37,430 bases of DNA. Source: a virus. This document shows positions 1 to 37,430 of this stretch, piece by piece. Where the stretch lies: the IMG/VR virus record IMGVR_UViG_3300000227_000260, positions 1 to 37,430 of that record; one strand, written 5' to 3'. Each line of letters opens with the position of its first letter. Position 1 is the stretch's first letter. The translations under genes and the position numbers were made by a program. The notes beneath the pieces are model-generated. The model ran no database searches. It saw only the letters and a list, made by a program, of their open reading frames with translations, and was not told the DNA's origin.

Positions 1-242
1 CACCCTTAAATACAAAAGAAAAATGATTTTTTTAATTTTATTTGTAAGTCATTGATAATCATTGAAATATTATTAAAACTCAGATTTTTCTTATCTAACA
101 TACAAAAGAAAAATGATTTTTTTTAATTTTATCTGTAAGTCATTGATAATCATTGAAATATTATTAAAACTCAGATTTTTCTTATCTATCATCAACTTAT
201 TTGTTTTTATCATTATTCTTATTATAATATATCTTTAATTGA
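1..242. other. non-coding left end, repeat-bearing intergenic region
   Basis: I see no gene in positions 1-327. The stretch holds a 90/91-bp tandem duplication at 11-191 and, at 243-319, one copy of a dispersed 76-bp element. It lies downstream of the minus-strand gene that ends at 328 and so should be the upstream region of a gene beyond the left edge of the window. Base composition is extremely AT-rich. Confidence 0.7.
11..191. repeat. tandem duplication, two copies of a 90-91 bp unit
   Basis: Copy 1 (11-100) and copy 2 (101-191) are nearly identical; copy 2 has one extra T in a T-run and a couple of substitutions, for example at the end of the unit. Each unit contains a near-palindrome reading CATTGATAATCATTG (at 50-64 in copy 1), a plausible protein-binding or hairpin site. 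The unit is non-coding in all frames. It lies just downstream of a promoter-like element (243-319) as read on the minus strand, so both copies would sit in the 5' leader or operator region of the next gene to the left. Confidence 0.9.
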
Positions 243-252
243 AAAAATACAA
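224..252 (-). promoter_or_regulatory. possible sigma70-like promoter (copy A)
   Basis: On the minus strand TTGTAT (247-252) is followed after 17 nt by TATTAT (224-229). The same -35-like box, with the same 17-nt spacing to TATATT, occurs in copy B at 22 kb. The sequence upstream of the -35-like box is conserved between the copies and rich in A/T tracts, like an UP element. It would drive transcription leftward out of the window. In a genome this AT-rich such boxes arise by chance; the support comes from the duplication. Confidence 0.35.
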
Positions 253-319
253 TGAAAATTCAAAAAAAATATTGAAAATATTTATAAGTACTTGTAAATT
301 AAGAAGATTTAACTAGAAA
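243..319. repeat. dispersed intergenic element, copy A
   Basis: This stretch matches 22378-22453 over about 76 bp with one 1-nt gap and roughly seven substitutions. Both copies lie just past the 3' end of one minus-strand gene and upstream of the next, in gaps over 200 bp, which is unusual in this tightly packed genome. Copy A carries a perfect T4-late-type box TATAAATA on the minus strand (279-286); copy B has TATAACTA at the corresponding place. A shared promoter or operator is the simplest reading. Confidence 0.85.
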
Positions 320-327
320 AATCAAAA

Positions 328-1029
328 TCAAGTTTTTTTAGCCCATTTTTCTATAAATTTTTGATTAAGAAGCTTATATTCTTCAGATATAATGCCTTTT
401 CCATGGCTAAGATGTGTTAAACAAATAGGCCATGTAGTAAGTTTTAATCCATTGATATAACATATTAACGAGAATGAAAGATCATAAAAATGAAATGTAA
501 AATCATTGTCAAAACGAATTTTATCATTATTGAAAATAGTAGTCTTACATGCAATCATAAGTCCATCAAGACATATAACTTTCTTAGGTGAATCGCCGAA
601 ATTAGTACAAAATAGCTGAGATTCATTTTTATCTTCTCTTGGATGAACTACAAAACCAGACCAATATTCTCTTGGAGAATTATGCCATGTATTCGGTAGA
701 TTTTTAATAGAAAAAAAACTAGAACCAGCTACTCCTATCACATCATTTTCCTTGGATGCTTCAGCTAGTTTATCCATAAAAAAACAATCATTTATATATA
801 CATCTGAATGTATAAAAACCATTATATCATAATCATAAAGTTTATTTTTATACTTTTCTATAGCTTCATTATATACTTCTGAAAGACCTCTGGTATTATT
901 ATAAAAAATTTCAAAATAAAGATTATGCTCTTTATCATTGATAAGCTTAGATAAACTTTTGCCAAGTGGAGTATTAGCAAAGAAATCTATATTATCTTTT
1001 TGGGTAGCTGATACTATTATAAATCGCAT
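328..1029 (-). CDS. glycosyltransferase, GT2-like (Glyco_tranf_2_5 / StrF type)
   Basis: This 233-residue protein looks like a compact GT-A glycosyltransferase. It starts with a beta-strand (MRFIIVSATQ), has an acceptor/donor-site segment IMVFIHSDVYIND around residues 69-81 with the HxD typical of the StrF-like branch, and continues with IGVAGSS and a CLDGLMIACKT segment, as in single-domain transferases that modify surface glycans. No signal peptide or membrane helix is visible, so it should act in the cytoplasm on a nucleotide-sugar donor. It sits downstream of the exonuclease gene, separated by about 110 bp, and apart from the main glycan cluster. Donor and acceptor are unknown. The C-terminus is lysine-rich. 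Family call fairly sure; substrate not. Confidence 0.7.
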   Translation of the reverse strand: MRFIIVSATQKDNIDFFANTPLGKSLSKLINDKEHNLYFEIFYNNTRGLSEVYNEAIEKYKNKLYDYDIMVFIHSDVYINDCFFMDKLAEASKENDVIGVAGSSFFSIKNLPNTWHNSPREYWSGFVVHPREDKNESQLFCTNFGDSPKKVICLDGLMIACKTTIFNNDKIRFDNDFTFHFYDLSFSLICYINGLKLTTWPICLTHLSHGKGIISEEYKLLNQKFIEKWAKKT

Positions 1030-1138
1030 TTAATATAACTTCTTTTTTATAGTTGTAATTCTTTTCTTTTTCTTTGTATATAAAAGATTTTTAAACTAAT
1101 TTATCTGTTGAAACCCTTTATTATAAGTTTTAGACTAT

Positions 1139-1714
1139 TTAGATATTATTATTATTTAAAACCTCTTTGATTTTTCTAAATTGCTGTAAGTCTTGAAACA
1201 TTTTCATGTAGAGAAGACCTGTATTATATGCATCATTCCATCCATCATGCTGGACAAACTTAAATTCACCAAGAGTATTTCTACAAGCCTGGCCCAATCC
1301 ATGTTCTGCCGGCAAACGCATTGCAGGCTGATATAAATTTTTATATATCTGTTTGACATCTATAATATTAAAAAAATTCTGTTGAATATAATCTGGACTG
1401 TTATTAGAAAGATTGATAATAAATTCCATATCGCCTCTGCCCCATTGAACATATCTTTTTCCCATAGAAATATCTTTCAACCATTTCCAGAAACTATCGA
1501 CAACTTCTTTTTCTGAAACACCTTGTTTATCAATCAAATCTTGACCATATGGAAGTATATCTTTCATATATGTCCAATTGATATTCTGAACATTGACATA
1601 CTTATTAAAATCTAATCGAAATCTAAGATTATCAGTATCAAATGCAGCTGCTCCAATCTGAATAAGCCTCTTGGATGGTTGATCAACTTCTATATCTACT
1701 GAAATAAATTTCAT
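1139..1714 (-). CDS. DEDDh-type 3'-5' exonuclease (DexA-like)
   Basis: Probable metal-dependent 3'-5' exonuclease of the DnaQ/RNase T superfamily, comparable in size and role to T4 DexA. ExoI is visible as D7-x-E9 in SVDIEV, ExoII as D95 in WGRGDMEF, and ExoIII as H156-x4-D161 in HDGWNDAYNT, so all four acidic ligands and the DEDDh histidine are present. At 191 residues it is a bare nuclease domain. Its ATG overlaps the stop of the preceding ThyX-like gene (ATGA at 1711-1714), implying translational coupling. Likely roles are host DNA degradation, repair or RNA trimming; the sequence does not discriminate. Confidence 0.8.
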   Translation of the reverse strand: MKFISVDIEVDQPSKRLIQIGAAAFDTDNLRFRLDFNKYVNVQNINWTYMKDILPYGQDLIDKQGVSEKEVVDSFWKWLKDISMGKRYVQWGRGDMEFIINLSNNSPDYIQQNFFNIIDVKQIYKNLYQPAMRLPAEHGLGQACRNTLGEFKFVQHDGWNDAYNTGLLYMKMFQDLQQFRKIKEVLNNNNI

Positions 1715-2340
1715 TTGATTACTTCATAAATTAAATTAAGATATGGACAATTATTCAAAAATGAATCACAAAAATACTTCCATTCTAAACTAAGTTTTTC
1801 ATTATATCTAGCTTTTATAATATTCAATAATATTTCATAGTTCAAATCTATCATACGTTCTTGTTGATAAGACATTGGCAATATATCAATAATAAACCGC
1901 CAAGCCTTCTTAGCTTTTTCTGAACCAAAATTATCTTGATATATCTTTATCTGTTTATTTATTAAAACTATTAGATTTTCAAAATATAATCTTGATTCTA
2001 AATTGTCTTCAAAATAAAAATCATCAATAGTCAAGAATGTTGAACCCATTTTATGCATTCTTGACCGTGAATTGGCTGTAGTACCAACTTTATATGTATC
2101 ATATTGAATCCACCAACTTATCGGCATATTCACAGAAGCTTGAACATGAATCATTCTTAAAACTTTTCTATGGTCTTTTCCTGCCTTAGACAATTGAAGA
2201 AGAAGTTTAAGATCTTTTTCACCTATTTTAAAATTATTATTTTCAATTATACTATCACTAAGATGTTCTGAATTTTTAGGATATCTCATGCCAAGAATAG
2301 CATTTCGGAATCCAAATACTTCTATATTTGATATTTTCAT
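1711..2340 (-). CDS. ThyX-fold-like protein lacking the RHR motif
   Basis: No certain function. The central segment (residues 76-97: WW, DTYK, NS, S, MHK) has the same spacing as the ThyX signature RHRxxSxNExSxRY with one extra residue, but the arginines are replaced. The C-terminal part (154-188: LP, N167, R178, E186) resembles the ThyX tail in which LP is followed by an Asn/Asp-Leu helix, an Arg and an aromatic-Glu pair. At 209 residues the length is near that of ThyX monomers. This suggests a flavin-dependent thymidylate synthase fold turned to another use, perhaps another nucleotide modification or a non-catalytic role. It lies directly 3' of a tRNA cluster and overlaps the exonuclease start. 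The fold assignment is my inference from motif spacing. Confidence 0.5.
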   Translation of the reverse strand: MKISNIEVFGFRNAILGMRYPKNSEHLSDSIIENNNFKIGEKDLKLLLQLSKAGKDHRKVLRMIHVQASVNMPISWWIQYDTYKVGTTANSRSRMHKMGSTFLTIDDFYFEDNLESRLYFENLIVLINKQIKIYQDNFGSEKAKKAWRFIIDILPMSYQQERMIDLNYEILLNIIKARYNEKLSLEWKYFCDSFLNNCPYLNLIYEVIK

Positions 2341-2372
2341 TATTATTATAATTTTTATTTAATTTTTTAGAA

Positions 2373-2446
2373 TGGCTGGGCAGAAAAGATTCGAACTTTT
2401 TCTAAATGGACCAAAACCACTTGTGCTACCGTTACACTACTGCCCA
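2373..2446 (-). tRNA. tRNA-Gln (anticodon UUG), CCA encoded
   Basis: The minus strand folds as a cloverleaf. The acceptor TGGGCAG pairs with CTGCCCA, the discriminator is G, and CCA is encoded (2373-2375). The D arm is GTGT/GCAC, the anticodon stem AGTGG/CCATT holds loop TTTTGGT with anticodon TTG, and the T arm is AAAAG-TTCGAAT-CTTTT. The U1 start is typical of bacterial and phage tRNA-Gln. It reads CAA, common in AT-rich genes. Confidence 0.93.
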
Positions 2447-2447
2447 A

Positions 2448-2522
2448 TGGCTCCGGGAGTTGGACTTGAACCAACAACTACTCGGTTAACAGCCGAGATT
2501 TCTACCATTGAAATATCCCGGA
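2448..2522 (-). tRNA. tRNA-Asn (anticodon GUU), CCA encoded
   Basis: The acceptor TCCGGGA pairs with TCCCGGA, the discriminator is G, and CCA is encoded at 2448-2450. The anticodon stem CTCGG/CCGAG encloses loop CTGTTAA, giving anticodon GTT. The T arm GTTGG-TTCAAGT-CCAAC is intact. It is one nucleotide from tRNA-Gln, so both are probably cut from one precursor. Confidence 0.95.
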
Positions 2523-2531
2523 ATTATATAA

Positions 2532-2603
2532 AGCCAGTTAGAGGAATCGAACCTCTATCTCCTGAATATAAAACAGGAATATTAACCTTTATAATAAACT
2601 GAC
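2532..2603 (-). tRNA. tRNA-like gene, probable tRNA-Ile (anticodon UAU), atypical
   Basis: The acceptor GTCAGTT pairs with AACTGGC (one G-U pair) and the T arm AGAGG-TTCGATT-CCTCT is perfect. The anticodon stem CCTGT/TCAGG has a U-U mismatch at 31:39, loop TTTATAT and anticodon TAT, which would decode AUA. The D arm is weak (three clear pairs). Unlike its three neighbours it does not encode CCA, and its discriminator is U. It may be functional, since AUA codons are abundant here, or it may be decaying. Confidence 0.65.
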
Positions 2604-2606
2604 AAA

Positions 2607-2683
2607 TGGTGCATTCGCTGAAATTCGAATTCAGGACCCCAACATTAAAAGTGTTGTGCTCTAACCAACTGAGCTACGAATGC
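2607..2683 (-). tRNA. tRNA-Lys (anticodon UUU), CCA encoded
   Basis: Canonical cloverleaf: acceptor GCATTCG/CGAATGC, D arm GCTC/GAGC, anticodon stem CAACA/TGTTG with loop CTTTTAA (anticodon TTT), T arm CTGAA-TTCGAAT-TTCAG, discriminator A and encoded CCA at 2607-2609. Its first ten nucleotides are also the end of the upstream small gene, whose TAG stop is tRNA positions 8-10. It decodes AAA, very common in this genome. Confidence 0.96.
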
Positions 2684-2802
2684 AAATTTTTAGCTTTAGT
2701 TTTACGTCTAGCTCTTTTCTTTTTATTTATTATAGCTTTAGCAGCGGCAATTTTAGCAAGATGTTCTTTTTTTCTTTCTTTTCGAGTACTCCACAATGTC
2801 AT
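2674..2802 (-). CDS. small highly basic protein, unknown function
   Basis: A 42-residue protein beginning MTLWSTRKERK, dominated by Lys, Arg and Ala, predicted helical and strongly positively charged, so it may bind nucleic acid. I chose the start at 2802 because a Shine-Dalgarno-like AAGGAAA lies about six bases upstream; the frame is open further upstream without one. The reading frame ends on a TAG that lies inside the 5' end of tRNA-Lys, so maturation of that tRNA would cut this mRNA at its stop codon. I do not recognise a family. Confidence 0.55.
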   Translation of the reverse strand: MTLWSTRKERKKEHLAKIAAAKAIINKKKRARRKTKAKNLHS

Positions 2803-2813
2803 TTTTATTTTCC

Positions 2814-3056
2814 TTATTTTAAATAAAAAATTATGTAACAAGCTATAAATGCACCAACTATAGTCCAAAATGCATCCCAAATATCAATAGTATGCTTTTC
2901 AGGATGATATTTATCATAAATTTCTTTAATTATTCCTGCTAAAAATCCAGTTATTACTAAAGGTTCATAAAAAAATCCTGTCATAGATAGAACAAATCCA
3001 GCTATGAAATGATAGATTTTATCAATATGTTTAAAATGTTTTATAATTGAATCCAT
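2814..3056 (-). CDS. small membrane protein, YfiM/VanZ-like HF motif
   Basis: An 80-residue protein with three predicted hydrophobic segments at about residues 15-30, 32-46 and 62-79. The motif DKIYHFIAG (12-20) and the later DxWDAFWTIVGAF resemble short membrane proteins of the YfiM (DUF2279)/VanZ-like type and small phage membrane proteins of unknown role. The gene overlaps the end of the GT11 gene by 16 bp and so belongs to the glycan operon transcript. It could be an inner-membrane component of superinfection exclusion or glycan export, or a holin-like protein; nothing in the sequence decides between them. Confidence 0.6.
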   Translation of the reverse strand: MDSIIKHFKHIDKIYHFIAGFVLSMTGFFYEPLVITGFLAGIIKEIYDKYHPEKHTIDIWDAFWTIVGAFIACYIIFYLK

Positions 3057-3823
3057 TGTTTTGGCAATAGTTGTTCAGTATTTAATCCTTGTTTAATATA
3101 ATCAGGTCCCCACCAATTTTTAGGAGCTATTACTATTTTATTTGGATTTTTATTAAGGTAAGCACTCCACCAGCTAAAAGATGAATTAGCTATAATATTA
3201 TGATTACAATTGGCCATAATAAACATATCTATAATAGGAGATTCACCTTCAACATATATAATATTATTATATTTAAGATTATCTTTACACCATTGAATAT
3301 CATCAGAACAAATATATATTCGATCAATATTATCTTTTTGTTTAATTAAATTTAATGCATTATTAAAGTATTCTATTGATTGAATAGGATGATAATTAGG
3401 AAAATTAATATAATCTCCTCTTCTTACATGGATTGAAACACTATTATTAAATTTATAGTTATAATTGATATGATTTTGATGTATTTGTTTTAACTTAAAG
3501 TAATTCAGAATAATATCTTTGCAAAAGTCAAAGTATTCATAACACTGAAAATATCCGCTTAAAGCATAATTAATATCAGGTTTAATATCAAATATTTGAT
3601 ATTTATTAATAGTAGATTCTTTTAACCGAGTATAATTAAGATATGTAGGAATAGAAGGAAGTGGATTTTCAAAGTAAGTATAATAATTATTATATGTCCA
3701 GAGTGGAAAAGCATAATTATGTTTATTTTTAATAGCTATACCAATAGTAGAAGCTATTTCAAACATTTGATTTCCAAGTCTTCCTACTTGAAGATAATCA
3801 TTTAATTTATCATATATAATCAT
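3041..3823 (-). CDS. glycosyltransferase family 11 (alpha-1,2-fucosyltransferase-like)
   Basis: GT11 enzymes move fucose from GDP-fucose to a sugar in alpha-1,2 linkage. The diagnostic features are GRLGNQMF near the N-terminus (residues 14-21), the donor-binding IHVRRGDY around 131-138, and the C-terminal NSSFSWWSAYL block. The length of about 260 residues fits the family. I chose the ATG at 3823 (MIIYDKLNDY): it lies inside the 3' end of the HAD gene with a coupled stop (TGA at 3810-3812), and the domain starts right after it; an in-frame ATG at 3862 would add 13 residues without known homology. No GDP-fucose synthesis gene is in the window, so the donor would come from the host or another part of the phage genome. 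Confidence 0.85.
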   Translation of the reverse strand: MIIYDKLNDYLQVGRLGNQMFEIASTIGIAIKNKHNYAFPLWTYNNYYTYFENPLPSIPTYLNYTRLKESTINKYQIFDIKPDINYALSGYFQCYEYFDFCKDIILNYFKLKQIHQNHINYNYKFNNSVSIHVRRGDYINFPNYHPIQSIEYFNNALNLIKQKDNIDRIYICSDDIQWCKDNLKYNNIIYVEGESPIIDMFIMANCNHNIIANSSFSWWSAYLNKNPNKIVIAPKNWWGPDYIKQGLNTEQLLPKQWIQL

Positions 3824-4115
3824 TTTTGAAAAATTCTTCTGAGTTAAAAGCTTTATCGTCAATTAATTTATCATAATAAGGTTTATTTAATTCAATAGAA
3901 TTATATTTTACTCCCCATTCTTTAAATTGTTTAATTGTAAGATCATACCAATCTTTTCCTGTACAAACACCTCTCGAGCTCCAATAAATTATCTGATGAC
4001 CTGCATTATATAATTTATTGATTTGTTTTATTCTTTTTGGAATAGGTTTAGCCAAATTATAATCTTTAGTTGGAGATGTACAAATAGTTTCATCTATGTC
4101 TACTCTTATTACCAT
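3810..4115 (-). CDS. HAD-superfamily phosphatase, capsule-biosynthesis type
   Basis: A 101-residue minimal HAD phosphatase. Motif I is D6-x-D8-E-T (VDIDETIC), motif II is the S-S-R of YWSSRG (46-48), and motif III/IV is K78 followed by IDDK with D86/D87. It has no cap domain of note, like small phosphatases found in capsule and LPS gene clusters. In this operon, next to a NeuB-type synthase and an SDR, a sugar-phosphate phosphatase step is plausible (compare KdsC or KDN-9-phosphate phosphatase), but the substrate is inference. Its start overlaps the end of the SDR gene by 7 bp. Confidence 0.78.
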   Translation of the reverse strand: MVIRVDIDETICTSPTKDYNLAKPIPKRIKQINKLYNAGHQIIYWSSRGVCTGKDWYDLTIKQFKEWGVKYNSIELNKPYYDKLIDDKAFNSEEFFKNDYI

Positions 4116-4804
4116 ATAGTATATCCTCCGTCTACATTTAATATACTTCCAGTTGTATAAGAAGCTTTATCTGAAGCAAAATATTCAATTGCTCCACATA
4201 GTTCTCCATTGATCATCATTCTTCCAATTGGAGTCAGTTCTGAATAAGCAGATTTAAAATCTTCAGATTGCTGATGTTGAACTCCACCTGGAACAATACA
4301 GTTGACTCTTATTCTTGGAGCAAGATAAACAGCCAGATATTTTGTCAATTGAATTACTCCGGCTTTAGATACACAATAACCAGGATGTTTTTGTTTTTGT
4401 CCATATAACTTGGGATTAGGAGAAACTAATCCATAAATAGAACTAAAATTTATAATAGAACCTTTGTCATTATTCCTTGCATATTCCCTACATACAGAAA
4501 ATAAAGCAGTTAGATTTACATCCATATACATACGAAAAGAATCAAGACTTATACTAAACATATCTTCTTTTTCATTGTTAGTCTTATCTACATGGTCATT
4601 CATTGCAAATAAATTAACAAGGCAATCAGCTTTATATTTTTGAAATATTTCTTTGACTATTTTTTCATCAGTAAGATCACATTTATCAAGCAATAAACCA
4701 TATCCAAGCTGATAATCTACTTTAATAACTTCATTTTCTTTTGAAAGATATTCACATACATTTTTACCTATTAATCCTTCTGAACCTGTTACAATATATT
4801 TCAT
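4109..4804 (-). CDS. SDR-family oxidoreductase (sugar-modification type, PtmA-like)
   Basis: Short-chain dehydrogenase/reductase of 231 residues. The nucleotide-binding TGSEGLIG (6-13) opens the Rossmann fold, the catalytic serine is in NFSSIYG (about 121), and YxxxK is Y143-C-V-S-K147. The C-terminal end LNVDGGYTIW is typical of the family. It resembles SDRs in flagellin-glycan and nonulosonate gene sets such as PtmA, and it overlaps the DegT aminotransferase start by 4 bp, so an oxidation followed by transamination of a sugar is a natural pairing. Substrate not determined. Confidence 0.82.
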   Translation of the reverse strand: MKYIVTGSEGLIGKNVCEYLSKENEVIKVDYQLGYGLLLDKCDLTDEKIVKEIFQKYKADCLVNLFAMNDHVDKTNNEKEDMFSISLDSFRMYMDVNLTALFSVCREYARNNDKGSIINFSSIYGLVSPNPKLYGQKQKHPGYCVSKAGVIQLTKYLAVYLAPRIRVNCIVPGGVQHQQSEDFKSAYSELTPIGRMMINGELCGAIEYFASDKASYTTGSILNVDGGYTIW

Positions 4805-6015
4805 AAAGTTCCTTTTTCTACATCTTTAATTAATTGTTCTAATATTAAAGCTTGTCGTTTGACAAGATCTTCAGATCTATAATTAGTCTTGAACTGCATT
4901 ATCTTAGGCTGTATTATTTCGGCTAATGGACAAAGACCTCTATGATAATTGCATTTCTCATAAATATCTGGATTACGTTTGACAAATTCTCTTGTTTCCA
5001 TTACTGGTTCAAGATAAGGAACTGACCATGCTCCGAAAAATCCATCTCCGCCTCTTTTGACAAATTCTTCCCGGAACTTTTCCCAGGTTACTCCATATTC
5101 CTGATAACCATTATAAATTACCCCAAGAGTATAATAGCTATTAGAACAATCATAATCTGGATTTTGAAGTACAAATATCTTAGAGTTTTTCATAGGTTCA
5201 ATAAGAGTAGCAGCAGATTGAATTCGCATCCATACAAGATTAACAGCTTGTTCTAATTGAGCTAATCCAATTGCCGCCGAAAATTCAGACATACGATAGT
5301 TCCATCCTATTATATCATGTCTTTTATAATTAGGAGACTGAAATATCTCTGGATTTAATCTTACTCTTCCTTCTTCAGCTCTGAGATTTTTAAATCCATG
5401 TCCGCCTATTTTCCTCATTTTCTCTGCCAATATTTCATTGTCAGTACATACCATTCCACCTTCACCTGTACATATATGCTTAGAATTTTCAAAGCTGTAA
5501 CTGGATATTGTTCCGATAGTTCCTACATTTTGATTTTTATATTTATTAAGCATGCTTTGGGCATTGTCTTCTATGATTGGAATATTTCCTGCGATTTTTT
5601 TAAGTTTATCATAGTCTGGAGGAAGTCCATATAACGATACAGCTATAATAGCTTTAGTTTTAGACGTTATTTTCTTTGCAACATCTTCAGGATTTATACA
5701 AAAAGTATTGGGATTAATATCAGCATATACTGGAATTGCGCCACAATGAAGAATACATGTAGTATCCATTATAACAGTAAGAGCCGGAGTTATAACTTCA
5801 TCTCCAGCTTTAACACCAACAGCTTCAAGAGCGGCATGAAGAGTAGCAGTACCTGAATTCATAGCAACAGCATATTTGGTTCCAATCAGTTCGGCAAATT
5901 TCTTTTCAAAATTTTGTACCCATGAACCAGCAGTACATGACCAATTTTCTGAATTTAATACTTGTTTTAAATATTTAAGCTCATTACCTTGATATTTACT
6001 TGGATTTTTATTCAC
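4801..6015 (-). CDS. DegT/DnrJ/EryC1 PLP-dependent sugar aminotransferase
   Basis: A 404-residue fold-type I aminotransferase that puts an amino group on a keto-sugar. Visible features are NSGTATLHAAL (53-63, phosphate-binding loop), IIEDNAQS with the pyridine-contacting D150, and SFENSKHICTGEGG with the Schiff-base lysine K179. It therefore looks catalytically complete, unlike its paralog at 11867-13021. It sits between the SDR and the SpsF-like cytidylyltransferase with 4-bp overlaps on both sides. The arrangement aminotransferase-SpsF-SpsE recalls Bacillus spsC/E/F and nonulosonate clusters. Substrate is inference. Confidence 0.88.
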   Translation of the reverse strand: MNKNPSKYQGNELKYLKQVLNSENWSCTAGSWVQNFEKKFAELIGTKYAVAMNSGTATLHAALEAVGVKAGDEVITPALTVIMDTTCILHCGAIPVYADINPNTFCINPEDVAKKITSKTKAIIAVSLYGLPPDYDKLKKIAGNIPIIEDNAQSMLNKYKNQNVGTIGTISSYSFENSKHICTGEGGMVCTDNEILAEKMRKIGGHGFKNLRAEEGRVRLNPEIFQSPNYKRHDIIGWNYRMSEFSAAIGLAQLEQAVNLVWMRIQSAATLIEPMKNSKIFVLQNPDYDCSNSYYTLGVIYNGYQEYGVTWEKFREEFVKRGGDGFFGAWSVPYLEPVMETREFVKRNPDIYEKCNYHRGLCPLAEIIQPKIMQFKTNYRSEDLVKRQALILEQLIKDVEKGTL

Positions 6016-6779
6016 AATAATTTGCCCCCATCTTCTTTTATAGACTTATTAACACCTTCTTTACGTTTTATATTATTATTGATCTTCATAATTTCAGGAT
6101 GACTTTCAAGTAATTTAATTATATCCATTTGTTTAAATATAGGATTTTTCTTATAAAGATACTTATAAACAGTTTTAACCATTTGATAATCACATTCATA
6201 ATCTATAGTCCATCTAAGATAAGAATAATTCTTAGATTGATTAAAATGCAATATTTTAAACTGACTAGGATGATGAAAAATATATGTAAATACATGTTCT
6301 CTATCTGAAGAAAGCTCAGCTTTTTTCCAAAGAGTTTCTAAAGTAGAAAATTTATAAACTTCTATATCAAGTCCTTCAGGATAAGTAGGAGTAAAATGAT
6401 TAGTAACAAAATCTAAACTAGGTATTTTTAACATTTTATCAATAGCTGTATCTATAATATCAGGATCAACAAATGCATCATCCGATGTAAGACGAACAAT
6501 TATATCTGCTTTGAATTCTTTTGCACATTGATAATATCTGTCTATAAGATCATGTTCATTTCCTTGAAAAAATTCAATTTTAGTTTTATCTGTTATTTTT
6601 TTTAACTTAGCATCTTTTTTTTCTGTAGTAGTAGCAAGTACTATATTCTTCAATTTCTTAGATGTTTTTACTCTGTCTATATAAAGTTCAAGAAGAGTTT
6701 TACCAAAAATTTTCTTATTGATTTTATTTGGAAATCTTGTTGATCCTGTTCGTGCTTGTATAATTCCTACTATTTTCAT
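6012..6779 (-). CDS. SpsF-type cytidylyltransferase (CMP-sugar synthetase)
   Basis: A 255-residue nucleotidyltransferase of the SpsF/KdsB-NeuA group that activates an acidic sugar with CTP. The N-terminal IIQARTGSTRFPNK (6-19) is the CTP-binding signature, RLTSDDAFVDPD near residue 100 supplies metal-binding aspartates, and RWTIDYECDY is the late SpsF hallmark. The lysine-rich last 25 residues look like an added tail. It is coupled to the NeuB-type synthase immediately upstream by ATGA overlap, which is strong context for making a CMP-activated nonulosonate-like sugar. Confidence 0.88.
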   Translation of the reverse strand: MKIVGIIQARTGSTRFPNKINKKIFGKTLLELYIDRVKTSKKLKNIVLATTTEKKDAKLKKITDKTKIEFFQGNEHDLIDRYYQCAKEFKADIIVRLTSDDAFVDPDIIDTAIDKMLKIPSLDFVTNHFTPTYPEGLDIEVYKFSTLETLWKKAELSSDREHVFTYIFHHPSQFKILHFNQSKNYSYLRWTIDYECDYQMVKTVYKYLYKKNPIFKQMDIIKLLESHPEIMKINNNIKRKEGVNKSIKEDGGKLL

Positions 6780-7603
6780 TTATTTTTCCGTAATTGTTTT
6801 AATTTTTCTATTTCACTATTAGTAATTCTTTTAATACCATCTCCCAGCATATCAGGAATTTTAGCAAGTCTTTTTTCTAATGTTGCCATTCCTATTACTT
6901 CTAAACTAGCTTTTTGATCTGATCCCCACATATCATGATCTAATGTTATATGTCTTTCTAATATTCTTGCTCCCATCATATAAGCTATTATAGTCGGTTC
7001 AACATCTATTTCATGTCCTGAATAACCTACATCTATATTATATTTCTTTCTTAAAGTCTTAATTAAACTAAGATTAAGCTCATTGTTAGGAGTTGGATAA
7101 CAAGAATTTGTATGCATTAATATAACATTATTCTTAACAATTTTTAAAGCATTATCAATATCTTCTATAGTTGACATTCCAGTTGAAAGCAATATTTTTT
7201 TCTTTGTCTTATATGCTTCTCTGAGAAGTTCTAAATTAGTAATATGAGCACTGGGGATTTTTATAAAAGGTATATCATATTGCATCAGAAAATTAAGACT
7301 ATCTATATCCCAGACTGAAGCCGACCATTCTATTTTTTTGTTTTTACAATATTGATCAATAATATCATATTCTTTTTTTCCAAATTCAATTTTCTTTTTA
7401 TAATCAAGATAAGTCATTTTACCCCATGGAGTATCTCTGATTATATTTTTTTGATCTTCAGGAATACATATATCCGGATTACGTTTCTGAAATTTGGCAC
7501 AATGCCAACCACAACAATGAACAGCATCAATAAGTTTCTTAGCTATTTCAATATCACCATTATGATTTATTCCAATCTCACCAATTAAATAATAATCTTT
7601 CAT
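6776..7603 (-). CDS. NeuB/SpsE-family synthase lacking the C-terminal SAF domain
   Basis: NeuB enzymes condense phosphoenolpyruvate with an aldose to form sialic-acid-like nonulosonates. Visible blocks are IGEIGINHNGD (7-17), KFQKR (38-42), SVWDIDSL, LLSTGMST, LMHTNSCYPTP, VGYSGHE and ERHITLDHDMWGSDQKAS, which together form the (beta/alpha)8 barrel with its metal and PEP sites. The protein stops after 275 residues; typical NeuB proteins are about 340-350 long and end in an antifreeze-like SAF domain that closes the active site of the partner subunit. That domain is absent here. The stop overlaps the cytidylyltransferase start, and the start overlaps the Lar-like gene. Confidence 0.9.
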   Translation of the reverse strand: MKDYYLIGEIGINHNGDIEIAKKLIDAVHCCGWHCAKFQKRNPDICIPEDQKNIIRDTPWGKMTYLDYKKKIEFGKKEYDIIDQYCKNKKIEWSASVWDIDSLNFLMQYDIPFIKIPSAHITNLELLREAYKTKKKILLSTGMSTIEDIDNALKIVKNNVILMHTNSCYPTPNNELNLSLIKTLRKKYNIDVGYSGHEIDVEPTIIAYMMGARILERHITLDHDMWGSDQKASLEVIGMATLEKRLAKIPDMLGDGIKRITNSEIEKLKQLRKNK

Positions 7604-7803
7604 TTCTTTTTTTTACTTCTAATAGTTTTATTCCATTTAATTATTGCTTCCCATTCTTTTTTCGCAAAAACTGCAAATCTACAATTAGGATTTCGACATC
7701 TTACAGAATAACCTAAATATAATTTTATAATTTTAGGTTTAGCTCCGCAAAAACAACGATCACAACAATCAGCTGAATTATCTGTATTAAAAATAAAATT
7801 CAT
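7600..7803 (-). CDS. Lar-like zinc-ribbon protein
   Basis: A 67-residue protein with a Cys pattern C13, C14, C17, C19, then C36 and C41, followed by EWEAIIKWN. The order CxxCxCG, YSVRC, C, then (E)AI..WN matches the restriction-alleviation (Lar) zinc-ribbon family seen in phages, whose founding member modulates type I restriction. Placement between glycan enzymes suggests either an independent anti-restriction gene or a zinc protein recruited elsewhere. The basic C-terminus (SKKKK) would suit nucleic-acid binding. Function not proven by sequence. Confidence 0.6.
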   Translation of the reverse strand: MNFIFNTDNSADCCDRCFCGAKPKIIKLYLGYSVRCRNPNCRFAVFAKKEWEAIIKWNKTIRSKKKK

Positions 7804-7812
7804 AGTTTTAAC

Positions 7813-9216
7813 TTAAGTTTGTCTGAATCCTCTCCATCCCACCATTTTCTTATCATAGAATTCATTTAAGAATAATTTATCGGATTCTATTTTTTTATTA
7901 TAATAATCTTCAACTAATTCTAAATTAGCTTCTTTTAAATATTTATAAAAATCTTCATCTGAAAGCTTAGTAAAATTAACAGCAAGTAAATCTGAATTAA
8001 TATGTTTCTTTTCATAAAACTCCGCAACATCTTTAAGCAAACCTTTTTCAATTGCATAATAATATAAAGGCGAACCAGGATAAGGCGTAACAGGTCTAAT
8101 TGTTCTATATTGAATATTATTTCCTACATTATATTTTTTAAGAAATTCTACACCTTTCTTAAGAACATGCTGATCTTCATCTATGTTTCCAAATATAATA
8201 TTAAGTCCAGGAACTATCTCAGCCTTTAAAGTATTATCTACCCCTTTAACTATCTGCGTTTCATTAAGACATTTATTCATTTTTCTTAGACTTTCATTGT
8301 CAAAACTTTCTATTCCATAATTAATAAAAGTACATCCGGCTTTCTTCATAAGTCTAAGCATATCCAATCCTCTGTCCATAGAAGCATAATTAAGTCTTCC
8401 ATTACAAGCCCATTGCATATTTAAACCGGCTTTAATCATAGCTTCAGAAAGTTCAACAGTTCTATCTATAGAAGACATAAGAAGTTCATCTGAAAAATCT
8501 ATAGCATTAATCCAATATCTCTGCTTAAGAAGTTTAAGTTCATCTATAATAGAATCAATTGATCTAGGCCTAAATCCTTTATCTCCCCGATAACAAAAAT
8601 TACATTTAAATAAACATCCTCGACCACTAAGAACAGTCATAAGTCTAGCTGTATTTTTAATTCCAGGTTGTCTACTAAGAACATAATAATCTATAGGAAA
8701 TGAATCCCAATCTGGATAATCTATATTATCTATGTCTTTAATCAACGGTCTATCTGCCGTTTTTACAAATTTATCTCCATCATAATATGATATACCTTTA
8801 ATATATTTAGCTGAATTCTTATCCAGATTTTCAAGAAGCTCTTTAATAGTAATTTCACCTTCTCCGTGAACAATATAATCAGCACCGGTTTTTTGTAAAA
8901 AATACTCAGGTTCCGGAGATGGACCTCTTCCACCTAAAATATAAATAGGCTTATGTTTACTTGCATGTATTGCAGAAGATATCTCAAGAAGCTTTTTATA
9001 CTGATAATATCCTGCAATAACACTGACACAAACAACATCCGGCTTAGTTTGATCAATATATCCAGTAAGATGTTCTTTTGGATAATGATACATATCCTGA
9101 CTATACACTTTAACATTATGTCCAGCTTTCTTCATAACAGAAGATATATAAGCCAAACCAAGTGGAAACCAAGTTATATAAGAATCATTATCGTAAACAA
9201 TTAATAAAATTTTCAT
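7813..9216 (-). CDS. B12-binding-domain radical SAM protein
   Basis: A 467-residue two-domain enzyme. Residues 1-130 form a cobalamin-binding-like Rossmann domain (WFPLGLAYISS, YILGGRGPSP, VHGEGE), without an obvious DxHxxG cobalt ligand. Residues from about 190 carry a radical SAM barrel with the cluster motif C201-x3-C205-x2-C208 in GRGCLFKCNFCYRG. Family members perform radical methylations, ring changes and tailoring of lipids, sugars or antibiotics. In this operon a sugar or lipid tailoring step is the natural guess, but BchE-type proteins are diverse. It begins 16 bp after the DUF115 gene and ends 9 bp before the Lar-like gene. Confidence 0.88.
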   Translation of the reverse strand: MKILLIVYDNDSYITWFPLGLAYISSVMKKAGHNVKVYSQDMYHYPKEHLTGYIDQTKPDVVCVSVIAGYYQYKKLLEISSAIHASKHKPIYILGGRGPSPEPEYFLQKTGADYIVHGEGEITIKELLENLDKNSAKYIKGISYYDGDKFVKTADRPLIKDIDNIDYPDWDSFPIDYYVLSRQPGIKNTARLMTVLSGRGCLFKCNFCYRGDKGFRPRSIDSIIDELKLLKQRYWINAIDFSDELLMSSIDRTVELSEAMIKAGLNMQWACNGRLNYASMDRGLDMLRLMKKAGCTFINYGIESFDNESLRKMNKCLNETQIVKGVDNTLKAEIVPGLNIIFGNIDEDQHVLKKGVEFLKKYNVGNNIQYRTIRPVTPYPGSPLYYYAIEKGLLKDVAEFYEKKHINSDLLAVNFTKLSDEDFYKYLKEANLELVEDYYNKKIESDKLFLNEFYDKKMVGWRGFRQT

Positions 9217-9231
9217 AATATTAATATAGCT

Positions 9232-9975
9232 TTAAATACCTTTTATTAAATAACCAATGTTTTTTGCACTATTAATTAATATATTCAAATCTCGTTTAAT
9301 TAAATGTTGACAATTATCTAATACTGTTTTTTCCGGAGTACATATAATATCTCTTGGTAAACCTGCTATATCTTCATTAGGAAGAGACCTGGCATAACCT
9401 TGACTATAATTGAGATCAGCACCGATTATTTCTATTTCTTTACATCCAAGTAAGATTCCTATGGCTATCATATGAACTAAAACAGTATCTCCGCTTCCAT
9501 AATGTTCATGATATTTAGTATATGCTTGGAGTTCTTCTTGAATAGTAAGTCTGCCTTGTTCTATATGTTCACAACAATTATGGCCGTTTCGATAATAAAC
9601 TCCTTGTTTACATCGTTGATTATTGAAATGTCTTTGATCATAACCTATATATGGTATATTTTCCAGTAGTTTTGGTATTTGATTTTTGGGAGTAAGATCA
9701 AGTGAATCAGCATATATTAACATAGGTTTATGAGAAGAAAAATTATGATGAGCTTTGATTTTATCTTTCATAATATCTATAGCAAGAGAAGGATTGGCAA
9801 TTATCCAATAATCTGGAATTTTATTAAAATATCTATACCATTGATTGCATCCTATAAGTATTCTATTATTGCAATATTCATCAAATTTGTCTAGATATTT
9901 ATTTAAACTAGGTCCATGAACAACTATTAGACAACTTTTATTTTTTTGACTATTGATAATATCTTTGATTTTCAT
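9232..9975 (-). CDS. DUF115/Maf-like protein (candidate nonulosonate transferase)
   Basis: A 247-residue protein with GPSL (21-24) after a first beta-strand, CNQWYRYFNKIPDYWII (43-59), YGSGDTVLVHMIAIGILLG (159-177) and IEIIGADLNY (181-190). These blocks are shared by the DUF115 domain (MptE-like Rossmann fold) of Maf proteins that attach pseudaminic or legionaminic acid to flagellin, and resemble the GT42 sialyltransferase layout. Given the NeuB and SpsF genes in the same operon, a transferase using a CMP-nonulosonate is a good hypothesis. Alternative: a GT-like protein using another nucleotide sugar. The start overlaps the end of the next upstream gene by 4 bp. Confidence 0.62.
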   Translation of the reverse strand: MKIKDIINSQKNKSCLIVVHGPSLNKYLDKFDEYCNNRILIGCNQWYRYFNKIPDYWIIANPSLAIDIMKDKIKAHHNFSSHKPMLIYADSLDLTPKNQIPKLLENIPYIGYDQRHFNNQRCKQGVYYRNGHNCCEHIEQGRLTIQEELQAYTKYHEHYGSGDTVLVHMIAIGILLGCKEIEIIGADLNYSQGYARSLPNEDIAGLPRDIICTPEKTVLDNCQHLIKRDLNILINSAKNIGYLIKGI

Positions 9976-11045
9976 TTTATGATTATTATGTTATCATCTT
10001 TTTTAAAAAAATCATTTCCATAATTTCTTGGATTATATTTGATGAAATTAATTATATTATCTAGATTACCAGTTAGTTTAGTAGTAGTAAGTTTTTGATT
10101 TTTAATTCTATAATTATATAAAAGATCAGGTTGTTGCCATTCAGAACCATCTAAGAAAAGATTAAGTTTTGTTGCCATATGAGTAGAAAATCCGCCTGAA
10201 TCAGCTTTAATTAACGTTGCATTAGCCATTGAATTTAAACAAAGAAATTCACTATAAGTAAGATTATCGGATATTTCATGATAATAGTTTATATTAATTT
10301 CTTTAAATGATTTTGGTGGAAATCCAACATTGATTATATTAATTCCTTTGTTTATCAATGATATAATAAAATATCTATATATATCTGGAGTATTATAAAT
10401 TTCAGGCTGTTTATTTTTAAAATTCCGCGTAAGAACTATTAGATTATGTTTTTTGAACAAATGCCGATATTTATCTTTGATAGGTTGTCGATCTTTTTCA
10501 AATGCTTGAATAAGTTTGTTATTTTGAATATTTTCTCCTATCATATGAAAATCTCTAAGTATATGTTCTTGAAGTTTATTATTTGGATTTTTTATTTTAA
10601 AATCTTCTCCTTGATATAATTCACAAGGAAGAGCAACACCATTGTTATAATATTGTGTCATATATTCTTTTTTATATTCAAAACAACTATTACTGGAATA
10701 TAATATTGTTTTTATAGTATCATCAGATTGTTTAATATTATTTTCAACATATTTAAAAGCCGCTTTGAAAAAACCACTGCGACCATAACCTACATCACAT
10801 CTTTCCATATTCTTCATATAATTGAGCACATCAGGATAGTTGGCTCCAAATTGTTTAAGATATTCTGTTGATGCAGTTAGAACTATATCGGCATTGTCTA
10901 TAATGCAAGCGGCAGTATATGGAACTACTACTATAAAAAGATAATCATGATATCTTTGTTTAAGATAAAATAAATTAGCATTAAAACGATTAAATTCATG
11001 AAATTCATCGAAAGGACCATAAACTATTATTATTTTTTTAGTCAT
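9972..11045 (-). CDS. putative glycosyltransferase, GT-B-like
   Basis: A 357-residue protein I do not recognise with certainty. It has a first Rossmann-like half (KKIIIVYGPFDEF, YLFIVVVPYTAAC), a central basic segment with NLIVLTRNF, and a C-terminal block SMANATLIKADSGGFSTHMA where a Ser/Asp-Gly-Gly turn followed by His resembles the donor site of GT-B enzymes such as ADP-heptose transferases. Neighbours on both sides are glycosyltransferase-like, and it is coupled to the DUF115 gene by a 4-bp overlap. No membrane segment. Function inferred mainly from context. Confidence 0.45.
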   Translation of the reverse strand: MTKKIIIVYGPFDEFHEFNRFNANLFYLKQRYHDYLFIVVVPYTAACIIDNADIVLTASTEYLKQFGANYPDVLNYMKNMERCDVGYGRSGFFKAAFKYVENNIKQSDDTIKTILYSSNSCFEYKKEYMTQYYNNGVALPCELYQGEDFKIKNPNNKLQEHILRDFHMIGENIQNNKLIQAFEKDRQPIKDKYRHLFKKHNLIVLTRNFKNKQPEIYNTPDIYRYFIISLINKGINIINVGFPPKSFKEININYYHEISDNLTYSEFLCLNSMANATLIKADSGGFSTHMATKLNLFLDGSEWQQPDLLYNYRIKNQKLTTTKLTGNLDNIINFIKYNPRNYGNDFFKKDDNIIIIK

Positions 11046-11870
11046 TTATATTAAATTCTTTGGTTTTAAAATTTTATTAAAAATCCAATCTTCTACTATA
11101 ATATATTCTAATGATCTATAATAATTTTCTTTAATTATATCTTTAATATTGTTATAAAAACTTAATAAATCAATTTCATTTATAATATAATCCAGTTCAT
11201 CCAATGAATTAAATAATAACATACCTTTTATATTAAAAAATTTATTAATAGAAGGACAACCCCAATATATCGGAACAGTTCCAGTTACAAAACAATCTAT
11301 TAATTTTTCTGTAAACCAATAGTCTTGCCGACAATTTTCTACTACAATTGAATATCTAAAGTCCTGCAATGCAGAAAGCTTATAATCTATCTTAAAATAT
11401 CCTCCTCCGCATACCAAATCAATCTTATCTGCATATTTAGAAATAATTTGATGTCTAAGTTTATGACCTTCTAATTGTCTTTTTGCCGAAGCTATAATAG
11501 ATATATTTTTGTTCTTCTTATAAATCTTTTGATCATTAGGATATATCCAGCTTCCGCCATAAGGACAAAATAAAATATTATCAGCAGCTCCTATCAAATC
11601 TTTATCATGAGTAAGAATATAATTAAAACCTCTGTTAAACAATTTAGACAGATTATAGTTATTAGACATATATGATTTAGGTTCTATTAGCCAGGCGATG
11701 TTTTTCTTCGATTTGTCAAGTATTCCTGAGAATAATTCATTGTCGACATAGAAGTTAATCGGAGTATTTTCATTATAAGTCCATGTAAAGTACTTAGGAT
11801 TTATTTTAAGATCACCATTGGCTGCTGTAGTAGCATGTTTGAAAGTTGTTCCATGTACTTTTATTTTCAT
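11046..11870 (-). CDS. glycosyltransferase family 10 (fucosyltransferase-like)
   Basis: A 274-residue protein with the GT10 core VVENCRQDYWFTEKL, followed by FVTGTVPIYWGCPSINKFF, the GDP-fucose-binding alpha-1,3/1,4-fucosyltransferase signature. An N-terminal acceptor-domain-like region ends with ILTHDKDLI and the SIIASAKRQLEGHKLR block. It is shorter than Helicobacter FucT enzymes and lacks heptad repeats. With the GT11 gene it gives two GDP-fucose-type transferases in one operon, although GT10 members with other donors exist. It starts inside the last codons of the upstream DegT-like gene (4-bp overlap). Confidence 0.85.
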   Translation of the reverse strand: MKIKVHGTTFKHATTAANGDLKINPKYFTWTYNENTPINFYVDNELFSGILDKSKKNIAWLIEPKSYMSNNYNLSKLFNRGFNYILTHDKDLIGAADNILFCPYGGSWIYPNDQKIYKKNKNISIIASAKRQLEGHKLRHQIISKYADKIDLVCGGGYFKIDYKLSALQDFRYSIVVENCRQDYWFTEKLIDCFVTGTVPIYWGCPSINKFFNIKGMLLFNSLDELDYIINEIDLLSFYNNIKDIIKENYYRSLEYIIVEDWIFNKILKPKNLI

Positions 11871-13021
11871 ATTGAGTTAACCACATCACATATTCGTTTA
11901 AGATCTTCTTCTATAAGATCTGGATGGTTAGGAAGATATAAACCATGTTTATCTACAATATCACAATTAGGACATGGAATATCAAAATTTATAGTAAAGT
12001 TTTTAAAGAAAGGTTGATTTTTCATACTTCCACATACAAGAGGTCTAGTTTCTATATTATTATCTTTAAGAGCTTTTACAAGTTTCATTCTATCTGCACT
12101 TAGAATAGGATAGGCAAAATTAGATGTAAAACTATTTTCCAATGGTTTAATTTTCCAGAAGTTATTCTTAATATTAGCCTGATAGTAATTGAAGTTTTTG
12201 TTTCTCTTTGCTATTAATTCGGGTAGTTTAAGAATTTGACCTTGGCCTATTTTAGCCTGTAAGTCAGTAGATCTTACGTTGAATCCAGGATAATAGAATG
12301 TATATTGGTTTTGAAATTCATCTATTTGATAATGGTCCATCATTTTTTTGTTATATTCGTTATCCCAGTCCCGGCCCCATCCATGATTTCTAATGCTGAG
12401 CAGAATCCTATATAAATCTAGATTATCAGTAGAAATCATTCCACCTTCTATTGTAGATATATGATGGCCGAAAAACATTGAGAATGAAGACATTTCACCA
12501 AATGTTCCAAGTTTTTGATTGTTAAAAGTACTGCCCATAGATTCGCATACATCTTCAACTAGTATAACATTATATTTGTTACATAATTCTATTATCTTAG
12601 TCATATCCGGAGAAAAACCAAGTATTGATACACAAATAAATAATTTTGGAGAGAATTCTTTGAATATTCTTTCAAGACATTCTAAGTCTACAGATAAATT
12701 TTCTAAATTGCAATCGCATAAAATTGGTTTAAGATTTGTTTGGATTATAGGAGCAAGATCAGTTGCCCAGCATAAAGAAGGAACTACTACTTTATTATTT
12801 AATAAACCTGAATAATATAAAGAATGAAGCATAAGTAAATTAGCTGATGATCCAGAATTGACATAAACTGAATATTTTCTTCCCAGCCATTCTGACCATT
12901 GTTTTTCAAATATCCATGTTTGTTCACCTTTGGTAAGTTTAGGATTAGTTTGAAGCCATAATATAAGATTTTGAATATCATTATTATTAATTGTATCACC
13001 GATAAGATTTATTTTATTCAT
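11867..13021 (-). CDS. DegT-fold protein with PLP lysine replaced by histidine (ColD/RfbH-like dehydratase candidate)
   Basis: A 384-residue member of the DegT/DnrJ/EryC1 fold. It keeps NSGSSANLLML (55-65) and LVEDVCESMGS with D157. Where aminotransferases have the Schiff-base lysine, the sequence reads SMFFGHHISTIEGG (181-194), placing His186 at the lysine position. The same Lys-to-His change defines PMP-dependent sugar 3-dehydratases such as ColD and RfbH, which remove the 3-OH in dideoxysugar pathways. I see no clear [2Fe-2S] cysteine set, so it is closer to the ColD situation. Alternatively it is a non-catalytic paralog. Coupled to GT25 upstream and GT10 downstream by 4-bp overlaps. Confidence 0.78.
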   Translation of the reverse strand: MNKINLIGDTINNNDIQNLILWLQTNPKLTKGEQTWIFEKQWSEWLGRKYSVYVNSGSSANLLMLHSLYYSGLLNNKVVVPSLCWATDLAPIIQTNLKPILCDCNLENLSVDLECLERIFKEFSPKLFICVSILGFSPDMTKIIELCNKYNVILVEDVCESMGSTFNNQKLGTFGEMSSFSMFFGHHISTIEGGMISTDNLDLYRILLSIRNHGWGRDWDNEYNKKMMDHYQIDEFQNQYTFYYPGFNVRSTDLQAKIGQGQILKLPELIAKRNKNFNYYQANIKNNFWKIKPLENSFTSNFAYPILSADRMKLVKALKDNNIETRPLVCGSMKNQPFFKNFTINFDIPCPNCDIVDKHGLYLPNHPDLIEEDLKRICDVVNSI

Positions 13022-13695
13022 AGTTTTAATCCCGAATTTTTTACACTTGCTAAAAATTGCAAATCAAGTCTAACTGATGTTCCATACATTGAATCTCGTT
13101 TTTCTAAGTCTGAATAAGAATTAAACTGTAATGCTATTATAGGAAATAACATTATTGTTTTATATTTAATCTGAATAATATCTGATAGAATTACATCATT
13201 ATAGTCACAATGTTTCAATGGTTCTTTTACATTGTTATATCGTTCTATGATTTCATCAAAAACTGTATTTTTATAACAGACTGCATGAGCCGCATATATT
13301 TGTTTTGTTGTTACAATATTATCAGTAATAGGAATAAGTTTTCTTCCTACTGTATTAGCTCCAAGATAGAATAAATCCCAATTAATATTATTAGATTTAA
13401 TTTGATTTATTCCTTTAGAAAGAGTTTCCAAAGGTTTAAATTGATCTAAAAAACAAACATCATCTTCAAATATAAGTATATGATCAAGTTTATCTATTTT
13501 AGCCTGATTAAATATGTTAATAAAAGATTTTAAAAGTCCTATTCTACCATTCAAATGTTCAATAGCAGAAAATCGTTTAACTTTATTTTGTATTCCTACT
13601 TTGTTAAATTCTTTTTGAACTAAATTCCATCTGTCAATACGCCGATCTAAATTAATACAATAAATTTGTTCAAAATAATCAAATGGATTTTCCAT
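13018..13695 (-). CDS. glycosyltransferase family 25 (LPS-type)
   Basis: A 225-residue protein with the GT25 opening YCINLDRRIDRW (12-23) and the metal-binding ILIFEDDV near residue 73-80, as in lipooligosaccharide galactosyltransferases and similar enzymes. The later GANTVGR and HAVCYKN blocks are also in family positions. It is the first gene of the glycan operon after tRNA-Ala, whose 3' end is about 20 bp upstream. Acceptor and donor are not predictable from sequence. Confidence 0.85.
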   Translation of the reverse strand: MENPFDYFEQIYCINLDRRIDRWNLVQKEFNKVGIQNKVKRFSAIEHLNGRIGLLKSFINIFNQAKIDKLDHILIFEDDVCFLDQFKPLETLSKGINQIKSNNINWDLFYLGANTVGRKLIPITDNIVTTKQIYAAHAVCYKNTVFDEIIERYNNVKEPLKHCDYNDVILSDIIQIKYKTIMLFPIIALQFNSYSDLEKRDSMYGTSVRLDLQFLASVKNSGLKL

Positions 13696-13715
13696 AATTT
13701 CCTTTAATTAATAAA

Positions 13716-13792
13716 TGGTGAAGCTAATGGAATTTGAAACCATAACATCCAACTTGCAAAGCTGGTACTCTAGCCAATTGAGTTATAGCCCC
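13716..13792 (-). tRNA. tRNA-Ala (anticodon UGC), CCA encoded
   Basis: The acceptor GGGGCTA/TAGCTTC contains the G3-U70 wobble pair that is the main alanine identity element. The D arm is ACTC/GAGT, the anticodon stem CCAGC/GTTGG holds loop TTTGCAA (anticodon TGC), and the T arm is ATGG-TTTCAAA-TTCCAT-like with CCA encoded at 13716-13718. It starts two bases after the 209-nt structured RNA, so both are likely on one precursor. Confidence 0.94.
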
Positions 13793-13794
13793 AA

Positions 13795-14003
13795 AACAGA
13801 AGAACTTTAGCTCAGTTCTAATAGCGCTCCGCTTAAACTTAATTGCTATTATGGCAATCCCGATTATCCAGCCATATGGCGCGTTGAGTCAAGTCTCGGT
13901 CAACTTGCTGAGTTCACAACTCTCGGGCATTCAATCAAGTGTTAAGTCACTTTTCAATGATTGAATCTATTGTACCCACCTTCTCGGTTATTGTTCTTCT
14001 GTT
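13795..14003 (-). ncRNA. structured RNA of unknown class, 209 nt
   Basis: On the minus strand an 11-bp helix pairs the two ends (AACAGAAGAAC at 13993-14003 with GTTCTTCTGTT at 13795-13805). Inside, hand folding gives nested elements: a long hairpin with a 9-bp stem ATTCAATCA/TGATTGAAT topped by AGTG/CACT (13929-13966); a helix CCCGA/TCGGG (13923-13927 with 13859-13863) closing hairpins GAGTT/AACTC, CAAGT/ACTTG and GCC/GGC; and further hairpins ATTGC/GCAAT and AGCG/CGCT. The segment is visibly richer in G+C than its surroundings and has no open frame. CCGAGA occurs three times. It does not show the signatures of tmRNA, RNase P RNA or 6S RNA that I know. It precedes tRNA-Ala directly. Confidence 0.72.
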
Positions 14004-14158
14004 ATAATTTCTTTGATTTTATAACAATTAAAATCTATATTAATATATTCTAATACATTTAAAACATATTTTCAGTATTTGGCCGATTATTAAATGTTTC
14101 AATAATTCGTTCATCAAATCCATTTGGACTAAGAATAATAGATATAATCTAAAATAAT
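14004..14158. other. gap without a supported gene
   Basis: AT-rich stretch between the GroES-like gene and the structured RNA. One minus-strand frame is open for 29 codons (14062-14148) but has no start codon except near its end; its translation looks protein-like (SPNGFDERIIETFNNRP), so it may be the tail of a decayed gene. The leader and promoter of the structured RNA and tRNA-Ala could also be here; I cannot place them. Confidence 0.4.
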
Positions 14159-14467
14159 TTATTTTACTTCGAAATTTTCATCTACAACACATATAATATT
14201 TTCTATCTTTGTTATACAAATAGGATAAGTTTCTCCAAAAGTAGAAAAATGATCAAATAGAACTACATCTCCGACTTTAAGACCTTCTTTAGTTGCCAAA
14301 GGTCCAATTGATTCTACTTTGCCTTTGCACAAATTACCGCCTGCATCTACTTTTTCTGGAATTACAATCCCTTCTTTAGTAACTCTCTGATGATACTTTT
14401 CCATTTTTCTAATTACAACTTTATCTTCAACTGCTGTTAACTTTTTATCTAATTCTGTTATTAACAT
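14159..14467 (-). CDS. GroES-like co-chaperonin (functional analogue of T4 gp31)
   Basis: A 102-residue Cpn10 fold: VVIRKME (17-23), the mobile loop ending in EGIVIPEK (32-39), then CKGKVESIGP, GLKVGDVVLFD (62-72) and a final strand IENIICVVDE. The hydrophobic GIVIP tripeptide region is where GroES contacts GroEL. No GroEL-like gene is in the window, so it would cap the host chaperonin, as T4 gp31 does when folding the major capsid protein. It lacks the long insert of gp31 and is closer to bacterial GroES length. An RBS-like AAGGAGAA precedes the ATG. Confidence 0.88.
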   Translation of the reverse strand: MLITELDKKLTAVEDKVVIRKMEKYHQRVTKEGIVIPEKVDAGGNLCKGKVESIGPLATKEGLKVGDVVLFDHFSTFGETYPICITKIENIICVVDENFEVK

Positions 14468-14477
14468 GAATTTCTCC

Positions 14478-14969
14478 TTAAATATTTTTAAGTTTTTGTT
14501 TAATTATTTTATTAATATAATGGCTTGTAGCATATTTTTTAGGATTATCTACCTCAATTATTTGATATGCATTTTTCATAGATTTCTTATTTATGCAATC
14601 AAAACAAATTGTACAATACCAACCATTTATATTATGTAAAAATCCGGGATTGCCACATTCTTCGCAGACATAGGCTGACATATGTTCAAATGCTGATATA
14701 ATTCCATTTGCATATGAATTAGATTTTGACATATTAGTATAAAATCTAAGAGTACCAAATTTTTCTTTTACTTGAGTAGCTTCTATTTTAAGATTTGTAT
14801 CATTTTGCATTACATGTTCTAACATAACACAAAGTTGATTAATTAGATCATACCAACCATCGCCACATTCAATCCCCCAGCACATACAAGTTTGAGACAT
14901 ATTTAAATCTTTTTGTCTAAATATATCAGGCCAATTTTCAAATAATTGTTTTTGTAATTTAGGAGTCAT
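14478..14969 (-). CDS. conserved phage protein with two CxxC pairs
   Basis: A 163-residue protein of a type common in phages but without assigned function. Landmarks are GDGWYDLINQLC (36-47), QVKEKFGTLRFY (66-77), and a zinc-ribbon-like pair C102-x2-C105 and C122-x2-C125 separated by GWYC. This looks like a small metal-binding protein that might recognise nucleic acid. Its start lies within the end of the methyltransferase gene (11-bp overlap), so both are probably expressed together. I do not know its function. Confidence 0.7.
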   Translation of the reverse strand: MTPKLQKQLFENWPDIFRQKDLNMSQTCMCWGIECGDGWYDLINQLCVMLEHVMQNDTNLKIEATQVKEKFGTLRFYTNMSKSNSYANGIISAFEHMSAYVCEECGNPGFLHNINGWYCTICFDCINKKSMKNAYQIIEVDNPKKYATSHYINKIIKQKLKNI

Positions 14970-16401
14970 AATTATTTATTCTTGCTTCTGCTATTTTCAT
15001 ATAATCTTTTTCTTTTTCTATGCCTATAAAGTCAAATCCCTCTTGTTTACAAGCAATTCCTGTACTTCCACTTCCCATAAATGGATCAAGAACTACACCA
15101 CCTTGAGGTGTAATAAGCCTTACAAGATACTTCATAAGTTTCAAAGGTTTTACTGTCGGATGATTATTCTTTGATGTCATCGCATATCTTTCTTTAAGAG
15201 TTTTTGAATTATGAGGTTTATTTATATTTATTTGTTTTTCTTCAAATTCATCGAGACCTTTATTTCTTTCTTTTTTATCTACTTTTGCACAATAAAAGAA
15301 ACGAGATGCGCCATGAAATCTTTGTTTTGTTGTTGTACTTTGTTGCAATGTATTCCTATCATACATATTAAATTTCATATTATGATTTTGCGATGTCCAA
15401 TCCTTCCTATCTCTACTCTGTTCATCCATAATCTTTACTGGACAATCTTCAACACATTCCCATTGCTCAACTGTTTTAATAGTATCTGTTACAAACTTTG
15501 CATCATCATCTTTTTTATAATTACCAGTAATAAGTTGTTTTGATTTAATTACTTTTGTCTCAATATATTTGCAATCTTTGCTATGAGATAAAATCAAATT
15601 AGCAGGGAAACGACCACAATTATTTAGTTTTACTACTGAGTCTATTGCTCCTAACATTTTATTATCTTCTTCATTCATTTTCACTTTACATCCATCTATA
15701 TTTATCCCACCTGTTCTATACTTTAAAACATTTTCTACTATTGTCTTTTCATTCAATGGCTTTCTACAAAGTATTATTGGCTCCCATGCTGGCTTTAATG
15801 CTGTTCCCCAACCTTTCCATTCAGAAATGTCTTTGGTTAATAATTCACTCCTTTTAATCTCTGTTTGTCCTTCAAATTTATTCTTTGAAAAACTTCCAGT
15901 CTTTGTTTCAGCATTGCATTCCCGGATTATTTTTTCTCCTACAACCTTCCTTTCATTCTCTTGCAACTTATCAACAACTTTGCCAATATTGAGTGATTTT
16001 GGAAATCCATTCCCATAGCACCAAGCCATCAAAGGTGCTGTATTGTATTCATGTGCATATCCTATACTATCCCTTATTTCAAATCCCGCTATCCTCAATG
16101 AAAGACATATTAAATCCATTGTCCTTGTTCCAGCAAAACACAAAACATGTCCACCTGGTTTCAAAACACGATATACTTCTTTCCATAAAATAGGTTGAGG
16201 CACAAAAGCATCCCATTCCTTTCCCATAAATCCTCTACTACTCTTAACATTATGGTAACCTATTTCAATCCAATCCTTCAACATTGCCAATGCATTTGGT
16301 TCTTTGCCTAATCCATAAGGCGGATCTGTAACTACGCTATCTATACTATTATCTGAAAGTTCTTTTAATTTTTCTAAACAATCACCTAATATTAATTTCA
16401 T
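14959..16401 (-). CDS. DNA methyltransferase, N6-adenine or N4-cytosine, beta-class
   Basis: A 480-residue SAM-dependent DNA methyltransferase. The catalytic motif DPPY (26-29) comes before the SAM-binding DPFMGSGSTG (439-448), the beta-class order. A long middle region (about 150-430) with GYAHEYNTAP, ASRFFYCAKVDKKERN and HPTVKPLKLM(K)YLVRL contains the target-recognition part. No partner restriction gene is present, so it is an orphan, probably protecting phage DNA from host restriction. DPPY occurs in both m6A and m4C enzymes, so the target base is open. G+C seems slightly higher than in the neighbours. Confidence 0.9.
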   Translation of the reverse strand: MKLILGDCLEKLKELSDNSIDSVVTDPPYGLGKEPNALAMLKDWIEIGYHNVKSSRGFMGKEWDAFVPQPILWKEVYRVLKPGGHVLCFAGTRTMDLICLSLRIAGFEIRDSIGYAHEYNTAPLMAWCYGNGFPKSLNIGKVVDKLQENERKVVGEKIIRECNAETKTGSFSKNKFEGQTEIKRSELLTKDISEWKGWGTALKPAWEPIILCRKPLNEKTIVENVLKYRTGGINIDGCKVKMNEEDNKMLGAIDSVVKLNNCGRFPANLILSHSKDCKYIETKVIKSKQLITGNYKKDDDAKFVTDTIKTVEQWECVEDCPVKIMDEQSRDRKDWTSQNHNMKFNMYDRNTLQQSTTTKQRFHGASRFFYCAKVDKKERNKGLDEFEEKQININKPHNSKTLKERYAMTSKNNHPTVKPLKLMKYLVRLITPQGGVVLDPFMGSGSTGIACKQEGFDFIGIEKEKDYMKIAEARINNYDS

Positions 16402-16423
16402 TTATTTACCTTACTTTTATAAC

Positions 16424-17173
16424 TTAGGAGTTATAACAATCTTTAATTAAAATATCTTTAAATTTATTTCCAACTTCTTTATTATATATAGTTTGAATTA
16501 TTTCGCCCATTTTGAATAAATCATAATTGTTATGTGTACCGCCAAGATCTATGTTAGATTCTTTATCAGCATATTTTTGTATTCTCCAAGACATTCCTTC
16601 ATAATGTTTAAAATATTCATAGTATTTAAGTAAATGTACTGGTTTAAGTTCATATTTAACTATATTTTCATATAGATAAGATCCAACATCATAATACTTG
16701 CCATTGATTTTTTTGCCCATCAAAGATATATCATTAAATTTTAATCCATATTTTTTAATGTTATCTATGTTGACAAAACAGAACCATGGAGCTATTCTAG
16801 GATAAAGTTTTTTTCCTCCTCTTATTTCTCCGTTAAATTCACCAAGAAGAGTCATTTTATCATCTTTTGCAAATTCAAATAAAATAGGTCTAATATCTTT
16901 AAGAATGATTATATCGGTATCTAACATTAAAGCATATTTCGTTGAACATGCATTGAATAAAATATTCATTCCTTGAGAATGACTATATCCTGGATTTTTA
17001 AAATAGCTAATATTATTATTATCTAAAAAATTTCTACATGAATCATTTGTAGAGTTTTCAGAGATAAGAATTTTATGAGGACCTTTTCCACAATGATAAA
17101 CATAACTTTTCAGCATATTTGACAAGCAGTTAACATTGTTATAACTGCAAGTTAGAATTGTTAAATCATTCAT
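16424..17173 (-). CDS. glycosyltransferase family 2-like
   Basis: A 249-residue GT-A enzyme. It starts LTILTCSYNN, followed by ILISENSTND, SQGMNILF and the DxD-type metal site ALMLDTDIIIL near residues 75-85, then a W-rich acceptor part ending in NIDLGGTHNNYD. No transmembrane helix, so a cytosolic soluble transferase. It is separated from the main glycan module by the methyltransferase block and the structured RNA but may feed the same product. The start overlaps the clamp-loader-like gene's stop by 4 bp. Confidence 0.82.
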   Translation of the reverse strand: MNDLTILTCSYNNVNCLSNMLKSYVYHCGKGPHKILISENSTNDSCRNFLDNNNISYFKNPGYSHSQGMNILFNACSTKYALMLDTDIIILKDIRPILFEFAKDDKMTLLGEFNGEIRGGKKLYPRIAPWFCFVNIDNIKKYGLKFNDISLMGKKINGKYYDVGSYLYENIVKYELKPVHLLKYYEYFKHYEGMSWRIQKYADKESNIDLGGTHNNYDLFKMGEIIQTIYNKEVGNKFKDILIKDCYNS

Positions 17174-17436
17174 TTGAGCTTATTTTTGCTTTTTAAATAT
17201 TTTATAAAACAATTATTAGTCTTAGGAACAGTTTGAACAAGAAATTTATAAGCATTTTCTTTAGTCATTAAATGTCCATATTGATTAAGCCACTGAGCAT
17301 AAGGTATCAGTTCAACTCTCATTGAAAAATATCGTGCCAACATATAAACGTTAAATACTTTTCCAAAATCTTCTTTATAAATTAAATTTCCTGTTTTTTC
17401 TTTTAAAACATCCTTTATTATATCGAATATTGTCAT
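17170..17436 (-). CDS. 62: gp62-like clamp loader small subunit
   Basis: An 88-residue protein that matches the small bacteriophage clamp-loader A subunit pattern: IFDIIKDV at the start, then a MLARYFSM block (32-39, compare INRFLSM in relatives), AQWLNQYG, and a C-terminal FLVQTVPKTNNCFIKYLK resembling FLLNSIPKKKRFSKWIKK. In T4, gp62 with the ATPase gp44 loads the gp45 clamp. Here it lies about 16 kb from the clamp gene and no gp44 is in the window. It is coupled to a glycosyltransferase by an ATGA overlap. Assignment rests on remembered family pattern. Confidence 0.6.
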   Translation of the reverse strand: MTIFDIIKDVLKEKTGNLIYKEDFGKVFNVYMLARYFSMRVELIPYAQWLNQYGHLMTKENAYKFLVQTVPKTNNCFIKYLKSKNKLK

Positions 17437-17537
17437 CTGATTTTTTTAATCCAAATTTTTAAAGAGAATTCAATCCAAATCCTCTTTCTGATAAGATATC
17501 TAATTTTAACGTAAGCAAAGTTTTATTACAATAGAGT

Positions 17538-17753
17538 TTAAATTTTTTTCTTATGTCGATTATGTTGAAAATTTTTATCAGTTATATTTACCATTTGTTT
17601 TCTAAGAAGATCATTAACTGCCCAATTAACTTCAACTTCTTCTTTGTTTTTATCTGTTGCATTCTTAATATAATACTCTCTAAGTTTTATTATATCTTCA
17701 TTTGTAAATTCTACTTCTATTTGTTCAAATATTTGTCTCTTATTTTTAGCCAT
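17538..17753 (-). CDS. small protein, unknown function
   Basis: A 71-residue, highly charged, mostly helical protein starting MAKNKRQIFEQIEVE and ending with a basic HNRHKKK tail. I chose the ATG at 17753 because AAGGAAA lies seven bases upstream; it overlaps the stop of the upstream gene by 8 bp. An upstream in-frame ATG at 17810 lacks such a site and would read far into the neighbour. No recognisable family. Confidence 0.6.
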   Translation of the reverse strand: MAKNKRQIFEQIEVEFTNEDIIKLREYYIKNATDKNKEEVEVNWAVNDLLRKQMVNITDKNFQHNRHKKKI

Positions 17754-18009
17754 TGGTATTTCCTTGTATTTTAGGTTCAAACCATCTTCCTTCATAACCA
17801 CATATTCCAAATATTCTAGTTAAAATATAATTAATAAATTTAGGTTTAATATTTATTCTATGAGTTAAGCACATATGATATCCTTTATGTACTATTTGTC
17901 CTGTAACTGGATCCAATTTTATATTTTGTGGAGCATCACATAAACTATTATTATACCATTTACAGTTAATACATAATTTTATAATCTCATTTTTCCGATT
18001 TTTTTTCAT
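17746..18009 (-). CDS. small Cys-rich protein, phage-type CxxC
   Basis: An 87-residue protein with C13-x2-C16, C24, C47 and C70 arranged as CINCKWY, LCDAP, DPVTG (33-37), MC and GICGYEGRWFEP. This layout (CxxC, xxC..P, DPVTG, C..R, CGxxGxxFEP) recurs in small phage and plasmid proteins of unknown function and looks metal-binding. The N-terminus is very basic (MKKNRKN). Probably an accessory protein; no function assigned. Confidence 0.6.
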   Translation of the reverse strand: MKKNRKNEIIKLCINCKWYNNSLCDAPQNIKLDPVTGQIVHKGYHMCLTHRINIKPKFINYILTRIFGICGYEGRWFEPKIQGNTNG

Positions 18010-18043
18010 TTTTATTTCAATCTCATTTTTTATAATGTTTTTT

Positions 18044-18472
18044 TTACATATTCACTGCATTTTCATCTGGTTCATTATTATAAGAATAATGTTCTGGACG
18101 TTTTCCATCTGCTTCCCACTGTTGTAAATCTTGGAAAATCTGATTAATTATTATATTAGCTTGATCATTCAATGACATACCACTAGTGACCATTTTTTTA
18201 TCTATTTTTTTTAAAGCATATATAATACTATCTTGAAGTGGTATTACTTTAATATAATTAGCTATATCTACAGGCTGAGAAAGTTCTGCTACTCGATATA
18301 TTATATTTGTCTGGCTTCCGCCTTCAATATACCATAATCCATTATATAATCGAGGTATATCTTCATATAATGCACCATTACATTTACATCCATATCCAAC
18401 TTGAATATATTTATTTCCTTTTTTAATATAATATTTTTCCATAGATTCATGCACCTCTAATAAGTGATTCAT
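18044..18472 (-). CDS. unknown protein
   Basis: I do not recognise it. About 142 residues with a W-containing central strand region (RLYNGLWYIEGGSQTN) and a polar C-terminus. Two starts compete: ATG at 18472, which overlaps the upstream stop as ATGA, and ATG at 18442 (MEKYYIKKGN) with GAGG 11 bases upstream. A 22-bp tandem duplication (18444-18487) covers exactly this junction and copied the RBS-like GAGG, so the 18472 start could be a product of the duplication and the original start 18442. Confidence 0.55.
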   Translation of the reverse strand: MNHLLEVHESMEKYYIKKGNKYIQVGYGCKCNGALYEDIPRLYNGLWYIEGGSQTNIIYRVAELSQPVDIANYIKVIPLQDSIIYALKKIDKKMVTSGMSLNDQANIIINQIFQDLQQWEADGKRPEHYSYNNEPDENAVNM

Positions 18473-18487
18473 GCACCTCTGATAAGT
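18444..18487. repeat. 22-bp tandem duplication over a translation start
   Basis: Copies at 18444-18465 and 18466-18487 differ at one base (A against G). Each copy contains CATGCACCTC, which on the coding strand is a GAGG followed by ATG. It spans the stop of one gene and the start of the next. Confidence 0.92.
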
Positions 18488-18993
18488 ATCCCATTTATAA
18501 AACAATTATTATTATATTTTATTTTTGGAAGTATAAGTTTAGCTTTTGCAAGTTTATAGAATTTTTTATCAACTATTTTACATAGCTCTCCATTGATATT
18601 GTATAAGACTGATTCAATTTTATTAAGGAATTTTACAGGTTCAAACATAACATTATTGTTTATATCTGTTATTTTATTAAATTCTATTTTGGTATTTTCT
18701 TCGCAGTCAATAGTATATTTGGCTCCATTAGGTGCTTCAATTGTCAATGTACACATTCTTATATTTTCTTTTTCATTTTCTTCTATTTTTTCAATCTGAT
18801 TATAACTATAATTTTTCAAAGTAGTATGCATAGAAACTGCATAAAATTTCTTCTTTGAAAGACCTGATATTACTTCTTCTACCGGCATTTCTTTTATAAT
18901 ATTAAGATCGCATTGAGCTATTGGTGAATTATTTGTTGATTTATCTATGTTGACTGTTGAAATATAAATCTTACTTTTTTCTGCGATAAACAT
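18469..18993 (-). CDS. unknown protein
   Basis: A 174-residue protein I do not recognise. It is strand-rich, starting MFIAEKSKIYIST, with CTLTIEAPNGAKYTIDC in the middle and a C-terminal basic part. Cysteines are scattered without a metal motif. It may be a beta-domain protein with no enzyme motif. An AAAGGAGAAC ribosome site precedes the ATG, stronger than at most neighbours. Located in the run of small unknown genes between 17.5 and 21.4 kb. Confidence 0.55.
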   Translation of the reverse strand: MFIAEKSKIYISTVNIDKSTNNSPIAQCDLNIIKEMPVEEVISGLSKKKFYAVSMHTTLKNYSYNQIEKIEENEKENIRMCTLTIEAPNGAKYTIDCEENTKIEFNKITDINNNVMFEPVKFLNKIESVLYNINGELCKIVDKKFYKLAKAKLILPKIKYNNNCFINGILIRGA

Positions 18994-19005
18994 TGTTGTT
19001 CTCCT

Positions 19006-19587
19006 TTACATTATTAATTTTTTATTTCTGAACATCATTTCTATTTCTGTAACAAATTTACTATCTATATTATCATAATGTATATAGTCATTATTAGTAT
19101 CTGTAAGTAATATATAGGTTGAATGAGCTATATTTAAATGACCATTAAATAATTTTTGCATTATTATAATTAAATCAAATATATCTATATTTTTATGAGT
19201 TATCCAGATAAATTTATTTAATTCTTTGCTTAATATAGTCCAAGTTCGTTCAAGTATATCTTCTAATTTAATCTTATTAATTTTGAAATTTTCATCTGTA
19301 ATTTGATATTTACATGCTTTCAAAGCTGATCCTCGCATTTCTTTTCTCCAATTATCAGAAGGTCTACAAGTATTAATAACTATATTATTTTTGCCATATT
19401 GATATTCATTTTGAACCATTGTCTTAATATAGAAATGCAAAAGATTTCTGATGTCTTTATTCTTTAAATCAATACAATAACATCCTTCTGTATCAATAGT
19501 ATAAAGAGATTCATTATCGAATAATGCCAATACTGCATTACTACAAATGTTTACATAATTAATAACATTCAAATTGTTGTTCGACAT
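19006..19587 (-). CDS. unknown protein
   Basis: A 193-residue protein without a recognised family. It contains LFDNESLYTIDTEGCYCIDL, a CRPSDNWRKEMRG basic-aromatic stretch, and a Trp-rich helix (TWTILSKELNKFIWIT). No signal peptide or membrane span. Its start lies inside the last codons of the PD-(D/E)XK nuclease gene (19-bp overlap), which suggests coupled expression and possibly a partner of the nuclease. This is context only. Confidence 0.55.
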   Translation of the reverse strand: MSNNNLNVINYVNICSNAVLALFDNESLYTIDTEGCYCIDLKNKDIRNLLHFYIKTMVQNEYQYGKNNIVINTCRPSDNWRKEMRGSALKACKYQITDENFKINKIKLEDILERTWTILSKELNKFIWITHKNIDIFDLIIIMQKLFNGHLNIAHSTYILLTDTNNDYIHYDNIDSKFVTEIEMMFRNKKLIM

Positions 19588-20090
19588 AATTTTTCAATTT
19601 TCTCTTTATTAATTATTAAAAATGGATTCAACTCACAAATTAAATATTCTTTATTATTATAATTGTAATTTATATAATTTAAAGTAGGAATTAGATTAAA
19701 ATTTTTTTCTACACAGATATAGTTTCCACATCGGTTAGGCTTAAAAATTATCACATATAGCTTTAGATTTTTATTTTGTTCAAAATCTATGAATGCCTGA
19801 TTAATCCATTCATTAAGAATCTTGCTGCCTTTATTTTGAAGTAATTGATAAAATTTAAATTCTTTTCTAACTTTGCATTCTATTGTAATATTGAAATTAT
19901 TAGGTGGAATTATATCACCAGTCATCAGAGTAGCTTGATTACTAGATAAAGTTTTAAGTCTATTTACATTAAAACCACCTACATATCCACCAGAATTGGG
20001 AACACGAATCCAAGATCCTCCAAAATTATTAGCAAATATTTCAGCTACTTCTCTCTCATATATTTTACCTTTATTTTTATTTTTATTCAT
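19569..20090 (-). CDS. PD-(D/E)XK nuclease, Holliday-junction-resolvase-like
   Basis: A 173-residue protein with the resolvase-type layout: GKIYEREVAEIFA (8-20, helical acidic residue), WIRVPNSGGYVGG, then D59 in TGDII and E71-x-K73 in TIECKV. The glycine-rich loop between and the IECK strand are typical of phage and archaeal-type Holliday-junction or VRR-like nucleases. Probable role: resolving recombination intermediates or trimming branched DNA before packaging, standing in for T4 gp49 or gp3-type functions. Only the acidic core is diagnostic, so another nuclease role such as anti-host is possible. Confidence 0.72.
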   Translation of the reverse strand: MNKNKNKGKIYEREVAEIFANNFGGSWIRVPNSGGYVGGFNVNRLKTLSSNQATLMTGDIIPPNNFNITIECKVRKEFKFYQLLQNKGSKILNEWINQAFIDFEQNKNLKLYVIIFKPNRCGNYICVEKNFNLIPTLNYINYNYNNKEYLICELNPFLIINKEKIEKLCRTTI

Positions 20091-20091
20091 C

Positions 20092-20364
20092 TTATAATTC
20101 TATTAACTTAGATTTTATTTGATAATAATTATGTAAATTATTAAGTAATTCTAAGAATTTTTTACTTAATTTTTGTTTTTGCTTATTATTAAAATTAAAT
20201 TGCCACCATCCACTTTCTATAGTTTGATTTTCTTTTAAATATTTATATCGTGCTCCGCTGATAAAAAATTTATTATGAATCTTTAAATCATTAATAATAT
20301 AATCAATTGAAATAAAATTTAACTTTTTACAAAGTATCTTATTTTGTTCTTTGATATTATTCAT
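20092..20364 (-). CDS. unknown small protein
   Basis: A 90-residue Lys/Asn-rich, largely helical protein with one WW pair in ESGWWQFNF (52-60). No family recognised and no enzymatic motif. It begins about 20 bp after the upstream gene and ends one base before the nuclease gene starts, so it belongs to the same polycistronic transcript. Confidence 0.5.
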   Translation of the reverse strand: MNNIKEQNKILCKKLNFISIDYIINDLKIHNKFFISGARYKYLKENQTIESGWWQFNFNNKQKQKLSKKFLELLNNLHNYYQIKSKLIEL

Positions 20365-20382
20365 CCTAATTGAAAATTTATA

Positions 20383-20670
20383 TTATTTACTTAATAAATC
20401 TACTATTTTATTATAATTCTGAATTATTTTATTTTTTACTTCTAATTCACCATTTTTTTCTATTTGATCCATTATTACATCGCCATGGTAACCAAAATTT
20501 TCTATCAAAGTTCCATCAGAAAATATAATATAGTTACAATTAGTTTTACCATAAAACACCACTTTACCAATTTTCCTTCTTATTTCACATGTTTTAAGGA
20601 AATTCTTCCATCCACCCCAAGATTCATCAGGATATTGATTATTTAATGGTTTTATTTCTTGATTTATCAT
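20383..20670 (-). CDS. unknown small protein
   Basis: A 95-residue protein. The segments SWGGWKNFLKTCEIRRKIG and KVVFYGKTNCNYIIFSDGT suggest a mixed alpha/beta domain; the C-terminal third is a helix rich in Lys and Asn. I do not recognise it. It starts within 2 bp of the end of the upstream gene. Confidence 0.5.
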   Translation of the reverse strand: MINQEIKPLNNQYPDESWGGWKNFLKTCEIRRKIGKVVFYGKTNCNYIIFSDGTLIENFGYHGDVIMDQIEKNGELEVKNKIIQNYNKIVDLLSK

Positions 20671-20671
20671 T

Positions 20672-21235
20672 TTATAATTGTTTCAACTTTTGCTTTATAT
20701 TTAAATAATTATCAACATATTCTTTGAATTGTTCAGAACCTATGTAATTTCTGATCATTGTCCGAAAATTTTCTTCATTTCTAATATCAATGATATTAGT
20801 TTTATCATTCATAGAACAATAATATTCAGTAATATCTGATGCAATATCTTTGAGCTCATTATTGATACGTTCATCTAAACAAATAGGTTCATTATTGAAT
20901 GACCAAATAATACCATATATTCTAAATTTATTATTTTTACTTTTACTGCATATTTTTTTGAAAAATTCTTGATGATAAGGATGTTCTTTGAATTGCTTTT
21001 CTACATTTTTTGACCAGGCATAATCCATAATATTATACCCGGAAATATTAATTTGAGGTTCTATTAAATTTTTTTTATCTAAATTTATAAATATTTCATC
21101 TGGAACTTTGATTAATATATATAAGTTTTTAACTACCTGTATATAATTATCATTATGATAAATAGTTTTTCTCGGAAGAGGTTTAAATCCTTCATCAGAA
21201 AACTTAGTTATAACTCTATAAAATCGTTTACCCAT
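20672..21235 (-). CDS. unknown protein
   Basis: A 187-residue protein starting MGKRFYRVITKF, with INISGYNIMDYAW in the middle and a polar helical C-terminus (YVDNYLNIKQKLKQL). No recognisable motif, signal or membrane span. It is followed directly by the 95-residue gene. Probably an accessory protein of the early region. Confidence 0.5.
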   Translation of the reverse strand: MGKRFYRVITKFSDEGFKPLPRKTIYHNDNYIQVVKNLYILIKVPDEIFINLDKKNLIEPQINISGYNIMDYAWSKNVEKQFKEHPYHQEFFKKICSKSKNNKFRIYGIIWSFNNEPICLDERINNELKDIASDITEYYCSMNDKTNIIDIRNEENFRTMIRNYIGSEQFKEYVDNYLNIKQKLKQL

Positions 21236-21241
21236 TTATAT

Positions 21242-21424
21242 TTACTTTAATATTATTTTAATAATAAAAAGAAATAAAATAAACATTATAATTGGAATCC
21301 ATAATGGAGCTGTTACAAACCACCATGACCAATTAACAATCTCACATAACTTAAGTATAAAAAATATGATAAACAATAATCCATCTATAGTATAATTACC
21401 AATCAAATAAGTTTTTATATTCAT
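21242..21424 (-). CDS. small two-helix membrane protein
   Basis: A 60-residue protein with two hydrophobic stretches, about 13-29 (GLLFIIFFILKL) and 36-59 (FVTAPLWIPIIMF..), and a lysine-ending C-terminus. The length and topology fit small phage membrane proteins such as holin-like, superinfection or lysis-timing proteins. No lysis gene is nearby. Function not assignable. Confidence 0.5.
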   Translation of the reverse strand: MNIKTYLIGNYTIDGLLFIIFFILKLCEIVNWSWWFVTAPLWIPIIMFILFLFIIKIILK

Positions 21425-21452
21425 TTAATTTTTTCCATATTTAATTTTCTTT

Positions 21453-22310
21453 TTAGATTTCATAAATTGTTTCATTATCTATCTTTTTCTTATTGATTTC
21501 ATTTTTATTCTTCCATACCATAAATGTTATCGTATTATTAACTGTTGAATATTTTTTATCAGGAAAGATACTGATAATACGATTAAAAACTTCTTTATGA
21601 CTTATTTTCTTTTCTTTCTTTATAATATCAATTACCATTTGGCATACACTATTCTTATTTTTACTTTTTTTGATTGATTTCTTTGTCAAACTAAAGGAGG
21701 GCTTAGGCGAGTCAATCTTGCGTTCTTCTTCGTCGTCATTGCATTCCACCCTAAGCCCTAGAGCTTTTTCAATTGATACTATCAAAGCAGTTATTCTGCT
21801 CATATACTTAAAATTTAATTTATACTTATATTTCTTGCCGTTTTCATCTATTTCAAGTTTTTCAGATTTATTATCAATTGAAATCATGACATATTTCTGG
21901 TTTTTCCCTTTAATCTTAAGATTACGATTAAACCTTGTAGATAAATCAATACGCTTATCTTCTATTGTCAATCCAGCATGTTCAAATTTTGCTTTGATTG
22001 AATCAAGAATGCCATCGACATATGGAAGCATATCATGATGTTTTTCAACATTAAGACGTGTTGGACTATACTTAAAAACCTTTTTCGGCACCCATATTTT
22101 TGTTATACGATCCCAAGGAGCCATATAAAAGCCTTCATTATAAACTTCAACACCCTTATCAAAAACTCTTCTAACCTTACCGATCATCGGAGAAAGATTA
22201 GTTACTCCGTAATAGAATTTCACTACAGTTCCTTCTTTAACCTCGGCTTTCTGATCCGGATAGAATTTTACTCCCTTGAAATTCACTTTGTCGATCATCG
22301 CATTACTCAC
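21453..22310 (-). CDS. unknown protein with wHTH-like C-terminal domain
   Basis: A 285-residue protein. I chose the GTG at 22310 (VSNAMIDKVNF) because a perfect GGAGG lies six bases upstream, the best ribosome site in the window; the in-frame ATG further upstream lies in the promoter-like region. The N-terminal part (EGTVVKFYYG, GKVRRVFDKGVEVYNEG) suggests a small beta-barrel; a middle part ends in acidic ECNDDEEER; the C-terminal 60 residues (VCQMVIDIIKKEKKISHKEVFNRI) resemble a winged-helix DNA-binding domain. Base composition is visibly richer in G+C than in neighbours, and a 10-bp inverted repeat occurs inside. Possibly a highly expressed or acquired regulatory protein. Confidence 0.6.
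   Translation of the reverse strand: MSNAMIDKVNFKGVKFYPDQKAEVKEGTVVKFYYGVTNLSPMIGKVRRVFDKGVEVYNEGFYMAPWDRITKIWVPKKVFKYSPTRLNVEKHHDMLPYVDGILDSIKAKFEHAGLTIEDKRIDLSTRFNRNLKIKGKNQKYVMISIDNKSEKLEIDENGKKYKYKLNFKYMSRITALIVSIEKALGLRVECNDDEEERKIDSPKPSFSLTKKSIKKSKNKNSVCQMVIDIIKKEKKISHKEVFNRIISIFPDKKYSTVNNTITFMVWKNKNEINKKKIDNETIYEI
21698..21759. repeat. 10-bp perfect inverted repeat inside a gene
   Basis: AGGGCTTAGG (21698-21707) and CCTAAGCCCT (21750-21759) are exact complements separated by 42 nt. It is a G+C-rich hairpin in an AT-rich genome. On the mRNA it would form a stable stem within the unknown gene at 21453-22310, over the acidic ECNDDEEER region. Confidence 0.85.
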
Positions 22311-22358
22311 TTGATACCTCCACTTATTATTCTCATTTATATTCCTGTTTACATAATT

Positions 22359-22387
22359 AATATATACCCATATAAACAAAAATACAA
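22359..22387 (-). promoter_or_regulatory. possible sigma70-like promoter (copy B)
   Basis: On the minus strand TTGTAT (22382-22387) and TATATT (22359-22364) are 17 nt apart, about 50-75 bp upstream of the GTG at 22310. The -35-like box and everything upstream of it are part of the dispersed element shared with the left end. A weak T4-late-type box, TATAACTA (22413-22420), is also present. Confidence 0.4.
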
Positions 22388-22453
22388 TGAAAAATCAAAA
22401 AAATATTGAAAATAGTTATAAGTACTTATTAATTAATAAGATTTAATTAGAAA
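22378..22453. repeat. dispersed intergenic element, copy B
   Basis: Matches 243-319 (see copy A). It includes a perfect 16-bp palindrome CTTATTAATTAATAAG at 22425-22440 that is less symmetrical in copy A. It lies in the 226-bp gap between the uvsY-like gene's 3' end and the GTG start at 22310. The rest of the gap has no open frame of note. Confidence 0.85.
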
Positions 22454-22536
22454 TTAAGGTTTCAAAGCATACATAATTTTCAAAATCAAGATAAAAATTA
22501 AGATAAAAATGAAAGCATAAAATGAATCAAAGTTGT

Positions 22537-22938
22537 TCATATATTTTCCATTTTTATAATATCAATAGCATTTTTTATGTCAAAATTAAGATTCATCATT
22601 ATTTTATTGGCTTGTTCTAGATAATCAACCAATTCTTTTTGTTGAAATATAGTTTTTTCTAATTTGTTGATTTCATCAGATTTTTGAGCTTCATCTATAG
22701 TTTTTATTTTAGGAATATTATGTAAACCATGATTAGCTACATATTCTTCAATTTTTTGTTTTTTGAGTTCTTGCATTCTAGAAAGTAATTTACGTTCTTC
22801 AAACATTAATCTAAGCCATTTAGCTTTAAGACCAGGACAAGCAAGAGTCTTATCTTTAATATTCATTTCAGTTAATTTTACATCTATAAGAAGTTCTTCA
22901 TTAAACTTCATCAACCGTGGATTAAGTATGTCTGCCAT
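22537..22938 (-). CDS. uvsY: UvsY-like recombination mediator
   Basis: A 133-residue helical protein with the length of T4 UvsY (137). Pattern features are LTEMNIKDKTLACPGLKAKWL (short core shown as LKAKWLRLMFEERK), a coiled middle, and a C-terminal helix ending LNFDIKNAIDIIKMEN, comparable to the UvsY C-terminus where IK and an Asp-rich helix occur. UvsY loads the UvsX recombinase on gp32-coated single-stranded DNA; UvsX is not in the window. Its start overlaps the upstream gene's end by 28 bp. Good family fit, recognised by pattern only. Confidence 0.75.
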   Translation of the reverse strand: MADILNPRLMKFNEELLIDVKLTEMNIKDKTLACPGLKAKWLRLMFEERKLLSRMQELKKQKIEEYVANHGLHNIPKIKTIDEAQKSDEINKLEKTIFQQKELVDYLEQANKIMMNLNFDIKNAIDIIKMENI

Positions 22939-23288
22939 GCTGCATCCATCTTTATATTTTTAAAATATTTCAACGAACGCTTCAAAAATCTATTAAGCTG
23001 AGACTCAATTGAATTCGGAATATACAATGCATTAAATAATTTATCATTATAATCAAAATCATCATCATAATTATTTTTTGAACCAATAATAATACTATAC
23101 TTAGTCATAGCTCGGCCAGTAGCAATTTCCATACCTTTAGTAAAATCAAATTTATCAATTTTACTATGACAAAGTGAAAACCCTATACTAATTTCATCAT
23201 TGACTTTAATTGCAAGAAAAATACCTATTTTTTGATTTTTAACATTTTTAATATATTGAAATAAAATATTCTTATTATTGTCACTCAT
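22911..23288 (-). CDS. conserved phage hypothetical protein
   Basis: A 125-residue protein with IGFSLCHSKIDKFDFTKGMEIA (35-56) and ATGRAMTKY, a pattern I recall from hypothetical proteins of T4-like phages, and a basic C-terminal RFLKRSLKYFKN. No enzymatic motif. It lies between the Nudix and UvsY genes and overlaps UvsY by 28 bp. A role in recombination or DNA metabolism is only suggested by place. An AAGGAGAA ribosome site precedes the ATG. Confidence 0.6.
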   Translation of the reverse strand: MSDNNKNILFQYIKNVKNQKIGIFLAIKVNDEISIGFSLCHSKIDKFDFTKGMEIATGRAMTKYSIIIGSKNNYDDDFDYNDKLFNALYIPNSIESQLNRFLKRSLKYFKNIKMDAAWQTYLIHG

Positions 23289-23311
23289 TGTATTCTCCTT
23301 TTTATTCTTAA

Positions 23312-23800
23312 TTATAGTTTTTCAATTTGTTCAATAATAGGTATTTGATAGCTAAAAACCTTTTGCTTAGCTTCTTCAAAATTAAACCATTCACCTTTAT
23401 CACATTCTGGAAATTCAATAAATTTTCCAGATTTTGCCGGATATTCAATCTTAGCCATATTACAAGAAATATATTTTTCTTTTCCATCTGTTTTTAACGC
23501 AAATATCTGTACTTGCTTTCCAGATTTAATAGTTACTGCATTAAGTTTAATAAAATTTGAATCTAAATATTTTGAAAGATCAATTCCTGTTTCTTCTTTA
23601 AACTCACGTTTGGCTCCTTTAATTAAACTTTCATTTTCATTTAATTCTCCTTTAGGAACTGTCCAGACTCCATTATCTTTACCTTCATAAAATGGTCCAC
23701 CACTATGCAATAAAAAAACTTTTTGTTTCGAAACTAATAATATTCCAGCAGATATTTTTTTAGCTTTAATTGTTTTTTTATCTAATCTTAAAAATTTCAT
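23312..23800 (-). CDS. Nudix hydrolase
   Basis: A 162-residue protein with a perfect Nudix box: G51, E57, R65-E-F-K-E69-E70-T-G-I73, matching GX5EX7REUXEEXGU. The surrounding VWTVPKGE and IEFPECDKGEWFNFEEA segments are in family positions. Possible substrates include NADH, ADP-ribose, (d)NTP derivatives or capped RNA; T4 NudE is a precedent in phages. The sequence does not show which. Upstream spacing of about 28 bp to the small gene suggests its own ribosome site. Confidence 0.9.
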   Translation of the reverse strand: MKFLRLDKKTIKAKKISAGILLVSKQKVFLLHSGGPFYEGKDNGVWTVPKGELNENESLIKGAKREFKEETGIDLSKYLDSNFIKLNAVTIKSGKQVQIFALKTDGKEKYISCNMAKIEYPAKSGKFIEFPECDKGEWFNFEEAKQKVFSYQIPIIEQIEKL

Positions 23801-23828
23801 TTTAATTCTTTTATTTATTATAAATATA

Positions 23829-24035
23829 TTATAGATGTTTTTTCTTTAATTTTAAGTTTCTTTTAATTTTTTTTAATTTTTTTCTTTTTTTATTTGACCA
23901 TAAACCATAGACTTGATCTTTGATTTCAGCAGTAGGATCCATAGAAGCCTGAATTATAGGAGCATCACTGATAGCTTCAGCAGGTACTTCGCCATCTTCC
24001 ATCAGCTGTTTAAAGATTTTATTGAAGTTTTTCAT
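23829..24035 (-). CDS. small phage protein with capsid-targeting-like N-terminus
   Basis: A 68-residue protein starting MKNFNKIFKQLMEDGEVP, then a short Asp/Pro-containing stretch, a W, and a Lys/Arg-rich tail (KKRKKLKKIKRNLKLKKKHL). The beginning resembles T4 internal-protein targeting sequences such as MKTYQEFIAEA, in which an F(x)xxE motif precedes cleavage by the prohead protease. Similar small phage proteins with EDGxVPxN exist. The basic tail suggests DNA contact within the head. Inferred; no direct proof. Confidence 0.5.
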   Translation of the reverse strand: MKNFNKIFKQLMEDGEVPAEAISDAPIIQASMDPTAEIKDQVYGLWSNKKRKKLKKIKRNLKLKKKHL

Positions 24036-24160
24036 TTTACTTGATTTATAATATAGGGTAAAACTGTTTTATAATGATCATAGTTGTTTATTTTATTGTC
24101 AAGTCTGTTCTTCTTTAATACGTTTGCTTCATTTACACTGATTGCTACAGTTCTTTTCAT
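24032..24160 (-). CDS. 42-residue micro-ORF
   Basis: An open frame from ATG 24160 to TGA at 24032-24034, where it overlaps the next start as ATGA. It encodes MKRTVAISVNEANVLKK, then a polar segment and YDHYKTVLPYII. AAGGG lies about eight bases upstream of the ATG. Position, coupling and RBS make it a likely small gene. No family recognised. Confidence 0.55.
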   Translation of the reverse strand: MKRTVAISVNEANVLKKNRLDNKINNYDHYKTVLPYIINQVK

Positions 24161-24183
24161 CTTTTAAGCCCTTAATTAACTTT

Positions 24184-26379
24184 TCAGTAGCCTGTCTGCG
24201 GCCATACAATCTGTCGCAAAAAGGCGTAACAAGACTGACAAAATCCTGTATTATGTAAAATATTATTAATATTTTTATCTGATTCACTAAGATAAAAATC
24301 ACTGAATGATATAGATTCAGTTATTTTATCAGGAAGATAACTACGATATATTTTAGGATCAATACCGGCCGGAATATATTTCTTAATTATTTTTTTATTA
24401 TTATCTCTGAGTGCTTGTCTGAATTCACTGGCAGAAGCAGGATGTCCATCGACCATTACATTGTCCATCAATTTGACTCTTACATCTATACCAGTTTCTT
24501 TTGTAAAACTTTCTGTCCAAGAAAATCTCATATCACCTATATCTTTGGCTCCTAATAGCAATATTACACTTTGTCCTGGAATAGCATATTCTCTGATATA
24601 CCAGTTTAATACAGTTACAGGAGAATTATAACTTTTATCGCTCTTAGCATACTTAGTTAAAGCTGGATCTTTCTTAAGATCATCCGGAGTATATACAATT
24701 ATATCTCCAATACTAGGTTTATATAGATCTGTCCAGATTTTCTTAGATTGTGCCGGAGTAATTCCACCGCGTTCATCTGATCCTATAAAGATAATAAATT
24801 TACCTGAACCTTTAATATTGCCAATATTTTTCTTTACATTTTCATAATGGGCAATAGTAGGAGGTTTGAATGAACCAGGATACATATACCATATAGAATC
24901 TTTATCTTTAATATATTCATCTTTGAATGTTGTAGCTTTTTGGAATGTAGATTTCATCTTATTAAGTATAAATGAACCAGTTATTTTAAATGGTCCAGAA
25001 AATATCTTAGGATCATTTACTACTATTCCTTCTTGTCCTTGTAATGTTTTCAAATTTAATTTTTTTACGCTTAAATTTTTAAGTACTTCATCGCCAAGAA
25101 CAACTGCCAAATGTTTCAATATAACTCCGTTCTTAAGTTCTTTTAATTGTTTAGGATCTTTAGTTATAGCCTTAAGATTTGGATATTCAGCATTTTTTCC
25201 TATTGCAATTAAATATGTTTTATCTGACATTGGTTTAATTTCAACTTTTTTTCCTTCATCATCTGTAGTAATAATTTTTGCATCTCTAGGATTCTCAGCT
25301 TCATCTGCCCATTGAGACAGCTTTTTAGTTTCTCCTTCTATAGTAAATGGTGTTGATAATACAGCATTAAAATCAATATTGTCATGCATTACTGTAAGAA
25401 GATCAATATTAGATGCATATACATTGAATCCTATTGACTTGATTAAAATATCATCCAATTTTTTTGCAAGTGACTGCATTGCTTTCTTATTATAAGTTAT
25501 ATTAGTTTTAATTCTTTTTTTACCTTCAAATCTTGCATTTATTATTCCATGAAAAGCCAATAGATTTCTTCCATAATCAACTACATTTGTTCGTCCATGG
25601 ACATATTCAGTATTAAGAATATTGCAATTATTCGTATCAGTTTGAATTAGTCCAAGAATTTTAAGCTCAGAGATAATAAAAGGTATTGCATCAGTAAAAG
25701 CCGGAAGTATCAACTTGCCTATTTTAGTCATACCATGTGCAGGAGGAAAACGTTTTTCTAAGTCATCTACTGTTATTCCTTCTCTGTCAATTTGATGCAT
25801 TGTTGAACCTCTGTCCATTGCAAATTGTAGTTTGTTATTTTTATTAACAACTTTGAGCGATATATTAACACCATCTACTTTTAGTGATCCAGGATTGGCT
25901 GATATACTTTTGACAGCTTGTTGGAATATCTTAATAATATCATTGCCAGTATTTGCCTGAGGAAGATCAAATACATGGGCCATATGTCCGGCCGCACCAC
26001 CTTCAGCTATTATCTTTGGTTTATTATCTATAATTATAAAATTAGTTTTAACATAAAAACCTTTTAAATCAGGATCAGAAGTTTGTATCGGAGTTTTAAA
26101 TGTTATAATATCTTCAGATATAAATAGATTTTTAGAAGCAGGTATTTTTTTTGTAAAAACGTATTCAGCCAATCGTTTTGTTATTAAATCTTTTTTATCA
26201 GAAGATATAATAATATCTATAGATTTAACGACAGAAGCTTCGCAAATATAAGATGAAGAAAACGATTCTCCTGTAATCTTCTCTAAAAATTTAATAGTAG
26301 AAGGAATATCTCTTTTAAATATATTAGCATAATTTGAATCATCAGATTCAACAAAAAATTGTTTAAAATTAATGACCAT
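24184..26379 (-). CDS. ligase-like nucleotidyltransferase / cytidylyltransferase-fold fusion
   Basis: A 731-residue protein with two catalytic-looking parts. The first has ligase-type motif I K167-x-D-G (LKVDGVN), a motif III-like EYVHGRTNVVDYG (258-270), motif IV QEGIVV (449-454) and later lysines K465/K474/K476 like motif V, so it looks like an ATP-grasp-free DNA/RNA ligase fold. The second (about 496-660) has YPGSFKPPTIAHY (500-512), a variant HxGH-type nucleotidyltransferase site, and HPASASEFRQAL (646-657), similar to the ISxTxxR motif of NMNAT-like enzymes. The N-terminus MVINFKQFFVESDDS looks like a T4 capsid-targeting sequence with a possible FVE|S cleavage site. Also the block EGGAAGHMAH (126-135). 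Possible role: packaged nucleic-acid or NAD-linked enzyme. Activity not proven. Confidence 0.7.
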   Translation of the reverse strand: MVINFKQFFVESDDSNYANIFKRDIPSTIKFLEKITGESFSSSYICEASVVKSIDIIISSDKKDLITKRLAEYVFTKKIPASKNLFISEDIITFKTPIQTSDPDLKGFYVKTNFIIIDNKPKIIAEGGAAGHMAHVFDLPQANTGNDIIKIFQQAVKSISANPGSLKVDGVNISLKVVNKNNKLQFAMDRGSTMHQIDREGITVDDLEKRFPPAHGMTKIGKLILPAFTDAIPFIISELKILGLIQTDTNNCNILNTEYVHGRTNVVDYGRNLLAFHGIINARFEGKKRIKTNITYNKKAMQSLAKKLDDILIKSIGFNVYASNIDLLTVMHDNIDFNAVLSTPFTIEGETKKLSQWADEAENPRDAKIITTDDEGKKVEIKPMSDKTYLIAIGKNAEYPNLKAITKDPKQLKELKNGVILKHLAVVLGDEVLKNLSVKKLNLKTLQGQEGIVVNDPKIFSGPFKITGSFILNKMKSTFQKATTFKDEYIKDKDSIWYMYPGSFKPPTIAHYENVKKNIGNIKGSGKFIIFIGSDERGGITPAQSKKIWTDLYKPSIGDIIVYTPDDLKKDPALTKYAKSDKSYNSPVTVLNWYIREYAIPGQSVILLLGAKDIGDMRFSWTESFTKETGIDVRVKLMDNVMVDGHPASASEFRQALRDNNKKIIKKYIPAGIDPKIYRSYLPDKITESISFSDFYLSESDKNINNILHNTGFCQSCYAFLRQIVWPQTGY

Positions 26380-26398
26380 ATATTTATTTATATAAATT

Positions 26399-26842
26399 TT
26401 ATTTAACTTTTATCCAGTCTTTTACTTTTACAATATATTTATTATTATTGATTTTCTTGCCTTTTTCTGAAAAAATCTGATATTCTTTATTTAAGATTAC
26501 CCAGTCTTTCTTGAAAACTTCATTATTAACTACTTTGAATTCAGTTCCATCTGATGTAAAAATCATTTCTATTGCATTAGCTGGTTGAATTAAATGCTGA
26601 GTAGATGCAGGAGGAAGAGGTTTTTCCTCTAGAGAAGGAGAAACAGACATAGAAGGCTGGCCGGCATGTTCTATAGGTTTAGACGGTAATGGTATACCTT
26701 CTTTACTTATAACTTGTATTTTTTGTCCCATTATTCCATATAAAGCATGTAATTCAGCTTCATTATTAGCTGTACATTCATCAATGGCAAAATCATTTTC
26801 TTCTGATTCTTTATTCCAAATTTTTATTTTAAATTTCATCAT
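26399..26842 (-). CDS. unknown protein
   Basis: A 147-residue protein starting MMKFKIKIWNKESEENDF, with a Pro/Ser-rich linker around SKPIEHAGQPSMSVSPSLEE and a C-terminal strand-rich part (YIVKVKDWIKVK). I chose the ATG at 26842: AAAGAGA lies about ten bases upstream and it overlaps the gp46 stop by few bases. An alternative ATG further upstream lies within the gp46 gene. Two folded parts with a flexible linker are likely. I do not recognise the family. Confidence 0.55.
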   Translation of the reverse strand: MMKFKIKIWNKESEENDFAIDECTANNEAELHALYGIMGQKIQVISKEGIPLPSKPIEHAGQPSMSVSPSLEEKPLPPASTQHLIQPANAIEMIFTSDGTEFKVVNNEVFKKDWVILNKEYQIFSEKGKKINNNKYIVKVKDWIKVK

Positions 26843-26855
26843 TTTATAAATCTCT

Positions 26856-28679
26856 TTAATTATTTTTATTATTGTTTTGACTGTCGGCAACAATTGTTGT
26901 TAAACCTCCGTTTTTTTGTATTTCTATTACTCCATCAAAATCTTCTTCATTAAGACATTCTCTATGTGATATTAAAAAGATTATTTTATTTGATTCAATA
27001 CTTATCTTTTTAAGTATCTTGATAATACTGTTGATGGCAAATTGATCCAAACCTTCATCAAGAAATTCATCAAGTACTAATATATTTGTAGATATAGATT
27101 TTAGATTTATGAGTATATCTTTGAAAGCAAATAGTACAGCTATATTTATTCTAGATCGTTCTCCTTTACTGAAATTTTCATAACTACAAGGCCCAGTTTC
27201 AGTTATAAAATCGCAGTTAAAACATTCATCAAATATACATGTATAAGATGAACCTATTTCTATAAGATATTTTCTGGTTTTGGCATTTAAGACTGATATA
27301 AGATCTTTTATAATAAATTTTTTAGCACCATCTTCATCTGAAATATGATTTAATAAATCAAGATATTTTTTTTCTTTATAGAAATTTTCAAGAAGAGCGG
27401 TATTATCTTTATATTTTTGAGCATATTCTATTATTAAATTATTAAATGGAGAAACTTTTTTAGATTCTTCTTCTATTTTTTTATTCAGTTCTATAATATC
27501 ATTTTTAAGATGATCTATAACAAGAATATTATGTTGAATAGATTTATCTAATGATTTAATTTTTTCATTGTTATCTTCTGCTGATTTAATTTTATCTATT
27601 ATATCTTTAAGTTGAATTTCAAGTTTAGGAATAATATCTTTATATTGATTTATTTTATTTAAACCATCTTTAATATCAGTTTGAGCTTGATTTATATTAA
27701 ATTTATTTGAAATTTTAATTAGACAATTTTTACAAATTTCTTTCAATATATCTTTATGTTTATTGATAATATCGTTATTAAATTTAATTTTTTGAGAATA
27801 TTGTTTAATTATAGTTTCAGCTTTAGATTTAGCATCGTTAAGTTTTTGTCTATTGTCATATAATTCAGAAAGATTAAATTCAGTCATTATATTTTTATCT
27901 ATATTTAATTTGGTATTTTCTGATTCAAGCCGTATTATATGTGCATTTTTTTCATCTATCTTAGTTTTTATTTTTTCTATAGATTTCTTTTGAGTAAGAT
28001 TAAATTGGGCATTTTGCTTTTTAAAATCTTCGATACTTTCATATAATTGTTTATTACTATTTTGAAGTGCAAGTATTTCTTTATCAATATTATTTTGATC
28101 AATCCGGATTTTCTTAAGCATTTTTCCAAATACAGATAGATTAAATATATCTTCGATAAATTCTTTTTTCATGCTTTTAGTCAGATTAAAGAAATTATGA
28201 CTATTGCTTGAAGACAATATTACACTATTTTTAAATACGTTATAATTAGTTTTTAAAATATTCTTTTCAAAGTAGTTGCGTGTATCTTTAAGAGTAGCTT
28301 TGGATATTTCATTATTATTTTTCCATATTTTAAAGAATGATGCGCCGGCACAATGAGGATGTAATAATCCAGCTTTGATTACATATTTATCAGTACCTAT
28401 TGTAAACCATAGACATACTTCAGTATTATATTTAGCTATAGATTGTCTATTGGCAAGATACTTGGCTGTAACTTTTTTTGATGTTTGGCCGAACAATACA
28501 AATAAAATAGCATCGCAGAATATTAAAGTTTTTCCTGCTCCATTCCTTACCCCTTCAATATCTTTATTTTCTCCAAAAACATAATTAAGTCCGGAATGGC
28601 AATCAAAATCAAATTCAACTGGATCGCTGATAGACAAAAAATTCTGTATTCTTATCTTATTAAATACAATATTATTCAT
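26856..28679 (-). CDS. 46: gp46-like SbcC/Rad50 ATPase
   Basis: A 607-residue SMC-like ATPase, partner of the gp47 nuclease in processing DNA ends for recombination-dependent replication and host DNA breakdown. Walker A is NGAGKT (46-51). A long coiled coil is interrupted by the zinc hook C316-K-N-C319. The ABC signature is NFSKGER (502-508), and Walker B is ILVLDEFLDEGLD (533-545). Length matches T4 gp46 (560). The start overlaps the gp47 stop by 4 bp, as expected of a coupled complex. Confidence 0.93.
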   Translation of the reverse strand: MNNIVFNKIRIQNFLSISDPVEFDFDCHSGLNYVFGENKDIEGVRNGAGKTLIFCDAILFVLFGQTSKKVTAKYLANRQSIAKYNTEVCLWFTIGTDKYVIKAGLLHPHCAGASFFKIWKNNNEISKATLKDTRNYFEKNILKTNYNVFKNSVILSSSNSHNFFNLTKSMKKEFIEDIFNLSVFGKMLKKIRIDQNNIDKEILALQNSNKQLYESIEDFKKQNAQFNLTQKKSIEKIKTKIDEKNAHIIRLESENTKLNIDKNIMTEFNLSELYDNRQKLNDAKSKAETIIKQYSQKIKFNNDIINKHKDILKEICKNCLIKISNKFNINQAQTDIKDGLNKINQYKDIIPKLEIQLKDIIDKIKSAEDNNEKIKSLDKSIQHNILVIDHLKNDIIELNKKIEEESKKVSPFNNLIIEYAQKYKDNTALLENFYKEKKYLDLLNHISDEDGAKKFIIKDLISVLNAKTRKYLIEIGSSYTCIFDECFNCDFITETGPCSYENFSKGERSRINIAVLFAFKDILINLKSISTNILVLDEFLDEGLDQFAINSIIKILKKISIESNKIIFLISHRECLNEEDFDGVIEIQKNGGLTTIVADSQNNNKNN

Positions 28680-29788
28680 TCAGACTCCATAAGTTCATTT
28701 TCAGCCAAATTAAAATACTTCTGAGATTTTTCTATTAATACTTCTCTTGATATATTTTCAAACATATCATCTTTCATTTTAGCTATATAAGTTTTAATAT
28801 AGTCAAATTTGGTCATATTAATTTCTGAATCTTCAACATTACTAAAATCTATAGATTGAGTTTTGTCCAAAATATTAAACATAAAATCAATTTCACAATT
28901 CTTAATTGGCTTGAAACTATTTACATAATTCACTATTTTAAGAACATGATTATAATTGAAATCTTGATCTACTATTATTTTAATATAATTATGTTTAACA
29001 TCTTTTTTAACTATAGAAGTTTCATATGAATCTTTAATTTTACTATAATAATATTTAACATGAACTGGAGATATATCATTTTTAATAAACTCAGATACTC
29101 TGGTTATAGTATCATAGATATAAAATCCCTTTTCATTATTATAATCACCCCAATCTAATTCAATAGTAGATCCAACTGAAACTACTTTTCTATCATTATA
29201 AGGATATTCTTTATGAATATGAAAATGACCACTATATACAAGTGGAGCTATAGCACATAAATCATTAATACCATATTTAAAATCTGTAGTTTTATTTTGT
29301 CCGGCCATAATTATACCGCCGTTGAATTCAAAATGTCCTATAAGAATATCAGATGTTCCATATGATTTAAAATCAGTATTCCATGGAGAAAGAAGAACTC
29401 TGCAATTATTAAGCTGAAGCTCAGTCATTTCATCTATAATATTAACATTATTCATCAAATTAAATGAAATAAGACTATGTATTTTACTTGTATTTTTTAG
29501 AGTAGTATCATGATTACCGACTATAATATATGTAGGAAAAACTTTAGCTAATTTTTCAAGAGACTTATAAGCAATATTCATTGTTGTAATGCTTATACTG
29601 TTTCTATTATCAAACCAATCTCCGCCAAAAATAACAATATCTACATTATTAATTTTACATTTATCTATAAACCAATTTAAATATTCTATAGTAGATGAAA
29701 GCTTTCCAATATTATCTTTACTTTTACCCCAGTGTATATCTGAAAATATTGCTATACGTTTGACAAAATCTAATTTAATTTGTTTCAT
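28676..29788 (-). CDS. 47: gp47-like SbcD/Mre11 nuclease
   Basis: A 370-residue calcineurin-like phosphoesterase, the nuclease partner of gp46. Metal ligands are visible in D17-I-H19 (FSDIHWG), GGDWFDNR (55-62), GNHDTT (91-96) and the later SGHFHIHKE. The C-terminal 120 residues would carry the ATPase-binding part. In T4 the 46/47 pair is essential for recombination and late replication. The ATG overlaps the end of the sigma-factor gene by 14 bp. Confidence 0.93.
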   Translation of the reverse strand: MKQIKLDFVKRIAIFSDIHWGKSKDNIGKLSSTIEYLNWFIDKCKINNVDIVIFGGDWFDNRNSISITTMNIAYKSLEKLAKVFPTYIIVGNHDTTLKNTSKIHSLISFNLMNNVNIIDEMTELQLNNCRVLLSPWNTDFKSYGTSDILIGHFEFNGGIIMAGQNKTTDFKYGINDLCAIAPLVYSGHFHIHKEYPYNDRKVVSVGSTIELDWGDYNNEKGFYIYDTITRVSEFIKNDISPVHVKYYYSKIKDSYETSIVKKDVKHNYIKIIVDQDFNYNHVLKIVNYVNSFKPIKNCEIDFMFNILDKTQSIDFSNVEDSEINMTKFDYIKTYIAKMKDDMFENISREVLIEKSQKYFNLAENELMESE

Positions 29789-30200
29789 AATCTTCGTGAG
29801 AAAGTTCCTGATTTTTTCTTAATAATACATGTTCTGAACACTCAAATTCTGTAATATAATGTTCAATAAAATTACTTTTAGTAAGTGCATGTTGTTTTTC
29901 TTCATTTATCTTAGATACAAATTTCCAATAACACATCTGAGTTAAATATGAAAATGGATTGCATTTTTTATGATTAAGATCAATTTTATGAAGTTGATCT
30001 ATCATTCTTGCTACAGCTTCTGCTATAAATTCATCTTTGAAAGTATATCCGGAAAAACAAGGTTTAGACGCATATCTATTTGCTATTTTCATTAGCATAA
30101 TACCAAGTTTTTCTGTTATCTCTCCTGATTTTTTATATATCTTAATTTCTTTGTTAAGCTCTGCTTTATCTATATAAAATTCAGATTTATTTTTTTTCAT
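29775..30200 (-). CDS. 55: gp55-like late sigma factor
   Basis: A 141-residue protein matching phage late sigma factors (T4 gp55, 185): FYIDKAELNKEI at the start, then a core with PCFSGYTFKDEFIAEAVARM, IDLNHKKCNPFSYLTQMCYWK and a C-terminal basic/acidic end. Region 2-type helices with the FSYLTQMCYWKF segment contact core RNA polymerase and the -10 DNA. gp55 recognises TATAAATA. Its presence makes late promoters of this type expected in the genome. Confidence 0.87.
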   Translation of the reverse strand: MKKNKSEFYIDKAELNKEIKIYKKSGEITEKLGIMLMKIANRYASKPCFSGYTFKDEFIAEAVARMIDQLHKIDLNHKKCNPFSYLTQMCYWKFVSKINEEKQHALTKSNFIEHYITEFECSEHVLLRKNQELSHEDYETN

Positions 30201-30245
30201 AAAACCTCAAATATTATCTTTAATATAACTAAAATTTAATTTAAT

Positions 30246-32150
30246 TTAAGATTCAATTGTAGAATAGAATTGTCTTTTAACATATTCATTTTTGCGCTGT
30301 GGTGCCCAAGAATTAATTTCTGTTAAAAAACCAACAACACGGAGAAAACGTTTTATATCGGCATTATGACAAGGACTTTTAGTCCAAGATGGATTTCCTA
30401 TGAAAACTTTACCGCAATTAGAACATTGAATTAAATTATAATTTATGGCAAAATATATAACTCCTTTATTTGCAGCAAATTGTATTAGTTTCTTCATTTG
30501 GTCTTTAGTAACTTCCTGGTCAAGGTTAATATGCAGAATACTTCCTCCGCCGCATTCTTTGTCAAATTTTCCTTGAATAATTATTCGATCAATCATATTA
30601 ACATTTTTAGATAATGGTATATATTGATTAGAATATAAATCATATTTAGCCGATTGAGAAAACATCAGTTTATCTTTTTCTGCAAATGTATAAGCGGCTG
30701 ATTCACCTGGAATTTGTTCTACATTTCTGATTTTACCATCAGCTTTAGATTTTTTCATATTCATATCATTAATAATATCCAGAATTTCTTTACATTTAGC
30801 TGATCCTTCAGGTTTAATTATATCTATTCCCATTAATTCTAATGATTCATTCATCCCTATAAATCCAATAGTACTGAATTGTTTATCCAAAAACATACAT
30901 CCAAAATTATAAAGAGGAAGACTATGTTTAGTATCTATAAGCTGCTGGATTAATTCACGATGTATATCAAGTATATCATGACATGCATTGATATTATATC
31001 TAAGTATATTCTTAAAATCCTCCCAATCTTCAGCTTCATATGCTATTCTAGGAAGATTCAATGTTACTACTCTATGCGAACCAATATTAATTCCACCTGA
31101 ACCAAAACTATTAATATACTGATTATTTGCCTCTTCAATATTAGAACGCAAACGACAACAGCTCGAGAGGCTGGAAGTTACATTATCTATATATAGATTA
31201 AATATTCCAGTTTTACTATTAATATCAGAAATAAATTCTAAAAATTCTTCATCTTTACATTTTCCTGTTTCTTTATCTGTTAATAAACAAGCAGTTAAAA
31301 CAGGAAAAGTAAATGGATTATCTTTAAGGTTTTTTACCATTTCATTGACAAACATTTTTTGTATAACCATTATGTTATCAAAGTTAGGTTTATTAAAATC
31401 CGGATTGACATGATCTTTGAAAAGAGCTTCAAGCCAGAATTTATCCATAATTGAAAGATTTGTAAATGGCGACTGATTCGATCGCCAACTGAAGTTTACA
31501 GAATAAATCCAAGATTGAAACTGCTGGTTAATATGATCTACTATTTTTGGATCTTTAAACCATTCTTCACCGTAATCTTTCCGAATAAAATAATCTGCAT
31601 ATATAAAAAAAGAAGGCAATGCAACTGCACCGGCAATTTGATTGCTTATAAAACAAATATATTGAAGTGTAAGATTAATATAGCTATCAAAATGTTTTAC
31701 TGAATTAATCTTGATCTTATCATAAAATGGCATTCCTTTATTTACAATAACATCGACATCGCCGGCCCAACAATAACTTTTAAGAAATAAATGAAGATCA
31801 TGTATTCTTAATGTACCATTAATTTCCATTTCAATAAGTTTATTAGCTCTTTTAATTCCATATTTAATCAAAGATTTTGTCCATAGAATATATAATGCAT
31901 TTAAACGTTTAATAGGTTTAGAACTTTCATTTTCCCAACTAAGCACAGATTTATCACTAACATTAGCATTACTATCAACACTAACTGCCGCAGTACTATT
32001 TTTATTGTTAAAAAATTTTTCAGTATATAAAGCAATATCTAAATCATTATTTCCTATTCCTGTAAGATCAAACATTTTATCTCCGTATTGTTTCCGGAGT
32101 TTTTCAATGTGATAAATAAACCTATTATCATAAGAATGTCGCACAATCAT
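30246..32150 (-). CDS. nrdD: anaerobic ribonucleoside-triphosphate reductase NrdD
   Basis: A 634-residue class III ribonucleotide reductase making dNTPs without oxygen. The core has NLTLQYICFISNQIAGAVA, NFSWRSNQSPFTNLS, SSLSSCCRLRSN, NSFGSGGINIGSHRVVTLNL and, near the C-terminus, RVVGFLT with the glycyl-radical Gly607, 27 residues from the end (close to T4's position). There is no ATP-cone, as in T4 NrdD. The C-terminal zinc finger has C576-x2-C579 and C594, but the expected fourth cysteine (597) is Ala; His595 may replace it. Coupled to NrdG by ATGA overlap. Confidence 0.92.
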   Translation of the reverse strand: MIVRHSYDNRFIYHIEKLRKQYGDKMFDLTGIGNNDLDIALYTEKFFNNKNSTAAVSVDSNANVSDKSVLSWENESSKPIKRLNALYILWTKSLIKYGIKRANKLIEMEINGTLRIHDLHLFLKSYCWAGDVDVIVNKGMPFYDKIKINSVKHFDSYINLTLQYICFISNQIAGAVALPSFFIYADYFIRKDYGEEWFKDPKIVDHINQQFQSWIYSVNFSWRSNQSPFTNLSIMDKFWLEALFKDHVNPDFNKPNFDNIMVIQKMFVNEMVKNLKDNPFTFPVLTACLLTDKETGKCKDEEFLEFISDINSKTGIFNLYIDNVTSSLSSCCRLRSNIEEANNQYINSFGSGGINIGSHRVVTLNLPRIAYEAEDWEDFKNILRYNINACHDILDIHRELIQQLIDTKHSLPLYNFGCMFLDKQFSTIGFIGMNESLELMGIDIIKPEGSAKCKEILDIINDMNMKKSKADGKIRNVEQIPGESAAYTFAEKDKLMFSQSAKYDLYSNQYIPLSKNVNMIDRIIIQGKFDKECGGGSILHINLDQEVTKDQMKKLIQFAANKGVIYFAINYNLIQCSNCGKVFIGNPSWTKSPCHNADIKRFLRVVGFLTEINSWAPQRKNEYVKRQFYSTIES

Positions 32151-32629
32151 TTAATAAATTCCTTTTTAATTGATTGATAAGTAAAAATCGAAAAAATATC
32201 GTTGTTTTGTTTAAACCATATCTTTTGATTTGTATTAAGATCAGTTATAGGATAACCATTAAACTTTCCATCTACTATTATATCACATACTTCCTTTATT
32301 TTAGGCTGAACTTCTTCAAATAAATAACCAGTAAATAATATATTCATAAGTTTCTTATCTTTGATTTTCACCGAATATTTATATAATATCTCGCTTTGTT
32401 CTAATGGATCACCACCAAGCCAACATACTCCATTAATTAAATCAATAGAAGAATCTAAAATAGAATCTAATCTTTCTTCTGTAAGTACTTGTCTATGAGG
32501 ATAATTAAAATCTTGTAAATGTTTAGTATGACATCCAGGACAATTGTGTTTACATCCAATTGTATATATGTTAAGTGTTATTAAACCAGGAATGTCTATA
32601 AAACCTACATTATAACTATGAATTTGCAT
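32147..32629 (-). CDS. nrdG: anaerobic RNR activase NrdG (radical SAM)
   Basis: A 160-residue activating enzyme that generates the glycyl radical on NrdD. The cluster motif is C26-x3-C30-x2-C33 in GCKHNCPGCHT, followed by CWLGGDPLEQ, the SAM-binding GGDPL, and VDGKFNG. Size and content match the family closely. It is immediately upstream of and coupled to nrdD, as in T4. About 55 bp upstream of the ATG is a TATAAATA box. Confidence 0.94.
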   Translation of the reverse strand: MQIHSYNVGFIDIPGLITLNIYTIGCKHNCPGCHTKHLQDFNYPHRQVLTEERLDSILDSSIDLINGVCWLGGDPLEQSEILYKYSVKIKDKKLMNILFTGYLFEEVQPKIKEVCDIIVDGKFNGYPITDLNTNQKIWFKQNNDIFSIFTYQSIKKEFIK

Positions 32630-32682
32630 TATTTTCTCTTAAAATTTATAAAAAAATATACGGCTAAACAATTTTCTGCTGA

Positions 32683-32690
32683 TATTTATA
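32683..32690 (-). promoter_or_regulatory. T4-late-type -10 box candidate upstream of nrdG
   Basis: Perfect TATAAATA on the minus strand in the 67-bp gap upstream of nrdG, 54 bp from its ATG. It fits the gp55 late promoter consensus, but a match by chance is not unlikely in AT-rich DNA. Transcription would start about ten bases downstream. Confidence 0.3.
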
Positions 32691-32696
32691 TAGATT

Positions 32697-32987
32697 TTAA
32701 GATAATTCAAACTGTCTAAGTTGTTCAATTATAACATTCATAGACTTAGTAAAAATTTTATAATTACTTACCTTCTTAGTTTGTATTTCAAACCAATAAT
32801 ATATAGGTGATTTATAAAAACAAGTTATAAGAATATTATTTTTTTCAATATGATTTTTCTTATTTAAGAGTAAAACCCATTTACGATCATCATTATTATC
32901 AAAATGAATATTTATATCAGTTACAAAGTAATTTGATTCTATTAAACGTTTCTTAAAATAACTCTTTGTATATAATTTATTATGCAT
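32697..32987 (-). CDS. unknown small protein
   Basis: A 96-residue protein with a basic N-terminus (MHNKLYTKSYFKKRL), DNNDDRKWVLLL and a central CFYKSPIYYWFEI. No motif recognised. It lies between the clamp-like gene, with a few bases of spacing, and nrdG. Perhaps a replication-linked small protein; that is context only. Confidence 0.5.
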   Translation of the reverse strand: MHNKLYTKSYFKKRLIESNYFVTDINIHFDNNDDRKWVLLLNKKNHIEKNNILITCFYKSPIYYWFEIQTKKVSNYKIFTKSMNVIIEQLRQFELS

Positions 32988-32993
32988 ATGAAT

Positions 32994-33776
32994 TTATTGA
33001 ATTTTAAGCAAAGGTGCAAACATTTTCATCTGAGTATAATTAAGATTATCTTCAGTTAAAAATTTACTATTAGCTATTATAGCACCTTCTTTAGTAAGTT
33101 CAAGAAGAACATCAGTAGACAATATAAACATATCTTTGAATGGCTGAACATTCATAGCATATATTTTATCAAATGGTTTAGTTTTAAAATCTTCTTCTTG
33201 AATTGAACTTACCGGTATTTTTATATTACTTACATTAGAAACAATTGTTCCATCATGTGCAATTTGTTTATTGTCTATCTCAAAATAAACTATACCATTA
33301 TTATCTTTACATATATATATCTTACTTTCTTCATTCATAACAGCAGAAAAATAACCCATAGCATTTTTAAAATCTGGATATGTAACATTGAAACTATATA
33401 ACTTTGTCAATATAGATTTTATATTTTCAGTCATATATTTTTCAAGAATATCTCTACCAGTTAATCTAAGATTAAATTTAGTCTTACCATCATATTTAAG
33501 TATACTTGTACTAGAATTCATTTCAAATGAATTAACATTATCATATGTTTTAACCATCTGAAGCAATTTAGTAAACTTAGATATATCATTGATACAAAAA
33601 GAATAATCTGATTCACAAGTTATACTATTGGTAGTAAAAAATGTTCTTACTATTTTATTAGTACATCTAATCTCAGTAAAGTCTTTATTACAATTAAATT
33701 CACAACCTGGAACTATATTGGCTACGCCATAAAGCATAGCCAATAATTGTTCTACATGATTAACTTTTATCTTCAT
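32994..33776 (-). CDS. 45: sliding clamp, gp45-like
   Basis: A 260-residue protein that fits the phage sliding clamp by size and sequence type: paired beta-alpha-beta units, for example FCINDISKFTKLLQM (81-95), a second half with FKNAMGYFSAVMNEESKIYI, and a hydrophobic end MKMFAPLLKIQ. A clamp tethers the polymerase and, in T4, also activates late transcription with gp33 and gp55. The ATG overlaps the gp32 stop (ATGA) with AAGGA about eight bases upstream. T4 gp45 is 228 residues. Assignment also relies on position next to gp32. Confidence 0.65.
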   Translation of the reverse strand: MKIKVNHVEQLLAMLYGVANIVPGCEFNCNKDFTEIRCTNKIVRTFFTTNSITCESDYSFCINDISKFTKLLQMVKTYDNVNSFEMNSSTSILKYDGKTKFNLRLTGRDILEKYMTENIKSILTKLYSFNVTYPDFKNAMGYFSAVMNEESKIYICKDNNGIVYFEIDNKQIAHDGTIVSNVSNIKIPVSSIQEEDFKTKPFDKIYAMNVQPFKDMFILSTDVLLELTKEGAIIANSKFLTEDNLNYTQMKMFAPLLKIQ

Positions 33777-34819
33777 GCACTATAATCCTTTTCAATATCT
33801 GCTATAAGTTTATCTATATCATCTGATGGTGCCGGTGTATTACTGATAGCCGTCGGTGCCGATGTTGATATCAAAGGAGTTTGTTCAACTACTTGTGATA
33901 CAGCTGGCGATGAATTAACTTCCGAAGTCAAAACTGAAGTTACTGACGGCGCCGGTGATGGTCCAGTATCTATCTCACCTTCATCTTCTTTATCCTGAAT
34001 TTTATTCAAAACATTATTCTTAATAAATCTATACAGATCTTCGGTATTATAATCAGTAAGAAAATCCTGATCAAATTTCAGATCAATAATTGCTTTCATA
34101 ACTTGTTCATCTGTTATATTGATAGAACTACGATTTCTTGCAAATTGAACTGCATAATCTTTATATATTTCTGTTTTTGGTGAAACATTAACTATCATAT
34201 CATAACCATTCTGAACATCAAAAGCATCGAATCCTACAATTTCTTCAGGATTAACTTCTTCTTTAGTTTTAGGATCAACACCGAATATTGCTCTTGTAAC
34301 GGCGATTCCTATAGTTTTAGGAAATTTACCGATCATAATTTTACCATTATTTTCAGGTTTGACCGGATCATTTACTACGAAGACAGGAGCAAACATATAA
34401 TATCCACGTCTAATCTTCTTATATAACTCAGTTGCAGAAACTTTACCTTTTTTTTCTTCTATATAAAGTTTATTGCATTCATCACAGACTGGACAAGCTC
34501 TAAATCCTTCATTTGTTTCACCAAGAAGATATTCGCTAGTAGGACATGTAACCCAAGCATAATCTCCTTTTTCATCTACTCCATGATGTATATTCTTGAT
34601 TATAAAAGGATGTTTTCTTTTAGAACCTTCAGGAATTGCAAAAAGCAATCTAAACTTATATGTACAGCTGCTTTTCTTTCCATCTTTCATAACCAAACCA
34701 AAATTTACAAAACGTGGATCAGATTCTCTTTTCTGTCCAGAACTATTTTTCTTTTCCATAATTTTACTGATTTCTTTCTTCTTGATTTCATCAAACAACT
34801 TTTGCATTGTTGCATTCAT
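33773..34819 (-). CDS. 32: single-stranded DNA-binding protein, gp32-like
   Basis: A 348-residue protein with the T4 gp32 plan. The basic N-terminal part (MQKLFDEIKKKEIS, KIMEKKN) serves for cooperative binding. The OB core includes RKHPFIIKNI, CPTSEYLL and the zinc knuckle C109-P-V-C112-x2-C115 with C92 upstream. A Ser/Pro/Thr-rich linker (about 285-335) leads to the acidic tail DDIDKLIADIEKDYSA that recruits partners. The helicase-loader-like gene just upstream and the clamp downstream fit. Start at 34819 with GGAGA 10 bases upstream. Confidence 0.9.
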   Translation of the reverse strand: MNATMQKLFDEIKKKEISKIMEKKNSSGQKRESDPRFVNFGLVMKDGKKSSCTYKFRLLFAIPEGSKRKHPFIIKNIHHGVDEKGDYAWVTCPTSEYLLGETNEGFRACPVCDECNKLYIEEKKGKVSATELYKKIRRGYYMFAPVFVVNDPVKPENNGKIMIGKFPKTIGIAVTRAIFGVDPKTKEEVNPEEIVGFDAFDVQNGYDMIVNVSPKTEIYKDYAVQFARNRSSINITDEQVMKAIIDLKFDQDFLTDYNTEDLYRFIKNNVLNKIQDKEDEGEIDTGPSPAPSVTSVLTSEVNSSPAVSQVVEQTPLISTSAPTAISNTPAPSDDIDKLIADIEKDYSA

Positions 34820-35471
34820 TTTGTATTTTTCTCCGTTTTATTATTATTGAATTTACTACCTTATTAATATTATCCGATAAACTTCTAAACTGAACGTTCC
34901 GAAGTAAATCTGATCTTATATTATTATAGTTGTCTTTTATACTTTTTAAGTATTCATCTAAAATATCTTTAGGATATTTTTCTATAATATCTAAAAATCC
35001 AGGAATTAATGCAAGAAAATACTTTGTAATACTTCCTGCACTGTAATGTTTAGCTACTATAGGAAAATAATTGTTTAAATTCAAATATTTATCAAGCGTA
35101 TCTATATTATTCATTATACAAAAATCAACTATGAAATTAATATTAGCATAGACTAATTTTAATATAGCTTGCATATCTCCATCCTTACAATTTAACAATG
35201 CTATATGATTTTTGTAAACTTTAATACACTTAGGACTATAAAACTCATTTATAGCAATATTACCTTTAAAAAAATTAATATTACAAATTATAAACATTTT
35301 AGGATTAATTTGTCCACCAGAAGCTTCAAACCATTCTGTTAATTTTAAAACGTCATTCCATTTAGGATCTTTATGATATTTATCCCAATGTTTAATCGGG
35401 CCAGGATAAAATCCACGTTTAAAATTAAACTTCTCTTGATAATAAATTTGATAAACTTCTTCTGGTGTCAT
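34791..35471 (-). CDS. gp59-like helicase loader (candidate)
   Basis: A 226-residue protein close in size to T4 gp59 (217), which loads the gp41 helicase onto gp32-coated DNA. Resemblance is weak but ordered: EEVYQIYY near the N-terminus (compare VYKLYL), MFIICNINFFKG and KCIKVYKNHI (compare LIFISNLVAN and ALVFYREYI). It lies between a gp33-like candidate and gp32, the T4 order 33-59-32. The high Lys/Asn/Tyr content suits a DNA-binding helical protein. Alternative: unrelated replication accessory protein. Confidence 0.5.
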   Translation of the reverse strand: MTPEEVYQIYYQEKFNFKRGFYPGPIKHWDKYHKDPKWNDVLKLTEWFEASGGQINPKMFIICNINFFKGNIAINEFYSPKCIKVYKNHIALLNCKDGDMQAILKLVYANINFIVDFCIMNNIDTLDKYLNLNNYFPIVAKHYSAGSITKYFLALIPGFLDIIEKYPKDILDEYLKSIKDNYNNIRSDLLRNVQFRSLSDNINKVVNSIIIKRRKIQNECNNAKVV

Positions 35472-35803
35472 AATTTCTTTTTTAATCGTTTTCCTAGTTT
35501 AACTATTATTTTATTATTATAGAAGTTTGGATATAATTTTAAAATTAATTTTTGAAGATCAAATTCAGATTCAAATCTTAAATTTTCTATAAGATTATTA
35601 ATTAATAATTTATCTTTTACAGCAGATTTAAGATATTGTTTAATTTTTTCCGGATCTTCAGTATTATAATAAGAATGTAATCGTTTTATATAAATTTCAT
35701 CGTCTATCTGATCTATTAGCCAATCTTGTTTTTGATGTTCTAATCCATAAAAATTAAATGTTAATAATTGTTTTTTTCTAAATTTTTTCTTTTTTGTTTT
35801 CAT
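35468..35803 (-). CDS. small basic protein, gp33-like by position (candidate)
   Basis: A 111-residue protein starting MKTKKKKFRKKQLL and ending KLGKRLKKKL. Length equals that of T4 gp33 (112), the late transcription co-activator that links the sliding clamp with gp55-RNA polymerase, and it occupies the T4 gp33 position before the gp59-like gene. However, the sequence does not show the gp33 acidic or hydrophobic clamp-binding end (LDFLL in T4). Only position supports the call. It overlaps both neighbours by 4 bp. Confidence 0.4.
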   Translation of the reverse strand: MKTKKKKFRKKQLLTFNFYGLEHQKQDWLIDQIDDEIYIKRLHSYYNTEDPEKIKQYLKSAVKDKLLINNLIENLRFESEFDLQKLILKLYPNFYNNKIIVKLGKRLKKKL

Positions 35804-37152
35804 AGATTTTCCAATAGGTTATCTATAGATGATTTTTCAGAAATATTAATACCAATTTCTGACATATCTTGTATTAAAAGATTATTATAGTTAATAAAAA
35901 ATTCAATAACTTTACCTTCATGTCCGCCTAGTCTATTCTTAAGTATAGTTATAGACATTTTATTTGCTTCTCTATCACCATCTGCTTGCCACATTGCACC
36001 AATAAAATCTGCAGTAAAAGCTATTCCAGAACTATCTGATATATTATCAAGTCCTACTTCATTACTATAATATCCTCCGCGATTAATCTGACTGGCTGTA
36101 ATCACTGGAATCTTAAATAAATAACTCAATGATCTTAAATCTTTAGATGTTTCTCCAATACGTTCATAAATACTATCTTTTTTACCGGCATAATTAGGAC
36201 GAACAAGATTAAGATAATCTATAAGAACTACATCAGGTTTAAACTTAGTGGCTATTATTTTTTCAAGATACTGCTGTATAATATTACTATTCACCGAATT
36301 AGGAGGAAATTCCTTTATCAAAAGCTTACCTGTCTTTTCAGACTCTGAAAACTTATTAATTCTTTTCTTAGCTTCATCCAAATTAAATCTTAAAGCGTTA
36401 ACATCCAATTTACTAAGATGCGCAGATATCCGCTGAGCATAAAATTGTTCATGCAGTTCCATACTAATTATAACTGCATTCAAACCTTGTTTAATAAAAT
36501 TAACAGCATGATTACCAAGCATTAATGATTTACCAAGACCTGGTTGGCCAAGAAACACAATTAAACATTTACCATCCCGCATATATCCACCATTAGTATA
36601 ATAATCCAATTGTTTATACCCAGTACTTATTTTACTTTCAGGATTAGCCAAATAATCAATATGTTTATTAAGATCTTTAAAATATTCCAGACCTAAATCT
36701 TGATCTATATTAATTCTATCGACTTTCTTAAATGCCTCCATAATACTACTAATATCTTGCTTTTTTTCAAGATCATCAAGAGAACTAAGCACCGCATGAT
36801 ATATATTCTTATTCTTTATAAAATATAAAATATTATCTTTAATCAATGCTTCATCTACAACAGTATCAGCCAAACACATATCTAATGTAGACTTTAAAAC
36901 AATCAAATTAACCGAAGACTTTAATTGTGAAAATTTTTCTAAAATAGATTCTAATACAGATCTTTCAGGCATTTTCTTATAAGTCCGATAATATTTTATA
37001 AGAATAGACAAAATAACAAAAATATTACTATTACTATAATATTTCTTATGATTACAATAATCTTCTATAAGAGTTCTATAATTTACATCATTATAATATT
37101 TATTGACAATTAATTTTTCTATTTGATCATCTGGAAGATAAATTGAATTCAT
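35800..37152 (-). CDS. 41: replicative DNA helicase, DnaB/gp41-like
   Basis: A 450-residue ring helicase. The N-terminal 150 residues are helical; the RecA-like core has Walker A GQPGLGKS (202-209), the following helix-strand NAVIISMEL, Walker B VVLIDYLN, and ITASQINRGG for the sensor. The C-terminus ends with a flexible SEKSSIDNLLENL. In T4, gp41 unwinds DNA and carries the gp61 primase. The primase is not in the window. Start ATG at 37152 lies directly after the short gene's stop. Confidence 0.92.
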   Translation of the reverse strand: MNSIYLPDDQIEKLIVNKYYNDVNYRTLIEDYCNHKKYYSNSNIFVILSILIKYYRTYKKMPERSVLESILEKFSQLKSSVNLIVLKSTLDMCLADTVVDEALIKDNILYFIKNKNIYHAVLSSLDDLEKKQDISSIMEAFKKVDRINIDQDLGLEYFKDLNKHIDYLANPESKISTGYKQLDYYTNGGYMRDGKCLIVFLGQPGLGKSLMLGNHAVNFIKQGLNAVIISMELHEQFYAQRISAHLSKLDVNALRFNLDEAKKRINKFSESEKTGKLLIKEFPPNSVNSNIIQQYLEKIIATKFKPDVVLIDYLNLVRPNYAGKKDSIYERIGETSKDLRSLSYLFKIPVITASQINRGGYYSNEVGLDNISDSSGIAFTADFIGAMWQADGDREANKMSITILKNRLGGHEGKVIEFFINYNNLLIQDMSEIGINISEKSSIDNLLENL

Positions 37153-37386
37153 CTAAATATTTTTAACCTTATTCTGAATCTTTATTCCATCATGAATACC
37201 TTTAATATAAAGTTCTCTGAGTATTTTTATAATATCAGTATCATATTCACATATTTTAATCTTAGCTACTATTTCATTGAACATTTCTATTTGATTAATA
37301 TGCTTAACTATTTGATTATTTAAAGAAGAAGTTACATAAGTAAGAACTTCAGATGAAGATGAATTTTGTTCTTTTTTAACCGACAT
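37153..37386 (-). CDS. unknown small protein
   Basis: A 77-residue, mostly helical protein with a Ser-rich start (MSVKKEQNSSSSEV) and basic end (IKIQNKVKNI). No motif recognised. It ends directly before the helicase start and has an AAGGA-like site (AAAGGATT) upstream, so it is probably part of the replication transcript. It may lack a counterpart in T4. Confidence 0.5.
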   Translation of the reverse strand: MSVKKEQNSSSSEVLTYVTSSLNNQIVKHINQIEMFNEIVAKIKICEYDTDIIKILRELYIKGIHDGIKIQNKVKNI

Positions 37387-37430
37387 TTTAAAAATCCTTT
37401 ATTTCTTGTTTTATTCTTGTACCTATACCT

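Follow-up and report, generated by a model that had tools for sequence, protein, structure and literature searches.

Phage T4 encodes, in its tRNA region, two stable RNAs, C and D, whose function is unknown. Two further phage-encoded RNAs of unknown function are found near tRNA islands: GOLLD, which is structured, often located near such islands and often more than 800 nt long, and ROOL (PMC12286853). Here we analysed a virus record of 37,430 bases and 27% GC (hereafter the window), in which a stretch of 209 nt beside a tRNA-Ala gene had been proposed, from the letters alone, to be a new structured RNA. Structured RNAs close to phage tRNAs are a known kind, as GOLLD and ROOL illustrate; the candidate structured non-coding RNA described here (13795-14003, minus strand) is smaller and fits no Rfam family.

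Genomic setting and composition of the region

The phage carrying the RNA is AT-rich and T4-like, and the genes of the window lie on the minus strand. They encode T4-type replication proteins, including a DnaB-like helicase, SbcC, SbcD, a single-strand binding protein, NrdD and NrdG. The helicase is only about 26-30% identical to its best matches in INPHARED, and that collection holds no close relative of the phage. Alignment of NrdD within IMG/VR identified two relatives at 65-66% (L007 and L008), both on contigs that stop short of the RNA region, while an IMG/VR search with the Cpn10 and SbcD peptides recovered no relatives and a methyltransferase search recovered none that was close (best 47%). 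The DNA methyltransferase of the window (14959-16401) carries insertions relative to its phage relatives.

Directly upstream of the candidate RNA is a gene for a Cpn10/GroES-like co-chaperonin (14159-14467, minus strand; Pfam PF00166, PHROG 3188), for which tblastn identified no relative in INPHARED. On the downstream side are a tRNA-Ala gene (TGC) with an encoded CCA (13716-13792, minus strand; called by ARAGORN and matching Rfam RF00005 with 57 bits) and a glycosyltransferase family 25-like gene (13018-13695, minus strand; Pfam PF01755). Since the minus strand carries the tRNA-Ala as well as the two genes flanking the RNA region, we read the region on that strand too, from 14003 to 13795. 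In agreement with the original prediction, two bases (13793-13794) are all that separates it from the tRNA-Ala on the same strand. The remaining four tRNAs of the window (Gln, Asn, Ile and Lys; 2373-2683, minus strand) are tightly packed, 1-9 nt apart. Further along, between 3041 and 13021, is a block of surface-sugar genes encoding NeuB, a CMP-sugar cytidylyltransferase, two DegT aminotransferases, GT11, a B12-binding radical SAM protein and an MptE-like protein; it looks like a block for nonulosonic acid synthesis.

The region had been described as richer in G+C than its surroundings, and it stands at 41% against 27%. Stretches of 209 nt that are equally GC-rich make up 0.4% of the window and are confined to the four-tRNA cluster, the RNA region and one coding place. 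Among the features of 13795-14003, no other single sign is as strong as this GC island. The claim that the region has no open frame holds for the minus strand, which is without an ORF of at least 20 aa; on the plus strand, frames reach up to 37 aa. CCGAGA does occur three times within the RNA (13982-13987, 13921-13926 and 13894-13899, all minus strand), and a single further minus-strand copy exists within 37 kb. A GC-rich 6-mer in three copies appeared in 0.1% of shuffles, and any 6-mer in three copies in 9%. A T4-late-like octamer, TATAAAAT, is situated at 14023-14016, 13-20 bases upstream of the RNA 5' end; it means little in this position because the same octamer is present 18 times in the window. 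No terminator-like site was found at the RNA region.

We compared the sequence with known RNA classes using cmscan and Rfam 15, applied to the whole window at the gathering threshold and to the region at E<=10. The only matches were to tRNA and, by chance and outside the RNA region, to a snoRNA; the region itself matched no family, even at E<=10. The GOLLD and ROOL models were likewise unmatched at this limit, and the region, at 209 nt, is indeed shorter than either RNA. ARAGORN, run with its tmRNA and intron options, finds only the tRNA-Ala, consistent with the earlier view that the region is not a tmRNA. At normal thresholds it reports no intron-bearing tRNA at the region, and only a lowered threshold brings up a plus-strand tRNA-Val call.

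Predicted fold

The fold calculated for the minus strand recovers most of the helices that had been proposed from inspection of the sequence. In the 11-bp end-to-end helix, the 5' strand AACAGAAGAAC (13993-14003) pairs perfectly with the 3' strand GTTCTTCTGTT (13795-13805), with pairing probabilities of 0.95-1.0 except for the outermost pair, and of about 1 for the inner pairs. The long two-step hairpin (13929-13966) consists of 9 bp, ATTCAATCA/TGATTGAAT, followed by 5 bp, AAGTG/CACTT, mostly at probabilities of 0.93-1.0. Several small hairpins had also been proposed, and three are found, all on the minus strand: GAGTT-GTG-AACTC (13910-13922, probability about 0.94), CAAGT...ACTTG, whose loop region contains CCGAGA (13890-13907, about 0.93), and GCC-ATAT-GGC (13871-13880, 0.78). 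The multibranch loop closed by CCCGA/TCGGG fared differently, this being a minority helix with a probability of about 0.24 that lies 0.5 kcal/mol above the minimum. The proposal of a new structured RNA is therefore retained in that the region is absent from Rfam, GC-rich, strongly folded and non-coding, and is revised as to the multibranch loop.

One further pairing was absent from the proposed helices. A core hairpin, TAATAGC-N19-GCTATTA (13819-13851, minus strand), resembles that of an element of Acinetobacter phages described below. It competes with other pairings and is not the preferred one in the window RNA: taken alone it costs +1.3 kcal/mol relative to the minimum and has a probability of about 0.05.

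None of 200 shuffles was as stable as the RNA region, with z values of -3.4 for the minus strand and -4.9 for the plus strand; because both strands beat their shuffles, the fold does not tell which strand is used. In absolute energy no other 209-nt stretch of the window is as stable. A GC-corrected energy scan places the region at -2.3 to -2.5 SD, a value equalled by a few coding stretches, and about nine further loci of the window carry 11-base perfect inverted repeats at like spacing, most of them AT-only. By themselves, the helix and the folding energy are thus weaker signs than they look.

An intergenic element of Acinetobacter phages as a candidate relative

Close homologues of the window RNA were not found in INPHARED, IMG/VR (searched by pattern), PLSDB or GTDB contigs, and exact patterns of RNA segments and tRNA-Ala arms had no matches in the IMG/VR pattern searches. 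With the RNA alone as query, blastn at relaxed limits (2.3 Gb) returned as its top match 59 nt of Acinetobacter phage vB_AbaM_D22 (D22), with an E value of 0.7. This match corresponds to the 3' 59 nt of the window RNA and is unannotated in D22. A plasmid match with an E value of 0.6 was taken as chance. We also judged as chance the six matches to a triple CCGAGA pattern, in GC-rich contigs (62-69% GC) with no tRNA nearby, and the two GTDB matches to a strict core pattern (Tolypothrix, apparently coding, and Salinivirgaceae), both without tRNA. Across 50 phage records, a stem-only pattern matched the Acinetobacter phages and, by chance, one other sequence, an AT-rich one. In IMG/VR the strict core pattern matched only two contigs, both of which we take to be Saclayvirus, and provided no bridging sequence.

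The surroundings of the D22 match form an element of about 200 nt that folds with a 15-bp end-to-end helix and has no match in Rfam. It is conserved at 81-85% in more than 10 Saclayvirus records, with the 3' part present in five more; copies are located at L183:2361-2562, in L186-L193 and, at L198:1372-1563, in a further record. The element is intergenic and lies alone near the genome end, beside an annotated terminal repeat in several records, and the stretches scanned contain no tRNA beside it. Near its 3' end, a 32-nt core hairpin (UAAUAGC...GCUAUUA) stays nearly invariant as far as the divergent Acibel004, in which the loop is changed and one inner pair is changed on both sides, with the stem kept. 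The block TAATAGCAATTGAGCGNNAGCGAACGCTATTA is invariant in the Saclayvirus alignment while its surroundings vary. In hairpin 1 of the element, four of the five pairs show both-side compensatory changes among four sequences that were hand-aligned on the hairpin. The end-to-end helix is predicted at 11 bp in Acibel004 and 15 bp in D22, is interrupted in phiAbaA1 and is missing from the fold of Aci01-1. We take the element to be a real structured RNA. A search of the literature, which was not exhaustive, found no expression data for it. Short hypothetical ORFs are annotated across the element in some records. An ORF opposite the core was rejected, as its frame is interrupted by a stop in phiAbaA1 and has no start in D22.

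We interpret the window RNA as probably a distant relative of this element, the match being suggestive rather than proven. Both are about 200 nt long and intergenic, have no conserved coding and form a series of short hairpins; both can form the UAAUAGC...GCUAUUA hairpin near the 3' end and have a U-rich 3' strand; and an end-to-end helix is predicted for D22 and Acibel004, though not for Aci01-1. The element differs in its position near the genome end, in having no adjoining tRNA and in the sequence of its end helix. The blastn match coincides with that block of the element which is most conserved, and the window shares the 7-bp core stem at the corresponding 3' position, followed by about a dozen bases and then by the 3' strand of the end helix. 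When set against the core pattern UAAUAGC-NNUUGA-NN-N4-NN-GAAN-GCUAUUA, the window has an identical stem, a partly kept loop and one insertion. A covariance model of the core (R2) assigns 27.3 bits to the window; members reach 49-55 bits, and across 1.39 Mb no unrelated sequence exceeds 20.5. The window has lost the tandem G-A found in the internal loop of the element, and it lacks the GUGCAAG(A) motif conserved before hairpin 1.

Sequence upstream of the core had no role in finding the blastn match. It shows co-linear similarity to phiAbaA1 (global p 0.004) and to Rocket (p 0.016), these p values being calculated against real phage sequence of like GC. The upstream parts of D22, Aci01-1, KIMZ-24 and Acibel004 are not significantly similar to the window, and the middle part is not similar. 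With four clades compared, we regard the upstream similarity as moderate evidence.

A serious competitor, to which we give somewhat less than an even chance, is that the window RNA is independent of the Acinetobacter element and that the shared hairpin arose by chance. An E value of 0.7 in 2.3 Gb and the lack of a bridging sequence in IMG/VR are in line with this, as is the behaviour of a longer covariance model (R1), with which the window fails to outscore a chance match that the core pattern had selected. It accounts poorly for a match that coincides with the most conserved block of a structured intergenic element, at the same 3' position, and for the upstream co-linearity with phiAbaA1. Independence of the two RNAs would be compatible with the rest of the explanation that we favour.

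Proposed nature of the RNA and comparison with known systems

On balance, we favour the interpretation that the phage carries here a gene for a structured non-coding RNA, about 209 nt long, which would act in trans and is more probably than not kin to the Acinetobacter element. Its transcription, on the minus strand, would either take in the upstream cpn10 and the tRNA-Ala downstream or start at a promoter close by. Cleavage by RNase P at the 5' end of the tRNA-Ala would then fix the 3' terminus of the RNA, and both termini may be protected by the 11-bp end-to-end helix. We infer that the RNA would act in trans, most likely as a stable protein-binding RNA, a scaffold or decoy whose putative protein contact points are the UAAUAGC hairpin and the CCGAGA sites; that a protein binds repeatedly, at the three copies of CCGAGA and at the conserved hairpin, is a guess. 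The wider proposal, that phage RNAs of about 200 nt with a nearly invariant 3' hairpin constitute a new family, common to Saclayvirus and an unrelated T4-like phage and acting in trans during infection, is in our view evenly balanced.

It is improbable that the region serves instead as a leader or spacer that is processed from the tRNA-Ala precursor, with a fold that aids processing or protects the precursor and a fragment that is degraded after RNase P cleavage. The two-base distance to the mature tRNA, on the same strand, would suit such a role, but 209 nt with five hairpins far exceeds the requirements of a leader, the window's remaining four tRNAs make do with spacings of 1-9 nt, and no tRNA adjoins the candidate relatives in the stretches scanned. 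Because the Acinetobacter element is located near the terminal repeat, away from tRNA genes, action in trans is favoured over a mere tRNA leader. The tRNA adjacency of the window RNA may itself be incidental, since the RNA of the candidate family elsewhere is not next to a tRNA.

We consider it very unlikely that the region is no RNA gene and instead a MITE-like DNA element, mobile or of the inverted-repeat type, whose short sequence is bounded by 11-bp terminal inverted repeats. Perfect repeats do flank a sequence of foreign composition, yet the region is a single copy in the record and has no copies in any collection searched, its flanks show no target-site duplication, and internal hairpins are unnecessary for a MITE. 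Equally slight is the chance that the region, lying between same-strand genes, is a DNA-level signal or a cis-acting mRNA structure governing the downstream glycosyltransferase gene, as the tRNA-Ala sits between the two and would be cut out, and a terminator-like site is lacking.

The favoured reading, a trans-acting phage RNA, can be set beside the RNAs already described near phage tRNA genes. RNAs of only about 200 nt would, as a small family, lend themselves to study more readily than the giants GOLLD and ROOL, and if the Acinetobacter element is kin, cultured phages carrying the RNA already exist. RNAs C and D of T4 are like the window RNA in their tRNA-region setting and are shorter. GOLLD is like the candidate window RNA in being a phage-encoded structured RNA near tRNA genes and differs in size, often surpassing 800 nt where the window RNA measures 209 nt. 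ROOL is also phage-encoded near tRNA and, in contrast to the window RNA, is much larger, has multiple pseudoknots and is octameric.
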